Of a stretch of DNA of 64,000 nucleotides, positions 1 through 64,000 are shown piece after piece (the first letter of the stretch is position 1; each line of letters begins with the position of its first letter). The position numbers and the translations under genes are program-made. Under the pieces are notes generated by a model. It did no database searches. It saw only the letters and a program-made list of their open reading frames with translations, and was not told the DNA's origin. Source of the DNA: an uncultured Oscillospiraceae bacterium. Lineage in GTDB: Bacteria; Bacillota; Clostridia; Oscillospirales; Oscillospiraceae. Location of the stretch: contig CANQHN010000010.1 of the NCBI GenBank assembly GCA_947623745.1, positions 17,576 through 81,575 of the forward strand, written 5' to 3'.

Positions 1-306
1 ATGCCCACCACCAACGACGCTCTGGAGTTCCTGAAGAAGCAGGAGAACATGATCGTCGCCCCCTCCAAGGCCGTCAACGCCTGCGGCGTGGCCGTGTCCG
101 CTCTGGAGATGTCCCAGAACGCCGAGCGCCTGTACTGGACCGCCGAGGAAGTGGATGCGAAGATGCACCAGATCATGAGCGGCATCTATCACGCCTCCAA
201 GGAGGCCGCCGCCCGCTACGGCCTGGGCTACGACCTGGTGGCCGGCGCCAACATCGTGGGCTTCCAGCGCGTGGCTGACGCCATGATGGCCCAGGGTATT
301 TTCTAA
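1..306 (+). CDS. gdhA: NAD(P)-specific glutamate dehydrogenase, C-terminal fragment (5' end outside window)
   Basis: This is the last 101 residues of a hexameric glutamate dehydrogenase, which interconverts 2-oxoglutarate plus ammonia and glutamate in the cytoplasm. The stretch APSKAVNACGVAVSALEMSQ followed by WTAEEVDAKMHQIM and ending in VAGANIVGFQRVADAM is the conserved C-terminal part of the GdhA family. Full-length members are about 440-450 aa, so roughly three quarters lies upstream of base 1. The ATG at position 1 is an internal methionine of the conserved NMPTTN segment, not a start codon. The gene ends at a TAA and is followed by two hairpins, the second shared with the convergent SLH gene. 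Confidence 0.93.
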   Translation: MPTTNDALEFLKKQENMIVAPSKAVNACGVAVSALEMSQNAERLYWTAEEVDAKMHQIMSGIYHASKEAAARYGLGYDLVAGANIVGFQRVADAMMAQGIF

Positions 307-332
307 GAAGCGTTTTCCTCAATTCCCCCCTT

Positions 333-425
333 GTGCCGCGGCCCCTCCGGGGCCGCGGCACCCCCCTTTTACGGCGCAGAAAAAGCCGCCCCGCCTCGTA
401 TGAGGCGGGGCGGCTCTGTTTTTCA
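333..425. terminator. Tandem hairpins, the second a bidirectional terminator between gdhA and the SLH gene
   Basis: A 13-bp perfect GC hairpin (333-361, loop tcc) is followed by CCCCCTTTT. A second 14-bp perfect stem (384-397/402-415) is flanked by AAAA on the left and TCTGTTTTT on the right, so it can terminate both gdhA and the convergent minus-strand gene. Confidence 0.85.
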
Positions 426-433
426 GTCCCGGT

Positions 434-1228
434 TCAGCCCAGCTTGTAGAACATCTGCACCGCCATCGCCAGGGCGGCCTGGGCCTGGGTGTTGGCCTTG
501 GGGTCGAACCTGTTGTCCCCCACCCCGTTGATGATGCCGTGGCGCTCCATAAAGTAGACGCTCTCCCGGGCCCACTCGGAGATGTCTCCGTCGTCGGCGA
601 AGGGGACGGCGCCGGCGGAACCCAGCTTGCCGTTGAGCCGGTAGTAGGCGCTGCTGAGCACGTTGACCGCCTGCCGGGGGGTCAGGTCGGTGTCGTCATC
701 CACCCGGTCCTCCGGGCCGTTGGTGAGGATCCAGTCGATCCTGGACTCCGGCTGCTGGAGGAGGATCCACAGCAGATAGGCCCGTTTGTCCACATCGTTG
801 CACGCCCGGTACACCGAGTCCAGCATGATGGCGGCCTCCTCCCGGGTCACGAGGGCGTCGCCGTCGAAGGTGTCCTCACTGACGCCGGCCACCAGCCCCA
901 GGCCGTAGGCCTTGAGCACGTCGGGGTCGTCGGTGTCCGTGAAGGGGTCCTCCTGGGGGAGAGGCGCCTGCTGGTTGGACATGACCTGATACAATTGCAG
1001 GCACAGGGCGGCGAACTCCGTGCGGGTGATGTCCTCCCGCAGGTCCTTGTCCCGCAGCTTTTCGGGGATCAGGAGCAGCCGGCCGGCCCGCTCGACGTGG
1101 GTGGCGGCCCAGGTGTCCGATGGCCCGGTCTTTACTGCGGTCAGCCCCAGCCCGAGCGCCGAGGCGGGCATGGCCAGGGCGCAGGACAGCGCCGCGCCCG
1201 CCAGGAACAGGGATAGCCATCGTTTCAT
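434..1228 (-). CDS. Secreted S-layer homology (SLH) domain protein
   Basis: A 264-aa protein with a typical signal peptide (basic start, hydrophobic core, ending near MPASA at about residue 24), so it is probably exported and attached to the cell wall. Two SLH-like units are visible: one near residues 93-143 (PFTD..., then GLVAGVSEDTFDGDALVTREEAAIML) and one at the C terminus (VPFADDGDISEWA... HGIINGVGDNRFDPKANTQAQAA). The stretch around residues 45-80 could be a worn first repeat. SLH domains generally bind pyruvylated secondary wall polymer. No catalytic domain is present, so its role beyond surface display is unknown. It is monocistronic, with its own promoter and terminator. Confidence 0.85.
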   Translation of the reverse strand: MKRWLSLFLAGAALSCALAMPASALGLGLTAVKTGPSDTWAATHVERAGRLLLIPEKLRDKDLREDITRTEFAALCLQLYQVMSNQQAPLPQEDPFTDTDDPDVLKAYGLGLVAGVSEDTFDGDALVTREEAAIMLDSVYRACNDVDKRAYLLWILLQQPESRIDWILTNGPEDRVDDDTDLTPRQAVNVLSSAYYRLNGKLGSAGAVPFADDGDISEWARESVYFMERHGIINGVGDNRFDPKANTQAQAALAMAVQMFYKLG

Positions 1229-1275
1229 ACGCGTATGCTCCTCCTCTCCGCACGCTGTGCGGCTTCTTTGCTCCC

Positions 1276-1304
1276 ATTCTACACGATTTTTTCACAAAAG
1301 GCAA
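1276..1304 (-). promoter_or_regulatory. Sigma-A promoter of the SLH gene
   Basis: On the minus strand, TTGCCT and TAGAAT are separated by exactly 17 nt. This places transcription start about 40 nt upstream of the ATG at 1228. Confidence 0.75.
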
Positions 1305-1361
1305 TCGCTGCCCGCCATATTTTCCTGCTATTTTTACCCAGTTCCCCGCCTGGCCCCGCCC

Positions 1362-1391
1362 TTGTCCTCCCCGCCCCGGGTATGCTATACT
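1362..1391 (+). promoter_or_regulatory. Promoter of the aldose epimerase gene
   Basis: TTGTCC, 18-nt spacer, then an extended -10 TGCTATACT. The predicted start (about 1398) falls on the first in-frame GTG, which supports translation beginning at the second GTG (1419). Confidence 0.65.
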
Positions 1392-1418
1392 GACAGCGTG
1401 AGGAAAGGGGGCGGAGCT

Positions 1419-2459
1419 GTGAGAAGGACCAGCTTTGGGATCGCGCCCGGCGGGGAGCCGGTGTACCAGTACACCCTGGCCGGCGGCGGGCTGGAGTGCC
1501 AGGTGATCACCTTCGGCGGGGCGCTGCGCGCCCTGCGCGTCCCGGACCGGGAAGGGAAGATGGTGGACGTGGTGCTGGGGTTCGACGACCCGGAGCACTA
1601 CTTCGGGCCGCGGAACAAGTCCCTGGGGCTCCTGATCGGCAGGTACTGCAACCACATCGGCGGGGCGGGCTTTGACCTCAACGGCGTACACTACCCCCTG
1701 GCCGCCAACGACGGCCCCAACAATCTGCACAGCGGCCCGCTGGGGTTCCACCGGCAGCCCTGGAGGGTGGAGGCGGCAGGGGAGGACTTCCTCACCCTCT
1801 CCCTCACCAGCCCCGACGGGCAGAGCGGGTTCCCCGGTACGCTGACCGCCCGGGTGACCTACCGCCTGGAGGGGGGAGGCCTGACCCTCTCCTACTGGGC
1901 TCGCAGCGACAGGGACACCCTGTGCAGCCTCACCAACCACGCCTACTTCAACCTGGCCGGCCACGACAGCGGGCCGGTGCTGGACCAGCAGATCCAGATC
2001 TTTTCCGATTTTTTCACTCCCACTGGCCCGGGTTCCATCCCCACCGGCGAGATCGCCCCGGTGGAGGGCACCCCCATGGACCTGCGGCGGCCCACGGAGA
2101 TCGGGGCCCACATCGGGGAGGACCATCCCCAGCTGCGCATCGGCCGGGGCTATGACCACAACTGGGTGGTCCCGGGGCCGCCGGGGACCCTCCGGCCCGC
2201 CGCCCGGGCGTACAGCCCGAGGACCGGGATATCCTTAGAGGTGCTCACCACCCAGCCCGGCGTCCAGTTCTACACGGCCAACTACCTGGGGGACAGCCCG
2301 CCGGGGAAGGGCGGCGCGCCCTACGGCCAGCGCTGGGGGTTCTGCCTGGAGACCCAGGCCTTCCCGGACAGCCCCCACCACCCCAATTTCCCCTCCGCCG
2401 TCCTCCGGGCGGAGGAGGAGTACCGCCACACCACCATATTCCGGTTCCGGACGGAGTAA
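1419..2459 (+). CDS. galM: Aldose 1-epimerase (mutarotase)
   Basis: A cytoplasmic enzyme of 346 aa, the usual GalM length, which interconverts alpha and beta anomers of hexoses such as galactose. Family marks are present in order: NNLHSGPLGFH near residues 101-111 (substrate-binding His), TNHAYFNLAGH near 173 (catalytic His), and FCLETQAFPDSPHHPNF near 310 carrying the catalytic Glu. The ORF track runs further upstream, but the GTG at 1419 follows an AAAGGGGGCGGAG ribosome site and gives the normal N terminus; the promoter position argues against the upstream GTG at 1398. The gene stands alone, so a link to a particular sugar pathway cannot be read from context. Confidence 0.92.
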   Translation: MRRTSFGIAPGGEPVYQYTLAGGGLECQVITFGGALRALRVPDREGKMVDVVLGFDDPEHYFGPRNKSLGLLIGRYCNHIGGAGFDLNGVHYPLAANDGPNNLHSGPLGFHRQPWRVEAAGEDFLTLSLTSPDGQSGFPGTLTARVTYRLEGGGLTLSYWARSDRDTLCSLTNHAYFNLAGHDSGPVLDQQIQIFSDFFTPTGPGSIPTGEIAPVEGTPMDLRRPTEIGAHIGEDHPQLRIGRGYDHNWVVPGPPGTLRPAARAYSPRTGISLEVLTTQPGVQFYTANYLGDSPPGKGGAPYGQRWGFCLETQAFPDSPHHPNFPSAVLRAEEEYRHTTIFRFRTE

Positions 2460-2460
2460 T

Positions 2461-2499
2461 ACAAAAGGGCGCCCGCGTTTTCCGCGGGCGCCCTTTTGT
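2461..2499. terminator. Bidirectional terminator galM / chorismate mutase
   Basis: A perfect 17-bp stem with a 5-nt loop. Its base is AAAA on one side and TTTT on the other, so it can serve both converging transcripts. Confidence 0.88.
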
Positions 2500-2505
2500 A
2501 TGTGG

Positions 2506-2790
2506 TTACTGCTGCTGGTGGGTCTGGATCAGCGTCTGCTGCTGGCGGCGGGAGATGGCCATGATGGTCTGGAACAGCTCCGTCACGTCATCGGTCAGGG
2601 CCTTGTCGTGGAGCAGGGCGGCCTTCCCGGCCAGCACCTGCTTCTCCCGGCCGCTGTCCAGCACGGGCAGGCCCCGGCTCAGCTTGTACTGGCCCACCTT
2701 GGCGGTCACCGCCATGCGCTGCTCGAACAGCGCCACCAGTTGGGCGTCGATGCGGTCGATCTGCTCCCGCAGAGAAGTCAGTTCATCCAT
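2506..2790 (-). CDS. Chorismate mutase, AroQ class (stand-alone)
   Basis: A 94-aa all-helical protein catalysing chorismate to prephenate, the entry to phenylalanine and tyrosine. The N-terminal pattern MDELTSLREQIDRIDAQLVALFEQR and the later GREKQVL and TDDVTELFQTIMAISRRQQ match the AroQ fold, including the Arg, Lys and Glu/Gln residues usually lining the active site. It has no fused prephenate dehydratase or DAHP synthase domain. It is the third gene of aroA-aroC-CM; the stop codon of aroC lies inside its ribosome site (TAGGAGGGG), 12 nt before the ATG, so translation is probably linked. Confidence 0.9.
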   Translation of the reverse strand: MDELTSLREQIDRIDAQLVALFEQRMAVTAKVGQYKLSRGLPVLDSGREKQVLAGKAALLHDKALTDDVTELFQTIMAISRRQQQTLIQTHQQQ

Positions 2791-2802
2791 TCATATCCCC
2801 TC

Positions 2803-3858
2803 CTAAATCCCTAAAAGCTGGCAGACGGCCAGGGCCGCCGCCGCCTCGATTACCGGGACGGCCCGCTGGACGATGCAGGGGTCGTGCCGGCCGTGTACTG
2901 TCACCTTCGCGTTCCGCCCGGTGGACAGGTCCACCGTGTCCTGCTCCCGGCCGATGGAGGGCGTGGGCCGCAGGACCGCCCGGACCACCACCGGCATCCC
3001 GTTGGTGATGCCGCCGTTGACGCCGCCGGCGTGGTTGGTGCGGGTGCGCACCTCGCCGCCGGCGCTGTAAAATGGGTCGTTGGCCTGGGAGCCCCGCATA
3101 TCCGCCAGGGCGAAGCCCGCGCCGAATTCGATCCCCTTCACCGCCGGGACGGCGAACAGGTGCCGGGCCAGGATGCCCTCCACGTTCTCGTCCAGATCGG
3201 GGGCGCCTATCCCGGCGGGCAGGCCGCAGATCATGCACTCCACCGTACCGCCCACCGAGTCCAGCTCCGCCTTGGCCGCCAGGATGGCCGCGCGCATCTT
3301 CTCCCCCCGGGCGTCATCCAGAACGGGGAAGTCCTTGGCCGCGGCGGCGGAGAGGGCGGCGCGCTGGTCCAGGGTGGGGTCCAGGGGGACGTCGGGAATG
3401 CCGGCGACGGAGGCGATGTGGGCCCCCACAAACACCCCCTCCTGGGCCAGCAGCTGCTTGGCGACAGCCCCGGCGGCCACCAGCGGGGCCGTCAGCCGAC
3501 CGGAGAAATGTCCGCCGCCGCGGTAGTCGTTGCAGCCGTCGTAGCGCATGGCGCCGGTGTAGTCGGCGTGGCTGGGCCGGGGGAGAGTGCGCAGCTGGGC
3601 GTAGTCCCCGGAGTGCTGGTCGGTGTTGCGGATGACCATGGTCAGGGGCGCTCCGGTGGTTTTTCCCTCGAACATGCCGGAGAGGAACTCCACCGCGTCC
3701 GGCTCCCGCCGGGCGGTGGACAGGGGGCTGTTCCCCGCCGCCCGGCGCGCCAGCTCTCGCTCCAGCTCGGGGAGGTCCAGCTCCAGCCCGGCGGGCACCC
3801 CGGTGAGGGTCACGCCGATGGCGGGCCCGTGGGACTCGCCGAAGATGGTGTAGTTCAT
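2803..3858 (-). CDS. aroC: Chorismate synthase
   Basis: A 351-aa FMN-dependent enzyme that converts 5-enolpyruvylshikimate-3-phosphate to chorismate, the last step of the shikimate pathway. Family signatures include FGESHGPAIGV at the N terminus, RPSHADYTGAMRYD and YRGGGHFSGRLTA in the flavin site, GIEFGAGF, and NHAGGVNGGITNGMPV. The ORF track starts far upstream, but the real start is the ATG at 3858 (MNYTIFGESHG), which overlaps the aroA stop as ATGA and is therefore translationally coupled. It is the middle gene of the aromatic operon. Confidence 0.97.
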   Translation of the reverse strand: MNYTIFGESHGPAIGVTLTGVPAGLELDLPELERELARRAAGNSPLSTARREPDAVEFLSGMFEGKTTGAPLTMVIRNTDQHSGDYAQLRTLPRPSHADYTGAMRYDGCNDYRGGGHFSGRLTAPLVAAGAVAKQLLAQEGVFVGAHIASVAGIPDVPLDPTLDQRAALSAAAAKDFPVLDDARGEKMRAAILAAKAELDSVGGTVECMICGLPAGIGAPDLDENVEGILARHLFAVPAVKGIEFGAGFALADMRGSQANDPFYSAGGEVRTRTNHAGGVNGGITNGMPVVVRAVLRPTPSIGREQDTVDLSTGRNAKVTVHGRHDPCIVQRAVPVIEAAAALAVCQLLGI

Positions 3859-5042
3859 TTCATACCTCCCACGAACTGCCCGCCCAGGGCGGCGTAGTCG
3901 CCCCAGAAATCGGGGTAGGATTTGTTTACGCTCTCCGCGCCGGAGAGGACCACCTTCCCGGAGGCCCTGGTGGCGGCGATGGCCAGCATCATGGCGATGC
4001 GGTGGTCGTTGTGGGCGTCCGCCCGGCCGCCCCGGAGGGACTCCACCCCCCGGATGACCAGGAAGTCGGGCCCCTCCTCCACCTGGGCGCCCAGGGCGTT
4101 GAGCTCCGCCGTGACCGCCGCCAGCCGGTCGCTCTCCTTGGCGCGCAGCCGGGCGGCGTTGACGATGCGGGTGGTCTGCCCGTCCCGCAGGGCGGCCATG
4201 AGCGCCAGGGCGGGCACCAGGTCGGGGCACTGGGACACGTCGATCTCCGCCTCCCCCGGCCGGGACAGCCGGGCGAAGTGGGCGGCGATGACCATGTCCC
4301 CCTGGGTGGAAAACGGGTTCAGCCCCTCGATCTTGATATCGCCCCCGAGGAGGAGGGCGGCGTACCAGAAGGCCGCCTGGGACCAGTCGGCCTCGATGGT
4401 GAAGTCCCGGGCCTGGAAGCTCTGGTTCCCGGGCACCAGGAAGCGCTCGTAGTTCCGGTTCTCCGCCGTCACGCCGAACTGCTCCAGCACCTCCAGGGTC
4501 ATGTCCACGTACCCCCGGCTCTCCAGGGGGGAGGTGAGGACGATCTGGCTGTCCCCGTCCAGCAGGGGCAGGGCGTACAGCAGGCCGGTGACGAACTGGC
4601 TGGACACGTTGCCGGGCAGGCGGTACTCGCCGGGGGGCAGGGTCCCCCGGACCGTCAGCGTGTTTTCAGCGCGCTCCCAGGAGATGCCCTTCTCCCGGAA
4701 GATGTCGAAGTAGGGCTCCTGGGGCCGCTCCATAAGCCGGCCCTTGCCCGTGAAGTGTCCGCCCCCCCGCACGGCCAGGGCCACGGGGATGAGGAAACGC
4801 AGAGTGGAGCCGCTCTCCCGGCAGTCCAGCAGGGGCAGGCCGTCCGCCCCGGCGGACCGGGCGCTCTTCAGGGCGGCGACACAGCCGCGGGTGGCCAGGA
4901 TGTCCTGGGAGAGGGAGAGGTTGTGCAGCGTTCCGTGCCCCCCGGACAGAGCCAGGGCCAGCACGGCCCGGTGGGCCTGAGATTTGGAGGGCGGGGGAGT
5001 GATGGCCCCCGCCAGCCGGGCGGGGGTGATGGTAAGGATCAT
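3855..5042 (-). CDS. aroA: 3-phosphoshikimate 1-carboxyvinyltransferase (EPSP synthase)
   Basis: A 395-aa cytoplasmic enzyme that joins shikimate-3-phosphate and phosphoenolpyruvate. Visible motifs are PPSKSQAHR (17-25), DCRESGSTLRFL, GNVSSQFVTGLL, the RLRAKESDR loop, DAHNDHRIAMML and ESVNKSYPDFW. The loop before the substrate site reads LDCRESGSTLRF, where many bacteria have NAGTAMR; LDxxESGSTLRF-type loops are typical of class II-like (often glyphosate-tolerant) enzymes, but tolerance is not shown by sequence alone. The start is the ATG at 5042 behind ACGGAGGCA; the 21 extra residues in the track lack a ribosome site. First gene of aroA-aroC-CM. Confidence 0.96.
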   Translation of the reverse strand: MILTITPARLAGAITPPPSKSQAHRAVLALALSGGHGTLHNLSLSQDILATRGCVAALKSARSAGADGLPLLDCRESGSTLRFLIPVALAVRGGGHFTGKGRLMERPQEPYFDIFREKGISWERAENTLTVRGTLPPGEYRLPGNVSSQFVTGLLYALPLLDGDSQIVLTSPLESRGYVDMTLEVLEQFGVTAENRNYERFLVPGNQSFQARDFTIEADWSQAAFWYAALLLGGDIKIEGLNPFSTQGDMVIAAHFARLSRPGEAEIDVSQCPDLVPALALMAALRDGQTTRIVNAARLRAKESDRLAAVTAELNALGAQVEEGPDFLVIRGVESLRGGRADAHNDHRIAMMLAIAATRASGKVVLSGAESVNKSYPDFWGDYAALGGQFVGGMK

Positions 5043-5116
5043 GATTGCCTCCGTTTTCCCGCGCCGGGCGGGAGGGTAACAGATGTAAACGGCGCCGCGC
5101 CGCATGGATAGACCCT

Positions 5117-5145
5117 ATTCTACCGTGTTCTGCCGGGAAATTCAA
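5117..5145 (-). promoter_or_regulatory. Promoter of the aroA-aroC-chorismate mutase operon
   Basis: Minus strand: TTGAAT, 17 nt, TAGAAT. It leaves a leader of about 70 nt before aroA; no attenuator or T-box is visible in it. Confidence 0.75.
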
Positions 5146-5174
5146 CCCCCCCGGCGCCCCTGCGGGGAAAGGAA

Positions 5175-5204
5175 CCGGCCCGCTCCCTCCGGGGAGCGGG
5201 CCGG
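5175..5204 (-). terminator. Hairpin downstream of the response regulator gene
   Basis: A perfect 13-bp GC stem lies 24 nt past the stop. Only a weak T-rich tail (TTCCTTTCC on the minus strand) follows, so termination may be partial. Confidence 0.5.
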
Positions 5205-5227
5205 ACGATCTTCTATTTGGGCAGATT

Positions 5228-5896
5228 TTACTCGAACCGGTAGCCTACGCCGCGCAGGGTGATGATGCGCTCGCTGTACGGCGAGATGGCGTGGCGGATC
5301 TGCTTGATGTGGGTGTCCAGAGTGCGGGTGTCGCCGGACAGCTCCCCGCCCCAGACAATGTCCAGCAGCTGCTTGCGGGAGAAAGCCACGTCCGGCTGCC
5401 CCACCAGCAGGGCCAGCAGGTCGAACTCCTTGGGGGTCAGGCTGATGCGCTCCCCGTCCACAAAGACCCGGCGGGCGGTCAGGTCGATGGTGATGCCGCC
5501 GTTGCTCAGGGTCTTGGGGGAGGCGTTCTCTTGGGCGGGGCCGCGCTTGAGGATGGCGGCGATGCGCAGCATCAGCTCCTTGCTGGAGAAGGGCTTTGCC
5601 ATATAGTCGTCCGCCCCCAGCTCCAGGCCGCGGATGCGGTCGGCCTCGCTGCACTGGGAGGAGAGGATCAGCACCGGGATCTGGGAGAAGGTCCGCACCG
5701 TCTGAAGGGCGGAGAATCCGTCAAGTCCGGGGACAGTCACCTCCAGGATCATCAGGTCGAAGGGGGTCTGGCGGCAGAGGGAGATCGCGGTCTCGGCGTC
5801 GCTGGACTCGGTGGCGGTGTATCCTTCCAGACGGACATATTTTGCGATCTGCGCGCGAATCTCCTTGTCGCTGTCCACGATCAAAATATGTCTCAC
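5228..5896 (-). CDS. OmpR/PhoB-family response regulator with Glu at the phosphoacceptor position
   Basis: A 222-aa protein with an N-terminal receiver (about 1-118) and a C-terminal winged helix ending in LRGVGYRFE, so it is a DNA-binding regulator. The start is GTG 5896, six bases after AAAGGAGG. The receiver is unusual: the site aligned with the phosphorylated Asp is Glu52 (LMILEVTVPG; codon GAG at 5741-5743), and the usual acidic pair is DSD instead of DD. The switch Ser and the conserved Lys (MAKPF) remain. Glu at this place often mimics the phosphorylated state, so it may act without a kinase. No histidine kinase is adjacent; the upstream neighbour is a WYL regulator 64 nt away. Confidence 0.9.
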   Translation of the reverse strand: MRHILIVDSDKEIRAQIAKYVRLEGYTATESSDAETAISLCRQTPFDLMILEVTVPGLDGFSALQTVRTFSQIPVLILSSQCSEADRIRGLELGADDYMAKPFSSKELMLRIAAILKRGPAQENASPKTLSNGGITIDLTARRVFVDGERISLTPKEFDLLALLVGQPDVAFSRKQLLDIVWGGELSGDTRTLDTHIKQIRHAISPYSERIITLRGVGYRFE

Positions 5897-5960
5897 AGGG
5901 ATCCTCCTTTCATAATGGGATCGCACGAGGGTGCGGAGCGGCCGGACGGGCCGGCCCAGG

Positions 5961-6944
5961 TCAGTAGAGCGCGGACACGGCGGACAGCTTTTCCCGGTAG
6001 GCGTCCGCTGCCCACTGGGGCGCTGTGAGGACCACGTTGTCCTCCAGACCGAACAGCCAGCCGTAGAACTGGGGGCTGAGCACTACGGGCAGGGTGACGG
6101 TGAAGTGGTCCTCGTCCTGGGGGACCAGGATGATGTCCTGGCCGAACCGGTCCATCACGATGCCGGCCATGGAGCTGCGGCAGCGCAGGGTGACGGTGGC
6201 CTCCTGCCCACTGAACATGCCGAAGTGCTTCTGTCCATAGACGGCCAGGTCGAAGCTGGGGTACAGGTCCTCCCCCTCCCGCTTCAGGCTGGTGACGACG
6301 ATGTCGGACATCTTATCCACCCGGTAGTGGCGCATCTGCCGGTTGGAGCTGTCGTAGGCGACCAGGTAGTAGTACTCGCTGTTCCAGATCAGGCCGTAGG
6401 GGGAGACGGTGTAGCGCCCGCCGCCGCGGCGAAAGACCTTCTCCTTATGTACGTTGTAGTCGAAGTAGCGGAAGGTGATGGCCAGGCGGGCGGCGATGGC
6501 GGTATGGAGCTTGTCCACGTTGTAGTAGATGCTCTCGTTCATCACCTTGATGCGCCCGCTGACGTAGACCTGACGCTGGAGCTGGCGGGCCTGATGGACG
6601 CTGGCCAGGCGCTCCAGCTTGCGGATGAGGGCGTCGCTTTTGCGCTGGGTGATGAAGCGGGAGGACTGCACCGCGTCCACCAGCAGCTTCAGCTCCGCCA
6701 GTTCGAAGGTGCGCGCCCCGATGAACCACCCCGGGGTGCTGCCCTTTCGGTTTTGTACGTCCAGCCCGAAGGTGCGCAGGGCCTCCAGGTCGTCGTAGAT
6801 GCTCTTGCGCTCCGCCTTGATATCCTGCCGGGCCAGCTGGGTGATCAGCTCCTGGACGGTGATGGGGTGCTCCTCGTCGCTGCGCTGCTCCAGGATCTGG
6901 CGCAGGCAGAGCAGTTTCAGCTTTTGATTTGCGCTTTTTGCCAC
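5961..6944 (-). CDS. WYL-domain transcriptional regulator
   Basis: A 327-aa protein. The first 80 residues form a winged helix (ITVQELITQL, then AERKSIYDDLEALRTFGLDV). A WYL domain follows (LAITFRYFDYN... VSPYGLIWNSEYYYLVAYD), then a C-terminal WCX-like extension. WYL domains sense nucleic acid or nucleotide ligands, and these regulators often control DNA-repair, defence or metabolic genes. The start is GTG 6944 after GGGAGGG; the two ATG-like upstream positions have no better site. It probably shares a transcript with the atypical response regulator downstream. Its targets cannot be told from this window. Confidence 0.88.
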   Translation of the reverse strand: MAKSANQKLKLLCLRQILEQRSDEEHPITVQELITQLARQDIKAERKSIYDDLEALRTFGLDVQNRKGSTPGWFIGARTFELAELKLLVDAVQSSRFITQRKSDALIRKLERLASVHQARQLQRQVYVSGRIKVMNESIYYNVDKLHTAIAARLAITFRYFDYNVHKEKVFRRGGGRYTVSPYGLIWNSEYYYLVAYDSSNRQMRHYRVDKMSDIVVTSLKREGEDLYPSFDLAVYGQKHFGMFSGQEATVTLRCRSSMAGIVMDRFGQDIILVPQDEDHFTVTLPVVLSPQFYGWLFGLEDNVVLTAPQWAADAYREKLSAVSALY

Positions 6945-7013
6945 AGGCGTTCCCTCCCAGTTTCATGATACCCCTATCTTAGCGGATACCATGTCCGTTA
7001 AATGGGACTTTCT

Positions 7014-7352
7014 TCACGCCTGGAGCCAAGTCTGCCACACCTCGGGGCAGTAGCCCACGGTGGCCTGTCTGCCGTTGCGGACGATGGGGGTGCGCAGCAG
7101 GGTCGGGTCCTCATACAGCTTGTCCAGCTTGTCCTGGTCGTAGGCCAGATACTCCAGCAGCGCGCTGTCGGGATGGGCGGGGTCGATCATGGCGGCCAGC
7201 CCCACCGCGTTTTTCACGCTGGCCAGCTCGCCCCGGCTCATGCCGTATTTTTTCAGGTCCACGTCCTGGACCTTGATGCGCCGCTCCTTGAACCAGCGCT
7301 GGGCCTTCCTGGTGTCGAAGCACTTGGACTTGCCGAAGATCTGGATATTCAC
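7014..7352 (-). CDS. ArsC/Spx-family thioredoxin-fold protein
   Basis: A 112-aa protein of the Spx/ArsC/YffB family. It has a single N-terminal cysteine in GKSKCFDTRKAQRWF (Cys11) and the C-terminal LLRTPIVRNGRQATVG with the conserved cis-Pro region. The family includes arsenate reductases and the RNA polymerase-binding regulator Spx; with one Cys and no CXXC it cannot be assigned to either. The GTG start at 7352 overlaps the stop of the DUF1653 gene (GTGA) behind GGAGG, so the two are co-translated. The track's longer version extends into the neighbour and is not supported. Confidence 0.85.
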   Translation of the reverse strand: MNIQIFGKSKCFDTRKAQRWFKERRIKVQDVDLKKYGMSRGELASVKNAVGLAAMIDPAHPDSALLEYLAYDQDKLDKLYEDPTLLRTPIVRNGRQATVGYCPEVWQTWLQA

Positions 7353-7567
7353 GGCTGGACCTCCAGAGGCACAAAGCGGGGGCCGCGGTAGCCGTCCCGG
7401 TCCACCGTCTCGCTCCACATGGCGGCGGGACGGACCCACAGGCCGCCCTCCCCGTACAGGGCGCGGTAGACCACCAGCTCCTCACCGGTCTCCGAGTGCC
7501 GGGCCACACCCAGGACCTGATATTCCCCGCCCTTGAAGTGGCGGTATTTTCCCGGTCTGATCTGCAT
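7349..7567 (-). CDS. DUF1653 family protein
   Basis: A small protein of 72 aa from ATG 7567 (79 aa if the TTG at 7588 were used). It matches the DUF1653 pattern: RPGKYRHFKGGEYQVLGVARHSETGEELVVY, then LWVRPAAMWSETV. The fold is a short beta barrel of unknown role, sometimes found with tRNA or nucleotide genes. ATG 7567 lies about 35 nt from the predicted transcription start. The TTG lies only about 14 nt from it, overlaps a TTGACA and has no ribosome site, so the ATG is preferred. First gene of a two-gene operon. Confidence 0.8.
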   Translation of the reverse strand: MQIRPGKYRHFKGGEYQVLGVARHSETGEELVVYRALYGEGGLWVRPAAMWSETVDRDGYRGPRFVPLEVQP

Positions 7568-7608
7568 CTGCACACCCCGCTGTGTCAACTGTTAAAATCT
7601 GTATATGG

Positions 7609-7637
7609 AGTATATCATATTCTTACACTATGGACAA
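7609..7637 (-). promoter_or_regulatory. Promoter of the DUF1653/ArsC-like operon
   Basis: Minus strand TTGTCC, 17-nt spacer, extended -10 TGATATACT. One of the closest consensus matches in the window. Confidence 0.8.
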
Positions 7638-7776
7638 GAGGGCATATCTCACAAATATTGCGTTTAATTCTTGTTTTTTAGGCAATAATAAGGGGCACTT
7701 GCACAAAAACCGGCCATTCCGGGGTGGGACCGGCGGCCGGCCCTCCAGAAAAATCGGAAAAGGTGTGGACACTTTT

Positions 7777-10137
7777 ATGAAAGCTGTTATCATGGCCGGC
7801 GGGGAGGGCACCCGCCTGCGCCCCCTGTCCCTGGGGATGCCCAAGCCCATGGTGCCCCTGTTCGGCCGCCCGGTGATGGAGCACAGCATCGCCCTGCTCC
7901 GGCGGCACGGGATCACCGACATCTGCGTCACCCTGTGCTACATGCCCCAGGCGGTGAAGGACTACTTCGGGGACGGGGCGCGGCTGGGGGTCCATCTGAC
8001 CTACCTGGAGGAGGAGACCCCCCTGGGCACAGCGGGCAGCGTGAAGGCCTGTATGCCCTACCTGGGGCGGGAGGACTTCCTGGTCGTCAGCGGGGACGCG
8101 GTGTGCGACTTCGACCTGACCGCCGCCATAGAGTTCCACCGGGAGCGCCGGGCGGACGCCACCCTGCTCCTCTCCCCCCAGCCCACCCCCCTGGAGTACG
8201 GGCTGGTGCTCACGGATGAGGACAGCCGCATCATCCAGTTCATCGAGAAGCCCGCCTGGGGCCAGGTGGTGACCAACATGGTGAACACCGGCGTCTATCT
8301 CCTCTCCCCCCGGGTCATGGACCAGGTGCCGGAGGGGTGCGCCTTCGACTTTGGCAAGGACCTGTTCCCCAAGCTGCTGCGGGGCGGGGCCGGGCTCTAC
8401 GGCTGCCCCGGCGCGGGCTACTGGTGCGACATGGGGGACTGCCGGGCCTACCTGACCTGCGTGGCCGACGCGCTGAGCGGGAAGTACCACATCGACCTGG
8501 CCCTGCCCCAGCGCACCCCCGGGGTCTGGAGCGCCCAGGACGTGCCGGAGGGGGCCACCGTGGTGCCCCCCTGCTGGATCGGGGAGGGGGCCCGGCTGGA
8601 GCCAGGGTGCCTGATAGGGCCCCACGCGGTGCTGGAGGCCGGGGCTGTGGCCGGCAGGGCCAGCCTGATCCAGCGCTCCGTGCTCCTGCCCGGCGCCCGG
8701 GCGGAGGAGAGGACCACCCTGTACGGGGCCATCCTGTGCCGGGGGGCCGCTGCCCAGCGGCAGGCCGTTTTGAACGAGGGCGCGGTGCTGGGGGAGAACG
8801 CCGTCGCCCAGGAGAACAGCATTTTGCTGGAGGGGGTGCGGCTGTGGCCGGGCCGGGTGGCCCCCAGGGGCGGCCGTCTGGCCCGCTCCATCACCACCCA
8901 GGCCCAGCGGGGGACGGTGCGCTTCGGGGATGGCGGCGTCATCCGCGGGGTGCTGGGGCAGGACATCGGGCCGGAGGCCATGGTGTCCATCGGCAGCGCC
9001 CTGGGCACCGGGGGCCGGGTGGGCCTGGGCCACTGCGGCGGAGCCGGGGCCCGGATGCTGGCCCAGGCCGCGGCCAGCGGGGCCTGCGCCGCCGGGGCCG
9101 GTGTGCTCATCCACGATATGCAGTGTGCCGCCCAGGCCGCCTGGCTGGCCGGCCGGTGCAGGCTGGACGCCTCCCTGTTCGCAGAGCAGGAGGGGGAGCG
9201 GATCTACCTCCACTTCTTCGACCGGGACGGCCTGACCCTGGGCCGGGCCCGGGAGCGAAAGCTGGAGAACGCCCTGCTCCAGGGGGAGTGCCAGCGGGTG
9301 AACGCCGGGCGGATGGGGGAGGCGGAGCACATCCACATCACCCCCAACGACTACGCCGACGACGCAGCCCGGGCCGCCGCGATCCGGAAGGTGCTCCCCC
9401 GCGCCCTCACCGTGGCGGTGCCGGGGGACAGCCCGGCGGAGCGGAGCCTGCGGTGGTGCCTGGAGCGGCTGGGCTGCACCGTCACCGACTGCTGGAAGCG
9501 GGGCATCCCCGCCTTCGGCGCGGAGCACGGCGGGTTCTACCTCACCGCCCAGGACGAGCGGGGGGCCATGCTGGAGCCGGAGCAGCTGCTGACCCTGCTG
9601 TGCCTCATCGAGATGGAGAACGGCTGCGGCAGGGTGGCCGTCCCCGACGGGGCCAGCGCGGCGGTGGACCTGGTGGCCGCGGGGCTGAACGGCCAGGCCC
9701 TGCGGCTGGGCCGGGACGGGGAGCGGGCCCGGGAGCTGTACGCCCGGCTGCCCTGGCTGCGGGACGCGGCCTTCGCCGCCGCGCGCATCTGCTCCCGCAT
9801 GGCCGCCGGCGGGGAGAGCCTGGAGGCCCTGATGGCCAAGACGCCCCGGTTCTCCGCCCGGAAGCGGGAGGTGCCCCTGTCCGCCGACCGGGGCCGGGTG
9901 ATGCAGGAGCTGTCCAAGCAGTACGGCCGGGACGCCGGCGGCGAGGGGGTGCGCATCCGCACGGGCAACGGCTGGGTGTATCTGGTGCCCCTGGCCCGGC
10001 GGCACGCCCTGCGGGTGGTGGCGGAGAGCCCGGACATGGAGCTGGCCGCCGAGCTGTGCGACCTGTACGCCGGCCGCTGTGCCCGCACCGATCGGGAGCT
10101 GTTCCGTCAGGATGCCCAAGAGGAGCGAAAAAATTGA
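7777..10137 (+). CDS. Mannose-1-phosphate guanylyltransferase-type nucleotidyltransferase fused to a degenerate phosphohexomutase
   Basis: A 786-aa fusion. Residues 1-230 are a sugar-1-phosphate nucleotidyltransferase with the GGEGTRLRP loop (8-16), PKPM, GTAGSVKAC and the catalytic region VVSGDAVCDFDL. Residues 240-370 look like left-handed beta-helix repeats. The rest follows the four-domain hexomutase layout (VLGQDIGPEAMVSIG... SPAERSLRWCLERLG), but the phosphoserine loop is missing: the expected SASHNP-like region reads ASLFAEQEGERIYLHFFDRDG, and the GRDxR-like site is GHCGGAGARM. The N-terminal half probably makes an NDP-sugar; the C-terminal half is probably non-catalytic or regulatory. 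The start is ATG 7777 (MKAVIMAGG). Substrate specificity is inferred from family only. Confidence 0.85.
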   Translation: MKAVIMAGGEGTRLRPLSLGMPKPMVPLFGRPVMEHSIALLRRHGITDICVTLCYMPQAVKDYFGDGARLGVHLTYLEEETPLGTAGSVKACMPYLGREDFLVVSGDAVCDFDLTAAIEFHRERRADATLLLSPQPTPLEYGLVLTDEDSRIIQFIEKPAWGQVVTNMVNTGVYLLSPRVMDQVPEGCAFDFGKDLFPKLLRGGAGLYGCPGAGYWCDMGDCRAYLTCVADALSGKYHIDLALPQRTPGVWSAQDVPEGATVVPPCWIGEGARLEPGCLIGPHAVLEAGAVAGRASLIQRSVLLPGARAEERTTLYGAILCRGAAAQRQAVLNEGAVLGENAVAQENSILLEGVRLWPGRVAPRGGRLARSITTQAQRGTVRFGDGGVIRGVLGQDIGPEAMVSIGSALGTGGRVGLGHCGGAGARMLAQAAASGACAAGAGVLIHDMQCAAQAAWLAGRCRLDASLFAEQEGERIYLHFFDRDGLTLGRARERKLENALLQGECQRVNAGRMGEAEHIHITPNDYADDAARAAAIRKVLPRALTVAVPGDSPAERSLRWCLERLGCTVTDCWKRGIPAFGAEHGGFYLTAQDERGAMLEPEQLLTLLCLIEMENGCGRVAVPDGASAAVDLVAAGLNGQALRLGRDGERARELYARLPWLRDAAFAAARICSRMAAGGESLEALMAKTPRFSARKREVPLSADRGRVMQELSKQYGRDAGGEGVRIRTGNGWVYLVPLARRHALRVVAESPDMELAAELCDLYAGRCARTDRELFRQDAQEERKN

Positions 10138-10471
10138 GGGTGTACTTTGACAGCAGGATGTGGTATCCTTAACTATACCACCCCCGGGGGCCGAGCGCGC
10201 CCCCGCCGGGAAAGGCACGGATTTATGCGCAGACACCGGGCGATGCGGGCCCGGGACGCGCCTAAATATATCCACAGGAGGTCCGCGCATACAGGCGCGG
10301 GACCGCCCTGCGGGCACAAAAGGAGACAGCGCGGCAAAAGGCGAAGGGCCGTTTGCGCTGGCCGGCGAGGCAGGGCCGGACAGCGCAGCCCCCTCCGCCT
10401 GATAGCCCTGCGCCGCCTGGCTCCCATACATAGCAGTTGATTTCCCTGTTATCACATGTAAAGGAGTATTT
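10138..10471 (+). other. Long GC-rich leader before RNase J
   Basis: This 334-nt stretch has no convincing gene. It begins with a possible promoter (TTGACA at 10147-10152, weak -10 near 10170). It contains several hairpins, including ggtccgcgc...gcgcgggacc (10280-10304) directly after an AGGAGG-like sequence. The 97-aa ORF on the track lacks conserved features. No known riboswitch or housekeeping RNA was recognised. Confidence 0.5.
10147..10175 (+). promoter_or_regulatory. Possible promoter upstream of the RNase J leader
   Basis: A perfect TTGACA box overlaps the end of the nucleotidyltransferase operon region. The -10 at 17 nt (TAACTA) is poor, so the call is tentative. Confidence 0.4.
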
Positions 10472-12130
10472 ATGGCAGAAAAACTGAAAATCATCTCTCT
10501 GGGCGGTCTGGATGAGATCGGCAAGAACCTGACGGTCTACGAGTACGGCAATGACATCGTGGTGGTGGACTGCGGCATGGGGTTCCCCGACGACGACATG
10601 TACGGCATCGACGTGGTGATCCCCGATGTGAGCTACCTCATCAAGAACCAGAACAAGATCCGGGGCATCTTCATTACCCACGGCCACGAGGACCACATCG
10701 GGGCGCTGCCCTACGTGCTGCGCTCCGTCAACGCTCCCATCTACGCCACCCGCATGAGCGCGGGGCTGATCCGCCTGAAGCTGGAGGAGCACCACCTGCT
10801 GGACAAGACCAGGATCATCACCTGCGAGGCGGGGGATGTGGTTGCCGCGGGCAGGTTCTCCGTGGAGTTCATCCACGTCAACCACTCCATCGCCGACGCG
10901 GTGGCCTTCGCCATCAAGTGCCCGGTGGGCACCTGCGTCCACACCGGAGACTTCAAGATCGACACCACCCCCATCCAGGGCGGCATGATCGACCTGGCCC
11001 GGCTGGGCCAGCTGGGCAACGAGGGAGTGCTGGCCCTGCTGTGCGACTCCACCAATGTGGAGCGGCCCGGCTACACCCGCTCCGAGCGCAGCGTGGGGGC
11101 CAGCTTTGACGGCCTGTTCCGGGGCTGCACCCAGCGCATCATCGTCACCACCTTCGCCAGCAACGTGGACCGGCTCCAGCAGATCATCGACGTGGCCGCC
11201 CGCTACGGCCGCCGGGTGGCGGTCACCGGGCGGAGCATGGAGAACGCCATGAAGGTGTCCATGGAGCTGGGGTATATGAACGTCCCCGACGGGGTGCTCA
11301 TGGACCTGAACCACATCAAGTCCCTGCCCAAGGACAAGGTGTGCATCATCACCACCGGCAGCCAGGGGGAGGCCATGTCCGCCCTGAGCCGGATGGCCTT
11401 CTCCACCCACCGGCAGGTGGACATCATGCCCGGGGACCGGATCATCATCTCCGCCAGCACCATCCCCGGCAACGAGCACGCCATGGGCAACGTGGTCAAC
11501 GAGCTCTACCGAAAGGGGGCCGAGGTGCTCAACGAGCGGGAGCTGGCCCTGCACGTGTCCGGCCACGCCTGCCAGGAGGAGCTGAAGATCATCCACGCCC
11601 TGGTCAAGCCCAAATTCTTCATCCCCGTCCACGGCGAGCAGCGGATGCTCCAGCTCCACGCCCGGCTGGCCCGGGAGATGGGCATGGACTCCGACCGCAT
11701 CCTCATCAGCGAGATCGGCCGGGTCATTGAGCTCACCGCCAACTCCGCCCGGCTCAACGGCGCCGTCACCGCCGGGCAGGTGTTCGTGGACGGCTACGGC
11801 GTGGGCGACGTGGGCAGTGTGGTGCTCCGGGACCGGCGGCATCTGGCCCAGGACGGCATGATCGTGGTGGTCATGTCCATGTCCGGGGAGGACGGCAGCC
11901 TGGTCTCCGGCCCGGACCTCATCACCCGGGGGTTCGTGTACGTGAAGGAGTCCGAGGGGCTGATGGATGAGCTGCGCCAGGTGGCCCTGGAGGCCATCGA
12001 CTCGGTGGAGACCCGCTACGCCACCGACTGGTCGGCCATCAAGGGCGAGGTCAAGGCTGACCTGTCCGCCTACCTCTACAAAAAGACCAAGCGCTCCCCC
12101 ATGATCCTGCCTGTCATCATGGAGGTGTGA
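10472..12130 (+). CDS. rnj: Ribonuclease J
   Basis: A 552-aa metallo-beta-lactamase/beta-CASP ribonuclease that combines endonuclease and 5'-to-3' exonuclease activity in mRNA decay and rRNA processing. The zinc motif HGHEDH sits at residues 70-75 in ITHGHEDHIGALP. HVNHSIAD, HTGDFKID and SGHACQEE with KFFIPVHGE supply the remaining metal ligands and beta-CASP motifs, and the C-terminal domain matches RNase J1/J2. The start is ATG 10472 behind AAGGAG. It lacks the long N-terminal extension seen in actinobacterial forms. The gene appears to be transcribed alone after a roughly 300-nt leader, which may be a point of autoregulation (inference). Confidence 0.95.
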   Translation: MAEKLKIISLGGLDEIGKNLTVYEYGNDIVVVDCGMGFPDDDMYGIDVVIPDVSYLIKNQNKIRGIFITHGHEDHIGALPYVLRSVNAPIYATRMSAGLIRLKLEEHHLLDKTRIITCEAGDVVAAGRFSVEFIHVNHSIADAVAFAIKCPVGTCVHTGDFKIDTTPIQGGMIDLARLGQLGNEGVLALLCDSTNVERPGYTRSERSVGASFDGLFRGCTQRIIVTTFASNVDRLQQIIDVAARYGRRVAVTGRSMENAMKVSMELGYMNVPDGVLMDLNHIKSLPKDKVCIITTGSQGEAMSALSRMAFSTHRQVDIMPGDRIIISASTIPGNEHAMGNVVNELYRKGAEVLNERELALHVSGHACQEELKIIHALVKPKFFIPVHGEQRMLQLHARLAREMGMDSDRILISEIGRVIELTANSARLNGAVTAGQVFVDGYGVGDVGSVVLRDRRHLAQDGMIVVVMSMSGEDGSLVSGPDLITRGFVYVKESEGLMDELRQVALEAIDSVETRYATDWSAIKGEVKADLSAYLYKKTKRSPMILPVIMEV

Positions 12131-12133
12131 ATG

Positions 12134-12221
12134 ATCGTCTCCCGCCCCCGCCGGGGGCGGGAGACGATTCGCATTTCGCCCCGCCGCCGCGGGCCGGGCG
12201 CTTTTCCGGGGGAGCGCCCGG
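12134..12221 (+). terminator. Hairpins after RNase J
   Basis: A perfect 16-bp GC stem (12134-12168) begins 4 nt past the stop and is followed only by TTCGCATTTCG. A second 9-bp stem lies at 12194-12221. The T-run is weak, so this is a probable rather than certain terminator. Bases 12222-12305 hold nothing recognised. Confidence 0.5.
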
Positions 12222-12305
12222 TGGACATTTGGCAGACTTTTGGGCGGGCGGCGGGCCCGGAATCGAGCGTTTTGCAAGAAAAATGCGCCAGTTGGCAAAA
12301 AGCGA

Positions 12306-12334
12306 TTGACAAATTCGGAGCGGTGCGGTAACAT
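12306..12334 (+). promoter_or_regulatory. Promoter of the ilv locus
   Basis: A perfect TTGACA, 17-nt spacer, TAACAT. The predicted start at about 12341 is immediately upstream of the T-box RNA. Confidence 0.8.
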
Positions 12335-12340
12335 AAATCA

Positions 12341-12622
12341 TACTTATAAAGGGGATTGTCCCCTGTGAACTGAGCGATGATTGGACAAGTAGGCAGGTCG
12401 CCGACGTACAGAGAGGGAGCGGGTGCTGCAAGCTCCTCCGAAGCGGCCAGGGCTGAACATCACCCATGAGCTGTCCCGCTGAACCGGCCAGGGCCCAAGT
12501 AGGCAGGAACGGTCCCCCCGCCGTTACCGGGGCTGAAAGCGCGCGGGCGGCCTGCCCGCGAATTTAGGTGGTACCACGGAGCAGCGGCTTCGTCCTAGAG
12601 ACAGGACGAGGCCTTTATTTTT
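12341..12622 (+). promoter_or_regulatory. T-box leader (isoleucine specifier) with transcription attenuator
   Basis: The conserved T-box AATTTAGGTGGTACCACGG lies at 12561-12579. Stem I has a GGACA/TGTCC base (12383-12387/12472-12476), an AGAGAGGGAGC bulge and a GGTGCTGCAAGCTCC apical loop. The specifier loop GAACATCA (12455-12462) gives codon AUC, isoleucine. A GGAACGG/CCGTTACC stem III follows. The terminator is an 11-bp stem (12586-12613) ending in TTTATTTTT, alternative to the antiterminator around the T-box. Uncharged tRNA-Ile should therefore allow transcription of the ilv genes. Confidence 0.93.
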
Positions 12623-12659
12623 ACTCCCCGGAGCGGGAAATACCAATGGAGGGAATACC

Positions 12660-14288
12660 ATGACAGGAGCACAGGCCCTGATCCAAAGCCTGCTGTGCGA
12701 GCAGGTGGACCACATCTTCGGCTACGCCGGGGCGACGATATGCCCGGCGGTGGACGCGCTGAAGGAGCACCCGGAGATCGGCTACACCCTGGTGCGCACC
12801 GAGCAGAATGCCGGCCACATGGCCTCGGGCTACGCCCGCATCTCCGGCAAGGTGGGGGTGTGCATGGTGACCAGCGGCCCGGGGGCCACCAACCTCATCA
12901 CCGGCATCGCCACCGCCTTCATGGACTCCATCCCCATGGTGGCCATCACCGGCCAGGTGCCCAGCCACCTGCTGGGCCGGGATATCTTCCAGGAGGTGGA
13001 CATCACTGGCGCTGTGGCCCCCTTCTCCAAGCACAGCTACCTGGTCAAGGACGCCAACGACATCCCCCGCGTCGTGAAGGAGTCCTTCCACATCGCCGCC
13101 ACCGGGCGGCCCGGGCCGGTGCTCATCGACGTGCCCATCGACGTGCAAAACCAGGAGCTCAAGCGCTTTGAGTACCCGGAGACGGTGAACATCCGGGGCT
13201 ACAAGCCCAGCGTGAAGGGCAACGAGCTGCAGATCAAGCGGGTCATCGAGGCCATCTCCAACGCCAAACAGCCCCTCATCTGCGCCGGCGGCGGCGTGTG
13301 GCTGGCCGGGGCCCAGGCGGAGCTGCTGGAGCTGGCCGAGCGGTGCGCCATCCCCGTGGTCAAGACCATGATGGGCATCTCCCTCATGCCCACCGACCAC
13401 CCCCTGAACATGGGCATGATCGGCGCCCACGGCAACGCCTGCGCCAACAAGGCCCTGGTCAAGTCCGACCTGCTCATCATGGTGGGCGCCCGGGCGGCCG
13501 ACCGCGCCATCATCAACCCTGCCGAGATCCAGCGCCGGATGCCCATGATCCACATCGACGTGGACCCGGCGGAGATCGGCAAGAACATGCAGGCCCAGAT
13601 CCCCCTGGTGGGCAACGTGAAGGTCATCCTGCGCCAGATGCTGGACAAGGACCCGCCGGTGGCCGACTCCGCCGAGTGGCTGGACTTTTTGGGGGACTAC
13701 CGCCGGGCCGAGCTGAACCGCCAGTTCCCCCGCCGGGAGGGCTATGTATTCCCCGGCACCGTCCTGCGCAGGCTGGGCCGGAAGCTGGACGAGGACGCCA
13801 TCGTCAGCGTGGACGTGGGCCAGAACCAGATCTTCACCTGCAAATACCTGCCTCAGAAGCACGGACGCCTGCTCACCAGCGGCGGCCTGGGCACCATGGG
13901 ATACGCCCTGCCCGCCGCCATTGGCGCCAAGGTGGCCGCCCCGGACAAGCAGAACATCGTGGTCTGCGGCGACGGGTCCTTCCAGATGGACATGAACGAG
14001 CTGGCCGCTGTGAGGCACGCCGGCATGGACATCAAGATCGTGCTGTTCCGCAACCGGGTGCTGGGCCTGGTCAACCAGATCCAGCGCGCCGCCCCCTACC
14101 ACGGCCCCTTCGGGGTGGACCTGGACGGCTCCCCCGACTTCGCCGCCATCGCCGCCGCCTACGGCATCCCCAGCCTGACGGCCGACGACGAGGACAGCCT
14201 GGACGGTGTGCTGGACCAGTTCCTGGCGCATGAGGGCAGCTGCCTGCTCATCTGCGAGGTACATCCCGACGTGAACACCACGGATTAA
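12660..14288 (+). CDS. ilvB: Acetolactate synthase large subunit-like ThDP enzyme (first copy, divergent)
   Basis: A 542-aa thiamine-diphosphate enzyme that should condense pyruvate to acetolactate (valine/leucine) and/or make acetohydroxybutyrate (isoleucine). It has the catalytic Glu48 (RTEQ), GPGATNLITGIA, a middle domain and the GDGSF cofactor motif. It differs from the second copy at key places: GYAGAT instead of GYPGGS, RTEQNAGHMASG instead of HEQGAAHAADG, FRNRVLGLVNQIQ in place of FNNGTLGMVRQWQ. The Trp of RQWQ, which in E. coli AHAS II sets preference for 2-ketobutyrate, is Ile here, so substrate choice may differ. The start is ATG 12660 after GGAGGG. It is followed 12 nt later by its own ACT-domain subunit. 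Confidence 0.88.
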   Translation: MTGAQALIQSLLCEQVDHIFGYAGATICPAVDALKEHPEIGYTLVRTEQNAGHMASGYARISGKVGVCMVTSGPGATNLITGIATAFMDSIPMVAITGQVPSHLLGRDIFQEVDITGAVAPFSKHSYLVKDANDIPRVVKESFHIAATGRPGPVLIDVPIDVQNQELKRFEYPETVNIRGYKPSVKGNELQIKRVIEAISNAKQPLICAGGGVWLAGAQAELLELAERCAIPVVKTMMGISLMPTDHPLNMGMIGAHGNACANKALVKSDLLIMVGARAADRAIINPAEIQRRMPMIHIDVDPAEIGKNMQAQIPLVGNVKVILRQMLDKDPPVADSAEWLDFLGDYRRAELNRQFPRREGYVFPGTVLRRLGRKLDEDAIVSVDVGQNQIFTCKYLPQKHGRLLTSGGLGTMGYALPAAIGAKVAAPDKQNIVVCGDGSFQMDMNELAAVRHAGMDIKIVLFRNRVLGLVNQIQRAAPYHGPFGVDLDGSPDFAAIAAAYGIPSLTADDEDSLDGVLDQFLAHEGSCLLICEVHPDVNTTD

Positions 14289-14300
14289 GGAGGGGGAGAG

Positions 14301-14786
14301 ATGAAACAGACCATTTCCGTCCTGGTGGAGAACCGGGCCGGCGTGCTCAACCGCATCACCAACCTGTTCTCTCGCCGGGCCTTCAACATCGAGTCCCTGG
14401 CCGTGGGCACCACCGACGACCCCACCATCTCCCGCATCACCATCATCGTGGACAGCGGCAACAGCGTGGTGGAGCAGGTGGAGAAGCAGCTCAACAAGCT
14501 GGTGGATGTCATCAAGGTCCGCACCCTGGACGAGAACAGCCTGATCGGCCGGGAGCTGGTGCTCATCAAGGTCAACGCCACCCCCAAGACCCGGCAGGAC
14601 ATCATGACCATCTGCGAGCTGATGGGGGCCAGGGTGGCCGATATCTCCCCCACCTCCCTCACCCTGGAGCTGTCCGACACCCCCGACCGCATCGAGGTGT
14701 TCGAGGACATGCTGCGCCCCTTCTCCATCAAGGCCCTGGCGAGGACGGGCGTCATTGCCCTGCAAAAGGGGAGCGGAAATATTTAA
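14301..14786 (+). CDS. ilvN: Acetolactate synthase small (regulatory) subunit, first copy
   Basis: A 161-aa ACT-domain protein of the IlvN/IlvH family, which binds valine and controls the catalytic subunit. The N-terminal ACT domain reads TISVLVENRAGVLNRITNLFSRRAFNIESL. The second half has the IlvH C-terminal fold (RELVLIKVNA... FSIKALARTGVIAL). An ideal ribosome site (GGAGGGGGAGAG) precedes ATG 14301. Its pairing with the divergent IlvB directly upstream is inferred from adjacency. It may alternatively serve both large subunits. Confidence 0.94.
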   Translation: MKQTISVLVENRAGVLNRITNLFSRRAFNIESLAVGTTDDPTISRITIIVDSGNSVVEQVEKQLNKLVDVIKVRTLDENSLIGRELVLIKVNATPKTRQDIMTICELMGARVADISPTSLTLELSDTPDRIEVFEDMLRPFSIKALARTGVIALQKGSGNI

Positions 14787-15084
14787 TCAAACAAGTGGCG
14801 GAGCCACTTGTTTGAAAAGACTGCGGCCCGCGGCAGCGCGCGTCGTCGCAAGCTCTATATCCTTCGCTTCCGCCTGCGGCGAAAGCTCACTCATTACGCT
14901 GCTCCTCCTTTCCCAGCCGAACCCGCTGCGCTGGGCTTCGGCCGGGACCCATTTCGCTCGCACGTTTGCGGGCCGAGAGGTATTTTTCCCGACGTGCGCG
15001 CCACCGGGAAAAATAAATGAAAATTCTTCGCGCCTGCGGGCGCGAACTCTGCGAGGCTTTGCCCAGAAACTGGAGTTGAAAACA
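14787..15084. repeat. Inverted-repeat-rich spacer between the two ilvBN pairs (possible dispersed repeat)
   Basis: About 300 nt without a supported gene, less GC-rich than its surroundings. It opens with a perfect 13-bp hairpin (14787-14815, tcaaacaagtggc...gccacttgtttga) without a T-run. Further on are the arms atttttcccg...cgggaaaaat (14980-15015 region) and ttcgcgcc-tgc-gggcgcgaa (near 15030-15050). The pattern of nested palindromes resembles a mobile intergenic repeat. The minus-strand 118-aa ORF over it has no recognisable domain. Confidence 0.5.
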
Positions 15085-16788
15085 ATGAAGATTCGAGCAA
15101 CCCAGGCCATCATGGAGTGCCTGCTGGAGCAGGAGGTGGACACCGTTTTCGGCTATCCCGGCGGTTCCATCCTGAACGTCTATGATGAGCTGTACAACTA
15201 CCGGGACAAGATCACCCACATCCTGACCGCCCACGAGCAGGGGGCGGCCCACGCCGCCGACGGCTACGCCCGGTCCACCGGCAAGGTGGGGGTGTGCTTC
15301 GCCACCAGCGGCCCCGGGGCCACCAACCTGACCACCGGCATCGCTACCGCCTACATGGACTCCTCCCCCGTGGTCTTTCTGACCTGCAACGTGGCCGAGC
15401 CCTATCTGGGCAAGGACTCCTTCCAGGAGGTGGACATCACCGGCATCGCCATGCCCATCACCAAGGCCACCTACCTGGTGCGGGACGCCCAGACCATCCC
15501 CGACGTGATGCGGGAGGCCTTCGCCGTGGCCGCCACCGGCCGGCCGGGCCCCGTTCTGATCGACTTCCTGAAAAACGTCACCGCCCCCAGCGTGGAGATC
15601 GACTACGAGTTCGTCCCCTGGACCCAGAACCGCCGCCTGGGCAGCATCAAGGCCCTGGCCGACGCCCACGAGCTCAAGGCCCCCGAGCCCAATTCCGACG
15701 ACATCGACATCCTGGCCGACATGATCGCCCAGTCGGAGAAGCCCCTGCTCATCTGCGGCGGCGGCGTGGTCCGCGCCCGGGCGGACAAGGAGTTCCGGGA
15801 GCTGGCCGAGAAGCTGGACGCCCCGGTGGCCATCACCGTCATGGGCGGCGGCGGGTTCCCCGGCGGACACCCCCTCACCGCCGGCATGATCGGGATGCAC
15901 GGCTCCCAGGCCAGCAATGTGGCCTGCAACGAGTGTGACCTGCTCATCGCCGTGGGCTGCCGGTTCTCCGACCGGGTGGCCCTCCAGCCCGAGACTTTCG
16001 CCAGCCAGGCCAAGATCGTCCAGATCGACATCGACCGCTCCGAGATCGACAAGAACGTGCTCACCGACCACCACATCGTGGGCAACGCCAAGCGGGTGCT
16101 GGAGCTGCTCAACCAGCGGCTGGGCCAGTACAGCCACCCGGAGTGGAAGGAGCACATCCTGCCCCTGCGCCAGCCCTCCATCCCCCGGGTCAGCGAGCAG
16201 CTCACCCCCAAGCAGGTGCTGGAGACCATCCGCCGCCTGGCCCCCCAGGACACCATCGTGGCCACCGACGTGGGCCAGCACCAGATGTGGTCCATCCAGC
16301 ATTTCCACTTCGACTACCCCGGTCAGCTTCTGACCTCCGGCGGCTTCGGCACCATGGGCTTCGGCCTGGGCGCCGCCATCGGGGCCAAGATGGGCAACCC
16401 GGACAAGGTGGTGGTCCACACCACCGGCGACGGCTGCTTCCGCATGAACTGCAACGAGCTGGCCACCGTGGAGCACTATAAGCTGCCCATCATCACCGTG
16501 GTGTTCAACAACGGCACCCTGGGCATGGTCCGCCAGTGGCAGCACCTGATCTATCACGAGCGCTACTCCGAGACCACCCTGGACCGGGGCCCCGACTTCG
16601 TCAAGCTGGCCGAGGCTTACGGCCTCAAGGGCTTCCGGGTGACCACCCAGGCGGAGATGGAGAAGGCCTTCCGGGAGGCACTCTCCGCCGGCTGTGGCTG
16701 CGTCATCGACTGTATGCTGGATATGGACGAGATGGTCCGGCCCATGGTGGCCGGCGGCGCCCACATCACCGACTTCCTGCTGCACTAA
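15085..16788 (+). CDS. ilvB: Acetolactate synthase large subunit (second, canonical copy)
   Basis: A 567-aa catalytic subunit with every standard AHAS mark: YPGGS, catalytic Glu51 in AHEQGAAHAADGYAR, SGPGATNLTTGIATAYMDS, the FAD-domain centre, GDGCFRMNCNELATV...FNNGTLGMVRQWQ, and ERYSETTL. It joins two pyruvates, or pyruvate plus 2-ketobutyrate, in valine, leucine and isoleucine synthesis. The start is ATG 15085 with GGAG nine bases upstream; the track's extra 110 N-terminal residues come from the repeat-like spacer and are not supported. It is followed by its own regulatory subunit 13 nt downstream. Confidence 0.95.
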   Translation: MKIRATQAIMECLLEQEVDTVFGYPGGSILNVYDELYNYRDKITHILTAHEQGAAHAADGYARSTGKVGVCFATSGPGATNLTTGIATAYMDSSPVVFLTCNVAEPYLGKDSFQEVDITGIAMPITKATYLVRDAQTIPDVMREAFAVAATGRPGPVLIDFLKNVTAPSVEIDYEFVPWTQNRRLGSIKALADAHELKAPEPNSDDIDILADMIAQSEKPLLICGGGVVRARADKEFRELAEKLDAPVAITVMGGGGFPGGHPLTAGMIGMHGSQASNVACNECDLLIAVGCRFSDRVALQPETFASQAKIVQIDIDRSEIDKNVLTDHHIVGNAKRVLELLNQRLGQYSHPEWKEHILPLRQPSIPRVSEQLTPKQVLETIRRLAPQDTIVATDVGQHQMWSIQHFHFDYPGQLLTSGGFGTMGFGLGAAIGAKMGNPDKVVVHTTGDGCFRMNCNELATVEHYKLPIITVVFNNGTLGMVRQWQHLIYHERYSETTLDRGPDFVKLAEAYGLKGFRVTTQAEMEKAFREALSAGCGCVIDCMLDMDEMVRPMVAGGAHITDFLLH

Positions 16789-16801
16789 GGGGGTGGACGG
16801 C

Positions 16802-17368
16802 GTGAAGAAAGAGTTTGATATGACCAGGAAGGCCTACACCCTGTCCATCCTGGTGCGGGACGTCCCCGGCGTTTTGAGCCAGGTGGCCCGGCTGTTCTCC
16901 CGGAAGGGCTACAACATCGAGTCCATCGTCTCCGGTGAGACCGACCGGCCCGGCGTCACCCGGATCACCATCGTGGTCCACGGGGACGAGGTGATGATCT
17001 CCCAGCTGGCCGCCCAGTGCCGCAAGCTCATCCCCGTGCTGGCGGTGAAGCTGCTGGACGAGAAGAGCTCCATCCAGCGGGAGTTTGCCCTCATCAAGGT
17101 GCAGGCGGCCGACCGAAACGCCCGGGACGAGGTCATCCAGATGGCCAACATCTTCCGGGCCAAGATCATCGACGTCAGCCACGAGACCCTCACCGTGGCC
17201 ATCTTCGGGGAGCGGGAAAAGACCGACGCCCTGACCCGGCTGCTGGAGGACTACGGCGTGCTGGAGATTGCAAAGACGGGTACTATCGCCATCGAAAGAG
17301 GACGTAGCACTATATATGACGACAATAAAATCAAGGAGGAATACAACTATGGCAAAAATGTACTATGA
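16802..17368 (+). CDS. ilvN: Acetolactate synthase small (regulatory) subunit, second copy
   Basis: A 188-aa protein with an N-terminal ACT domain ([30 protein letters not shown]) and the C-terminal IlvH domain ending ...[13 protein letters not shown]. The start is GTG 16802, a few bases after AAGGGGGTGG; ATG 16820 is a weaker option. The reading frame does not stop at the usual family end. It continues about 20 residues through the ribosome site of ilvC and ends at 17368, 20 nt inside ilvC. The tail ([21 protein letters not shown]) is therefore dictated by the overlap and is unlikely to be functional on its own. Confidence 0.92.
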
Positions 17369-18371
17369 GAAGGACTGCGACATCAACTACCTCAACGGCA
17401 AGAAGATCGCGATCATCGGCTACGGCTCCCAGGGTCACGCCCACGCGCTGAACCTGAAGGACTCCGGCTGCGACGTGTGCGTGGGCCTGCGTCCCGGCTC
17501 CAAGAACTGGGCCAACGCAGAGAAGGCCGGCCTGAAGGTCATGACCGTGCCCGAGGCCGCCAAGTGGGGCGACATCGTGATGATGCTCATCAACGACGAG
17601 GTCCAGGCCGACGTGTACAAGAAGGACATCGCCCCCAACCTGGAGGAGGGCAACGCCCTGGCCTTCGCCCACGGCTTCAACATCCGCTATCAGCAGATCG
17701 TGCCCCCCAAGGGCGTGGACGTGTTCATGGCCGCCCCCAAGGGTCCCGGCCACACCGTCCGCTCCACCTATGTCAACGGCAAGGGCGTGCCCTGCCTGGT
17801 GGCCGTGGAGCAGAACGCCACCGGCGACGCCTATAAGATCGCCCTGGCCTATATCGCCGGCATCGGCGGCGCCCGCGCCGGCGTGATGGAGACCACCTTC
17901 CACGACGAGACCGAGACCGACCTGTTCGGCGAGCAGACCGTGCTGTGCGGCGGCGTGGTGGATCTGATGCAGTGCGGCTTCGAGACCCTGGTGGAGGCCG
18001 GCTACGCCCCCGAGAACGCCTACTTCGAGTGCATCCACGAGATGAAGCTGATCGTTGACCTGATCAACAAGGGCGGCATCGCGGCCATGAACTACTCCAT
18101 CTCCGATACCGCTGAGTTCGGCGAGTACGTCTCCGGCCCCCGCGTCCTGCCTCACGACGAGATCAAGGCCCACATGAAGGCTGTCCTCAAGGACATCCAG
18201 GACGGCACCTTCGCCGGCCGCTGGATCGCCGAGAACAAGAGCAACGGCCGCACCTTCTTCAACTCCAAGCGCGCCCAGCTCAAGAAGCACCAGATGGAGA
18301 TCGTGGGCGAGGAGCTGCGCAAGAACATGATCTGGGGCGGCGACACCGACCTGGACACCGCGTCCAACTAA
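17349..18371 (+). CDS. ilvC: Ketol-acid reductoisomerase, class I
   Basis: A 340-aa Mg- and NAD(P)H-dependent enzyme that rearranges and reduces acetolactate or acetohydroxybutyrate, the second common step to branched-chain amino acids. The Rossmann motif [17 protein letters not shown] is followed by the cofactor loop [10 protein letters not shown]. The C-terminal knotted domain carries the metal ligands ([15 protein letters not shown], then [14 protein letters not shown]). The start is ATG 17349 behind AAGGAGGAAT and overlaps the end of the upstream ilvN. Length and domain order fit the short (class I) form. Confidence 0.97.
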
Positions 18372-18379
18372 ACCGGCAA

Positions 18380-18416
18380 AAGGCCCCCGGCTCATGCCGG
18401 GGGCTTTCCCCCATTT
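18380..18416 (+). terminator. Hairpin between ilvC and ilvD
   Basis: A 12-bp GC-rich stem (18380-18391/18396-18407) is followed by CCCCCATTTTT. It lies inside the operon, so it probably lowers ilvD expression relative to ilvC rather than ending the operon. Confidence 0.65.
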
Positions 18417-18434
18417 TTGACAGGAGGCTATGCT

Positions 18435-20096
18435 ATGCGCTCTGACGTTGTGAAAAAAGGTATCCCCGCCGCCCCCAACCGCTCCCTGCTGTACGCCCTG
18501 GGCTACACCAAGGAGGAGCTGGAGCGCCCCCTCATCGGCGTGGTGTGCTCCTACAATGAGATCGTCCCCGGCCATATGAACCTGGACAAGATCGCCGAGG
18601 CGGTCAAGGCCGGCGTCCGGGCCGCCGGCGGCACCCCCGTGGAGTTCCCCGCCATCGCCGTGTGTGACGGCATCGCCATGGGCCACGTGGGCATGAAGTA
18701 CTCCCTGGTCACCCGGGACCTGATCGCCGACTCCACCGAGGCCATGGCCATCGCCCACCAGTTCGACGGCCTGGTGATGATCCCCAACTGCGACAAGAAC
18801 GTCCCCGGCCTGCTCATGGCCGCCGCCCGGGTGAATGTGCCCACCATCTTCGTCTCCGGCGGCCCCATGCTGGCCGGCACCCTGAACGACGGCCGGCGCA
18901 CCTGCCTGTCCCACATGTTCGAGGCCGTGGGCGCCTACTACGCCGGCAAGCTGGACGAGCAGGGCGTGGAGGAGTATGAGGAGAACGCCTGCCCCACCTG
19001 CGGCTCCTGCTCCGGCATGTACACCGCCAACTCCATGAACTGTCTCACCGAGGCCATCGGCATGGCCCTGCGGGGCAACGGCACCATCCCCGCCGTGTGG
19101 TCCGCCCGGCTCCGCCTGGCCAAGCACGCGGGCATGAAGATCATGGAGCTGGTGGAGAAGGACATCCGGCCCCGGGACATCATGACCGAGGCGGCCTTCC
19201 ACAATGCCGAGACGGTGGACATGGCCCTGGGCTGCTCCACCAATACCATGCTCCACCTGCCCGCCATCGCCCACGAGTGCGGCGTGGAGATCTCCTTCGA
19301 CATGGCCAACGAGATCTCCGCCAAGACCCCCAACCTGTGCCACCTGGCCCCGGCGGGCTTCACCTACATGGAGGACCTGGAGCGGGCCGGCGGCGTGTAC
19401 GCCGTCATGAAGGAGCTGACCAAGAAGGGCCTGCTGGACACCTCCCTCATCACCTGCACCGGAAAGACCATCGCCGAGAACCTGGAGGGCGTGGTGAACC
19501 GCGACCCCGAGCTCATCCGGCCCATCGACAACCCCTTCAGCCCCACCGGCGGCATCGCCGTGCTCAAGGGCAACCTGGCCCCCGACGGCTGCGTGGTCAA
19601 GCAGTCCGCTGTGGCCCCCGAGATGATGGTCCACGAGGGCCCCGCCCGGGTGTTCAACTCCGAGGAGGAGGCCATCGAGGCCATCTACGCCGGGAAGATC
19701 GTCTCCGGCGACGTGGTGGTCATCCGCTATGAGGGCCCCAAGGGCGGCCCCGGTATGCGGGAGATGCTCAACCCCACCTCTGCCATCGCGGGCATGGGTC
19801 TGGACAAGGAGGTGGCCCTCATCACCGACGGCCGCTTCTCCGGCGCCACCCGGGGAGCGTCCATCGGCCACGTGAGCCCCGAGGCCGCCTCCGGCGGCCC
19901 CATCGGCCTGGTGGAGGAGGGCGATATCATCGCCATCGACATCCCCGGCAAGTCCATCCAGCTGAAGGTGGACGAGGCCGTCCTGGCCGCCCGGAAGGCC
20001 GCCTGGGTGTGCCCCGAGCCCAAGATCAAGACCGGCTACCTGGCCCGGTACGCCAAGCTGGTGTCCTCCGCCGACAAGGGCGCCATCCTGGGATAA
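18435..20096 (+). CDS. ilvD: Dihydroxy-acid dehydratase
   Basis: A 553-aa Fe-S enzyme that dehydrates dihydroxy-isovalerate and dihydroxy-methylvalerate to the keto acids preceding valine and isoleucine. Cluster and metal motifs are [20 protein letters not shown] and [16 protein letters not shown]. The C-terminal half shows [18 protein letters not shown] and [11 protein letters not shown]. The start is ATG 18435 with AGGAGG seven bases upstream. It is the last gene of the ilv cluster, after an internal hairpin that may tune its dose. The locus lacks ilvA and ilvE, which must be elsewhere. Confidence 0.97.
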
Positions 20097-20148
20097 ATAA
20101 GCAAAAAAATACCCCTCAGCCGAGCTGAGGGGTATTTTTTTGCTTATT
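20096..20148. terminator. 25-bp bidirectional terminator ilvD / rpiB
   Basis: A perfect 25-bp stem with a 3-nt loop (cga). AAAAAAA and TTTTTTT tracts sit inside the stem itself. The stop codons of both converging genes fall in or at its edges (rpiB TAA at 20144-20146). Confidence 0.93.
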
Positions 20149-20578
20149 TTTCGATGTCCATGATCTCGCCCACCCGCCGGGCGTGGCGGCCGCCCTCAAA
20201 CTGGGTGGACAGGAACACGTCCACGATCCGCTGGGCCAGGCCCGGGCCGATGATGGCCCCGCCCATGGCCAGCACGTTGGCGTCGTTGTGGCGGCGGGTC
20301 ATCTCAGCGGTGTAGGAGTCGGCACACAGGGCGCAGCGGATGCCCCTGACCTTGTTGGCGGCCATGGAGATGCCCACGCCGGTGGTGCAGATGACGATTC
20401 CCTTCTCACACTCGCCGCTGGCCACGGCCTCGCCCACCGCCTTGCCGAAGATGGGGTAGTCGCAGCTCTCCGTGCTGTAGCAGCCCACGTCCTTGCAGGA
20501 GATGCCCTTGCCCTCCAGATAGGCCTTGATGTGCTCCTTGAGCGGGTAGCCTCCGTGGTCGGAACCGATTGCGATCAT
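20144..20578 (-). CDS. rpiB: Ribose-5-phosphate isomerase B
   Basis: A 144-aa LacAB/RpiB-family isomerase converting ribose-5-phosphate and ribulose-5-phosphate in the pentose phosphate pathway. Motifs include IAIGSDHGGYPLKEHI at the N terminus, CTTGVGISMAANKVRGIRCALC with the active-site Cys, and RRHNDANVLAMGG. The start is ATG 20578 after GGAGG. It is the second gene after a PHP phosphatase, 28 nt downstream on the same transcript. The related sugar isomerases LacA/LacB cannot be fully excluded, but no lac genes are nearby. Confidence 0.93.
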   Translation of the reverse strand: MIAIGSDHGGYPLKEHIKAYLEGKGISCKDVGCYSTESCDYPIFGKAVGEAVASGECEKGIVICTTGVGISMAANKVRGIRCALCADSYTAEMTRRHNDANVLAMGGAIIGPGLAQRIVDVFLSTQFEGGRHARRVGEIMDIEK

Positions 20579-20606
20579 AATGAAAAACCTCCTTCAATGA
20601 TAGCCC

Positions 20607-21413
20607 TTACAGGCGGATGAACTGGGGGATGCGGCGGCAGAACACCGCCTGGTAGCGGAACCCGGCCTGCCTGAGCAGGGCCTGGGCCTCCTGGATGCCC
20701 TTCCCGATGTCCTGGGCGGTGTGGGCGTCGGTGCCCACGGTGACGATCTCCCCGCCGCAGGCCCGGTAGAGCTCCAGCACCGGCAGCCACTCGTCCAGGG
20801 TCTGCCCCCGGCAGGTGTTCACCTCGATGCCCCGCCCGGCCTGGGCGGCGGCGGTGAACAGGGCGCGCAGCTGGTCCTGGTAGCGGTCCAGGGTGACGGG
20901 ACCGTTGGACGCGCCGGACATGTACCGCAGGGGGTAGATCACGTGCCCCAGCACGTCGTAGGTGTCGGTCAGCTTCACCAGCTCCAGGAGAGAGGCGAAG
21001 TAGTCGTCCAGCACGGCGTAGCAGGCCGCGGCGTCGGTGAGGGGCAGATAGTAGAAGTCCTCCCCCCCGGCCCGGGGGCTCATGTTGTGGATGGAGCCGA
21101 TGACGAAGTCCAGCGGCGCGCCGGCCAGGATACCCCGGGCGAGCTCCGGGTCCACCGGTGCCTCGCCCAGCTCCAGGCCCAGACGCAGCTTCAGCCGCCC
21201 CTCAAAGGCCGCGGCGGCCTGGGCGTACTGCTCCAGGATGGGGGCCCAGTCCAGGCCGGCCACCCGGCCGCCGTGCTCGTCCAGCAGATCGCAGTGGTCG
21301 GTGGTGCACAGCTCCTTCAGCCCCAGGGAGAGGGCCTGGGCGGCCTCGTCCAGCAGGGCGGCCTGGCTGTCGAAGGAGCAGCGGGTGTGGGTGTGGTAGT
21401 CGGCAAGGTACAT
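20607..21413 (-). CDS. PHP-domain phosphoesterase, histidinol-phosphatase (HisJ/HisK) type
   Basis: A 268-aa protein of the PHP family. Metal motifs are visible in order: DYHTHTRCSFD (7-15 region), TTDHCD, LGLELGE, IGSIHNM, EVNTCRG and GTDAHTAQDIG. Proteins of this size and motif set are usually histidinol-phosphate phosphatases, the penultimate step of histidine synthesis. No other his genes lie near, so a different phosphomonoester is possible. The start is ATG 21413 behind GGAGG. It leads the two-gene operon with rpiB. Confidence 0.85.
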   Translation of the reverse strand: MYLADYHTHTRCSFDSQAALLDEAAQALSLGLKELCTTDHCDLLDEHGGRVAGLDWAPILEQYAQAAAAFEGRLKLRLGLELGEAPVDPELARGILAGAPLDFVIGSIHNMSPRAGGEDFYYLPLTDAAACYAVLDDYFASLLELVKLTDTYDVLGHVIYPLRYMSGASNGPVTLDRYQDQLRALFTAAAQAGRGIEVNTCRGQTLDEWLPVLELYRACGGEIVTVGTDAHTAQDIGKGIQEAQALLRQAGFRYQAVFCRRIPQFIRL

Positions 21414-21446
21414 GGTTCAGGCCTCCGGGAAGTGATCTCCAGGTCG

Positions 21447-21475
21447 ATTATAAATGGTTTCCCGCCGTTTTGCAA
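21447..21475 (-). promoter_or_regulatory. Promoter of the PHP phosphatase-rpiB operon
   Basis: Minus strand TTGCAA, 17 nt, perfect TATAAT. Confidence 0.82.
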
Positions 21476-21481
21476 GAGAGG

Positions 21482-21510
21482 GTGACATTTCCGGAAAACT
21501 ATGCTACAAT
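21482..21510 (+). promoter_or_regulatory. Promoter of the acyltransferase-amidohydrolase operon
   Basis: GTGACA, 17 nt, extended -10 TGCTACAAT. Its -35 lies only 6 nt from the -35 of the divergent promoter. Confidence 0.78.
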
Positions 21511-21570
21511 AATTCTAACCTGGGACAGTATTTTCCAGCCATCCCCACGCCGCCGCGAGAGGAGGACGCC

Positions 21571-22602
21571 ATGAGGAGAAGGAGAAGGCCGGGCCGCAAC
21601 CGGCGCATGGACTTGTACCGGGGCGTCGCCATCTACGCGGTGATCTCCATCCACGTCCTGTTCCCGGGGCCGGTGGGCATCGCGGTGCGGGCGCTGGCCC
21701 GGTTCGCCGTGCCCTTTTTCTTCCTGACCGCCGGGTATTTCAGCCTGAACGCCCCGGCCTGGGCCCTGTGGCGCCGGGCGGTGCGGACGCTGGAGTACCT
21801 GTGCGTGGTCTGCGTGCCCTACTTCTTCCTGGACCTGTGGCTGACCGTCCGCCGGGGCAGGCCGGTGCTGGAGTGGCTGTCCAGCGTGTTCAACTGGGAG
21901 CAGCTGGTGCGCTTCCTGGGCTGTCAGACCGTCCCGCTGTCCTACGGCTGGCAGCTGTGGTTCTTGGGGGCGCTGGCGGTGGTGTACCTGTGGTGGTGGA
22001 TGCTGACCCTGCTCTGCCGCAGCGCCGGGCGGAAGCTGCCCTACGGGGCCTGCGCCATTTTGGGCCTGGTCCTGCTGGCAGTCCACCTGTACATGGGGGA
22101 GCTGGGCGGCCTGCTGGGCTGGTACGCGGACAACCTGGTGCTGCACAGCGCCCTGCTGGACGGCCTGCCCTTCTTCGCCCTGGGGGCCTGGTGCGCCAAG
22201 CGGCGCAGGGAGCTCAAGCGCCTGGACGTGCCGTGGCACATCCTCATCGCCGCCGGGGCGGGGATGAGCCTGCTGGAGGCCTGGCTGGCCGGGCGGCAGG
22301 AGATCTATCTGGGCACCCTGGTCCTGCTGGCCGGGCTGATGGGCCGCTGTCTGCGTTACCGCCGGGCCCCGGAAGGGACAGTGTACGACTTTTTACAGCT
22401 TTGCGGGCGCAAGCTGACCCTGGGGATCTACGCGATCCATCTGCTGGTGCTGGCCCTCATCCGGGAGGTGCCCGCGCTGAGCCCGCTGACCGGGCTAGAG
22501 TGGCTGATGCCCGCCATCGTGGCCATCCCGTCCACCCTGCTGGCCCTGGCCATCGCCTGGGGCAGGGAGGTCCGGTCACAGAAGAGGGGGAGTGCAAAAT
22601 GA
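21571..22602 (+). CDS. Membrane acyltransferase, family 3 (OafA/WecH-like)
   Basis: A 343-aa polytopic membrane protein with about ten hydrophobic segments. The N terminus reads NRRMDLYRGVAIYAVISIHV, the classic acyltransferase-3 start with the conserved Arg and His in the first helix. WQLWFLGALAVVYL and GIYAIHLLV fit later family blocks. Such enzymes O-acetylate or succinylate surface glycans or small molecules. The acceptor is unknown here. The start is ATG 21571 after AGGAGG. The gene is coupled by an ATGA overlap to an amidohydrolase; the link between the two activities is not obvious. Confidence 0.85.
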   Translation: MRRRRRPGRNRRMDLYRGVAIYAVISIHVLFPGPVGIAVRALARFAVPFFFLTAGYFSLNAPAWALWRRAVRTLEYLCVVCVPYFFLDLWLTVRRGRPVLEWLSSVFNWEQLVRFLGCQTVPLSYGWQLWFLGALAVVYLWWWMLTLLCRSAGRKLPYGACAILGLVLLAVHLYMGELGGLLGWYADNLVLHSALLDGLPFFALGAWCAKRRRELKRLDVPWHILIAAGAGMSLLEAWLAGRQEIYLGTLVLLAGLMGRCLRYRRAPEGTVYDFLQLCGRKLTLGIYAIHLLVLALIREVPALSPLTGLEWLMPAIVAIPSTLLALAIAWGREVRSQKRGSAK

Positions 22603-23420
22603 AGATCATCGACGCCCACCTGCACCTGTTCCCGTCCGACCCGCGGCAGGACGAGGAGTTCGCGGCGGTGGGCCATGTGAATTCGGTGGAGCACCTGCGG
22701 GAGGTCTACGGCCAGCTGGGCATGGTCCACGGCGTGGTCATGGGCAACCGCAGCCTGGAGACGGGCTACCACAGCTACCCCGCCGACCTGTTCCACTACT
22801 GCGTGGGGCTGGACAGCCTGGTGCTCCGGCGGGGCAGCTTCATCCCCGAGGACCTGCCCGACCAGGTGGAGGAGCACCTGAAGCGGGAGAACTGCTGCGG
22901 TGTCAAGCTCTACCCCGGCTACAACACCATCTGGCTGGACGACCCGGTGTACAAGCCGGTGTACCAGCTGGCGGCCCGGTACGACAAGCCGGTGGCCGTC
23001 CACATGGGCCAGACCGCCTTTTCCCGGGCCCACCTGAAGTACAGCCACCCCCTGGCCCTGGACGACGCGGCGGCGGAGAACCCCCGCACCCGGTTCATCA
23101 TGTGCCACTACGGCAACCCCTTCCTGGAGGCGGCCGCGGCGGTGGTGGAGAAGAACCCCAACGTGTGTACCGACCTGTCCGGCCTGCTGGAGGGGCGCAT
23201 CCAGCTGGACGCCTATTTCCAGAAGCAGGCGGGGTATGTGGCCATGCTGCGGGGCTGGCTGGAGTACATGGAGGCCTGGGACCGGGTGCTGTACGGCACC
23301 GACTGGCCCATCGTGAACCTGGGGGAGTATATCGCCTTCATCGCCCGGCTGACCCCGGAGGAGCACCACGAGAAGATCTTCTTTGAAAATGCCAACCGGG
23401 TCTACGGCCTGGGCCTGTGA
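22599..23420 (+). CDS. Amidohydrolase-2 family metal-dependent hydrolase
   Basis: A 273-aa TIM-barrel protein of the amidohydrolase-related (ACMSD-like) group. It opens with IIDAHLHLFP (metal HxH), has KLYPGYNTIW and AVHMGQTAF (barrel strand His), MCHYGNPFLE (metal His), and ends with LYGTDWPIVNL (catalytic Asp). Substrates in this group are carboxylated or lactone-type compounds; the specific one cannot be told. The start is ATG 22599, inside the stop of the acyltransferase gene, with AGGGGGAG as ribosome site. It ends at a strong shared terminator. Confidence 0.85.
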   Translation: MKIIDAHLHLFPSDPRQDEEFAAVGHVNSVEHLREVYGQLGMVHGVVMGNRSLETGYHSYPADLFHYCVGLDSLVLRRGSFIPEDLPDQVEEHLKRENCCGVKLYPGYNTIWLDDPVYKPVYQLAARYDKPVAVHMGQTAFSRAHLKYSHPLALDDAAAENPRTRFIMCHYGNPFLEAAAAVVEKNPNVCTDLSGLLEGRIQLDAYFQKQAGYVAMLRGWLEYMEAWDRVLYGTDWPIVNLGEYIAFIARLTPEEHHEKIFFENANRVYGLGL

Positions 23421-23432
23421 GTAAAATGAGCA

Positions 23433-23466
23433 AAAAAATCCCGCCGGAGGCCCGGCGGGATTTTTT
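23433..23466. terminator. Bidirectional terminator after the amidohydrolase
   Basis: A perfect 14-bp stem carrying AAAAAA and TTTTTT at its ends. It serves the plus amidohydrolase gene and the minus 79-aa gene. Confidence 0.9.
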
Positions 23467-23705
23467 CAGCCCTCCCCCAGCGTCTGGTTGAGCAGGTTGC
23501 GCAGGGACAGGGCGGTCTGGCGGTTCATGACGATGGAGGCCACCAGCTCGGCGGCGGGGGTGGAGATGTTCTCCAGCCCCTTGGAGGTGACGGTGACCGA
23601 CGTCTCCATATACTTGTGGCTGGCGTCCAGGGTGACCTCCAAAATTTCCCCGGTGGGACTGCTGACCTTGCGCAGACCAAAGGTATTCACATACTCAGGC
23701 TTCAT
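23466..23705 (-). CDS. Conserved-looking 79-aa protein of unknown function
   Basis: A small acidic-to-neutral protein with no signal peptide or membrane segment. It reads like a compact alpha/beta domain: YVNTFGLRKVSSPTGEILEVTLDASHKYMETSVTVTS, then a helical C-terminal part rich in Leu and Asn (NRQTALSLRNLLNQTLGEG). I do not recognise the family. The real start is ATG 23705, which overlaps the Nudix gene stop (ATGA), so it is translated with it; the longer track ORF is a shadow of the Nudix gene. Its tight coupling and codon pattern support it being real. Confidence 0.7.
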   Translation of the reverse strand: MKPEYVNTFGLRKVSSPTGEILEVTLDASHKYMETSVTVTSKGLENISTPAAELVASIVMNRQTALSLRNLLNQTLGEG

Positions 23706-24181
23706 GTTGACTCCTCCTTTATGGTTTTTCCATCCAGTACGGCGCGGACCAGGGTCTCCCCCCGGTAGCACAGCTTCAGGGAGAAGAAGGGGACGTCCCG
23801 GCCGATCAGGTCCAGGAAGATGGCGTCCCCCTCCCAGTGGGGCAGCTCCAGCAGACGGGGCCAGGGGACCCACTCCAGCACCCCCTCGTCGCACTCCCGG
23901 GGCTCCCCGGTGAAGCCGTCGGCGGTGAACAGGTGCATATACTCGGTCTCCCACTGGTCAGACACGAAGGTGACCAGCCCCCGGTAGCGGTAGCTGGTGA
24001 GCTCCAGCCCCGTCTCCTCCCGGACCTCCCGCAGCAGGCAGTCCTCCGGGCTCTCCTTGTCCTCGAACTTGCCGCCCACGCCGATCCACTTGTCCCGGTT
24101 GAGGTCGTTCTCCTTCTTGACCCGGTGGAGCATCAGGCAGTCCCCGCCCCGCCGGATGTAGCACAGTGTGGTGTTGCGCAT
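23702..24181 (-). CDS. Nudix hydrolase (MutT/YtkD-like)
   Basis: A 159-aa pyrophosphohydrolase. The Nudix box is complete: GGKFEDKESPEDCLLREVREETGLEL. It starts MRNTTLCYIRRGGDCLMLHRVKKENDLNRDKWIGVGG, typical of the 8-oxo-dGTP diphosphatase/MutT group that cleans oxidised nucleotides, although the substrate cannot be fixed by sequence. The start is ATG 24181 after GGAAGGGCGG; the track extends 115 residues upstream across the divergent promoter region without support. It is first of a two-gene operon with the 79-aa protein. Confidence 0.88.
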   Translation of the reverse strand: MRNTTLCYIRRGGDCLMLHRVKKENDLNRDKWIGVGGKFEDKESPEDCLLREVREETGLELTSYRYRGLVTFVSDQWETEYMHLFTADGFTGEPRECDEGVLEWVPWPRLLELPHWEGDAIFLDLIGRDVPFFSLKLCYRGETLVRAVLDGKTIKEEST

Positions 24182-24210
24182 GGCCGCGCCGCCCTTCCGC
24201 AGTTTTCTCC

Positions 24211-24239
24211 AGTATAGCACGGACGGCCCAAAAGGGCAA
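24211..24239 (-). promoter_or_regulatory. Promoter of the Nudix operon
   Basis: Minus strand TTGCCC, 17 nt, extended -10 TGCTATACT. Confidence 0.78.
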
Positions 24240-24266
24240 GCGCCCGGCGGGCGGGAACGGTTTCCG

Positions 24267-24295
24267 TTGACAGGGCGGGGGAACTGTGCTACCTT
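24267..24295 (+). promoter_or_regulatory. Promoter of the sdpR-sdpI-like operon
   Basis: A perfect TTGACA, 17 nt, extended -10 TGCTACCTT. The start point falls in or next to the inverted repeat at 24298. Confidence 0.7.
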
Positions 24296-24297
24296 AT

Positions 24298-24317
24298 ATT
24301 TAACCAAAAAGTTAAAT
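24298..24317 (+). promoter_or_regulatory. Probable ArsR/SdpR operator
   Basis: A perfect inverted repeat ATTTAAC-6 nt-GTTAAAT lies over the predicted transcription start and before the ArsR-type gene. This is the usual place for autorepressor binding. Confidence 0.65.
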
Positions 24318-24332
24318 GGGAGAGAGGACACG

Positions 24333-24602
24333 TTGGGTCTGCAAAACACGCTGAAAGCTCTGTCCGACCCCACCCGGCGGGAGATTTTGAACCTCTTGAA
24401 AGGCGGCCCCCTGCCGGCGGGGGAGCTGGCGGGCCGGTTCGAGATGTCTGGGGCGGCGGTGTCCAAGCACTTGTCGGTGCTGAGAGAGGCGGGGCTGGTC
24501 CGGGACCGGCGGGAGGGCCGGTCCATTATCTACGAGCTGAACGCCTCGGTGCTGGAGGAGGTCATGCTGTGGCTGCGCGATCTGAGGGGGGACGGAACAT
24601 GA
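24333..24602 (+). CDS. ArsR-family repressor, SdpR-like
   Basis: An 89-aa winged-helix repressor: LKALSDPTRREILNLLKGG, then the recognition helix SGAAVSKHLSVLREAGLV and the wing REGRSIIYELN. It lacks the Cys metal-binding motif of ArsR/CadC sensors, fitting the SdpR-type branch. The start is TTG 24333 after GAGAGG, the usual length for the group; no in-frame ATG is available. It overlaps the next gene, an SdpI-like membrane protein, by ATGA. In Bacillus subtilis SdpI sequesters SdpR when the SdpC toxin is present; here no sdpABC toxin genes are visible. Confidence 0.88.
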   Translation: MGLQNTLKALSDPTRREILNLLKGGPLPAGELAGRFEMSGAAVSKHLSVLREAGLVRDRREGRSIIYELNASVLEEVMLWLRDLRGDGT

Positions 24603-25270
24603 AGAAGTATTATATCATCGCCGGAATTTTGACCGCTGTGGGGCTGATCGGCACGTTCATCGGCCTGTCCCTCCTGCCAGACATGGTGCCCGTCCACTAT
24701 AATTTTGCCGGCGAGGTGGACCGGATGGGCAGCAAGTATGAGATGCTGATCTCTCCCGCCATAGCGATCCTGTTCTGCAGCGTTTTCCTGCTGGTGGCCC
24801 GGTTCTCCAAGGATACCAAGGACGGGCGGCTCCAGCGGAAGATTTTCGCTGTTACGGGGATTTTTGAGCTGGCGCTGTTTTTCGGCATGGGGTTCTGGTT
24901 CCTGTATCTGGCCGGCCGGGCGGACCCCTCCGCCCCCGCTGTGGACGCCGGGGTGCTGCTCAAGGGCTGCGGCATGTTCCTCGGGCTGATGCTCATCATC
25001 CTGGGGAACTTCATGCCCAAGGCCCGGCGCAACGCCTTTTACGGCCTGCGGGTGCTCTGGACCATGGACAGCGAGGCGGTGTGGCAGCGCAGCCAGCGGT
25101 TCTCCGGCATCGCCGCCGTGGCGGCCGGGATATTGACCGTCGCGCTGTCCCTCGTCCTGCCGGGGATGTGGGCCGTGGCCGGGGTGATCGGCGTGCCTCT
25201 GGTGTGGGTGGTCGTGTCGCTGGCGGTGTCCTGGCGGTACGCCCGGAAGGAGAAGACTGGGCGGAGGTAG
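24599..25270 (+). CDS. SdpI/DUF1648-family membrane protein
   Basis: A 223-aa protein with about six transmembrane segments. The first ends in the DUF1648 signature MVPVHYNFAGEVDRMGSK after GLSLLPD. The SdpI domain follows (GNFMPKARRNAFYGLRVLWTMDSEAVWQRSQRFSG), matching immunity/signal-transduction proteins of the SdpI type. It is translated from ATG 24599 overlapping the repressor stop. It probably controls the repressor by membrane sequestration (inference from SdpRI). There is no clear terminator after it before the next small gene. Confidence 0.88.
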   Translation: MKKYYIIAGILTAVGLIGTFIGLSLLPDMVPVHYNFAGEVDRMGSKYEMLISPAIAILFCSVFLLVARFSKDTKDGRLQRKIFAVTGIFELALFFGMGFWFLYLAGRADPSAPAVDAGVLLKGCGMFLGLMLIILGNFMPKARRNAFYGLRVLWTMDSEAVWQRSQRFSGIAAVAAGILTVALSLVLPGMWAVAGVIGVPLVWVVVSLAVSWRYARKEKTGRR

Positions 25271-25348
25271 CCGCCCGGGCCGAAAAAGGAAGAGAGGAAG
25301 TTTTTTCAAGGCTGGGTGTACGCGGCCGTGCACATCTTTGGGGGCAAA

Positions 25349-25368
25349 GCACATATACTGGTATGTGC
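25349..25368 (+). promoter_or_regulatory. -10 box inside an inverted repeat upstream of the 36-aa gene
   Basis: A perfect inverted repeat GCACATA-6 nt-TATGTGC contains a TATACT -10 box (25354-25359). A good -35 is not seen, so control by a binding protein is plausible. Confidence 0.45.
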
Positions 25369-25392
25369 GACAAAAACCAGAGGAGGTGCGCC

Positions 25393-25503
25393 ATGGACGA
25401 TACGCGGAACATCCAACTCCCGCGGCCGCCGGAGCCGCCGCCGACGGAGGACCTGGACGACTGGATCTTCCGGGGAGAGGGCTGGCTGGCCAGCGACCGA
25501 TAG
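25393..25503 (+). CDS. 36-aa small protein, Pro/Asp-rich, unknown
   Basis: A very short gene below the size of most annotations. It has an ideal ribosome site (AGAGGAGGTGCGCC then ATG), its own -10 in an inverted repeat upstream and a terminator just after its stop. The product is polar and acidic, with a PRPPEPPPTEDLDDW core and no signal or membrane segment, so it is likely cytoplasmic and intrinsically disordered. I do not recognise a family. The flanking signals are the main argument that it is expressed. Confidence 0.6.
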   Translation: MDDTRNIQLPRPPEPPPTEDLDDWIFRGEGWLASDR

Positions 25504-25505
25504 AG

Positions 25506-25533
25506 GCTGTCTCGCTTGCGGGGCAGCTTTTTT
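25506..25533 (+). terminator. Terminator after the 36-aa gene
   Basis: A 9-bp stem with two G-U pairs and a CTTG loop, followed by TTTTTTGTT. Confidence 0.75.
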
Positions 25534-25554
25534 GTTCCACCGGGCGGGTTTTCC

Positions 25555-25583
25555 TTTACTTTTTTCCTGGCCTCGGATATAAT
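25555..25583 (+). promoter_or_regulatory. Promoter of prfB
   Basis: TTTACT, 17 nt, perfect TATAAT. Confidence 0.75.
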
Positions 25584-25619
25584 AAAAAAACAAAACGGAT
25601 ATGAAGGAGTTTACCGCAC

Positions 25620-26741
25620 ATGCTCCAGTTTGACGAGTACAAAGTGAAGCTGAACAATCTCTCCCCCGCGCTGGAGGACCTGGCCCGGGCCCTGGATCTG
25701 GAGGGGGCGGAGCGGGAGCTGGACATGCTCCAGGCCGAGTCCGCCGCCGACGGGTTCTGGGACAACCTGGACAAGGCACAGAAGGTGCAGCAGCGCATCC
25801 GGAACCTCCAGGGCAAGGTGGACAGCCAGAAGAAGCGCCAGAGCCAGTGGGACGACCTGATGGCCCTGTGCGAGATGGGCAACGAGTTCGAGGACGAGTC
25901 TCTCATCCCGGAGCTGGAGGAGGGCTACGCCAAGCTGGAGGAGGAGATGGAGAGCGCCCGGCTCCAGACCCTGCTCACCGGGGAGTACGACGCCTCCAAC
26001 GTCATCCTCACCATCCACCCCGGCGCCGGCGGCACCGAGGCCCAGGACTGGGCCCAGATGCTCTACCGCATGTACACCCGCTGGACCGAGCGCCACGGCA
26101 TGACCTACCAGATCATGGACTACCAGGAGGGGGACGAGGCGGGCATCAAGTCGGCCACCATCATGATCGAGGGGGAGAACGCCTACGGCTATCTGCGGGG
26201 GGAGCACGGGGTGCACCGCTTGGTGCGGGTGTCCCCCTTCGACGCCAACGCCAGAAGGCAGACCTCCTTCGCCTCGGTGGAGGTCATGCCCGACCTGCCC
26301 GAGGACGCGGACATCGAGATCCGGCCCGAGGACATCGAGATGCAGGTCTACCGGGCCAGCGGCGCCGGCGGCCAGCACATCAACAAGACCTCCTCCGCCG
26401 TCCGCCTCATCCACAAGCCCACCGGCATCGTGGTGGCCAGCCAGCAGGAGCGCTCCCAGTTCCAGAACAAGGACAACTGTATGAAGATGCTCCGGGCCAA
26501 GCTGGTGGAGCTGCAGATGCAGGAGAAGGCGGAGAAGATCTCCGACCTGAAGGGCGTGCAGCTGAAGATCGAGTGGGGCAGCCAGATCCGCTCCTACGTC
26601 TTTATGCCCTACCAGCTGGTGAAGGACAACCGCACCGCCTATGAGACCAGCGGCATCAACGGCGTCATGGACGGCGACTTGGACGGGTTCATCAACGCAT
26701 ACCTCACCTGCGAGGCCACGGGCAACTGGGCCACAAAATAA
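25620..26741 (+). CDS. prfB: Peptide chain release factor 2
   Basis: A 373-aa class I release factor that reads UGA and UAA stops. The stop-codon recognition tripeptide SPF (VRVSPFDANARRQTSF) and the peptidyl-hydrolysis GGQ (GAGGQHINKTSSAVR) are intact. In most bacteria the gene has an in-frame UGA near codon 25 and needs a +1 frameshift. Here the N-terminal helix runs unbroken through LARALDLEGAERELDM in a single frame, so the autoregulatory frameshift is absent. The start is ATG 25620, ten bases after GAAGGAG. Confidence 0.97.
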   Translation: MLQFDEYKVKLNNLSPALEDLARALDLEGAERELDMLQAESAADGFWDNLDKAQKVQQRIRNLQGKVDSQKKRQSQWDDLMALCEMGNEFEDESLIPELEEGYAKLEEEMESARLQTLLTGEYDASNVILTIHPGAGGTEAQDWAQMLYRMYTRWTERHGMTYQIMDYQEGDEAGIKSATIMIEGENAYGYLRGEHGVHRLVRVSPFDANARRQTSFASVEVMPDLPEDADIEIRPEDIEMQVYRASGAGGQHINKTSSAVRLIHKPTGIVVASQQERSQFQNKDNCMKMLRAKLVELQMQEKAEKISDLKGVQLKIEWGSQIRSYVFMPYQLVKDNRTAYETSGINGVMDGDLDGFINAYLTCEATGNWATK

Positions 26742-26748
26742 CAAGCAG

Positions 26749-26781
26749 GCGCGGGCGGCTGTGCCGTCCGCGCTTATTTTA
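26749..26781 (+). terminator. Terminator after prfB
   Basis: An 11-bp GC stem with one G-U pair and a 3-nt loop, followed by TTATTTTA. Confidence 0.78.
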
Positions 26782-26800
26782 TGCCATCTGCGCCGTTTCG

Positions 26801-26829
26801 TTGCATTTTTGACCGTCCGGCGCTATAAT
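26801..26829 (+). promoter_or_regulatory. Promoter of the AIM24-family gene
   Basis: TTGCAT, 17 nt, perfect TATAAT. Confidence 0.8.
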
Positions 26830-26875
26830 TTTACTATATCCGCCCTTGAGCGGAACAGAGAAAGGTGGAGTTACA

Positions 26876-27553
26876 GTGGAATACAAAATCGTTGGCGAGC
26901 CGATGCCCGTGGTCATCTGTGACCTGGCCGGCGGGGAGTCCATGATCACCGAGAAGGGCTCCATGGTGTGGATGAGCCCCAATATGGATATGCAGACCTC
27001 CGCTGGCGGCATCGGCAAGGCCTTCGGCCGGATGTTCTCCGGCGAGGCCATGTTCCAGAATATCTATACCGCCCAGGGCGGCCCCGGCATGGTCGCCTTC
27101 GGCGCCAGCTTCCCCGGCTCCATCCGGGCCATCCAGGTCTCCCCCGACCGGCCCCTGGTGCTCCAGAAGTCCGCCTTCCTGGCCGCCGAGCAGGGGGTGG
27201 AGCTGTCCATCTTCTTCCAAAAGAAGGTGGCCGCCGGGTTCTTCGGCGGCGAGGGCTTCATCATGCAGAAGCTCACCGGCAGCGGCACCGCCTTTGTGGA
27301 GATCGACGGCTCCGCGGTGGAGTACGACCTGAAGGCCGGCGAGACCCTCATCGTGGACACCGGCAACCTGGCCATGATGGACGCCTCCTGCTCCATCGAC
27401 ATCCAGACGGTGAAGGGCGTGAAGAACAAGCTCTTCGGCGGCGAGGGGTTCTTCAACACCGTGGTCACCGGGCCCGGCCATGTGGTCCTCCAGACCATGC
27501 CGCTGAGCAGCTTTGCCGGCTCCATCGCCTCTGTGCTGCCCAGCTCGAAGTGA
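26876..27553 (+). CDS. AIM24/TIGR00266-family protein
   Basis: A 225-aa cytoplasmic beta-sandwich protein. It has the family pattern: MVWMSPNMDMQTSAGG, then MFSGEAMFQNIYTAQGG, FLAAEQGVELSIFFQKKV and FGGEGFFNTVVTGPGHVVLQTMP. Members are widespread in Firmicutes and Archaea, named after the yeast mitochondrial AIM24, but have no proven biochemical role. The start chosen is GTG 26876 (ribosome site AAAGGTGGAG), which gives VEYKIVGEPMPVV. The ATG-less extension in the track lies between promoter and ribosome site. It is monocistronic. Confidence 0.88.
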   Translation: MEYKIVGEPMPVVICDLAGGESMITEKGSMVWMSPNMDMQTSAGGIGKAFGRMFSGEAMFQNIYTAQGGPGMVAFGASFPGSIRAIQVSPDRPLVLQKSAFLAAEQGVELSIFFQKKVAAGFFGGEGFIMQKLTGSGTAFVEIDGSAVEYDLKAGETLIVDTGNLAMMDASCSIDIQTVKGVKNKLFGGEGFFNTVVTGPGHVVLQTMPLSSFAGSIASVLPSSK

Positions 27554-27567
27554 GCAAAAAAAGCGTG

Positions 27568-27603
27568 AAAAAGCTCCGGGAGCATCCGCTCCCGGAGCTT
27601 TTT
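27568..27603. terminator. Bidirectional terminator AIM24 / FAH
   Basis: A perfect 16-bp stem with AAAAA and TTTTT arms and a 4-nt loop. Confidence 0.9.
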
Positions 27604-27619
27604 GCTGTCTAATGTCTAA

Positions 27620-28393
27620 TCAGATTTCCGCCTCCACAGGGTTGACGAGGGCGCCGATGCCCTCGATGCGCATCTCCATCACGTCGCCGGGCTTGACCGG
27701 GCCCACGCCGGAGGGGGTGCCGGTGAAGATCACGTCCCCCGGCTCCAGGGTCATGGCCTGGGACAGGTAGCTGACCAGGAACGGGGCGTCGAAGATCAGG
27801 TTTTTGGTGTTGGAGTGCTGCTTGCGCTCCCCATTGACATAGCTGGAGATGTTCAGCCCCGCCGCCGGGTCGATCTCCGTCTCGATCCACGGGCCCAGGG
27901 GGGAGAAGGTGTCGAAGCCCTTGCACACCCCCCACTGGCAGGTGGGGGACTGCAAATCCCGGGCTGTGACGTCGTTGCCGATGGTGTAGCCCAGGATGTA
28001 GCCGGGGGCCATCTCCCGGGAGACGTGCCGGGCCCGGCGGCCGATGACGATCACCAGCTCCGCCTCGTACTCCACCTGGTGGGTGAGAGCCTTGGGGCAT
28101 AGCACCGGCCGGCCGGGGTCGGTCAGGCTGCTGTTGGGCTTCAGGAAGATGTTGGGCTCGGTGGGGATGGGGCGGTTGAACTCCTCGGCGTGGTCCCGGT
28201 AGTTGAAGCCCATGGCCAGGATCTTGGTGGGCAGGCAGGGCGTGAGCAGCTCCAGCTCCTCCAGGTGCCTGCGCTGGCCCGTGGGGGCCCACTTGCCGAA
28301 GGGCGTGCCGGTGAGGATCTGGACGGTGGTATCGCTCTCCATCTTGCCGTAGATGGGGGCGTGTCTGCCGCGGAAACGAACAAAGCGGGCCAT
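27620..28393 (-). CDS. Fumarylacetoacetate hydrolase (FAH) family protein
   Basis: A 257-aa protein of the FAH superfamily, which includes fumarylpyruvate hydrolases, 2-hydroxyhepta-2,4-diene-1,7-dioate isomerases and oxaloacetate decarboxylases. The core reads KILAMGFNYRDHAEEF, FLKPNSSLTDPG, VEYEAELVIVIGRR (metal Glu-x-Glu), YTIGNDVTARDLQ, KGFDTFSPLGPWI and IFTGTPSGVGPVKPGD. No aromatic-degradation genes are nearby, so the substrate is open; a general 2-oxo-acid or oxaloacetate role is possible. The start is ATG 28393 after AAGGAGG. It is monocistronic with its own promoter. Confidence 0.88.
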   Translation of the reverse strand: MARFVRFRGRHAPIYGKMESDTTVQILTGTPFGKWAPTGQRRHLEELELLTPCLPTKILAMGFNYRDHAEEFNRPIPTEPNIFLKPNSSLTDPGRPVLCPKALTHQVEYEAELVIVIGRRARHVSREMAPGYILGYTIGNDVTARDLQSPTCQWGVCKGFDTFSPLGPWIETEIDPAAGLNISSYVNGERKQHSNTKNLIFDAPFLVSYLSQAMTLEPGDVIFTGTPSGVGPVKPGDVMEMRIEGIGALVNPVEAEI

Positions 28394-28422
28394 AGCGATT
28401 CCTCCTTAGTGCTGTTTGTTCT

Positions 28423-28451
28423 AGTGTACCGCGATATGGGAGAAAAGGCAA
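28423..28451 (-). promoter_or_regulatory. Promoter of the FAH gene
   Basis: Minus strand TTGCCT, 17 nt, TACACT. Confidence 0.7.
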
Positions 28452-28529
28452 GGACAATTTGCGGCGGGCTGTTTGGGAAAAAATCCGGACAGCCCTCCTG
28501 TTCCGACCTGGTTCTTCCAATATATGGAA

Positions 28530-28535
28530 TATAAT
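28530..28535 (+). promoter_or_regulatory. -10 box upstream of spoIIE
   Basis: A perfect TATAAT without a recognisable -35 at 16-18 nt, beside the inverted repeat TTCCA-atata-TGGAA (28515-28529). A poor -35 would fit activator-dependent use, as for Spo0A-controlled spoIIE in Bacillus, but no clear Spo0A box was found. Confidence 0.4.
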
Positions 28536-28587
28536 GGCATTCCAATCGCCCGGGACAAGCCCCGGGAGCACATAGGAGGAGAGGGTC

Positions 28588-30915
28588 ATGGCGGCCAGAG
28601 AGGATATTCAGGCAAAGCTGGGGAAACTGCGCGGGGCGGCGGTCCGGACCGGCCGGGCGGGCGCGCCGGCGGCGGGGCTGCTGGCCGAGGTGGGCATCCA
28701 CGCCCTGCTGGGCGCAGTGCTCTCCGGGGCGGTGATCTTCGGCTCCTGCGCCCCCTTCGGCGTGGCGATGGTGGCCGCGTCCGGCACCGGGCTGTGCGGG
28801 GCGGGAGCGCTGGTGGGGGCCGGATTCGGCTACTTGATGCTGCTCCGCTTTTCCGACGCGCTGCGCTACCTGTCCGCCTGCATCCTCACCTTCGCCGTGG
28901 CCTTCGCCTTTTACGACGTGAAGCTGCTACGCCGGCCCTGGAGCATGGCGGTGATCGCCGGGCTGATGGACGGCTGTACCGGCTTTGTCTACCTGGCCCA
29001 GGGGGGCTGGCGGCCCGCGGAGGTGCTGTTTTTCCTCCTGGAGCTGGCCGCCGCCGTGGGGGCGACCTACTGCTTCCGGCAGGTGCTGCTGCCTCTGCGC
29101 CAGGCCAGGGAGGACCGGGAGATGACCGACCGGCGGCGGTTCTCCCTGCTGGTGATGACCTGCTGTGTGCTGATCTCCCTGTCCGGGCTGGAGCTGGGCG
29201 GGGCCGTCTCCCTGGGGCGGGCCCTAGCCGCGGCGGCTGCTCTGGCCGGCGCGTGGAAGGGGGGACCGTCGGTGGGGGCCGTGCTGGGGCTGTACCTGGG
29301 CCTGTCCATGGATATGGCCGGGACCGGCACGCCGGTGTACGCCATGGCCTGGGGCGCAGCGGCCCTGGCTGCCGGGGCCTGCCGGAAGAAGGGGCGCCCG
29401 GCCGCTGCAGTGGCCTTCGTGTGCGCCAACGCCGCCGCCACCGCATGGACCTGGACCCAGGGGGCGCAGATGTCCATCCTGTATGAGGTGTTCCTGGGCT
29501 CCGTGGCCTTTGCGGCTGTGCCGGAGCGGCTGTGGCGGAGCGTCACCCCGCTGGTGGCGCCGGAGCGGGAAACCGGGGCCAGCGGCTACGGCCAGCGGTA
29601 CGTCCGGGAGAAGCTGGAGGCCACCGCGCTGGCCTTCCGGGCCCTGTACGAGTCCCTGCGGGGGGCCTTCCGCGCCCCACCCAACGACAACAACGTGGCG
29701 GTGGTCTTTGACCGGGCGGCCTGCCGGGTGTGCCGGAAGTGCTCCCTGCGGGACAGCTGCTGGGAGCGAGGGTACGTGAACACCTACAACGCCCTCAACG
29801 ACGCCACCGCGGCCATGCTGGAGCGGGGCCGGGGGGAGCCGGGGGACTTCCCCCGGCACTTCGCCGACCACTGCATCCACTTCGGTCCCTTCCTGGAGGC
29901 GGTCAACCAGGAGTTGTCCGCCCTGTTCACCCGGAGGCAGTACAGCGGCCGCCTGCGGGAGAGCCGCATGGCGGTGGCCAGGCAGTACGCCCAGCTGGGG
30001 GCGCTGCTGGACCGGGCGGCGGCGGAGCTGGGCCGGGAGCTGGTGCCCGACCTGCCCGGGGAGCGCCGCCTGCGCCAATACCTGGCCGCCCGGGGGCTGG
30101 AGCTGGAGGTGGCGGTGTTCCGGGACGAGTACGGCCGCCTGCGCTGCCAGCTGCGGGGCGACGGCTGGCGGGAGCTGGCACGGGAGGAGGAGCTGTCCGG
30201 CCTGGAGCGCACCCTGGGGGTCCCCCTGCGGGCGGAGGCCCGGGAGGAGGAGCTGCTGCTCATCCAGCTGGAGCCGCTGATGGCGGTGGCCGGGGTGGCC
30301 GCCCGGAAGAAGGACGGCGAGACGGTCAGCGGCGACGCGGGCACCTACTTCAAGCGGGAGGACGGCACCCTGTATGTCCTGCTGTGCGACGGGATGGGCA
30401 GCGGCCCGCTGGCCAACCGGGAGAGCAGCCTGGCCGTGCGCCTGCTGGAGCAGTTCCTCCAGGCCGGGGTGGAGACGGAGCACGCCCTGAACACCCTGAA
30501 CTCCGCCCTGGCCCTGCGGGGAGAGGAGCAGGGGGGGTTCACCACGGTGGATCTGTTGCAGGTGGACCTGTTCACCGGGGAGGGCAGCATCTACAAGCTG
30601 GGGGCCGCCCCCACCTACATCAAGCACGGGGACAGCGTGCGCAGGATCACGGGCAGCGCCCTGCCCGCCGGCCTCCAGGACCAGGACAGGGACCGCCCCG
30701 ACTGCACCCGCATCCGCCTGGAGCCGGAGGACTGCGTGCTCATGGTCAGCGACGGGGTGTCCGGCACGGGGGAGGACGACTGGGTGCGCCGCCGCCTGGC
30801 CGACTTCCGGGGGGACAGCCCCAAGGAGCTGGCCCGCAGCCTCATCACTGACAGCCCCGAGGGGGCCACCGACGACCGCACCGCCCTGGTGGTGCGCATC
30901 GCGAAGAGGGGATGA
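28588..30915 (+). CDS. spoIIE: Stage II sporulation protein E, PP2C-type phosphatase
   Basis: A 775-aa protein. The first 300 residues hold about ten membrane segments. A central cytoplasmic region contains a Cys-rich patch (CRVCRKCSLRDSC), and the C-terminal 200 residues are a PP2C/RsbU phosphatase (SGDAGTYFKRED, LLCDGMGSG, MVSDGV, DDRTALVVRI). SpoIIE dephosphorylates SpoIIAA to release sigma-F in the forespore and interacts with FtsZ at the polar septum. Length is near that of the Bacillus protein (827 aa). The start is ATG 28588 after AGGAGG. It strongly supports a spore-forming host. Confidence 0.93.
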   Translation: MAAREDIQAKLGKLRGAAVRTGRAGAPAAGLLAEVGIHALLGAVLSGAVIFGSCAPFGVAMVAASGTGLCGAGALVGAGFGYLMLLRFSDALRYLSACILTFAVAFAFYDVKLLRRPWSMAVIAGLMDGCTGFVYLAQGGWRPAEVLFFLLELAAAVGATYCFRQVLLPLRQAREDREMTDRRRFSLLVMTCCVLISLSGLELGGAVSLGRALAAAAALAGAWKGGPSVGAVLGLYLGLSMDMAGTGTPVYAMAWGAAALAAGACRKKGRPAAAVAFVCANAAATAWTWTQGAQMSILYEVFLGSVAFAAVPERLWRSVTPLVAPERETGASGYGQRYVREKLEATALAFRALYESLRGAFRAPPNDNNVAVVFDRAACRVCRKCSLRDSCWERGYVNTYNALNDATAAMLERGRGEPGDFPRHFADHCIHFGPFLEAVNQELSALFTRRQYSGRLRESRMAVARQYAQLGALLDRAAAELGRELVPDLPGERRLRQYLAARGLELEVAVFRDEYGRLRCQLRGDGWRELAREEELSGLERTLGVPLRAEAREEELLLIQLEPLMAVAGVAARKKDGETVSGDAGTYFKREDGTLYVLLCDGMGSGPLANRESSLAVRLLEQFLQAGVETEHALNTLNSALALRGEEQGGFTTVDLLQVDLFTGEGSIYKLGAAPTYIKHGDSVRRITGSALPAGLQDQDRDRPDCTRIRLEPEDCVLMVSDGVSGTGEDDWVRRRLADFRGDSPKELARSLITDSPEGATDDRTALVVRIAKRG

Positions 30916-30930
30916 ACGGAGAAGAAACGA

Positions 30931-30962
30931 GGGCCGCCGGCACAGCCGGCGGCCCAATTTTT
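30931..30962. terminator. Terminator after spoIIE
   Basis: A perfect 11-bp stem with loop aca, then AATTTTTAT. It borders the stop of the convergent YihY gene. Confidence 0.8.
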
Positions 30963-31815
30963 ATGCTTTGTGCCTTCGGCCCCACAGGACCTGCCACGCC
31001 GCCGCGCCCAGCAGCAGGATATTGCCGCACAGGTACAGCCACACCAGCAGGATGATCAGCGAGGCCAGGGAGCCGTAGAGCAGGGAGTAGCGGGAGGACA
31101 GGCCAATGAACCAGCCGAACAGGGCCGAGCAGCCCACCAGGGCCGCGGCGGCGAAGGCTGCGGCAAAGATCATGCCCCAGCCCCGCTGCTTTTTGGGCAG
31201 GCCCTCCCAGTAGAGGGCCAGCACGATCAGCAGCATGGCGCAGAACAGCAGCAGGTATTTCAGCCACAGCCACAGCTGGGACAGGGCGGACAGGGGGAGG
31301 GCGGCCAGCAGCGCCTGAGGCAGGTGGACCTCCAGCAGGTGGAAGAACCACTCCCCGGTGAAGATGACGATGATGGAGAGGTAGATGCCGGCCAGAAACA
31401 CCAGGGACAGGGCTATGCTCATCAGGAACCGCCCTATGTCCACTCTGGGTCTGCGGCCGCTGATCTCCTCCAGGGCGTGGAACAGGGTGCGCAGGCCCGC
31501 CGAGGCGGAGAACACGATGGCGGCTAGGGCGGCGGGGAGGACCGCCGGGGCGTAGGTGCGGGAGGCGTAGCTGAGAAAGTCCCGCATCACCCCCAGTCCC
31601 TCCCGGGGGAGCAGGCGGTCCAGACCCAGCAGGAACTGCTCCAGATTCAGGTGGAACAGGCCGATGAAGCAGTTGACGCACAGGAGCAGGGGAAAGAGGG
31701 TCAGGATCAAAAAGTAGGCCAGCGCCGCCGCGGACTGCGGCCCGCCGCACCGGCCGTAGACGTCCCACAGCTCCAGGGCGAATCGCACCGGCGGGAGTTC
31801 CAGCAGCTTTTTCAT
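30961..31815 (-). CDS. YihY/virulence factor BrkB family membrane protein
   Basis: A 284-aa integral membrane protein with about six helices. The family marks are AAALAYFLILTLFPLLLCVN in the first membrane segment, the conserved FSASAGLRTLFHALEEI, and the C-terminal YGSLASLIILLVWLYLCGNILLLGAA. Once thought to be ribonuclease BN, the family is now regarded as membrane proteins of unknown transport-related function. The start is ATG 31815 with AGGTG as ribosome site. It is monocistronic; its end abuts the spoIIE terminator. A promoter upstream is weak and was not called. Confidence 0.88.
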   Translation of the reverse strand: MKKLLELPPVRFALELWDVYGRCGGPQSAAALAYFLILTLFPLLLCVNCFIGLFHLNLEQFLLGLDRLLPREGLGVMRDFLSYASRTYAPAVLPAALAAIVFSASAGLRTLFHALEEISGRRPRVDIGRFLMSIALSLVFLAGIYLSIIVIFTGEWFFHLLEVHLPQALLAALPLSALSQLWLWLKYLLLFCAMLLIVLALYWEGLPKKQRGWGMIFAAAFAAAALVGCSALFGWFIGLSSRYSLLYGSLASLIILLVWLYLCGNILLLGAAAWQVLWGRRHKA

Positions 31816-31872
31816 GTCGTCACCTGCCCCCTGTAAGGATACAACGGGATGAACCGGAAATTTGCTGAAAAG

Positions 31873-31904
31873 AAAAAGACCGTCTGCCCTCAGACGGCCT
31901 TTTT
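31873..31904. terminator. Terminator after rpsT
   Basis: A 14-bp stem with one mismatch and a CCCT loop. On the minus strand it ends in CTTTTTCTTTTC. Confidence 0.85.
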
Positions 31905-31912
31905 ACTTTGAC

Positions 31913-32176
31913 TTACGCCAGCTTGTTCAGCCTGATGGTCATGCCGCTCTTCTTGTTGGCGGCATTGTTTTTATGCAGCAGCCCCTTGGCAACGGCCTGA
32001 TCCACCGCCTTGACGGCTACCTTGTAAGCGACATCGGCCTCGCTGCGGTTGCCATCCGCCACCGCGGCGTCAAACTTTTTGATGTCGGTCTTCAGCGCGG
32101 ACTTCAGGGCCTTGTTCTGCATGGCCTTGGTCTTGCTGACCAGAACACGCTTCTTGGCAGACTTGATATTCGGCAA
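31913..32176 (-). CDS. rpsT: 30S ribosomal protein S20
   Basis: An 87-aa basic helical protein that binds the 5' domain of 16S rRNA. It begins PNIKSAKKRVLVSKTKAMQNKALKS and ends NAANKKSGMTIRLNKLA, the normal S20 layout. The start is TTG 32176, seven bases after GGAGG; TTG starts are common for rpsT and help feedback control. The track's extra 47 residues upstream include the promoter. A single-gene unit with a very strong promoter. Confidence 0.96.
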   Translation of the reverse strand: MPNIKSAKKRVLVSKTKAMQNKALKSALKTDIKKFDAAVADGNRSEADVAYKVAVKAVDQAVAKGLLHKNNAANKKSGMTIRLNKLA

Positions 32177-32236
32177 ACCAAACACCTCCTCCGATCTTGA
32201 TCTGAATTTACGCATGGTTGACCTGCGCAGGTATGT

Positions 32237-32265
32237 ATTATAGCAACGGCTCGGAAAAAAATCAA
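32237..32265 (-). promoter_or_regulatory. Promoter of rpsT
   Basis: Minus strand TTGATT, 17 nt, extended -10 TGCTATAAT, with an A/T-rich tract upstream (TTTTTTTT region) that could act as an UP element. Confidence 0.85.
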
Positions 32266-32373
32266 CTGTTTTTTTTGATTTTTTCAGAAAAAACGGATAG
32301 TTTTTTTGAGTGGGCAAAAAATAGTGGAAAAACGTGCCGGTGCCACAATATCTGGTGCCGGGGAGGAGGAGCT

Positions 32374-33264
32374 ATGCGCATCAGACGCACCGACCTGGCC
32401 CTGGAGGCCAGGGAACTATGGCAGGAGTCGGCGGGGGAGGCCACGGAGCTGCCCGGCGTGGAGGCCGGGGACAGTCTGCGGGAGGGGTTCCCTGTCACCA
32501 CCGTGCGCATCCTGGACCGGCGGGGGGAGCAGGCCCTGGGCAAAGCCCCGGGCAGCTACGTGACCCTGACCCTGGACGGCCTGCGGCGCCGGGAGGAGGG
32601 GGCCTTCGGCCGGGCGGTGCGGGCGGTGGCGGCGAAGCTGGGGGAGCTGCTGCCCGAGCTGACCCCGGACGCGCCGGCCCTGGTGGTGGGGCTGGGAAAC
32701 CGGTTCATCACCCCCGACGCCATTGGGCCCAAGGTCCACGACCACATTCTGGTCACCCGCCACCTGGTCGCCCAGGCCCCGGAGCACTTCGGCTCCTTCC
32801 GCCCGGTGGCCGCCCTGGCCGCCGGGGTGCTGGGCACGACGGGGGTGGAGAGCGGCGAGCTGGTGCGCAGCGTGTGCGGGACGCTCCGCCCGGCGGTGGT
32901 CATCGCGGTGGACGCCCTGGCCTCCCGCAGCGTGGAGCGGCTGTGCCGCACGGTGCAGCTGGCCGACACGGGCATCTCCCCGGGCTCCGGGGTGGGCAGC
33001 CACCGCCACGCCCTGGACCGGGACAGCCTGGGGGTGCCGGTGATCGCCGTAGGGGTGCCCACGGTGGTGGACGCGGCCACGCTGGCCGCCGACCTGACGG
33101 GGGCGGAGGAGCCCCCGGCCCTGGACCGGGGCCGGGAGATGCTGGTGACCCCCAAGGACATCGACAGCCAGGTGGACGATTTGAGCAAGGTGGTCGGCTA
33201 CGGCATCAACCTGGCCCTCCAGCCGGGGCTGGGGCTGGAGGACCTGGAGCTGCTGCTGAGCTGA
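32374..33264 (+). CDS. gpr: Spore germination protease GPR
   Basis: A 296-aa aspartic-type endopeptidase that degrades small acid-soluble spore proteins during germination. RTDLALEARE at the N terminus resembles the self-cleavage region. Family blocks are LVVGLGNRFITPDAIGPKV, VLGTTGVES, VIAVDALASRS, TVQLADTGISPGSGVG and VGVPTVVDAATL. It is shorter than Bacillus GPR (about 370 aa), as many clostridial forms are. The start is ATG 32374 after GGAGGAGGAG. A sporulation promoter is expected in the short gap to the divergent rpsT, but no convincing sigma-G box was seen. Confidence 0.93.
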   Translation: MRIRRTDLALEARELWQESAGEATELPGVEAGDSLREGFPVTTVRILDRRGEQALGKAPGSYVTLTLDGLRRREEGAFGRAVRAVAAKLGELLPELTPDAPALVVGLGNRFITPDAIGPKVHDHILVTRHLVAQAPEHFGSFRPVAALAAGVLGTTGVESGELVRSVCGTLRPAVVIAVDALASRSVERLCRTVQLADTGISPGSGVGSHRHALDRDSLGVPVIAVGVPTVVDAATLAADLTGAEEPPALDRGREMLVTPKDIDSQVDDLSKVVGYGINLALQPGLGLEDLELLLS

Positions 33265-33293
33265 GATTTGCGGCACATTTAATCGATTCTTTA

Positions 33294-33322
33294 TTTTCTT
33301 TCCGGGGGAAATGTGTTATACT
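33294..33322 (+). promoter_or_regulatory. Promoter of the glf-glycosyltransferase operon
   Basis: A weak -35 (TTTTCT), 17 nt, then extended -10 TGTTATACT. Confidence 0.6.
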
Positions 33323-33377
33323 GGACAGGCGCGGGGCAGTTTCCCCGCCAAAGACCAGAAAAAAGGTGGGAGACCCC

Positions 33378-34577
33378 TTGAAAAAGACATACGACGCCCT
33401 GGTAGTGGGCGCTGGATACGCCGGCGCGGTGTGCGCCCGTCAGCTGGCCGAGGGCGGCCGGAAGGTGCTGGTGCTGGAGCGCCGGGACCACGTGGGCGGA
33501 AACGCCTACGACCGGCTGGACGGCACCGGCGTGCTCATCCACCAGTACGGCCCCCACATCTTCCACACCAACAGCTACGACGTGTTCCTGTACCTGACCC
33601 GGTTCACCCGCTGGCGGGACTACCAGCACCGGGTCCTGGCCGATCTGCCCCGGGACGATTCTAAGGGGGATACCGGGCACCAGACGGCCGGCGGCCGCTT
33701 CCTGTTCCCGGTGCCCTTCAACCTCACCTCCCTGGAGAGCGCCTACGGGCCGGAGGAGGGCAAGCGGCTGGGGGAGAAGCTCATCGCCGCCTACGGCGAG
33801 GAGAAGAAGGTCACCATCCTGGAGCTGCGGCAGAGCGAGGACCCGGAGATCCGGCAGGTGGCCGACTACGTGTATGAGCACGTGTTTGTCCACTACACCA
33901 TGAAGCAGTGGGGCCAGACCCCGGAGGAGATCGACCCGGCCACCACCGCCCGGGTGCCCGTGTTCCTGTCCCGGGACGACCGGTACTTCCAGGACGAGTT
34001 CCAGGGGATGCCCCTGAAGGGCTACACCCCCATGTTCCAGGCCATGCTGGACCACCCCAACATCACTGTGGAGCTGGGGACCGAGGCCCTGGACCGGCTG
34101 GACGTGTCCGGGGAGGTCCTCAAGGTGGACGGGGAGCCCTTCGCCGGCCCAGTGGTGTTCACCGGCCAGGCGGACGAGCTGTTCGGCCGGAAGTTCGGCC
34201 CTCTCCCTTACCGGGCCCTGGACTTCGCCTTCGAGACCCTGGAGCAGGACTGGTTCCAGCCCGTGGGCACGGTGAACTACACCGTGGACCGGCCCTACAC
34301 CCGCATCACCGAGTTCAAGCACATGACCGGCCAGGACCTCCCCGGCGTGACCACCATCGTGAAGGAGTACTCCAAGGCCTACACCGGCGCCCCCGGCGAG
34401 ACGCCCTACTACGCCGTCATCAACCCGGAAAACAACGCCCTGTACGCCAAGTACAGGGCTGAGGTGGAGAAGTTCCCCAACCTGTACCTGCTGGGCCGCC
34501 TGGCGGAGTACAAGTACTACAACATGGACAAGATCGTGGAAAAGGCCCTTGCCCTGTCCGCCGAACTGCTGAAATAA
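33378..34577 (+). CDS. glf: UDP-galactopyranose mutase
   Basis: A 399-aa flavoenzyme converting UDP-galactopyranose to UDP-galactofuranose for surface glycans. The FAD motif VVGAGYAGAVCARQLAEGGRKVLVLERRDHVGGNAYD is followed by YGPHIFHTN, PVPFNLTSLE, TMKQWGQTPEE and the C-terminal YYNMDKIVEKAL. There is an insertion of about 15 residues (PRDDSKGDTGHQTAGG) just before the PVPFNL substrate loop, compared with usual forms. The start is TTG 33378 after AGGTGGGAG. It is followed 28 nt later by a glycosyltransferase, which may use the product. Confidence 0.95.
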   Translation: MKKTYDALVVGAGYAGAVCARQLAEGGRKVLVLERRDHVGGNAYDRLDGTGVLIHQYGPHIFHTNSYDVFLYLTRFTRWRDYQHRVLADLPRDDSKGDTGHQTAGGRFLFPVPFNLTSLESAYGPEEGKRLGEKLIAAYGEEKKVTILELRQSEDPEIRQVADYVYEHVFVHYTMKQWGQTPEEIDPATTARVPVFLSRDDRYFQDEFQGMPLKGYTPMFQAMLDHPNITVELGTEALDRLDVSGEVLKVDGEPFAGPVVFTGQADELFGRKFGPLPYRALDFAFETLEQDWFQPVGTVNYTVDRPYTRITEFKHMTGQDLPGVTTIVKEYSKAYTGAPGETPYYAVINPENNALYAKYRAEVEKFPNLYLLGRLAEYKYYNMDKIVEKALALSAELLK

Positions 34578-34605
34578 CATACTTCTTGATTAGGAGAGGA
34601 CATAT

Positions 34606-35634
34606 ATGGACAAGCTCATCACCTTCGCCGTGCCGTGCTACAACTCGGCGGCGTACATGGACAAGTGCATCGGCACCCTGCTCCAAGGCGGGGACGACAT
34701 CGAGATCATCCTCATCGACGACGGCTCCACTAAGGACGACACCCCCGCCATCTGCGACCGCTACGCGGCCCAGTACCCCGATATCGTCCGGGCCATCCAC
34801 CAGCCCAACGGTGGCCACGGCGAGGGGGTCAACCAGGGGATCCGGCACGCCAGCGGGATCTATTATAAGGTGGTGGACTCCGACGACTGGCTGGATGTGC
34901 CCGCCATGCACAAGGTGCTGGACAAGCTGCGCCAGTTCACCCGGGACAAAAAGCCGGTGGACCTGCTGGTGGCCAACTACGTGTATGAGCACGTGGAGGA
35001 CCACACCAGCCGGGTGATGCACTACCGCAACGTGTTCCCCCAGGGCCGGATGTTCAGCTGGGACCAGATCGGCCGGTTCCGCCCCTCCCAGTACCTGCTG
35101 ATGCACTCGGTGATCTACCGCACCCAGCTGCTGCGGGACTGCGGACTGGAGCTGCCCAAGCACACCTTCTACGTGGACAACATCTTCGTCTACCAGCCCC
35201 TGCCCTCGGTGCGCAACATCTACTATATGGATGTGGACCTGTACCGCTACTTCATCGGCCGCGCCGACCAGTCGGTGAATGAGAAGGTGATGGTGAGCCG
35301 AGTGGACCAGCAGCTGCGGGTGACCTACCAGATGATCGACTCCCACGACCTGAAGTTGATCTCCCAGCAGTCCAAAAAGCTGGGGCGGTATATGTTCAAC
35401 TACCTGTCCATGATGATGGCCATCTCCTCCATCTTCCTCACCATCGACGGGAAGCCGGAGAGCATGGGCAAGCGCACCCAGCTGTGGGAGTACCTGCGCA
35501 CGGTGGACTCCAGCATATACCACAAGATGAAGTATCGGGCGGTGTCCACCTTTACCATCTTCCCCGGCTACCAGGGCCGCAAGCTGTCGGTGCACCTGTA
35601 CCGGCTGGCCCGGAAGATCTACAAATTCAATTGA
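34606..35634 (+). CDS. Glycosyltransferase family 2
   Basis: A 342-aa GT-A fold enzyme. The N terminus has FAVPCYNSAAYMDKCIGTLL and the nucleotide-binding IILIDDGSTKDDT; the metal motif is VVDSDDW. The C-terminal part has no membrane segment, so it is probably a cytoplasmic, membrane-associated enzyme building a surface polysaccharide or teichoic-like polymer. It is second after glf, which suggests but does not prove galactofuranose transfer. The start is ATG 34606 after AGGAGAGG. Ends at a strong terminator. Confidence 0.9.
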   Translation: MDKLITFAVPCYNSAAYMDKCIGTLLQGGDDIEIILIDDGSTKDDTPAICDRYAAQYPDIVRAIHQPNGGHGEGVNQGIRHASGIYYKVVDSDDWLDVPAMHKVLDKLRQFTRDKKPVDLLVANYVYEHVEDHTSRVMHYRNVFPQGRMFSWDQIGRFRPSQYLLMHSVIYRTQLLRDCGLELPKHTFYVDNIFVYQPLPSVRNIYYMDVDLYRYFIGRADQSVNEKVMVSRVDQQLRVTYQMIDSHDLKLISQQSKKLGRYMFNYLSMMMAISSIFLTIDGKPESMGKRTQLWEYLRTVDSSIYHKMKYRAVSTFTIFPGYQGRKLSVHLYRLARKIYKFN

Positions 35635-35640
35635 ACCAGC

Positions 35641-35677
35641 GGCCCGCCCGTGCAGACTCATGGGCGGGCCCGTTTTT
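35641..35677 (+). terminator. Terminator after the glycosyltransferase
   Basis: A GC stem (gcccgcccgtg/catgggcgggc with one G-U) followed by CCCGTTTTT. It lies only about 10 nt before the ribosome site of the Cof gene, so read-through may still express that gene. Confidence 0.75.
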
Positions 35678-35693
35678 GAGAGGAGAGAGGAAC

Positions 35694-36506
35694 ATGATCC
35701 GTCTTATCGCCTTCGACCTGGACGGCACTCTGCTGGACCCCGCCGGGGAGATCACCCCAGAGACGGTGCGGGCCATCGCCCGGGCCCGGGAAAATGGGGT
35801 GCGGGTGGTGATCGCCACCGGCCGCAGCGACCGGGAGGCGGCGGATTTCGCCCGCCGGGCGGGGTGCGACGGGCTGGCCGTCTGCGTGGGCGGCGCGGTC
35901 CTGACGGACACGGCCACCCTGGAGCAGCTGCGCCGTTGGGACATGCCTTGGGAGAGCGGGAGAAGGGCCCTGGAGCTGTGCCTGGGCAGGGGGATCGAGC
36001 TGATGCTCTTCGCCGGGGACCGGATCGTGCTGGACCCCTTCTCCAGCCAGTCCCTGCGCAGGACCTTCCCCTTCCCGGTATTCCATGAGGCGGCGGTGGT
36101 GGCGGAGGACCCCATCGCCTACCTGGAGCAGAACGGCCTGCCCCTGACCAAGATCCACGCGGACCAGAAGCCGGGAGGCTACCCCCGGGAGGAGCTGGCC
36201 GCCCTGCCCGGGGTGGAGCTCACCGCCTCCAACGGCAGGGACTGCGAGGTCATCCCCGCCGGGGTGAGCAAGGGCCGCGCCCTGGCCCTGCTGGCCGCGT
36301 TATACGGCGTGCCCCTGGCCGAGTGCGCCGCGGTGGGGGACAACGAGAACGACCTATCCATGCTGGAGGCCGTGGGGACGCCCATCGCCATGGGCAACGC
36401 CACACAGGCGGTGAAGCGGGCGGCCAAATATGTCTGCGCCTCCAACGGCCAGGAGGGCGCGGCCTCCGCCATCCGGTACATCCTGGAGCAAAATGGGACG
36501 ATTTAG
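35694..36506 (+). CDS. Cof-type HAD-superfamily sugar phosphatase
   Basis: A 270-aa HAD hydrolase of the Cof (IIB) subfamily. Motif I is FDLDGTLLD, motif II VVIATGR, and the C-terminal motifs are KGRALALLAALYGV with GDNENDLSMLEAVGTPIAMGNA. The cap domain lies between. Such enzymes dephosphorylate sugar phosphates, FMN or PLP; the substrate is not predictable here. The start is ATG 35694 with AGGAGAGAGG. It follows a terminator and may depend on read-through from the glf operon, since no separate promoter is seen. Confidence 0.9.
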   Translation: MIRLIAFDLDGTLLDPAGEITPETVRAIARARENGVRVVIATGRSDREAADFARRAGCDGLAVCVGGAVLTDTATLEQLRRWDMPWESGRRALELCLGRGIELMLFAGDRIVLDPFSSQSLRRTFPFPVFHEAAVVAEDPIAYLEQNGLPLTKIHADQKPGGYPREELAALPGVELTASNGRDCEVIPAGVSKGRALALLAALYGVPLAECAAVGDNENDLSMLEAVGTPIAMGNATQAVKRAAKYVCASNGQEGAASAIRYILEQNGTI

Positions 36507-36533
36507 AAAAACGGGGCAAAATGCCCCGTTTTT
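36507..36533 (+). terminator. Terminator after the Cof phosphatase gene
   Basis: A perfect 11-bp stem aaaaacggggc...gccccgttttt immediately at the stop codon. Confidence 0.88.
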
Positions 36534-36547
36534 CTTGCGATTTCCCC

Positions 36548-36578
36548 TTGACTTTCCCCCTGGGGGAGGGTTTATCAT
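36548..36578 (+). promoter_or_regulatory. MerR-type promoter with 19-bp spacer and central dyad (no MerR gene nearby)
   Basis: TTGACT and TATCAT are separated by 19 nt. The spacer is filled by the near-perfect dyad ACTTTCCCCCTGGGGGAGGGT, the hallmark of promoters twisted open by MerR-family activators (compare CueR and ZntR sites). No open reading frame with a ribosome site follows within 150 nt. The rest of the gap to tetR (36579-36694) holds nothing else recognised. Confidence 0.65.
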
Positions 36579-36694
36579 GACCTGCGCTGGGCAAACTGTA
36601 TCGAAATTCGCCCCGCCGCCTGGACCGCGGGAAGGGCCGCCGGGCGGATTTGGAAAAGAAATGTAAACAAATTTTGAAATCCATGCTTTCCCGC

Positions 36695-36723
36695 TTGACA
36701 GTACAGTTAGCCCCGGCTATACT
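36695..36723 (+). promoter_or_regulatory. Promoter of the tetR-export operon
   Basis: A perfect TTGACA, 17 nt, TATACT. Confidence 0.85.
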
Positions 36724-36727
36724 CGAC

Positions 36728-36742
36728 ATGACAACTTGTCAT
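36728..36742 (+). promoter_or_regulatory. TetR operator
   Basis: A perfect 15-nt palindrome ATGACAA-C-TTGTCAT begins right after the -10 box and covers the transcription start, before a TetR gene. Binding here would block the operon. Confidence 0.78.
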
Positions 36743-36764
36743 ATTCCCGGAGAGGAGGGGGACC

Positions 36765-37370
36765 GTGCCAAGCGATACATTTTTCCGGCTGCCGGAGGAG
36801 AAGCGCCGGCGGCTGCTGGCCGCCGCCCAGGCGGAATTTGCCCGGGTGCCCTATGACGAGACCTCCATCAACCGGATCATCCGGGAGGCCGGCATCCCCC
36901 GGGGCAGCTTCTATATGTACTTCCAGGACAAGGAGGATCTGTTCCGCTACCTGCTCAGGGACTACACCGGCTGGATCGGCCAGCAGCTGCTGGAGCTGCT
37001 GCGGCGGGAGGAGGGCGACCTGTTCGCCGCCTTCCGCGGCCTGTTCGACCGGCTCACCGGCCTGGCCGCCGGCTCGGAGGGGGAGCGGATGCGGCAGATC
37101 GCCCAGGTGCTTTGGCGCAACGCCGGGGCCCAGCAGGGGGCGCTGCTGCGCTCCATCAGCCCGCCGGCCCTGGCGGACCCCATTTTGAGCGAGATCGACG
37201 CCAGCCGCCTGTCCCTGGAGCGGGAGGAGGACCTGGAGGAGATCGTACATATCCTCTTCAGCGTGACCATCCCCACCCTGTGCGCCGCGGAGCAGGAGCC
37301 GGCGGCGCTGGTGCGGGAGCACTATCTGGCCCGGCTGGACATCCTCAGCCGGGGTATGGCGGCGCGGTGA
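36765..37370 (+). CDS. TetR/AcrR-family transcriptional repressor
   Basis: A 201-aa one-component regulator. The N-terminal helix-turn-helix is clear (EKRRRLLAAAQAEFARVPYDETSINRIIREAGIPRGSFYMYFQDKEDLF). The C-terminal ligand domain is variable. The start is GTG 36765 after GAGGAGGGGG. A palindrome over its promoter start (36728-36742) indicates autorepression. It is the first gene of an operon with a membrane fusion protein, an ABC ATPase and a permease, so its ligand is probably the exported compound or an envelope stress signal. Confidence 0.92.
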   Translation: MPSDTFFRLPEEKRRRLLAAAQAEFARVPYDETSINRIIREAGIPRGSFYMYFQDKEDLFRYLLRDYTGWIGQQLLELLRREEGDLFAAFRGLFDRLTGLAAGSEGERMRQIAQVLWRNAGAQQGALLRSISPPALADPILSEIDASRLSLEREEDLEEIVHILFSVTIPTLCAAEQEPAALVREHYLARLDILSRGMAAR

Positions 37371-37403
37371 GCGCCAAGAAACGCGCAAAGGAGACTGGAA
37401 CCT

Positions 37404-39035
37404 ATGGAAACTGCACAGCTGACCAACCAGACCCCGGCCCCCCAGGCGGAGGCCCCCGTCCTGGAGGCGCCCAAGAAGAAGCGCCGCTGGCCCAAGTGGG
37501 TGCTGGTGGGCGTGATCGTCCTGGCGGTCCTGTTTTTCACGGTGATCCGCCCCATGATGGGCGCGGGCCAGAGCCTGATCGCCTCCACCTATCTGAGCCA
37601 GCAGGCCCAGATCCGGGATGTGACCGTGTCGGTGAGCAGCACCGGCACCGTGACCCCCATCGACTCCTACACCGTCAACGCCCTGGTCACCGGCGAGGTG
37701 CTGGACGCCCCCTTTGAGGAGGGCGACCGGGTGGAGAAGGGGGCCCTCCTGTACCAGATCGAGGCCGACGACGCCGAGATCGCCGTGGAGCAGGCCCGGC
37801 TCTCCGTCCGGCAGGCCCAGCTCTCCCAGCAGACAGCCAGCGAGAGCCTGAACCCCGCCGCCAACGGCGCGGGGGTGGTACAGAACCTGTACGTGAAGCG
37901 GGGGGACACGGTGAGCGCCGGCACCCCCATCGCCGACATCGCCGACAACTCCACCATGACCGTGGACGTCACCTTCCACAGCATGGACGCGGCGGCCCTG
38001 TCCGTGGGCCAGCAGGCCACGGTGACCATCGACGGCACCCTGGAGACCCTGACGGGTACCATCGAGTCCATCTCCGCCGCCGACCAGGTGGGCCCGGGCG
38101 GCACCCTGCTGCGGCAGGTGAAGGTGCGGGTGACCAACCCCGGCGCCCTCACCGCCGGCACCAGCGCCACCGTCAGCGTGGGGGACATCGACTGCGCCGG
38201 GGGCGGTACCTTCGCGGCTAACCTGAACCAGACCGTGGTGGCCATGACCAGCGGAGAGATCACGGCCCTGAACGTCTCGGTGGGCTCCCCGGTGAAGGAC
38301 GGCACAGTGCTGGCCACCATCGGCGGCACCAGCGCCAGCAGCACCCTGGAGAACGCCTCCATCTCCCTGGAGAACGCCCAGCTGGCCCTCCGGCGGGCGG
38401 AGGATGCCATGGAGAACTACACCATCACCGCGCCCATCTCCGGCACCGTCATTGAGAAGAACTTCAAGGCCGGCGACACCATCGAGAACGCCTCCCTCAC
38501 CGCCGCCGGCGGCCGCCTGGCCCTGATCTACGACATGACCACCCTCACCTTTGAGATGCGCATCGACGAGCTGGACATCAACAAGATCCAGGAGGGGCAG
38601 GAGGTGTCCATCACCTCCGACGCTGTGGAGGGGGCCACCTTCTCCGGCGTGGTGGACAAGATCAGCATCAACGGCACCACCGTCAGCGGCCGGACCACCT
38701 ACCCCATCACCGTGAACATCCTGGACCCCGGCGACCTGAAGCCCGGCATGAACGTGTCCGCCGACGTGATCGTGGAGCGGGTGGGCCAGGTGCTCACCGT
38801 CCCCGTGGAGGCGGTGAACCGGGGCAGCGAGAAGCCCTACGTCCTGGTGGCCGGCGAGGGTGCTCTGGACAAGGACGGCAATCTGTCCGACCCCAACCGC
38901 CTGGAGCGCCGGGAGGTTACCCTGGGCCGCAACGACGACAGCTTTATCGAGATCGTGGACGGCCTGTCCGAGGGGGAGCAGGTGTTCTGGCTCAACGAGG
39001 TCACCAACCCCCTCGCCGCCATGATGGGGATGTGA
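37404..39035 (+). CDS. Membrane fusion protein (HlyD/RND periplasmic-adaptor-like) of an ABC exporter
   Basis: A 543-aa protein with an N-terminal cytoplasmic tail, one membrane helix (about 31-52, WVLVGVIVLAVLFFTVI) and a large extracellular part. Two biotinyl-lipoyl-like halves are visible, VNALVTGEVLDAPFEEGDRVEKGALLYQIE and ITAPISGTVIEKNFKAGDTI. Coiled-coil segments of alternating EQAR/QLSQQ and a C-terminal beta barrel (VPVEAVNRGSEKPYVLV) are also present. It partners with the MacB-like permease and ATPase encoded next. The adaptor is long for a Gram-positive family member because the lipoyl/hairpin part looks duplicated. Confidence 0.9.
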   Translation: METAQLTNQTPAPQAEAPVLEAPKKKRRWPKWVLVGVIVLAVLFFTVIRPMMGAGQSLIASTYLSQQAQIRDVTVSVSSTGTVTPIDSYTVNALVTGEVLDAPFEEGDRVEKGALLYQIEADDAEIAVEQARLSVRQAQLSQQTASESLNPAANGAGVVQNLYVKRGDTVSAGTPIADIADNSTMTVDVTFHSMDAAALSVGQQATVTIDGTLETLTGTIESISAADQVGPGGTLLRQVKVRVTNPGALTAGTSATVSVGDIDCAGGGTFAANLNQTVVAMTSGEITALNVSVGSPVKDGTVLATIGGTSASSTLENASISLENAQLALRRAEDAMENYTITAPISGTVIEKNFKAGDTIENASLTAAGGRLALIYDMTTLTFEMRIDELDINKIQEGQEVSITSDAVEGATFSGVVDKISINGTTVSGRTTYPITVNILDPGDLKPGMNVSADVIVERVGQVLTVPVEAVNRGSEKPYVLVAGEGALDKDGNLSDPNRLERREVTLGRNDDSFIEIVDGLSEGEQVFWLNEVTNPLAAMMGM

Positions 39036-39039
39036 GCCC

Positions 39040-39783
39040 ATGGGACACCTGATCGAATTCAGACAGGTATACAAGATATACCAGATGGGGGACACCGCCG
39101 TCCACGCCCTGGACGGGGTGGACATCACCATCGACAAGGGGGAGTTCGTGGCCATCGTGGGCCAGTCGGGCTCCGGCAAGTCCACCGCCATGAACATCAT
39201 CGGCTGCCTGGACGTGCCCACCCGGGGGCAGTACTTCCTGGGGGGCACCGACGTGTCCACCATGGACGACGACCAGCAGGCGGTCATCCGCAACAAGATG
39301 CTGGGGTTCATCTTCCAGCAGTACAACCTGATTCCCAAGCTCAACGTGCTGGAGAACGTGGAGCTGCCCCTGCTCTACGCCGGCGTGCCGGAGCGGGAGC
39401 GCCGGGAGCGGGCGCGCTCCGCGCTGGAGCGGGTGGGCCTGGCGGACAAGAGCAAAAATCTGCCCAGCCAGCTCTCCGGCGGCCAGCAGCAGCGGGTGTC
39501 CATCGCCCGGGCCCTGGCCGGCAGCCCCTCGGTCATCCTGGCCGACGAGCCCACCGGCGCCCTGGACTCCCGCACCGGCCGGGAGGTGCTCCACTTCCTC
39601 AAGCAGCTCAACCGGGAGGGGGACACGGTGGTGCTCATCACCCACGACAACTCCATCGCCGTCATGGCCGACCGGATCATCCGCCTCCAGGACGGGAAGG
39701 TCATCTACGACGGGGACGCCCACGACCCCCGGGCCGTGGTCCAGCCCCACCTGCCCGGCGAGGATGAGGAGGTGGGGGCCTGA
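39040..39783 (+). CDS. ABC transporter ATP-binding protein, MacB/LolD type
   Basis: A 247-aa ATPase with Walker [11 protein letters not shown]-loop [24 protein letters not shown], signature [15 protein letters not shown], Walker [13 protein letters not shown] and switch His THD. The PLLYAGV and NL-PKL-NV pattern is that of the MacB/LolD (FtsE-like) group, which powers mechanotransmission rather than classic transport. The ATG at 39040 starts 4 nt after the adaptor stop. It ends in a TGATG overlap with the permease gene. Confidence 0.95.
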
Positions 39784-40979
39784 TGGGCATCAAGCAGTCC
39801 TTCCTGCTGGCGCTGAAATCCCTGGCGGTGAGCAAGGTGCGGGCCCTGCTGACCATGCTGGGCATCATCATCGGCGTGGCCGCCGTCATCGTCATCATCT
39901 CCCTGGGCGACGGGATGCAGAAGATGATGAACGACCAGTTCGAGTCCCTGGGCGCCAACCTGATCCAGGTGTCGGTGTGGGGCTCCGGCTCCTCCCGCAG
40001 CGTGGCCCCGGAGGACATGTACAAGCTGGTGGCCGACAACCCGGACTACCTGCGGGCGGTGAGCCCCTACGTGCAGGTCAGCGGCGTGTCGGTGCGCTCC
40101 ACCCGGGAGGCCTTCACCCCCGGCTCCATCCTGGGAGTCAGCGAGGACTACGACTCCATCCGGGGCATGACTCTGAGCCAGGGCCGCTTTTTACAGTATG
40201 TGGACGTGCTGCGCCAGCAGAAGGTGTGCGTGGTGGGGTCCTACGTGAACAAAGAGTACTTTGACGGCCAGGCCGTGGGCCAGCAGCTCAGCATCGGCGG
40301 CTACACCTATATAGTGGTGGGGGTGCTCTCCGAATCCGCCGAGTCCCGGAAGGGCACCGATGACGACCAGATTGTCCTGCCCTACACCAACGCCATGTCC
40401 CTGGCCGGCAGCCGGGTGTCCGCCTATATGTTCACCGGCGCGGACAAGGACACCGCCAGCGTCTCCCGCACCATCATTGAGAAACGGCTGGAGAAGATAT
40501 TCGGGGACGACGACTACTTCATGGTCATCACCTCCGCGGAGATGCTGGACATCATGAACACCATGATGAACACCATGATGGTGGTGCTGGTGGCCATCGC
40601 CGCCATCTCCCTGCTGGTGGGCGGCATCGGAATCATGAACATCATGCTGGTCTCGGTGTCCGAGCGCACCCGGGAGATCGGCATCCGAAAGTCCCTGGGG
40701 GCCAAGCGGCGGGACATCCGCTCCCAGTTCATCATCGAGGCGGGCACCACCTCCGCCATCGGCGGGGTCATCGGCATCGGCTTCGGCCTGCTGGCGGCAA
40801 ATGTGGCCGGGACGCTCATCTCCGGCCTGGACGGGGCGGAGGGCTTTGCCGCCGTGCCCTCCCTGGGGGCCATCGCCCTGGCCTTCGGCGTGTCGGTGGG
40901 GGTGGGGGTGCTGTTCGGCTACCTCCCCGCCAACAAGGCCGCAAAGCTCAACCCCATCGACGCGCTGCGCTATGATTGA
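39783..40979 (+). CDS. MacB-type ABC transporter permease
   Basis: A 398-aa permease with four membrane helices: one at the N terminus (ALLTMLGIIIGVAAVIVIISLGDG), a large extracytoplasmic MacB-PCD domain (about 45-270), then three C-terminal helices (FtsX domain, including GGIGIMNIMLVSVSERTREIGIRKSLGAKRRDI). Together with the adaptor and ATPase it forms a tripartite-like exporter for peptides, antibiotics or lipids. Start overlaps the ATPase stop by one base. Last transport gene in the operon. Confidence 0.94.
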   Translation: MGIKQSFLLALKSLAVSKVRALLTMLGIIIGVAAVIVIISLGDGMQKMMNDQFESLGANLIQVSVWGSGSSRSVAPEDMYKLVADNPDYLRAVSPYVQVSGVSVRSTREAFTPGSILGVSEDYDSIRGMTLSQGRFLQYVDVLRQQKVCVVGSYVNKEYFDGQAVGQQLSIGGYTYIVVGVLSESAESRKGTDDDQIVLPYTNAMSLAGSRVSAYMFTGADKDTASVSRTIIEKRLEKIFGDDDYFMVITSAEMLDIMNTMMNTMMVVLVAIAAISLLVGGIGIMNIMLVSVSERTREIGIRKSLGAKRRDIRSQFIIEAGTTSAIGGVIGIGFGLLAANVAGTLISGLDGAEGFAAVPSLGAIALAFGVSVGVGVLFGYLPANKAAKLNPIDALRYD

Positions 40980-41028
40980 GCCCCTCCGCCTGGAGGACAA
41001 ACATCACCCAAGCAAAGGAGTAGTTGTT

Positions 41029-42891
41029 ATGAGACGACGCATCTTATCCGCTCTGCTCGCCGCCGTCATGCTCTCGGCGCTGGCCCTGCCCATCTCCGCC
41101 GCCGGGACGGCGGACCAGACAGAGGTGGCCGAGGTCATCGGGGCGCTGAACATCATGGTGGGCGACGAGACCGGCAGCCTGAACCTGGGCAAGACCGTCA
41201 CCCGGGCGGAGTTTATCACCATGGCGGTGAAGGCCACGCCCCAGGGCGACCAGGTGGGGGAGGCCTCCGTGTCCCCCTACCCCGACGTGCCCCGGAAGCA
41301 CTGGGCCGCCGGCTTTGTCCAGGCGGGGGTCCGGGCCGGGCTCATCACCGGCTACCTGGACGGCACCTTCCGGCCCAATAACCAGATCACCCTGGCCGAA
41401 GGCGTCACCATCGTTCTGAAGCTGCTGGGCTACACCAGCGCGGACTTCTCCGGGGCCTACCCCACCGCCCAGATGGCCCTGGGCGGCACCCTGGGCCTGA
41501 CGGACGGTCTGAACGCCAAAAACTCCGGCGATATCCTCACCCGGCGGGATGCCATGTACCTGTTCTACAACCTGCTCTCCGCCCGCACCACCTCCGGTCA
41601 GTACTACCTGACAACCCTGGGCTACTCCGTCACCGCCTCGGGCGAGGTGGACCGCACGGCGCTGATGGGCCAGGTGATGGACGGCCCCATCGTGGCCGGT
41701 GACGGCTGGCGGGATCAGATCCCCTTCGACATGTCCGGCGCCAGCGTGATTCGCGCCGGCCAGAGCGCCGGAGTGGGTGATATCCAGAGCGGCGATCTGA
41801 TCTACTGGAACGAGGGAATGCGCCGGCTGTGGGTGTACACCGACCGGCTCACCGGGCTGATCCAGGCCCTGTCCCCCTCCTCCGCCTCCCCCACCTCTGT
41901 GACGGTGGCGGGGCGTACTTACGCCATTGAGACCGACGCGGCCACCTACCAGCTGTCCGACATGGGCGGCCGCCGCCTGGGGGACACCGTGACCCTGGTG
42001 CTGGGCCGGAACGGCGGCGTGGCCGCCGTGGTGGACCCGGTGGTGGGCGAGCAGTCCAAGGTGGGCATGGTCACTGCGGTGAGCAGGGCCAGCTACGCCG
42101 ACGACCCGGTCAACTCCCACTATGACGACACCGTCACCGTCCTGGCCACCGACGGGAACACGTACAGCTACCAGTGGACCACCCGCTACTTTGAGGCGGG
42201 CGACCTGGTGAAAGCGGTGGTGGCGGACGACGGCACGCTGACCCTGAAGCGCCTGTCCAAGACCGGCCTGACCGGGCATGTGCCCGCCGACGGCTCCGCC
42301 GTGGGCAGCCGGCCGATGGCCGCCGATGTGGAGATCATGGACACCTACGGGGAGACGGGCATCCGCGTATTCCCCAGCCGCCTGGGCGGGGCCAGCCTGA
42401 CCAAGGAGAACGTGCTCTACTACGACACCAACCCCCAGGGCGAGATCCAGCACCTGATTTTGAAGGAGTACACCGGGGACATGCACCAGTACGGCATCAT
42501 GACCAAGGTGGTGGACATGACCGCGGGGATGAATGTGGCGGCCAGCTACACCATGGAGCTGAACGGACAGAAGGTGTCCTTCGTCTCCCAGGGGATCAAA
42601 TACGCGGTGCAGGAGGGCCCCTTCTTGCTCAAGGGGAGTGTGAGCAGTCCGGACCGCATCTACCAGCTCAAATCCTCCCCTGTGGAGCGTATCAGCGGCG
42701 GTGTGATCCAGGCGGACGGGCTGAGCTTCACCATCTTCGACACCATGCAGGTCTATGAGTACCGGGACAACGGGTACTACCTGTCCAACCTGGACCGGGT
42801 GACCCGGGAGGGCTACACCAAGCTCACCGTCTGGTATGACAAGACCCAGAGCCAGGGCGGCTGCGCCAGGATCCTGGTGGCCAAGCCCTGA
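41029..42891 (+). CDS. Large secreted SLH-domain protein
   Basis: A 620-aa exported protein. A signal peptide (about 1-25, ending PISAAG) is followed by two or three SLH repeats in the first 190 residues (AEVIGALNIMVGDETGSLNLGKTVTRAEFITMA; YPDVPRKHWAAGFVQAGVRAGLITGYLDGTFRPNNQITLAEGV). The remaining 430 residues are beta-rich repeats of unknown fold without a recognised enzyme motif. It lies 49 nt after the MacB-like permease, with its own ribosome site (AAAGGAG) and no terminator between. It may therefore be co-transcribed and linked to envelope maintenance. Confidence 0.88.
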   Translation: MRRRILSALLAAVMLSALALPISAAGTADQTEVAEVIGALNIMVGDETGSLNLGKTVTRAEFITMAVKATPQGDQVGEASVSPYPDVPRKHWAAGFVQAGVRAGLITGYLDGTFRPNNQITLAEGVTIVLKLLGYTSADFSGAYPTAQMALGGTLGLTDGLNAKNSGDILTRRDAMYLFYNLLSARTTSGQYYLTTLGYSVTASGEVDRTALMGQVMDGPIVAGDGWRDQIPFDMSGASVIRAGQSAGVGDIQSGDLIYWNEGMRRLWVYTDRLTGLIQALSPSSASPTSVTVAGRTYAIETDAATYQLSDMGGRRLGDTVTLVLGRNGGVAAVVDPVVGEQSKVGMVTAVSRASYADDPVNSHYDDTVTVLATDGNTYSYQWTTRYFEAGDLVKAVVADDGTLTLKRLSKTGLTGHVPADGSAVGSRPMAADVEIMDTYGETGIRVFPSRLGGASLTKENVLYYDTNPQGEIQHLILKEYTGDMHQYGIMTKVVDMTAGMNVAASYTMELNGQKVSFVSQGIKYAVQEGPFLLKGSVSSPDRIYQLKSSPVERISGGVIQADGLSFTIFDTMQVYEYRDNGYYLSNLDRVTREGYTKLTVWYDKTQSQGGCARILVAKP

Positions 42892-42908
42892 CACAGCGCA
42901 GAAAATAA

Positions 42909-42950
42909 GAGCCCCGCGGGGAACGGTTCCCCGCGGGGCTCTTTTCTTTT
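42909..42950. terminator. Bidirectional terminator SLH protein / VanY
   Basis: A perfect 15-bp stem with loop cgg, then TTTTCTTTT; on the minus strand the tail is TTATTTTC. Confidence 0.88.
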
Positions 42951-42954
42951 GCAG

Positions 42955-44373
42955 TTATGCCTGAACAGCAGGGGCCAGGCAGAGGGTGAGGTCCGCCTCG
43001 GTCACGGTGTAACCCAGCAGGTTTGCCGCATCCTCCAGCGGGACCATCAGATCCTGGCCCTGGAGGAAGCAGGCGCAGCCAAGGACCTGATCTTCGCCGT
43101 CCAGGACACAGCGGGCCTGCCGCGGGGTGAGGGCCAGGGTGCTGCCGCCGGAGGCGGCCAGGACGGCGCCGCCGTCCTCCGTCCGGGTGCAGGTCATCCC
43201 CAGCGCGCCGGCCAGATCGGAGGCGGAGAGGAAGTAGGTCCCGTCCAGGCGCAGCGGGGCGCGCTGGAGCTGTTTAGTCTGGCCCTCCACGGAGAGGGAC
43301 CGAGCCCCCTTGACCTCCCCGGTGGGCCGGGTGGCCATGTACTCGTCGTAGGTCAGGCCGCTCTCGGTGATCTCCTTGGCCAGCTCCAGGCCCACGTAGC
43401 GGTAGTGCCAGGGCTCGAAGGTGAAGCCGGTGATGGCCTTCTTCCCCTCGGGGTAGCGCAGGATGAAGCCGTACTCCCAGCAGTGGGTGGTCAGCCAGCG
43501 GTACTGGGCGGTACGCTCAAAGTGGGCGGAGATGCGGGAGACGTTGATATCCGCCGCCAAGCCGGTCTGGTGCTCGGAGAAGCCGGCCCGGGCGGAGTAG
43601 GTGTCCGCCGAGGCCCGGCCGTTGCGGCTGACGTAGCTCTGGTATAGGCTCTTCTGGTAGGAGTAGGAGCGGTAGACCGACACGGCGTACAGCCGCAGCC
43701 CGTCGGCCTTGGCGGCGTCCACCATCTGGGTGAAGTGCTCATAGGCTGTGGGTTCCATCCGCGCATTGCTGAACCCGGCATACTGGGGGGCCATTTTGAC
43801 CAGCTCCGGCTCGAAATCGCTGCTCAAAACGTGGAACTTGTTCACCAGCACGTCGGTGGCGTTGGGGTCCTGCACCTCGTCATAAGCGCTGTAAAAGGGC
43901 TGGTCCAGGCCGATATTCACATAGGTGACCACCGTCTCGGCGGACAGCTCCGGGTTGGCCTGGCCGTAGTCCAGGCAGCGCTCCAGCAGCTCGGCGCGGA
44001 AGTAGGGCAGGGAAACGTACCGGACCGCCCGGGCGTCGTAGGGGTGGTCCAGCAGCGGCTGGACGGACACCGATCCCAGGTTGGAGAAGATCTGGTCGAT
44101 CTCCGCCTGGGAGTAGCCGTGGGCCGCCAGCTTGGGGGCGTCCCGCAGGTAGACCACAGCCGGGGAGGGGCTGCTGGGGACGGCGGCGGGCTGCTGCGGA
44201 GCGGGCTCCGGAGCAGCCGGCGCGCTGGATACGGCCGCCTGGACGGCCCCGGCCTGTTCCTCCCGGACGGCGTAGGCCCGGGCCTGGAAGGCGGGGTGTA
44301 CGGCGGCCGCCGCGGCCAGGGCCAGTCCCAGGGCACAGACAGCCCCCGCGCGGGGAAGTGAAAATTTGGACAT
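42955..44373 (-). CDS. D-alanyl-D-alanine carboxypeptidase (VanY/peptidase M15B) with C-terminal stalk-like domain
   Basis: A 472-aa exported protein. A signal peptide or anchor (about 1-30) and a Pro/Ala-rich linker (30-75) precede the M15B peptidase domain. Zinc motifs are SEHQTGLAADIN (SxHxxGxAxD) and EPWHYRYVG. The last 100 residues resemble a copper-amine-oxidase-N/stalk domain (LDGTYFLSASDLAGALG; LMVPLEDAANLLGYTV), usually a wall-binding or spacer unit. It trims the terminal D-Ala of peptidoglycan stem peptides. The start is ATG 44373 after AGGAGAGAC. Third gene of a minus-strand operon. Confidence 0.9.
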   Translation of the reverse strand: MSKFSLPRAGAVCALGLALAAAAAVHPAFQARAYAVREEQAGAVQAAVSSAPAAPEPAPQQPAAVPSSPSPAVVYLRDAPKLAAHGYSQAEIDQIFSNLGSVSVQPLLDHPYDARAVRYVSLPYFRAELLERCLDYGQANPELSAETVVTYVNIGLDQPFYSAYDEVQDPNATDVLVNKFHVLSSDFEPELVKMAPQYAGFSNARMEPTAYEHFTQMVDAAKADGLRLYAVSVYRSYSYQKSLYQSYVSRNGRASADTYSARAGFSEHQTGLAADINVSRISAHFERTAQYRWLTTHCWEYGFILRYPEGKKAITGFTFEPWHYRYVGLELAKEITESGLTYDEYMATRPTGEVKGARSLSVEGQTKQLQRAPLRLDGTYFLSASDLAGALGMTCTRTEDGGAVLAASGGSTLALTPRQARCVLDGEDQVLGCACFLQGQDLMVPLEDAANLLGYTVTEADLTLCLAPAVQA

Positions 44374-44406
44374 GGACGTCTCTCCTATGTACAAAAGGGA
44401 TGGACT

Positions 44407-45075
44407 TCAGGATACGCGGCGGCACTGCTGGGCGAACCAGCGCAGGATGGGCGCGCCGTCGGCGGTGTCCGGGCGGCGGAAGTCCCCGGACATGCGCTCG
44501 GGGTGGAACTGCACCCCCAGAACAGGCAGCTCCCGGTGCTCCAGCACCTCGGGGAGACCGCCCTCGCTCCAGGCGGTGGGGACGAGGCCGGCCCCCACGC
44601 GGTCCACCGCCTGGTGGTGGGCGCTGTTGACGCAGAAGCGGGGGCCGTACAGGCGGAAGATCAGACTGCCGGGGGCGGTGCGCAGGGGGTGGACCAGGTC
44701 GTGCTCCGACCGGCCGTGAAAGGGAAGGACCTGGGGCGGCAGGTTCTGGATCAGGGTGCCGCCCAGGGAGATATTGAGCATCTGAACGCCCCGGCAGATG
44801 CCCAGAATGGGCCGCCGGGCGGCCAGAAAGGTCCGCAGCAGGGCCAGCTCCGCGGCGTCCCGGACCGGGTCAGGGGGATCGGAGCCCCGGTTTTCCTGGC
44901 CGAACAGGGCACTGTCCGGGTCGCCCCCGCCGCACAGCACAAGGCCGGCGCAGCTCAGGTCGGGAGCGGGACAATATCCCCCCGCGGGGGTCAGTCCGGC
45001 CCGGCGCAGGGCCGCCTCGTAGTTGGCCGCGCCGCCGGGGTCGCAGGAGAGCAGGACGCGGGGCGCAGGACTCAT
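44407..45075 (-). CDS. Class I glutamine amidotransferase-like (peptidase C26) protein
   Basis: A 222-aa gamma-glutamyl hydrolase/PuuD-type protein. The nucleophile elbow is LGICRGVQMLNISLGGTLIQ (Cys), and the catalytic His-Glu pair is VLGVQFHPERM. LVLCGGGDPDSALFG matches the oxyanion region. The family hydrolyses gamma-glutamyl bonds, for example gamma-glutamyl-GABA. It is coupled by ATGA to the kinase-like gene upstream and lies 33 nt before VanY. Its link to these genes is unknown. Confidence 0.88.
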   Translation of the reverse strand: MSPAPRVLLSCDPGGAANYEAALRRAGLTPAGGYCPAPDLSCAGLVLCGGGDPDSALFGQENRGSDPPDPVRDAAELALLRTFLAARRPILGICRGVQMLNISLGGTLIQNLPPQVLPFHGRSEHDLVHPLRTAPGSLIFRLYGPRFCVNSAHHQAVDRVGAGLVPTAWSEGGLPEVLEHRELPVLGVQFHPERMSGDFRRPDTADGAPILRWFAQQCRRVS

Positions 45076-45722
45076 TCAGCGCGCTCCGGGGCGGGGGCGG
45101 TCTTGTCCAGATGGGCCCGGCGCTGGAGGAGCAGGTCAGTGATCAGGTCCACCGCGCCGTCCACCCCCACGGTGGAGGAGTTGATGGTCAGGTCATACTG
45201 GCGCATGGCGCCCCAGACCCGGCCGGTGTAGTAGTTGTAGTAGTTGGCCCGGCCCCGGTCGGCCTTGTTGATGCGCTCGCTGATGCCCTCGGGGCTCAGG
45301 TGGTAGTCGTTGACGCACCGGGCGGCCCGGTCCTCCAGGTCGGCGTGGATGAACACCTTCACGCAGTCGGGGCGGTCCCCCAGCACATAGTCGCTGCAGC
45401 GGCCCACCACGATGCAGTCGCCGCTGTCGGCCAGCTCCCGGATGACCTCCGCCTGGGCGAAAAAGGCCTGGTGGCTGACGGGGACGCCGTGGCTGACGAA
45501 GCTGGGGGAACCGATGCCGGTCGGGGCGACGTTCAAATGGAAGCGGCTGCGGGCGCGCTCCTCCGCCCGGGCGATGAAGTCGGGGGAGAGGCCGCTTTTT
45601 TCCGCGGTCTTTTGGATGATGGTGCGGTCGTAGCAGGGGATCCCCAGCTTGGCCGCCAGCTTTTTGCCGATGAGGCGGCCGCCGCTGCCAAATTCACGGC
45701 TGATGGATATAACGTAACTCAT
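45072..45722 (-). CDS. Cytidylate kinase-like family protein
   Basis: A 216-aa P-loop protein of the cytidylate kinase-like family (AAA_26/Cmk-like). It starts YVISISREFGSGGRLIGKKLAAKLGIPCYDRTII, where the P-loop is GSGGRLIG. It has IVVGRCSDYVLGDRP and the RINKADRGRANYYNYYTGRVWG segment typical of this subgroup, which differs from true Cmk. A substrate has not been fixed for the subgroup. The start is ATG 45722 (AGGTGATTGC); the 601-aa track version merges with unrelated upstream sequence. It leads the operon with the amidotransferase and VanY. Confidence 0.85.
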   Translation of the reverse strand: MSYVISISREFGSGGRLIGKKLAAKLGIPCYDRTIIQKTAEKSGLSPDFIARAEERARSRFHLNVAPTGIGSPSFVSHGVPVSHQAFFAQAEVIRELADSGDCIVVGRCSDYVLGDRPDCVKVFIHADLEDRAARCVNDYHLSPEGISERINKADRGRANYYNYYTGRVWGAMRQYDLTINSSTVGVDGAVDLITDLLLQRRAHLDKTAPAPERAE

Positions 45723-45788
45723 GCAATCACCTGCTTTTTGAGAGCGATGGGGCCGCAAATGCGGCCGGGATGAAACGATACCAATTTC

Positions 45789-45817
45789 ATTATAGCGCTG
45801 TCCGGCGGAAATGACAA
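45789..45817 (-). promoter_or_regulatory. Promoter of the kinase-like/amidotransferase/VanY operon
   Basis: Minus strand TTGTCA, 17 nt, perfect TATAAT. Confidence 0.85.
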
Positions 45818-45871
45818 TAAAAAATTGTGTGAAAAATCCGCCGGACTGCCCCATAGGGCGGGAGAAAGTGA

Positions 45872-45900
45872 TTTCCTTTTCCGTCCGCCTGTGGTATAAT
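45872..45900 (+). promoter_or_regulatory. Promoter of the metallo-hydrolase gene
   Basis: TTTCCT, 17 nt, extended -10 TGGTATAAT. Strong -10, weak -35. Confidence 0.7.
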
Positions 45901-45953
45901 ATCCTTACATTTATACTATTTGAATCATCTGAATCAATGAAACGGAGGGACTC

Positions 45954-46568
45954 ATGATGAAACTGACTTGGCATGGACACTCCTGCTTCACCCTGGAGGC
46001 GGGGGGCTGCACGGTGGCGCTGGACCCCTACGGGGACGGCTCCGTCCCCGGCTACGCCCCGCTGGCGCTGACCGCCGACGCCGTCCTGTGCAGCCATGAG
46101 CACGGGGACCACGGCGCGCGGGACAAGGTGACCCTGTCCGGGAAGGGCTGCTCCATCCCGGTGGAGGAGATCCACACCTTCCACGACCCGGAGCGGGGCG
46201 CTCTGCGGGGGCCCAATATCATCCGCATCTTCTCCGCCGAGGGGATGAAGGTGGCCCACCTGGGCGACCTGGGCTGTGAGCTGGAGCCGGAGCAGAAGGA
46301 GAAGCTCAAGGGCCTGGACGCGGTGCTCATCCCCGTGGGCGGGCACTTCACCATCGACGCCAAACAGGCCAAGGCCCTGGTGGACGAGCTCAAGCCCCGG
46401 GTGGTGGTGCCCATGCACTACCGTTGGCCGGGCCACGGCTACGGCGTGATCGGGCCGCTGGAGGACTACCTGGAGCTGTGCGGCGACGCGGTGAAGTACG
46501 AGGGGAACACCCTGGAGCTGACCAGGGACACCCCGGCGCAGACGGCGGTGCTGACCTACCTGGGCTGA
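45954..46568 (+). CDS. Metallo-beta-lactamase-fold metal-dependent hydrolase (UPF0173-like)
   Basis: A 204-aa single-domain hydrolase. It opens MKLTWHGHSCFTLEAGG, has the zinc motif SHEHGDHGA and the later AHLGDLGCELEPEQ and VVVPMHYRWPGHG metal ligands. This pattern matches the YtkL/UPF0173 group, which is broadly conserved and uncharacterised. Two adjacent ATGs (45954 and 45957) are possible starts after CGGAGGG; the second gives the usual family N terminus. It is monocistronic. Confidence 0.9.
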   Translation: MMKLTWHGHSCFTLEAGGCTVALDPYGDGSVPGYAPLALTADAVLCSHEHGDHGARDKVTLSGKGCSIPVEEIHTFHDPERGALRGPNIIRIFSAEGMKVAHLGDLGCELEPEQKEKLKGLDAVLIPVGGHFTIDAKQAKALVDELKPRVVVPMHYRWPGHGYGVIGPLEDYLELCGDAVKYEGNTLELTRDTPAQTAVLTYLG

Positions 46569-46582
46569 TTTGAGAGAAATGC

Positions 46583-46624
46583 AAAAAAGAGAGGGAGCCG
46601 GATATCCGGCTCCCTCTCTTTTTT
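46583..46624. terminator. Bidirectional terminator metallo-hydrolase / nifJ
   Basis: A palindrome of about 20 bp on each arm, AAAAAAGAGAGGGAGCCGGAT and its complement, with six-base A and T ends. Confidence 0.93.
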
Positions 46625-46633
46625 GAGATTGGA

Positions 46634-49600
46634 TCAGACCTCGTACATCTTCTGTAGCTTGGTGAGCTTCTCGTAGCGCTTGTTGGCGGTCTCCTCGTTG
46701 AGGGCGAACAGCTCCTTGGCGCGCTCGGGGAAAGAGCGGGTCAGGCTGGAGTACCGGGCCTCGTTCATCAGGAACTCCTGATAGCCGCCGCCAGGGGCCT
46801 TGCTGTCCAGGATGAAGGGGTTCTTCCCCTCGGCCTTGAGGGCGGGGTTGAAGCGGAACAGGTTCCAGTAGCCGCACTCCACGGCCTTCTTCATCTCGGC
46901 CTGGCAGTTGGCCATGCCGCCCTTGATGGAGTGCATCTCACAGGGGGCGTAGCCGATGACCAGGGACGGGCCGTGGTAGGCCTCGGCCTCGGCGATGGCC
47001 TTCAGGGTCTGGTTGGGGTTGGCGCCCATGGCCACCTGGGCCACGTACACGTAGCCGTAGGTCATGGCAATCTCCGCCAGAGACTTCTTGGCCATCTGCT
47101 TGCCGGCCGCGGCGAACTGGGCCACCTGGCCGATGTTGGAGGCCTTGGAGGCCTGGCCGCCGGTGTTGGAGTAGACCTCAGTGTCGAACACGAAGATGTT
47201 CACGTCCTCGCCGCTGGCCAGCACGTGGTCTACGCCGCCGAAGCCGATGTCATAGGCCCAGCCGTCGCCGCCGAAGATCCAAACGGACTTCTTGGCCAGG
47301 TAGTCCTTCTCGGACAGGATCTCAGAGGCCAGGGTGCAGGCCTCGCAGGTGCAGAACTGCTTGCCCTCGGCCTTGAGTTGCTCCCCGAGGGCCTTGACAT
47401 GGGGATTGCTGCTGGCGAGCAGGTCGTCCACAGTGGCGATGTTCTCCTCCAGGGCGGCGATGTACGTCTTGGCGGCGGGGCCGTTGGCCTGGCCGTCCTC
47501 CATGGTGTCCAGCCACTTCTGGGCGGCCTCCTTCAGAGCGGGCTGGGCCCAGGGCACCGCGATGAGGGCCTCGGTCTTGGCCTTCAGGCGCTCGCGGATG
47601 GACTTCTGGCCCAGATACATGCCCAGGCCGTGCTCGGCGTTGTCCTCGAACAGAGAGTTGGCCCAGGCGGGACCCTTGCCCTCGGCGGTGGTGGTGTAGG
47701 GAGAGGTCGCGGCGGGGCCGCCCCAGATGGAGGAGCAGCCGGTGGCGTTGGACACGTACATCCGCTCACCGAACAGCTGGGTGATCAGGCGGGCATAGGC
47801 GGTCTCGGCGCAGCCGGCGCAGGAGCCGGAGAACTCCAGCAGCGGGCGCTTGAACTGGCTGCCCTTGACGGTGAAGTCGGCCACATCCTCCTTGACGGAG
47901 ACGTTGGCGACCATGTAGTTGAAGGCGTCCTGCTGGGGCAGCTCCTGCTCCTGGGGCACCATGGACAGGGCCTTGGTGGGGCACACGCCCACGCACACGC
48001 CGCAGCCCATGCAGTCCAGCGGGCTGACGGCCAGGGAGAACTTGTACACGCCCTTGCCCTTGCCGGCCTTCACGTCCACGATCTTGGCGCTCTCGGGGGC
48101 CGCGGCGGCCTCGTCGGCGGTGAGCGCGAAGGGACGGATGGTGGCGTGGGGGCAGACGTAGGAGCACTGGTTGCACTGGATGCACTTGGAGGAGTCCCAG
48201 GTGGGCACGGACACGGCCACGCCGCGCTTCTCGTAGGCGGCGGCGCCCTGCTCGAAGGTGCCGTCGGCGTGAGGCACGAAGGCGGACACAGGCAGGCTGT
48301 CGCCGTCCATGCGGTCCACGGGGTTGAGGATGGAGTCCACCATCTTGGCCAGCTTGGAGGAACCGGCGGCGTCGGCGTCCTTGGGGGCGTCCTGCGCGTC
48401 GGCCCAGGAGGCGGGCACGTCGAACTTCTTGAAGGCGGTGGCGCCGGCGTCGATGGCCCTGTGGTTCATGTCCACGATGTCCTGGCCCTTCTTCAGGTAG
48501 GAGTGGGTGGCGGCGTCCTTCATGTACTGGATGGCCTCGGCCTGGGGCATCACGTTGGCCAGGGTGAAGAAGGCGGACTGGAGGATGGTGTTGGTGCGCT
48601 TGCCCATGCCGATCTGGGCGGCCAGGTCGATGGCGTCGATGGTGTAGACCTGGACGTTGTTCTCGGCGATGTAGCGCTTGGCCACGGCGGGCATGTGCTT
48701 ATCCAGCTCCTCGGGGGACCACTGGCAGTTGATGAGGAACACGCCGCCGGGCTTCACGTCCCGGACCATGGGGAAGCCCTTGATGATGTAGGAGGGGTTG
48801 TGGCAGGCCACGAAGTCGGCCTTGTTGATGTAGTAGGGGGCGCGGATGGGCTTGTCGCCGAAGCGCAGGTGGCTGATGGTCACACCGCCGGTCTTTTTGG
48901 AGTCGTACTGGAAGTAGGCCTGCACGTACTTGTCGGTGTGGTCGCCGATGATCTTGATGGAGTTTTTGTTGGCGCCCACGGTGCCGTCGCCGCCCAGGCC
49001 CCAGAACTTGCACTCAATGGTGCCCTCGGCCGCGGTGTTGGGGGCCTTGTGTTCAGGCAGGGACAGGCCGGTCACGTCGTCCACGATGCCGATGGTGAAC
49101 TGCTTCTTGGGCTCGTCCTTGGCCAGCTCCTCGTACACGGCGAACACGGAGCGGGGCGGGGTGTCCTTGCTGCCCAGGCCGTAGCGGCCGCCGATGACGG
49201 TCTTGTCGGTGATGCCGGCGCCGGCCAGAGCAGTGATCACGTCCAGATACAGGGGGTCGCCCAGGGCGCCGGGCTCCTTGGTGCGGTCCAGGACGGCGAT
49301 CTTCTTGGCGGTGGCGGGGATGGCGGCGATGAGCTTGTCGGCGCGGAAGGGCCGGTACAGGCGGACCTTGATGAGACCCACCTTCTCGCCGTGGGCGTTG
49401 AGGTAGTCGATGACCTCCTCGGCCACGTCGCAGATGGAGCCCATGGCGATGATGACCCGGTCGGCGTCGGGAGCGCCGTAGTAGTTGAACAGCTGGTAGT
49501 TGGTGCCCAACTTGGCGTTGACCTTGCCCATGTACTCCTCGACGATCTCGGGCAGGGCCTCGTAGTACTGGTTGGAGGCCTCACGGTGCTGGAAGAAGAT

Positions 49601-50269
49601 GTCGCCGTTCTCGTGGGAGCCGCGCATGGTGGGGTGCTCGGGGTTGAGGGCCCGGGCGCGGAAAGCCTTCACGGCATCCATGTCCGCCATCTCGGCCAGA
49701 TCCTTGTAGTCCCAGATGGCGACCTTCTGGATCTCGTGGGAGGTGCGGAAGCCGTCGAAGAAGTTCAGGAAGGGGACACGGCCCTTGATGGCGGCCAGGT
49801 GGGCCACGGCGCCCAGGTCCATGACCTCCTGCACGTTGCCCTCGGCCAGCATGGCGAAGCCGGTCTGGCGGCAGGCCATGACGTCGGAGTGGTCGCCGAA
49901 GATGTTCAGCGCGTGGGACGCCACGGTGCGGGCGGAGACGTGGAACACGCCGGGCAGCAGCTCGCCGGCGATCTTATACATGTTGGGGATCATCAGCAGC
50001 AGGCCCTGGGAGGCGGTGTAGGTGGTGGTCAGGGCGCCGGCGTTCAGGGAGCCGTGCACAGTGCCCGCCGCGCCGGCCTCGGACTGCATCTCGATGACCT
50101 TGACGGTGGTGCCGAAGATGTTCTTCTGGCCCTGGGCGGCCCACTGGTCAACATAGTCGGCCATAGGGCTGGACGGCGTGATGGGGTAGATGCCCGCTAC
50201 CTCGGTAAACGCATAGCTGACGTACGCAGCCGCGTTGTTGCCGTCCATGGTCTTGAATTTTCTTGCCAT
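46634..50269 (-). CDS. nifJ: Pyruvate:ferredoxin (flavodoxin) oxidoreductase
   Basis: A 1211-aa homodimeric oxidoreductase that converts pyruvate plus CoA to acetyl-CoA, CO2 and reduced ferredoxin, the central anaerobic pyruvate step. Domains are in normal order: N-terminal pyrimidine-binding part (AYVSYAFTEVAGIYPITPSSPMADYVDQWA), CoA-binding and gamma domains, two 4Fe-4S ferredoxin motifs (CIQCNQCSYVCPH, CMGCGVCVGVCPT), proximal-cluster Cys (SGSCAGCAETAY; CTCEAC) and ThDP motif GDGWAYDIGFGG. The start is ATG 50269. It is a monocistronic, probably highly expressed gene with a leader of about 140 nt. Typical of obligate anaerobes. Confidence 0.97.
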   Translation of the reverse strand: MARKFKTMDGNNAAAYVSYAFTEVAGIYPITPSSPMADYVDQWAAQGQKNIFGTTVKVIEMQSEAGAAGTVHGSLNAGALTTTYTASQGLLLMIPNMYKIAGELLPGVFHVSARTVASHALNIFGDHSDVMACRQTGFAMLAEGNVQEVMDLGAVAHLAAIKGRVPFLNFFDGFRTSHEIQKVAIWDYKDLAEMADMDAVKAFRARALNPEHPTMRGSHENGDIFFQHREASNQYYEALPEIVEEYMGKVNAKLGTNYQLFNYYGAPDADRVIIAMGSICDVAEEVIDYLNAHGEKVGLIKVRLYRPFRADKLIAAIPATAKKIAVLDRTKEPGALGDPLYLDVITALAGAGITDKTVIGGRYGLGSKDTPPRSVFAVYEELAKDEPKKQFTIGIVDDVTGLSLPEHKAPNTAAEGTIECKFWGLGGDGTVGANKNSIKIIGDHTDKYVQAYFQYDSKKTGGVTISHLRFGDKPIRAPYYINKADFVACHNPSYIIKGFPMVRDVKPGGVFLINCQWSPEELDKHMPAVAKRYIAENNVQVYTIDAIDLAAQIGMGKRTNTILQSAFFTLANVMPQAEAIQYMKDAATHSYLKKGQDIVDMNHRAIDAGATAFKKFDVPASWADAQDAPKDADAAGSSKLAKMVDSILNPVDRMDGDSLPVSAFVPHADGTFEQGAAAYEKRGVAVSVPTWDSSKCIQCNQCSYVCPHATIRPFALTADEAAAAPESAKIVDVKAGKGKGVYKFSLAVSPLDCMGCGVCVGVCPTKALSMVPQEQELPQQDAFNYMVANVSVKEDVADFTVKGSQFKRPLLEFSGSCAGCAETAYARLITQLFGERMYVSNATGCSSIWGGPAATSPYTTTAEGKGPAWANSLFEDNAEHGLGMYLGQKSIRERLKAKTEALIAVPWAQPALKEAAQKWLDTMEDGQANGPAAKTYIAALEENIATVDDLLASSNPHVKALGEQLKAEGKQFCTCEACTLASEILSEKDYLAKKSVWIFGGDGWAYDIGFGGVDHVLASGEDVNIFVFDTEVYSNTGGQASKASNIGQVAQFAAAGKQMAKKSLAEIAMTYGYVYVAQVAMGANPNQTLKAIAEAEAYHGPSLVIGYAPCEMHSIKGGMANCQAEMKKAVECGYWNLFRFNPALKAEGKNPFILDSKAPGGGYQEFLMNEARYSSLTRSFPERAKELFALNEETANKRYEKLTKLQKMYEV

Positions 50270-50419
50270 AGTGTTCCCTACTTTCTTCCTTATTTCGCTT
50301 GGAGGGGCCGCGCGGGGCGGACCCGCCCCAGTGGTGGCGTTGGCTGCCGGAGCGCGCCGCCTGTGGCTCCCGGCATTCGGGCGCGACAACAAAACGGAAC
50401 GGCGGGTTCCGACGAGGCT

Positions 50420-50448
50420 AGTTTAGCATCTTTTCCGGCGTTTGTAAA
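50420..50448 (-). promoter_or_regulatory. Promoter of nifJ
   Basis: Minus strand TTTACA, 17 nt, extended -10 TGCTAAACT. The 140-nt leader down to 50270 is GC-rich and contains palindromic stretches but no known riboswitch. Confidence 0.75.
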
Positions 50449-50498
50449 TCGCTTATCCCGTAAATTTCCTTTTTTGCCGGCAAAAATTCTGATGTCCA

Positions 50499-50527
50499 TT
50501 GAATTTTCCGGCGGGAACAGGTAAAAT
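50499..50527 (+). promoter_or_regulatory. Promoter of the comM(yifB)-thiI operon
   Basis: TTGAAT, 17 nt, TAAAAT. Confidence 0.75.
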
Positions 50528-50569
50528 GGGAAAAACGCAGTCTGGACGACGAAAGGGAGGCGGAGCGCG

Positions 50570-52072
50570 ATGGTATTTCCGGTGCGTTCCCTGGGGCTCA
50601 ACGGGGTGACCGGCTACCAGGTCATGACCGAGTGCGACCTGTCCGGCGGCCTGCCGGCGTTCACGGTGGTGGGCCTGCCCGACGCGGCGGTGAACGAGGC
50701 CCGGGAGCGGGTGCGCGCGGCCATCAAAAACTGCGGCTTCACTTTCCCGGTCAGCCGCATCACAGTGAATCTGGCCCCCGCCCACGTGAAAAAGCTGGGG
50801 ACGCTGTACGACCTGCCCATGCTCATCGGCATCCTGTGCGCCGGCGGACAGCTGAAGCTGCGGGAGAAGAACTGCGCCTTTCTGGGCGAGCTGTCCCTGT
50901 CGGGGAAGCTGCGGCCCTGCGCCGGGATGCTGCCCATGGCCCTGTGCGCCAAGCGGGAGGGGATCGAGGCGCTCTACGTCCCGGAGGGCAACGCCGCCGA
51001 GGCCACCCTGGCCGACGGGCCCGTCGTCTACCCGGTGCGGGACGTGACGCAGCTGGTGCGCCACTTCACCGGGGAGGAGCCCATCGCCCCCGCCGCCCCC
51101 TGGACGCCCTCCCGGGCCCAGGCGGCCGTGCCGGACTTCGCCGAGGTGAAGGGACAGGAGAACGTGAAGCGGGCCCTGGAGATCGCCGCCGCCGGCGGCC
51201 ACAACCTGCTCATGTCCGGCCCGCCGGGGTCGGGCAAGTCCATGCTGGCCCGCCGCCTGCCCGGTATCCTGCCGGAGATGACCCGCCAGGAGGCGCTGGA
51301 GGTCACTGAGATCCACTCGGTGATGGGCCTGACCAGCGCCGAGCAGCCCCTCATCGCCCAGCGGCCCTTCCGGGCCCCCCACCACACCATCTCCCCCATG
51401 GGGATGGCCGGGGGCGGCTCCATCCCCAGGCCGGGGGAGATCTCCCTGGCCCACAACGGGGTGCTGTTCCTGGACGAGCTGCCCGAGTTCCACAAGGACG
51501 TGCTGGAGGTGCTGCGCCAGCCCCTGGAGGACGGGCAGGTGCAGATCTCCCGGACCACCGCCTCGGTGTCCTACCCCAGCCGGTTCATGCTGGTGTGCGC
51601 CATGAACCCCTGCAAGTGCGGCTGGTACGGCCACCCCTCCGGGCGGTGCCGCTGTACGGAGAATGAGGTGAAAAAGTACCTCTCCCGGCTGTCCGGCCCC
51701 CTGCTGGACCGCATCGATCTGTTCGTGGAGGTGGCCGCCCTGGAGTTCGACGAGCTGTCCCACCGCGCCGCCGCCGAGACCTCGGAGCAGATCAAGGCCC
51801 GGGTGGACGCCGCCCGCCAGGTGCAGAACGCCCGGGGCGGCGGCAACGCCAAGCTGGACCAGGAGGGGCTGGAGCGGTACTGCGCCCTGGACGAGGGGTG
51901 CCAGGCCCTGATGAAAGGGGCTTTCGAGCGCATGGGCCTCACCGCCCGCAGCTACGACCGCATCCGCCGGGTGGCCCGGACCATCGCCGACCTGGACGGC
52001 AGCGAGGAGATCCAGATGCCCCATCTGGCCGAGGCGCTGCAGTACCGGCCGCCGGAATACTTGAGAAGATAG
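50570..52072 (+). CDS. YifB/ComM-family Mg-chelatase-like AAA+ ATPase
   Basis: A 500-aa AAA+ protein. The N-terminal Lon-substrate-like domain reads GLPAFTVVGLPDAAVNEARERVRAAIKNCGF. The chelatase ATPase has Walker A SGPPGSGKSMLA, Walker B LFLDELPEF, sensor VCAMNPC and Cys-rich GYHP-like segment CKCGWYGHPSGRCRC. The C-terminal domain is LTARSYDRIRRVARTIADLD. In competent bacteria ComM is a helicase extending recombination during transformation; YifB is its wider name. The start is ATG 50570. It is followed 15 nt later by thiI. Confidence 0.93.
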   Translation: MVFPVRSLGLNGVTGYQVMTECDLSGGLPAFTVVGLPDAAVNEARERVRAAIKNCGFTFPVSRITVNLAPAHVKKLGTLYDLPMLIGILCAGGQLKLREKNCAFLGELSLSGKLRPCAGMLPMALCAKREGIEALYVPEGNAAEATLADGPVVYPVRDVTQLVRHFTGEEPIAPAAPWTPSRAQAAVPDFAEVKGQENVKRALEIAAAGGHNLLMSGPPGSGKSMLARRLPGILPEMTRQEALEVTEIHSVMGLTSAEQPLIAQRPFRAPHHTISPMGMAGGGSIPRPGEISLAHNGVLFLDELPEFHKDVLEVLRQPLEDGQVQISRTTASVSYPSRFMLVCAMNPCKCGWYGHPSGRCRCTENEVKKYLSRLSGPLLDRIDLFVEVAALEFDELSHRAAAETSEQIKARVDAARQVQNARGGGNAKLDQEGLERYCALDEGCQALMKGAFERMGLTARSYDRIRRVARTIADLDGSEEIQMPHLAEALQYRPPEYLRR

Positions 52073-52087
52073 CAAAGGAGTACCCAA

Positions 52088-53257
52088 ATGAACGAGATGA
52101 TCCTGCTCAAGCTGGGGGAGATGGTCCTCAAGGGCCTGAACCGCCGCAGCTTTGAGGATAAGCTCCAGGCCAACCTCTACCGCCGCCTGCACCCCTACGG
52201 CCAGTTCCGGGTGTATACCCGGCAGTCCACCACCTACGTGGAGCCCAAGGAAGGGGCGGAGTGCGACGTGGAGGGGGCCTACGAGGCGCTGAAAAAGGTG
52301 TTCGGCGTGGTGGGCCTGTCCCTGGCCCGGCCCTGCGAGAAGGACAAGGACGCCATCCTGGCCGCCGTCCAGGAATTTTTGGGCGGCCGGCTCAGCGCCG
52401 CCCGCACCTTCAAGGTGGAGACCAAGCGGGCGGACAAGACCTTCCCCATGACCTCCATCCAGCTCAGCCAGTACGTGGGGGGCGAGCTGGACGAGCTGTA
52501 CCCCAACCTGACCGTGGACGTCCACGACCCGGAGCTGACCGTACACGTGGAGGTGCGGGACTACGCCGCCTACGTCCACGCCGACCCGGAGCCCGGGGCC
52601 GGCGGCCTGCCCGTGGGCATCAACGGCCGGGCGGTGTCCCTGTTGTCCGGGGGGATCGACTCCCCGGTGGCCTCCTGGATGATCGCCAAGCGGGGGGTGG
52701 CCCTGGAGATGGTCCATTTCTTCTCCTACCCCTACACCTCCCCGGAGGCCAAGGAGAAGGTCATCGAGCTGGCCCGCATCCTCACCCCCTGGACCGGGCG
52801 GCTCACCGTCCACGTGGTGCCCTTCACCGCCATCCAGGAGGAGCTGCGCCGATCCTGCCCGGAGGAGCTGTTCACCGTGGTCATGCGCCGGTTCATGATG
52901 CGCATCGCCCAGGAGGTGGCCCGCCGCTGCGGGGCCAAGGCCCTGGTCACCGGCGAGTGTCTGGGCCAGGTGGCCAGCCAGACCATGGAGGCCATGAACG
53001 TCACCGGCGCGGTGGCGGACCTGCCCATCCTGCGCCCGGTGGTGGGCATGGACAAGGAGGAGATCGTCCGGGTGGCCCGGAGGATCGGCACCTACGACAC
53101 GTCCATCCTCCCCTATGAGGACTGCTGCACCGTCTTTACCCCCCGGCACCCCCGGCTGCGGCCCCTCCCCGGCGAGGTGGAGTTCGCGGAGCAGAACCTG
53201 GACGTGGAGAAGATGGTGGCCGAGGCCGTGGCCGGCATCGAGCGCATCCAGGTGTGA
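52088..53257 (+). CDS. thiI: tRNA 4-thiouridine synthetase ThiI (no rhodanese domain)
   Basis: A 389-aa enzyme that thiolates tRNA U8 and in some bacteria helps form the thiazole of thiamine. The N-terminal ferredoxin-like and THUMP domains (to about 165) are followed by the PP-loop ATP-pyrophosphatase with SLLSGGIDSPVASWM and the conserved ALVTGECLGQVASQT, CCTVFTPRHP. It lacks the C-terminal rhodanese domain of the E. coli protein, as in most Firmicutes, so it needs an external sulfur donor such as a NifZ-type desulfurase. None is adjacent. The start is ATG 52088 after AAAGGAG. Confidence 0.96.
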   Translation: MNEMILLKLGEMVLKGLNRRSFEDKLQANLYRRLHPYGQFRVYTRQSTTYVEPKEGAECDVEGAYEALKKVFGVVGLSLARPCEKDKDAILAAVQEFLGGRLSAARTFKVETKRADKTFPMTSIQLSQYVGGELDELYPNLTVDVHDPELTVHVEVRDYAAYVHADPEPGAGGLPVGINGRAVSLLSGGIDSPVASWMIAKRGVALEMVHFFSYPYTSPEAKEKVIELARILTPWTGRLTVHVVPFTAIQEELRRSCPEELFTVVMRRFMMRIAQEVARRCGAKALVTGECLGQVASQTMEAMNVTGAVADLPILRPVVGMDKEEIVRVARRIGTYDTSILPYEDCCTVFTPRHPRLRPLPGEVEFAEQNLDVEKMVAEAVAGIERIQV

Positions 53258-53274
53258 CAGAGAATCAATCAAAA

Positions 53275-53313
53275 ACCGCGCCGCGGGTCATTCCTGCGGC
53301 GCGGTCTCTTTTT
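53275..53313. terminator. Bidirectional terminator thiI / histidine kinase
   Basis: A 13-bp stem (one G-U pair) with the loop tcatt, which contains the stop codon of the convergent kinase. It ends in TCTCTTTTT on the plus strand and TTTTTGATTG on the minus. Confidence 0.85.
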
Positions 53314-54496
53314 CATTTTCTGTCGGCCGGTACAGGGGCAGCACGAAGGTGATGCGGCTGCCCACCCCCTCCCGGGAGACCACCTCGAACCAGCCGCCGT
53401 GGCGCTCCACGATCCACCTGGCGATGGCCAGCCCCAGGCCGGTGCCGCCGGTCCTGCGGTCCCGGGACCGGTCGGCCCGGTAGAACCGCTCAAAGATGTG
53501 GGGCAGGTCCTCCTGGGAGATGCCCGCCCCCTCGTCCTGGACGGTGAGCCGGGCGTAGTCCTCCCCGCGGGACACCCGCAGCCAGATCCGCCCCTCCTCC
53601 GGGCTGTACTTGACGGCGTTGTCCACCAGGATACGGGCGGCCTGCTTGATGAGGGCGGGGTCGGCGTGGACGGGGACCTCCCCCTCCCACACCGGGAGGA
53701 AGGCCCGCCAGGGGTGGATGAGCTGCTCCTCCCGCAGCACCTCCCCGGCCAGGGCGGCCAGGTCGAAGGGCTCCGGGTTCACCGGCTGGGAGTCGTTGTC
53801 CCCCCGGGCCAGGAACAGCAGCTGCTCCACCAGCCGCTCCATGGACTCGGCCTCGGCCCGGATGGCGTCGATGGACTCCTGGAGGGCGGCGGGGTCGCTC
53901 TTGCCCCAGCGGTCCAGCAGGGCGGCGTAGCCCTGGATGACGGCGATGGGGGTGCGCAGCTCGTGGCTGGCGTCGGACACGAAGCGCATCTGGGCGGAGT
54001 AGGCGCTGTTCACCCGGTCCAGCATGGCGTTGATGGACTGGGCCAGGGAGCGCAGCTCCCTCTGGGTGCCGGACAGGTCGATGCGGCTGTCCAGCCGCCC
54101 GGCGTCGATCTGGTCCAGAGCCCCGGCCAGGTCCTCCAGCTCCCGGCGGGAGGTGTGGGCAGCGGTGTTGAGCCGGGCCGCCGCCGCGGCCAAATCCTGT
54201 ATAGGCCGCAGAATGCGGCGCACCGTCCGCTCCCCGGCGAACAGGGTGAACAGCAGGATCACCGCCTGGCCGCCCAGGAAGGCCGGGACCAGCCAGTTCA
54301 TCCGGTCGGCCAGATTGACGGCCAGGGAGGAGCCGAAGAAGAACAGCGCCAGCAGGAACAGGTCCAGCAGGACGAAGATCACCAGCTGCCGCAGGAAGAA
54401 GCTGAAATTCAGCCGGAACGCCAGGGAGGAGTCCCGGGCCGCCGCGATGGGGTCCTCCGGCGGCGGAGTGCGAAAGCGGTGTCTGTGTTTTCCCAC
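53288..54496 (-). CDS. Membrane sensor histidine kinase
   Basis: A 402-aa kinase with two membrane helices (about 32-56 and 68-88) and almost no external loop (about 12 residues), so it probably senses the membrane or a partner protein. A HAMP-like region follows, then the H box VSDASHELRTPIAVIQGYA, N box ILVDNAVKYSPEEG, G1 VQDEGAGISQEDL, F box FERFYRADRSR and G2 GGTGLGLAI. The start is GTG 54496 after a GGGGGG-type site. It is last in the operon after the response regulator and a flavodoxin-like gene; its stop lies in the terminator loop. Confidence 0.94.
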   Translation of the reverse strand: MGKHRHRFRTPPPEDPIAAARDSSLAFRLNFSFFLRQLVIFVLLDLFLLALFFFGSSLAVNLADRMNWLVPAFLGGQAVILLFTLFAGERTVRRILRPIQDLAAAAARLNTAAHTSRRELEDLAGALDQIDAGRLDSRIDLSGTQRELRSLAQSINAMLDRVNSAYSAQMRFVSDASHELRTPIAVIQGYAALLDRWGKSDPAALQESIDAIRAEAESMERLVEQLLFLARGDNDSQPVNPEPFDLAALAGEVLREEQLIHPWRAFLPVWEGEVPVHADPALIKQAARILVDNAVKYSPEEGRIWLRVSRGEDYARLTVQDEGAGISQEDLPHIFERFYRADRSRDRRTGGTGLGLAIARWIVERHGGWFEVVSREGVGSRITFVLPLYRPTENEKETAPQE

Positions 54497-54527
54497 GGTG
54501 CTCCCCCCTTCGGCGGCGGCCTTTCGA

Positions 54528-55037
54528 TCAGTTCTGCTCCCGGAGCCACCTGCGCAGGGTGTCCAGGTTCTCGTAGGCCACCCGGCTTCCCCCGTGCAGG
54601 AGCATGTCCAGGTCGGCCTGCTCGGCGGGGGTGCGCTGGCTCTTGGCCTGGAGGGCCCGGCGGGTGCCCTTGGTCACCAAGTTCACCATGCGCCGCTTCA
54701 GCCAGCCCACCTTCTCCGGGGCCCAGCCGCCCTGGAGGTAGAAGATGGGGGCGTTGGGCACGTAGTTGGCCTTGGACAGGGTCTCCAGCACCTGCCGGCC
54801 GGGGGCGGACATGCCCACACCGCAGACGGCCTTCACCTGAAAGCGCTTGACGGCCTGGTCCACCCCCTCGATGTGCCCGGCCATGAGGGGGCCCATGTAG
54901 AGGACCTGGGCGCCGGCGGGGAGGGCCCCCGACCCGTCCAGGGGGTATACCTTCAGTTTCGCGTCCTTTCCCAGCATCTGGGCGTACTGCTCCGTGAAGC
55001 CGGTGTTGGACTTGTAGACAATGGCGGTGATGGACAT
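54528..55037 (-). CDS. Flavodoxin-like protein
   Basis: A 169-aa protein of the flavodoxin fold (flavodoxin_4/HemG-like). It begins ITAIVYKSNTGFTEQYAQMLGKDAKLKVYPLDG, where YKSNTGFTEQYA is the phosphate-binding loop for FMN. VLYMGPLMAGHIEGVDQAVKRF supports the fold. The second half is Arg/Lys-rich and helical. The start is ATG 55037 with AAAGGAG about 10 nt upstream; the track's extra 12 residues are unsupported. It sits between the response regulator and the kinase, an unusual position that suggests a role in redox sensing by this system (inference). Confidence 0.85.
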   Translation of the reverse strand: MSITAIVYKSNTGFTEQYAQMLGKDAKLKVYPLDGSGALPAGAQVLYMGPLMAGHIEGVDQAVKRFQVKAVCGVGMSAPGRQVLETLSKANYVPNAPIFYLQGGWAPEKVGWLKRRMVNLVTKGTRRALQAKSQRTPAEQADLDMLLHGGSRVAYENLDTLRRWLREQN

Positions 55038-55056
55038 GGGTGCGCGCTCCTTTCTG

Positions 55057-55740
55057 TTATTCCCGGATGACATACCCCACGCCGCGGACGGTGTGGATGA
55101 GCTTGACGCCGAAGGCCTCGTCGATCTTGCTGCGCAGGAAGCGGATGTATACGTCCACGGAGTTGGTCTCCCCCACGAAGTCGAACCCCCAGACCTGGTC
55201 CAGCAGGGCCTCCCGGGAGAGGACCTTCCCCTTGTTCTCCAGCAGATGGCGCAGCAGGTCGAACTCCTTTTTGGTCAGCTCCACCGGTACGCCGTTCACG
55301 GTCACCTGGTGCCGCTCCACGTCCAGGGCCAGGGGGCCGGCGGTGAGGGCGCTCCCCCGGGCGTCCGGCGGGGCGGCCCGCCGGCGCATGGCCGAGCGGA
55401 TGCGGGCCAGCAGCTCCTCGATGGCGAAGGGCTTGGTCACGTAGTCGTCCGCCCCCGAGTCCAGGCCGGAGACCTTGTCCACCACGCTGTCCCGGGCGGT
55501 GAGCATGATGACGGGCAGGTCGGGGCGCTCCCGGCGGATGCGGCGGAGCACCTCCATGCCCGACATCCGGGGCAGCATGATGTCCAGCAGCACCAGGTCG
55601 CAGGCGCCGGACAGGGCCTGCTCCAGACCGCTGCGGCCGTCGAAGGCCTTGATTACCTCATACCCCTCGTAGCGCAGCTCCAGCTCCACCATCCGGGCCA
55701 GCTTTTCCTCGTCCTCCACCAGCAGGATCCTATCCGGCAT
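55057..55740 (-). CDS. OmpR-family response regulator of the two-component operon
   Basis: A 227-aa regulator with a canonical receiver: acidic pair in LLVEDEE, phosphoacceptor Asp in LVLLDIMLPRMSG, Thr in MLTARD and Lys in VTKPF. The winged helix has TKKEFDLLRHLLENKGKVLSREALLDQVWG and the C-terminal RGVGYVIRE. It resembles CiaR/ArlR/CssR-type regulators that respond to envelope stress. The start is ATG 55740 after GGAGG. Second gene of the operon, between the UBA/TM gene and the flavodoxin-like gene. A matching direct repeat lies upstream of the operon at 56414-56430. Confidence 0.95.
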   Translation of the reverse strand: MPDRILLVEDEEKLARMVELELRYEGYEVIKAFDGRSGLEQALSGACDLVLLDIMLPRMSGMEVLRRIRRERPDLPVIMLTARDSVVDKVSGLDSGADDYVTKPFAIEELLARIRSAMRRRAAPPDARGSALTAGPLALDVERHQVTVNGVPVELTKKEFDLLRHLLENKGKVLSREALLDQVWGFDFVGETNSVDVYIRFLRSKIDEAFGVKLIHTVRGVGYVIRE

Positions 55741-55761
55741 ATCCGTCCACCTCCGGGAAAA

Positions 55762-56343
55762 TCACGGCTCCTCCTCGTCCTCGTCCCTGTCCGCTCCGCG
55801 CCTGTCCTGCTGGGAGCGCAGCTCGTCCATCACCTGGCGGCCCACGCTGTCGGCGGCGCCGGCCACCTGGTCCATCACGTCGTTCAGCGCGTCCCGGTCC
55901 AGGTCCGGGCCGGAGAAGCGGTAGCGGAACCCCAGGAACAGCCCCAGGATCAGCAGGGGGATGGTGACATAGAAGGCGAAGATCAGCAGGATCACCAGGA
56001 TCAGCACCGGCATGGCGGTCACCGGCTCCTGCCGCCGCCACACCTCCAGCTCGTTGTCCACCAGCCAGCGGCGCAGGGAGGCGAACAGGGCCCGGAAGCT
56101 GAACCGGCGGGGGCGCCGGGCCAGTCCCGCCTGCTCCGGCTCGGGCTCCGGCGGCGGGGGAGGGGTCTGCTCCCGGGTGGAGTAGTAGGCCCCGCCGGGC
56201 CGGGGGATGGCCCCCTGCTCCTCCAGGTAGATGAGCGCGTCCAGCAGGTTGCCCTGGCTGTACTCCAGGGCCTGCTTGGCCTGGGCGTAGCTGACGTCGG
56301 CTTTCTCCCGCAGGCGCTCCACCTGCTCCAGCGTGATCTCCAT
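55762..56343 (-). CDS. UBA-like (DUF4342-type) protein with a membrane segment
   Basis: A 193-aa protein. Residues 1-50 form a UBA/TS-N-like three-helix domain (LEQVERLREKADVSYAQAKQALEYSQGNLLDALIYLEEQG). A Pro/Glu-rich linker follows, then a hydrophobic segment of about 30-35 residues (near 110-143) and a charged acidic tail. The layout fits DUF4342-type proteins found beside two-component genes in clostridia. Its role is unknown; it may deliver membrane state to the kinase. The start is ATG 56343 after AGGAGGG. It leads the four-gene operon. Confidence 0.82.
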   Translation of the reverse strand: MEITLEQVERLREKADVSYAQAKQALEYSQGNLLDALIYLEEQGAIPRPGGAYYSTREQTPPPPPEPEPEQAGLARRPRRFSFRALFASLRRWLVDNELEVWRRQEPVTAMPVLILVILLIFAFYVTIPLLILGLFLGFRYRFSGPDLDRDALNDVMDQVAGAADSVGRQVMDELRSQQDRRGADRDEDEEEP

Positions 56344-56413
56344 GTCCAGCCCTCCTGTCCGGTCTCTTTGCCCATAGCTTACCACCGCCGGGTTGAACGG
56401 GGGTTTAGAGTTT

Positions 56414-56430
56414 CTTAAAATTCGGTTAAA
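56414..56430 (-). promoter_or_regulatory. CiaR/OmpR-like direct repeat upstream of the two-component operon
   Basis: On the minus strand, TTTAAC-N5-TTTAAG, half-sites one helical turn apart, close to the CiaR pattern NTTAAG-N5-WTTAAG. The first half-site could double as a -35 (17 nt to TAAACC), which suggests autoregulation by the encoded response regulator. Confidence 0.6.
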
Positions 56431-56474
56431 ATCCGTCGGGCAGGGCCTCTGCTGCCCGGCAAACGGGAAGCTGC

Positions 56475-56795
56475 CTATTTCTTCTTTTTCGGTTTTGGTG
56501 CTGGTAATTCCTCATACATGGCGTTAAATAAACCTGTCAAAAACCCTCTGTTATCAACTTCGTCCACCAACAACATCCCTTTTGCTCCCTCATAGGGTAA
56601 TTCATAGGTCGCTGTTGGCATATAGCTGATTGCTGCTTTGATTGGTTTTACAAGCAACCTGTCATCATAGATACCGCCTACGATTTTGCCACGGTAATAG
56701 ATGATAAATTCTCCCATCATAGCCCGATATGTGATTTCGTCCAATTCGGATAACTGCCCTAAAATAAAATCCAAATATTCTTTGCTTGACGCCAT
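56475..56795 (-). CDS. TfoX N-terminal domain protein, AT-rich
   Basis: A 106-aa protein matching the TfoX/Sxy N-terminal domain (YLDFILGQLSELDEITYRAMMGEFIIYYRGKIVGGIYDDRLLVKPI, later LFNAMYEELPAPKPKKKK). In Gammaproteobacteria TfoX/Sxy drives competence; the stand-alone domain in Firmicutes is of unknown role. Its base composition is much more AT-rich than the genes around it, with A/T-ending codons, which suggests recent transfer. The start is ATG 56795 after GAGGTGG. It has its own strong promoter. No clear terminator is seen before the two-component operon. Confidence 0.88.
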   Translation of the reverse strand: MASSKEYLDFILGQLSELDEITYRAMMGEFIIYYRGKIVGGIYDDRLLVKPIKAAISYMPTATYELPYEGAKGMLLVDEVDNRGFLTGLFNAMYEELPAPKPKKKK

Positions 56796-56827
56796 GATTC
56801 CACCTCAAAAGCACCGATTTATTAGTC

Positions 56828-56856
56828 AGTATACCATATATTCTCGTCCCTTTCAA
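56828..56856 (-). promoter_or_regulatory. Promoter of the TfoX-like gene
   Basis: Minus strand TTGAAA, 17 nt, extended -10 TGGTATACT. Confidence 0.82.
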
Positions 56857-56919
56857 GGCGCGGGCCGGCGGGGCGTTTCCCTCCGGGAACGCGGGCGGAA
56901 GGGGGGCGGGATGTTTCCC

Positions 56920-56948
56920 TTGTGGAGCGCTTCCCTTTGTGCTATAAT
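56920..56948 (+). promoter_or_regulatory. Promoter of the stalk-domain gene
   Basis: TTGTGG, 17 nt, extended -10 TGCTATAAT. Confidence 0.75.
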
Positions 56949-57008
56949 AATAATGAAATACTGTGATCCTGCCGGCCCGTATGCCGCGCTAAGAGAGGAG
57001 GGGACCCC

Positions 57009-58142
57009 ATGCGCCGCCGTGTTTCCGCCCTGCTGTGTGTGCTCGCCCTGTGCGCCGCCATTCAGATCCCGGGCCGCGCCGCATCCAACGGGGAGGTCTT
57101 TTTCACCGCGGTGAATATCACCGTGCTGCCCCTCACCTCCGATACCATGCCGGTGTGGTCCGGCGGCCTGCTGTACGTGCCCTACTCGGTGTTCAACACC
57201 ACCCTGCTGGGCACCAGCAGCATCTATAGCCGCAGCAACAACACCGTCAGCGTGTTCAACCTGCGCCAGATGATGGTGTTCGACCTGGACGAGGGGGTGT
57301 GCCGGGACCACCAGTCCGGCGAGGTCATCCCCGGCCAGGCCATCTTCCGCAACGGCCGGCCCTACGTGCCGGTGGAGTATGTGTGCAGCTTCTTCGGGTT
57401 CAACCCGCCCTCCTACCTGACCACCAGCTACGGCAGCCTGGTGCGCATCACCAACTTCGACCGCAGCGACCCCCACAATATGTCCGACGCCGCCTTCCTG
57501 GACGCGGGCAGCGAGACATTCCGGATGCGACTGCGGGACTATAACCAGAGCCTGCAGAGCCAAGATGAGACGAGCCAGCCCACTCAGCCCACTGAGCCAG
57601 AGCCGGAACCGGCGGAGAACCCGCTGTATGTGGCGGTGCGGTGCGGCCAGGCCGGCCGGGCGGAGGATGTGGCCGCGGCCCTGGAGAGCGCCGGAGGCGT
57701 GGGCGTGTTCTTCTTCCCGGCCCGGGAGGCCGGGGAACAGGGCGCGCTGATCCGCCGCCTGCTGGGCGCGGGGCACAGCGTGGGCCTTTTGGCCGAGGGG
57801 GAGGATACGGCGCAGACCCGGCAGCTGCTGGAGGAGGGCCAGCGGGCCCTGGAGACGGTGGCCCGCGCCAGGACCTACCTGGCCCTGGTCCCCGACGCCC
57901 AGCGGCCGGCCCTGGAGGAGGACGGCTGGGTGTGCTGGCAGACGGGGACGGACGCCGCGCCCCAGGAGGGGACGAGCTCCTACAGCACCGCCCAGAGCGC
58001 CGCCCGGGCCCTGGCCAAGAGCGATGTGCCCCACCTGACCCTGGATGACAGCGCGGGCAGCGCCGAGATCTTCGGCTACCTGCTCTCCCCGCTGGGCAGC
58101 CAGGGCTACGTGGTCACCCCGCCCAGGGAGACTCAGCTATGA
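57009..58142 (+). CDS. Secreted stalk-domain protein with deacetylase-like C-terminal half
   Basis: A 377-aa exported protein. A signal peptide (1-24, ending GRAAS) is followed by a copper-amine-oxidase-N/stalk-like domain (LLYVPYSVFNTTLLG; RPYVPVEYVCSFFGF). A Thr/Pro/Glu linker (about 185-205) leads to a C-terminal domain of about 165 residues that resembles a degenerate polysaccharide deacetylase: GVGVFFFPAREAGEQGALIRRLLGAGHSVGLL recalls the NodB fold, but the usual metal-binding D-D and H-x-H residues are absent. It is therefore probably a binding rather than catalytic protein. ATG 57009 follows GAGAGGAGGGG. Coupled to the next small gene by ATGA. Confidence 0.75.
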   Translation: MRRRVSALLCVLALCAAIQIPGRAASNGEVFFTAVNITVLPLTSDTMPVWSGGLLYVPYSVFNTTLLGTSSIYSRSNNTVSVFNLRQMMVFDLDEGVCRDHQSGEVIPGQAIFRNGRPYVPVEYVCSFFGFNPPSYLTTSYGSLVRITNFDRSDPHNMSDAAFLDAGSETFRMRLRDYNQSLQSQDETSQPTQPTEPEPEPAENPLYVAVRCGQAGRAEDVAAALESAGGVGVFFFPAREAGEQGALIRRLLGAGHSVGLLAEGEDTAQTRQLLEEGQRALETVARARTYLALVPDAQRPALEEDGWVCWQTGTDAAPQEGTSSYSTAQSAARALAKSDVPHLTLDDSAGSAEIFGYLLSPLGSQGYVVTPPRETQL

Positions 58143-58456
58143 GGTCGGTGTGGCTGGACCGGCCCGGCGGGGCCGCCGGAGACGCCGCCCGCCTGGCCCG
58201 GCTGACCCGCCACCTGCGGGCCCGTCTGCTGGACTTCGACCCCGGCGGGCCGGAGGTGCTGTGGGCGGACGAGGCTGCCGGCGCCGTGGCAGCCCGGTTC
58301 CCCGGATATGACGCCGGGGAGGTGCTCTCAGAGCTGGAGCGCGCGTATGGGGTGCGTGCCGCCCGGGAGGGGGAGCAGGCGGTGTTCCATTTGAGCCCCG
58401 GCACCCGGTTCGAGGATTTGGACTACCTGTGGGGCGCGCTGAACGAGATTTTATAA
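58139..58456 (+). CDS. 105-aa protein of unknown function, reminiscent of an aminotransferase C-terminal tail
   Basis: A small cytoplasmic protein beginning at ATG 58139 inside the stop of the stalk-domain gene, so it is translated with it. The C-terminal part (YGVRAAREGEQAVFHLSPGTRFEDLDYLWGALNEIL) looks like the end of fold-type I PLP enzymes (class V aminotransferases), without any PLP-binding Lys or N-terminal domains. It could be a remnant or a new use of that subdomain. The N-terminal half is Arg/Ala-rich and helical. Family not recognised. Confidence 0.65.
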   Translation: MRSVWLDRPGGAAGDAARLARLTRHLRARLLDFDPGGPEVLWADEAAGAVAARFPGYDAGEVLSELERAYGVRAAREGEQAVFHLSPGTRFEDLDYLWGALNEIL

Positions 58457-58462
58457 AAGACA

Positions 58463-58496
58463 AAACACGGGAGACGCTGCGGCGTCTCCCGTGTTT
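58463..58496. terminator. Bidirectional terminator before cca
   Basis: A perfect 15-bp stem with a TGCG loop. Tails are short (TTTCTC on plus; TTTTGTC on minus). Confidence 0.75.
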
Positions 58497-58497
58497 C

Positions 58498-59856
58498 TCA
58501 TGTTTTCTGCTTGAACTGCTCCAGGGCGGCCAGCAGCTCCGGGCGGCGGTTGGGCCGGCGGCCCTCCACCACGTCGTCCAGCAGGGCGTTCAGCGACTTG
58601 CCGATCTCCGGCCCCCGCAGGCCGGCGGCCAGGGCGTCGTCCCCGTTGACGGCCAGCTGCTTCAGGCTCAGGCAGGCGTCCTGCTCCAGAATCTGCCGGG
58701 CCATGTCCCTCAACTGCCGCCAGTGCTCCTCCGGCGGGGCCTTTCCGGGACCCTTGGACAGGCCGTCCGCCCGGTCCAGCTCCATCAGGTCGAAGAACAG
58801 CTCCGGCCCCAGCCGGGACAGCCACCGGCGCACCACCCGCTCCTGGGCGGGCAGGCGCATCCCGTGGCGGCTCACCAGGGCGACCACCCGCTCCCGGGCG
58901 GCGCTGTCCAGCCGCAGGCGGCGCAGGGCAGCGTCGGCCAGCCGGGCGCTGTGCCGGGCGTGGTCGGGGAAGTGGCCCACCCCCTGCTCATCGGGGGCGA
59001 AGGCGGCGGGCTTGCCCACGTCGTGGAGCAGGGCGGCCAGGCGCAGTACCCGGTCGGGAGGCACGTTCCCCACGGCGTAAACACAGTGTGTATATACGTC
59101 GTAACAGTGGTAGGGGGTGCGCTGGTCGAAGCCCACCGCCGGACCGAGCTCCGGGATCACCTGGACCACGGCCTGCGGGTGGTCCAGCAGCACCCGGACG
59201 GCGTCCGGGGCGCACAGCAGCTTTATAAACTCCTCCGCAACCCGCTCCCGGGACACCCGGTCCAGCAGGGGGAGCTCCCGCTCCAGGGCGGCGGCGGTGT
59301 CCGGGTGGACGGCAAACCCCAGCTGGGCGGAGAAGCGCAGGCAGCGCAGCATCCGCAGGGCGTCCTCCCGGAACCGGCGCTCCGGGTCCCCCACGCAGCG
59401 CAGCAGCCCGGCACCCAGGTCCGCCCGGCCGCCAAAGGGGTCGGTCAGGCCGTCTCGCCCCCAGGACATGGCGTTGATGGTGAAGTCCCGGCGGGCCAGG
59501 TCGGCCTCCAGGTCGGAGGTGAAGGCCACGCCGTCCGGGTGGCGGTGGTCGGAGTAGGCCCCCTCGGTGCGGAAGGTGGTCACCTCGACGGGCAGGCCGC
59601 TGGAAAAGACGGTGAGGGTGCCGTGGCGCAGCCCGGTGGGGACAGTTTTCCAGCCGTCGAACACCCGGAGCATCTCCTCCGGGGCGGCGGAGGTGGCCGC
59701 GTCGTAGTCGTGGAGGGGGCGGGAGAGCAGCCAGTCCCGCACACAGCCTCCCACCAGCACCGCCCGGTATCCGGCCCGCTCCAGGGTATCCAGCACCGCC
59801 AGGGCCCTGGGGTCGAAGGCAGGGCGGGGGAGCCCCGCCGGGCTTTCCGGCGTCAA
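58498..59856 (-). CDS. cca: CCA tRNA nucleotidyltransferase
   Basis: A 452-aa class II nucleotidyltransferase that adds or repairs the 3' CCA of tRNA. The head has VLVGGCVRDWLLSRPLHDYDAATSA (GG and DxD catalytic pair), RHGTLTVF, then RRDFTINAM and the RREDALRMLRCLRFSAQLGF neck. An HD-type region follows (LLHDVGKPAAF, HARHSARLADAALRRLRL). The start is TTG 59856, which overlaps the stop of the B3/B4 gene (TTGA) and has no ribosome site of its own, so it depends on coupling. It ends at a shared terminator. Confidence 0.94.
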   Translation of the reverse strand: MTPESPAGLPRPAFDPRALAVLDTLERAGYRAVLVGGCVRDWLLSRPLHDYDAATSAAPEEMLRVFDGWKTVPTGLRHGTLTVFSSGLPVEVTTFRTEGAYSDHRHPDGVAFTSDLEADLARRDFTINAMSWGRDGLTDPFGGRADLGAGLLRCVGDPERRFREDALRMLRCLRFSAQLGFAVHPDTAAALERELPLLDRVSRERVAEEFIKLLCAPDAVRVLLDHPQAVVQVIPELGPAVGFDQRTPYHCYDVYTHCVYAVGNVPPDRVLRLAALLHDVGKPAAFAPDEQGVGHFPDHARHSARLADAALRRLRLDSAARERVVALVSRHGMRLPAQERVVRRWLSRLGPELFFDLMELDRADGLSKGPGKAPPEEHWRQLRDMARQILEQDACLSLKQLAVNGDDALAAGLRGPEIGKSLNALLDDVVEGRRPNRRPELLAALEQFKQKT

Positions 59857-60512
59857 AGCAGGATGGGGTTGAGGGCGGCGCCGGGGGCGAGCACCCGCAC
59901 ATAGCCGCCCAGGCGCTCCTGGAGCCCGGCGATCTCCTCCGGCGTCACGCCGGGGGCGGCGAAGAACAGGAAGGCGATGTGGGTGCTGTCCAGGCGGATG
60001 CAGGTGCGCTGGTCCGCCCCGGCGATCATGCTGAGGATGATGCCCTCATCGTCCCGGCCGCTGGGGTCGCCGGGGTAGGTGTGGACCTCCTCCCCCCGCA
60101 TGCCGGGGAAGGGCAGCTTTTCTGTCGGGCAGAACAGGACGGCCTGCCCGGAAATGCGGCCGATGTCGTGGGTGCCCATGAGGGCGCGGGTGCGCAGCTC
60201 GGCCAGGAAGGTCACCTCGTTGACGGGGTTGCCGCTGGGGAAGGGGCGGCCCTTGAGCAGGTAGGACTCCACCTGCTGGAGCACCGGGTAGGTCTTTTTA
60301 TACTTCTTGAAATAGCGGTTGTAGGGGTTCTCGCCAAAGACGGCCTTCCGGTCGTAGTTGGCCAGCTCCTGGCGCAGCAGGGCCAGCTCCCGCTCCTTCA
60401 GCTCGTCGAACGCGGCCAGGTCCCACTGCTCCTTGGGCGGGAACTGGACCTCGAGGGCGCCGAAGGGGACGCCTTTTTCCAAAAAAGAGGAGTCCGCCGT
60501 GATCTGGAACAT
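59853..60512 (-). CDS. B3/B4 tRNA-binding domain protein
   Basis: A 219-aa protein with the B3/B4 fold of the phenylalanyl-tRNA synthetase beta subunit: ELANYDRKAVFGENPYNRYFKKY, LLKGRPFPSGNPVNEVTFLAELRTRALMGTHDIGRISGQAVLF, then DPSGRDDEGIILSMIAGADQRTCIRLDS. Free-standing members are thought to act on aminoacyl-tRNA or amino acids (editing-like). It is coupled to the CCA-adding enzyme, which fits a tRNA theme. The start chosen is ATG 60512 behind AGGTGA; the GTG at 60521 is an alternative. Confidence 0.85.
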   Translation of the reverse strand: MFQITADSSFLEKGVPFGALEVQFPPKEQWDLAAFDELKERELALLRQELANYDRKAVFGENPYNRYFKKYKKTYPVLQQVESYLLKGRPFPSGNPVNEVTFLAELRTRALMGTHDIGRISGQAVLFCPTEKLPFPGMRGEEVHTYPGDPSGRDDEGIILSMIAGADQRTCIRLDSTHIAFLFFAAPGVTPEEIAGLQERLGGYVRVLAPGAALNPILL

Positions 60513-60571
60513 ATCGCTCACCTGTCTTTCTCATCTCTGCCGCCCGGAGGGGCGGAAAATTGGCTGTTCCC

Positions 60572-60600
60572 AGTATAACCCATTTCCGCCCCGGGGGCAA
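60572..60600 (-). promoter_or_regulatory. Promoter of the B3/B4-cca operon
   Basis: Minus strand TTGCCC, 17 nt, TATACT. Confidence 0.78.
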
Positions 60601-60644
60601 GGGAGAGCCGGCGCGGGCGGCGGCGAAATTTTTTGCGAAACCCC

Positions 60645-60672
60645 TTGACGGCGGACCGCCGCCGGCTATTAT
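60645..60672 (+). promoter_or_regulatory. Promoter of the iron alcohol dehydrogenase gene
   Basis: TTGACG, 16 nt, TATTAT. The following CTATTATAGTTATTATATAG is an AT-rich imperfect repeat in the otherwise GC-rich region and could be a regulator site; no Rex consensus is seen. Confidence 0.65.
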
Positions 60673-60711
60673 AGTTATTATATAGGATAAAATGGAGAAG
60701 GAGGCAGTTTT

Positions 60712-61857
60712 ATGGAGCGATTCACCTACACCTACCCCACCAAGGTCTACTTCGGACAGGGCGCGGCGGCGGAGCACCTGCCGGCGGAGCTGGAGCGCTT
60801 CGGCAAAACCGTGATGCTGGCCTACGGCGGCGGCTCTATCCGAAAAAACGGCATCTACGACGAGATGAAGGACCTTCTGACGCGAGCGGGCAAGGAGATC
60901 GTGGAGTTCTCCGGTATCATGCCCAACCCCACCTACGCCAAGGCCCTGGAGGGGGCGGCCCTCGCCCGGGAGCGGGGGGTGGACTTCATCCTGGCCGTGG
61001 GCGGCGGCAGCGTGATCGACTGCTGCAAGGTGATCTCCGCCCAGGCCCACTTGGGGGAGGACATCTGGGAGCTGGAGTATCTGAAAAACGACCTCCCGCC
61101 CCAGGGCATCCCCATGGGCGCGGTGGTCACCGCCTCGGGCACCGGTGCGGAGGTCAACTCCGAGGCCGTCATCACCTATGAGGAGAAGCTGTGGAAGGGC
61201 TCCGTCTACGGCACCTTCCCCTCCTTCGCCGTCCTGGACCCCAATTACACCCTGTCCGTGCCCAGGATGCAGGCCCTGTCCGGGGCCTTCGACTCCCTGA
61301 GCCACGCCATGGAGATCTACCTGGGCCACTCCGACGCGGACAACCTATCCGACGACCTGGCCCTGGCGGTGATCCAAAACACCGTGGTCAATATGCGCCG
61401 GATGCTGGCGGACATGGGGGATATCCAGGCCCGGGGCAACCTGATGTGGGACTCCACCCTCACCGAGACGGGAATTTTCAAGGTGGGCCGCTCCACCGAC
61501 TTCCAGGCCCACCACATCGAGCACCAGCTGGGGGCCTACACCGACTGCAGCCACGGCCAGGGCCTGGCGGTGATCCACCCGGCCTACTACCGGCACATCC
61601 TGAAAGACGCGGAGGAAAAATTCGCCAGGCTGGGCAGGGCGGCCTTCGGCACGGACGGCGCTCAGGCGGCGGTGGAGGCACTGGCGGACTTTATCAAAGC
61701 CTGCGGCCTGCCCACCCGGATGGGCCAGCTCAGGTCCCGGGTGGAGATCACCCCGCAGGTGCTGCGGCAGGTGGCGGATACCTGCAATCTCGTTGAGACC
61801 GGGCCGCGCACCCTGAGCCGGGACGAGATATACGAGATTTTGATGGAGTGTATGTGA
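60712..61857 (+). CDS. Iron-containing alcohol dehydrogenase (butanol dehydrogenase type)
   Basis: A 381-aa group III dehydrogenase. The NAD(P) motif is LAVGGGSVIDCCKVISA, and VVTASGTGAEVNSEAVI and the DPNYTLSVP region are typical of BdhA/YqhD. The metal-binding His and Asp residues are in the AFDSLSHAMEIYLGHSDAD, FQAHHIEHQLGAYTDCSHGQGLAVIHP blocks. It reduces aldehydes such as butyraldehyde or other short aldehydes to alcohols and regenerates NAD(P). The start is ATG 60712 after AGGAGG. It is the last gene before the AT-rich island. Its normal terminator seems lost at the junction. Confidence 0.93.
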   Translation: MERFTYTYPTKVYFGQGAAAEHLPAELERFGKTVMLAYGGGSIRKNGIYDEMKDLLTRAGKEIVEFSGIMPNPTYAKALEGAALARERGVDFILAVGGGSVIDCCKVISAQAHLGEDIWELEYLKNDLPPQGIPMGAVVTASGTGAEVNSEAVITYEEKLWKGSVYGTFPSFAVLDPNYTLSVPRMQALSGAFDSLSHAMEIYLGHSDADNLSDDLALAVIQNTVVNMRRMLADMGDIQARGNLMWDSTLTETGIFKVGRSTDFQAHHIEHQLGAYTDCSHGQGLAVIHPAYYRHILKDAEEKFARLGRAAFGTDGAQAAVEALADFIKACGLPTRMGQLRSRVEITPQVLRQVADTCNLVETGPRTLSRDEIYEILMECM

Positions 61858-61869
61858 GAATAATAAAAA

Positions 61870-61958
61870 AAGCGCCGGAGGGAATGACGGGTGCCCGTAA
61901 GAAAGTTTTGAGGCCAAAATTATAATTACGGCATCTGTCAGGCTGGATTGGGGCAAAC
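61870..61958. other. Apparent junction: half of a terminator, then AT-rich island sequence
   Basis: AAAAAAAGCGCCGGAGG (from about 61865) looks like the left arm of a typical terminator of this genome (compare 23433, 46583), but the matching right arm is missing. From about 61900 the sequence is much more AT-rich. This is the likely boundary of the inserted island or a deletion scar. Confidence 0.5.
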
Positions 61959-62004
61959 AAAAAGCACGAAGTATGGGGAGCAATCCCTGCACTTCGTGCT
62001 TTTT
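61959..62004. terminator. Bidirectional terminator at the island edge
   Basis: A perfect 14-bp stem aaaaagcacgaagt/acttcgtgcttttt with a second inner stem (ggga/tccc). It ends 3 nt before the stop of the minus-strand ORF. Confidence 0.9.
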
Positions 62005-62006
62005 GG

Positions 62007-62339
62007 TTATTTGTCTATACCTTTGTCCTTGTCTTGTTGTTTTTTCCATTCCTCAAATTCACGACGGTTTTCTTCATGGGAATAAAATTCCTCAATGTCA
62101 GGGAGAATTTGTCTGGCAAAACTCTCAATAGCATGTTTTGGCGGAAAGTAATGCTCCATGTTATATTTGCAAAGCGTTTTTTCACTTTCCATGTCAACTA
62201 CTACTGTTCCATAGCCATCTAAGACTTTTTGCCGCTCTGTCTCTGACATTTTTTCAAATATCTGCCGCTGAAATTCGCTCATTTTTTCCGGCGAAACCGG
62301 TTTGGATTTCTTCAAGTCTGTCTCAAGGAATATCACCAT
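62007..62339 (-). CDS. Small hypothetical protein of the restriction island (ORF B)
   Basis: A 110-aa, charged, helical protein if read from ATG 62339 (after AAGGA, short spacing); longer in-frame starts exist inside ORF A. The content is SKPVSPEKMSEFQRQIFEKMSETERQKVLDGYG, VVVDMESEKTLCKYNMEHYFPP, then a charged C terminus. No family is recognised. It overlaps the end of ORF A in another frame. It may be a separate gene or the second half of one gene split by a frameshift. Low GC, like the rest of the island. Confidence 0.6.
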   Translation of the reverse strand: MVIFLETDLKKSKPVSPEKMSEFQRQIFEKMSETERQKVLDGYGTVVVDMESEKTLCKYNMEHYFPPKHAIESFARQILPDIEEFYSHEENRREFEEWKKQQDKDKGIDK

Positions 62340-62658
62340 AGTTCCTTGCGGATTCTTTTGCCGTTTCATCAGTTCCACATCCTTCTTCATATTGCGAACG
62401 ATAAAGAGTGATATAGTCGGTGACAAGGTGCAGATAGTGACAATAAGCATAGCGACACAGCTTTTTGAAAAGCTCCAGAAAACGGACATCCCCACAGAAA
62501 TCAAGCAACTGATCTAAAAGATGCTCAATCTGTTGTTCACTCGGTTGTGAGCTTTGAATCATAGAATCGACATCATCCCTATAAAGTCGATATACTCTGT
62601 CGCGTATTTTTTGTACCTTGTCCACGATGTCAGCAAAATTCTTATTTGCTTCGCTCAT
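62323..62658 (-). CDS. Small hypothetical protein of the restriction island (ORF A)
   Basis: A 111-aa, mostly helical protein beginning MSEANKNFADIVDKVQKIRDRVYRLYRDDVD, located 28 nt after the hsdR stop. It has a Tyr/Cys-rich stretch (FKKLCRYAYCHYLHL). The last 25 residues run in the region where a different frame opens (ORF B), so the C terminus is uncertain. Genes of this size are common beside type I restriction operons. Function unknown. Confidence 0.6.
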   Translation of the reverse strand: MSEANKNFADIVDKVQKIRDRVYRLYRDDVDSMIQSSQPSEQQIEHLLDQLLDFCGDVRFLELFKKLCRYAYCHYLHLVTDYITLYRSQYEEGCGTDETAKESARNYGDIP

Positions 62659-62686
62659 GCGTTCAGCCTCACGCTTTCAAAAAGAT

Positions 62687-64000
62687 TTATGCTTCCCGCA
62701 AGCTCTTATAAATCTCCTCTGTGAAAATCCCCAGCACCTGCTTCTTAACATCATCGTTGCTGAGCAGCATGGAAAAGAAATCCTGATTCTGCGAAAGACC
62801 CTCGATTAGCGCATCGTCGATGTCGTCAAAATAGGAAAACTCAAAATCTTTGACTGTATTGTTCTTTGCGCTGGTTTTCAGCCTTTCGGACTTCAACAAA
62901 ATGTCCCGAATCTGGAGCATCGCTTTAACCGCTACATCGTTATCATAGCTCTTTCCCATGCGGCTGTTGATTTCGGCTATGATTTCCGACAGCCGTTCTT
63001 CTTTTGCCGGTGTCAAGCCAAAGCTCTCCGCAGTCGGGAGCTTGACGACCGGCTGTGCCACAAAGTCGGATTTGGTATGCTCGTCCGCTTTCTTTTGCAC
63101 AAAGTTAGTCGCCTTGATTTTGCCATCGAGATTGTATCCCCCGCCGGGATGCTTGATATTGATGTACGCCATCAGGTAGGTCATAAAATTGTATTTCTTG
63201 TGCAGTTCCACGTCCTCAAAGCAAGAGACTTGAAGCAGGAACTCATAGAACCGAATGAAGTGGCGCATGAGAGCGACGATCTCATGTTGCTTCAAAAGGT
63301 CATATGCCTCTATCATGTTCTTTGTGCGTTTGAAATAGAACGTGAGCTTCTGCTTATCCTTGGCGTCGATCTTTTCCTTGTACAGCAGGGTATTTGCCTT
63401 TTCAATGTCGTCAGGGTCAAGAATCGTGTATGCATCTATTTTTGCTTCAAGGTCATAAATCGCCGTGGGCGTTACGGAATTGGACAGCAGCGTGGTGGTG
63501 TAATACGGTGCAAAGGCGTCCGTAATGTCCTCGTAGCTGTTCACAAAATCCAGCACAAAGGTCTTTTTCTCAAAGGGCGGGCAGATACGGTTGAGCCGGG
63601 AAAGCGTCTGTACAGCAGACACGCCCTTCAGCTTTTTCAGCACATACATGGCGCAGAGCTTCGGCTGGTCAAACCCTGTCTGATACTTATTTGCCACAAG
63701 CAAAACCTGATAATCGTCCTTGTCAAATTCCTTTGTAAGCCGATCCTCCGGGAAACCGTTCATGGACGCCTCGGTGTACTCCATATCGTCGTCGGGCAGC
63801 TTCACCTTGCCCGAAAAAGCCACAAGCGCTTTGATGTCCGTATAGCCCTTTTTCTTTGTGTAGTCCTCAAACGCCTGACGGTACTTGACCGCACCCTGAC
63901 GGGAGGCAGTGATAACCATCGCTTTTGCCATGCCGCCAAGCTCCGGCATAACGGACGTGCGGAAATGCTCTACGATTACCTCCACCCGCTGGGAGATGTT
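62687..64000 (-). CDS. hsdR: Type I restriction endonuclease subunit R, C-terminal part (5' end outside window)
   Basis: A partial reading frame that continues beyond the right edge (five more in-frame codons to base 64000), so the track's start is internal. It covers the second helicase RecA domain and the C-terminal region of HsdR, the ATP-dependent DNA translocase and nuclease of type I restriction. VLLVANKYQTGFDQPKLCAMYVLKKLKGVSAVQTLSRLNR holds motifs V and VI. A Q/helical C-terminal domain follows. Low GC and codon use unlike the host genes indicate transfer. hsdM and hsdS should lie to the right. Confidence 0.92.
   Translation of the reverse strand, partial: NISQRVEVIVEHFRTSVMPELGGMAKAMVITASRQGAVKYRQAFEDYTKKKGYTDIKALVAFSGKVKLPDDDMEYTEASMNGFPEDRLTKEFDKDDYQVLLVANKYQTGFDQPKLCAMYVLKKLKGVSAVQTLSRLNRICPPFEKKTFVLDFVNSYEDITDAFAPYYTTTLLSNSVTPTAIYDLEAKIDAYTILDPDDIEKANTLLYKEKIDAKDKQKLTFYFKRTKNMIEAYDLLKQHEIVALMRHFIRFYEFLLQVSCFEDVELHKKYNFMTYLMAYINIKHPGGGYNLDGKIKATNFVQKKADEHTKSDFVAQPVVKLPTAESFGLTPAKEERLSEIIAEINSRMGKSYDNDVAVKAMLQIRDILLKSERLKTSAKNNTVKDFEFSYFDDIDDALIEGLSQNQDFFSMLLSNDDVKKQVLGIFTEEIYKSLREA

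Follow-up and report, generated by a model that had tools for sequence, protein, structure and literature searches.

A conserved MerR-type promoter upstream of a MacB-type export operon in an uncultured Oscillospiraceae bacterium, and a likely cognate regulator with a predicted membrane hairpin

The well-studied sensors of the MerR family are soluble proteins, and in CueR the cysteines that bind metal sit in the C-terminal region. MerR proteins act on promoters whose spacers are 19-20 bp long, activating them through spacer distortion (PMC9909328; PMC8113463), and efflux pumps are often driven by such activators (PMC8113463; PMC9909328). BmrR and EcmrR, for example, are multidrug regulators that act at 19-bp spacers in drug-induced efflux (PMC7722741, PMC8113463). 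On the transport side, YknWXYZ of Bacillus exports the SDP toxin (PMC4887032).

The locus described here lies in a window of 64,000 nt, the whole stretch of DNA that was analysed, and consists of a promoter region followed by a tetR-hlyD-ABC-macB operon that encodes the three parts of a MacB-type exporter: a MacB_PCD-FtsX permease, an ABC ATPase and an HlyD adaptor (Table 1). The original prediction had placed a CueR/ZntR-like promoter of the MerR family upstream of this operon, TTGACT-19-TATCAT around a near-perfect central dyad, and had considered it to have neither a MerR gene nor an obvious target. The promoter is borne out, and the export operon, of a drug/peptide type, is very probably its target.

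Table 1. Features of the promoter region and export operon in the window, and the regulator gene elsewhere in the genome
Feature	Position	Strand	Basis or remark
Terminator-like (intrinsic) hairpin of the upstream HAD gene, AAAAACGGGGCAAAATGCCCCGTTTTT	36507..36533	+	sequence; between HAD gene and P1
P1 -35 element, TTGACT	36548..36553	+	sequence; TTGAC also in the best-scoring weight-matrix exporter sites
P1 dyad, TCCCCCTGGGGGA, predicted binding site of C44 MerR	36555..36567	+	within the 19-nt spacer 36554-36572
P1 -10 element, TATCAT	36573..36578	+	sequence; TAnnnT in relatives
P1 leader, apparently non-coding, not conserved, without terminator	36579..36694	+	116 nt between P1 and P2
P2, second promoter, sigma-A type, TTGACA-17-TATACT	36695..36723	+	scan; kept in 5 TetR-bearing operons
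Palindrome ATGACAACTTGTCAT, probable TetR operator	36728..36742	+	sequence; immediately 3' of the P2 -10
tetR (TetR_N + TetR_C_19), first gene of the operon	36765..37370	+	
hlyD-type membrane fusion protein	37404..39035	+	
ABC ATPase, MacB/LolD type	39040..39783	+	
MacB_PCD-FtsX permease	39783..40979	+	
C44 merR	G000:C44:2870-2223	minus	

The stretch 36548-36578 (P1) is a real and conserved MerR-type promoter. Its spacer length and central inverted repeat are those of MerR-regulated promoters, and the dyad, read directly from the sequence, is centred in the spacer and perfect over 13 bp. A degenerate form of the P1 pattern, with 2 mismatches allowed, matches once in the 64-kb window and never in 100 dinucleotide shuffles. 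P1 is absent from the output of the usual promoter scan, which covers 16-18-nt spacers and reports P2, a promoter of ordinary type that the original prediction had overlooked, and P1 is less canonical than most sites of its kind, reading GAGGGTTTA rather than the usual GAAGGTGTA. Its transcript would be expected to start near 36585. As had been noted from the outset, the first 150 nt beyond the promoter hold no gene; tetR comes next, and nothing both conserved and coding lies between.

Searches of the bacterium's own genome (3.05 Mb, 97.9% complete), by pattern and by family, recover two MerR-family genes, on contigs C44 and C15, and none in the 64-kb window; the statement that there is no MerR gene therefore holds for the window and fails for the genome. 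A 27-nt motif, searched across the whole genome with 3 mismatches allowed, occurs in four places (reversed control, 0): at P1, twice on C44 and once on C4. One of the C44 sites lies 58 bp upstream of merR and carries the same dyad as P1, and the other lies 61 bp upstream of yhfC, the gene preceding merR; a regulator with a site matching P1 is thus encoded in the same genome. The C15 MerR, whose upstream region contains a different dyad, GGCCGATATCGGCC, was for that reason set aside as the regulator of P1. The C4 site (before C4:91852; L038:3353-4768) has the consensus -10 TATAAT and precedes the gene of a secreted protein with a copper-amine-oxidase-N domain, so the regulon may extend beyond export.

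Homologues of C44 MerR in the named relatives have the site shortly upstream of merR in 77 of 80 cases, and in the other three it lies 859-1231 bp upstream of merR, in front of yhfC. Because the dyad precedes merR both on C44 and in these 77 homologues, the sequences point to C44 MerR as the likely cognate regulator of P1. Circularity was avoided by training a weight matrix solely on merR promoters from other genomes; this matrix scores the window site at 40.7 bits, within the training range of 39.9-52.6, and the next best position in the window at -2.3. Sites above 25 bits precede 21 of 30 export operons, comprising 5/5 that carry tetR and 16/25 that do not, and one further operon scores 22.4. 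The nearest relatives of the window tetR (46-61% identity) all have the site, 200-306 bp upstream of tetR. Most other relatives lack tetR and have it directly upstream of hlyD; the HlyD-ABC-FtsX operon is the same one, and the same HAD gene often precedes the site. The dyad is conserved, whereas a lack of conservation had been named as grounds for giving up the original prediction.

A strict 31-nt pattern finds 90 sites in 61 members of the genus and none when reversed; 81 of these lie upstream of merR, yhfC-merR or the exporter; of the other nine, some fall at contig ends or in front of a broken-off exporter (G001 among them). MerR and the site occur together in 47 of the 61 genomes, with MerR only in 2, the site only in 2 and neither in 10 (Fisher p=4.5e-8, a value that overstates significance because the genomes, all from one genus, are related to each other). 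The corresponding counts for exporters, five of which owe their site to the matrix or to looser patterns rather than the strict one, are 35 with both, 6 with MerR only, 1 with the site only and 4 with neither (p=0.006, overstated for the same reason). The six MerR-bearing genomes that have the exporter without the site indicate that the link is not universal. The conservation of the site before the exporter and its co-occurrence with MerR nevertheless argue that P1 gives the export operon a second input, which, among the three roles originally proposed for the promoter, is the supported one.

The site also precedes an exporter in another genus of the family (L267). Homologues of C44 MerR are present in 51 of 201 genomes of a family sample, some matching through the N-terminal half only, and among 300 genomes sampled from the phylum there is none at E<=1e-25 except in the bacterium's own genome. 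Two further observations concern this wider distribution. At L290 (G404:C54:2708-2738), in another genus, the pattern occurs about 61 bp upstream of an ABC ATPase gene, and longer frames of about 470-530 aa at G011:C1:2673137-2673730 and similar loci in the family match mainly the N-terminal half of the MerR profile, perhaps representing another class whose C-terminal part is larger.

Between P1 and tetR, the five TetR-bearing operons share three conserved blocks: P1, the P2 pair TTGAC..-17-TATACT, and TGACAACTTGTCA, from which only G054 differs, at one position. The remainder of the leader has largely diverged, and transcripts from P1 therefore most likely run past both P2 and the TetR operator and on into tetR. 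In 20 of the 25 TetR-less leaders a different element, made up of TTTAATGAAAATTTTAA, then CTTTTCTTT and TACAAT as a -10-like hexamer, is conserved close to hlyD, and four of these leaders retain it without the MerR site. Since the MerR site is found with and without tetR and the proximal elements differ, the distal MerR promoter appears to be shared and the proximal promoter exchanged. The TetR-less element (L182-L202), located 90-290 bp upstream of hlyD, resembles a response-regulator box with its -10. Additionally, distant TetR paralogues (L007, L009, L011, L018, L020) show a direct repeat like TTAACA-N5-TTCACA directly upstream of the tetR -35, and the equivalent in the window is TGTAAACAAATTTTGAAAT, in the same position (about 36662-36680).

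C44 MerR begins with a MerR winged helix-turn-helix (MerR_1, PF13411, 4.8e-21). Its best sequence relative in the PDB is CueR (E about 5e-14), through a match that ends at residue 99, and its score falls below every equivalog cut-off among its matches. The structural model (mean pLDDT 76.5) has a CueR/CadR/MtaN-type fold, with a CueR fold match at TMt 0.66. Two hydrophobic segments follow, at about 138-165 and 176-200, and two such segments are present in 21/21 homologues; the model places helices at 144-170 and 176-214, with pLDDT of about 54-73. In our reading, the CueR-like DNA-binding half is followed by a long dimer helix, and a membrane hairpin of two helices forms the C-terminus. The protein would then be a one-component regulator held in the membrane, which is a prediction and not a localisation. 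Within the literature covered, searches returned nothing relevant on membrane-bound MerR proteins or on MerR with YhfC or YbjQ, and two reviews searched by term do not mention a membrane-held MerR (PMC10269533, PMC9909328).

Further, the predicted hairpin recurs outside the regulator. Small two-helix membrane proteins encoded downstream of merR share its C-terminal hairpin and the tail motif QR..EI..GE.D.A..Y (L037:1497-2239, L093-L172), the tails reading ...QRIGEIQKGEEDDAKRF in MerR and ...QRWREVRGGEEDEARKY and ...RRFDEIEGGELDAAGKY in the small proteins. In profile comparison the first small protein aligns with the MerR hairpin over 77 columns (E=1.8e-23), and the second aligns only in the last helix and the tail (E=5.5e-17). 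By the motif, 50 of 81 loci encode two such proteins, 12 encode three and nine encode one; none was found by motif in the other 10. The YbjQ gene comes after them, and spacing and order suggest that merR, the hairpin genes and YbjQ form one transcript.

One alternative is a metal-responsive promoter of CueR/ZntR type, with the exporter induced by copper or zinc stress. The arms of P1 resemble CueR-type sites, the DNA-binding half of C44 MerR is closest to CueR, and Pfam labels YbjQ 'putative heavy-metal-binding'. The rest of the regulator, however, does not follow. It reaches 53.2 bits where the CueR model (TIGR02044) demands 147.4, and the similarity to CueR stops ahead of the C-terminal region; Cys98 is the sole cysteine in all 21 aligned homologues, where the two C-terminal metal-binding cysteines of metal-sensing MerR proteins were not found; and C44 MerR has no metal-binding loop. 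Nor is there a metal ATPase or chaperone among the regulon genes seen. The family assignment and the CueR-like arms of the original prediction stand. Because a regulator without a metal loop, with a membrane hairpin and in an operon with hairpin copies and YbjQ is unlikely to sense metal, we consider this explanation improbable.

It is more improbable again that P1 is a decaying remnant of a lost metal or drug operon, as had also been proposed for a metal operon. Its slight departure from consensus, and the loss or original absence of the site in some relatives, would fit decay, but place, spacing and dyad are kept in 5/5 TetR-bearing operons whose leaders have otherwise diverged, and the genome retains an intact cognate MerR without the metal loop of CueR. 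A small regulatory RNA that terminates ahead of tetR, the other role suggested for P1, has the apparently non-coding leader in its favour and is a shade less credible than a remnant: the P1-tetR interval has no terminator, the leader differs even among the nearest TetR-bearing relatives, Rfam matches all lie under the gathering score and mostly on the HAD terminator, and TetR-less relatives have the same promoter in front of hlyD. That another factor binds the dyad, or that the dyad simply forms a terminator-like hairpin for the HAD gene, as its flagging by the scan could imply, is scarcely credible; the HAD gene has its own hairpin, a better one that carries a T run, and before merR and yhfC, genes that do not follow a HAD gene, the dyad is conserved along with the -35 and the 19-nt spacing.

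We therefore favour, with a probability of roughly 85%, P1 as the distal MerR-activated promoter of the tetR-hlyD-ABC-macB operon, on which C44 MerR acts in trans and which a membrane signal switches through spacer distortion. C44 MerR would occupy the dyad within the overlong 19-bp spacer; by analogy with the MerR family, a signal sensed within or at the membrane would cause it to untwist the spacer, so that sigma-A RNA polymerase could use TTGACT/TATCAT and raise the exporter. The similar sites on C44 would raise MerR itself, the small free hairpin copies, YbjQ and the YhfC protease as well, and P2 with the TetR operator would provide a second, independent input. The likeliest signals are membrane-active or lipophilic compounds or envelope-active peptides, given the membrane hairpin, the lack of a metal loop and an exporter of MacB/YknYZ type (PMC4887032) as the output. 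For the free hairpins we can only guess at titration or feedback. A broader proposal seems to us evenly balanced between right and wrong: that these regulators form a distinct MerR class, so far mainly in Oscillospiraceae, that senses membrane state through the hairpin, with free operon-encoded copies forming mixed complexes with the regulator and setting or resetting its sensitivity, and with the window promoter as the export output.

On this reading, what had seemed an orphan promoter serves as an output for a defined regulon, which is found in common gut bacteria (Pseudoflavonifractor, Lawsonibacter, Flintibacter and relatives) and links a MacB-type exporter to a predicted membrane-held MerR. 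If a membrane hairpin is indeed the sensing part, with free copies encoded next door, it would be a new switch for the spacer-distortion mechanism, and P1 offers a ready promoter for seeking the signal. The regulatory link is conserved and belongs to a known type; what is unusual is its regulator, of which we found no description.

Compared with E. coli CueR at the copA and cueO promoters, C44 MerR has a similar DNA-binding half and a similar inverted repeat in a 19-bp spacer; it differs in having two predicted membrane helices in place of the C-terminal metal loop, in a predicted target that is a MacB-type exporter rather than a copper pump, and in a regulator gene that is not beside the target. 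The efflux target and 19-bp spacer are shared with BmrR and EcmrR (PMC7722741, PMC8113463), and the same distortion mechanism would be expected, but their C-terminal domain is soluble and senses drugs, whereas that of C44 MerR is a predicted membrane hairpin. In being held in the membrane, as predicted, C44 MerR resembles one-component regulators such as CadC and ToxR (PMC10269533, PMC5430869), which use other DNA-binding domains. The exporter, finally, has the HlyD-type adaptor, separate ABC ATPase and MacB-type permease of MacAB and of the Gram-positive YknWXYZ of Bacillus (PMC4887032), a likeness drawn from these three components; unlike those systems, it stands under predicted dual regulation by MerR and TetR.
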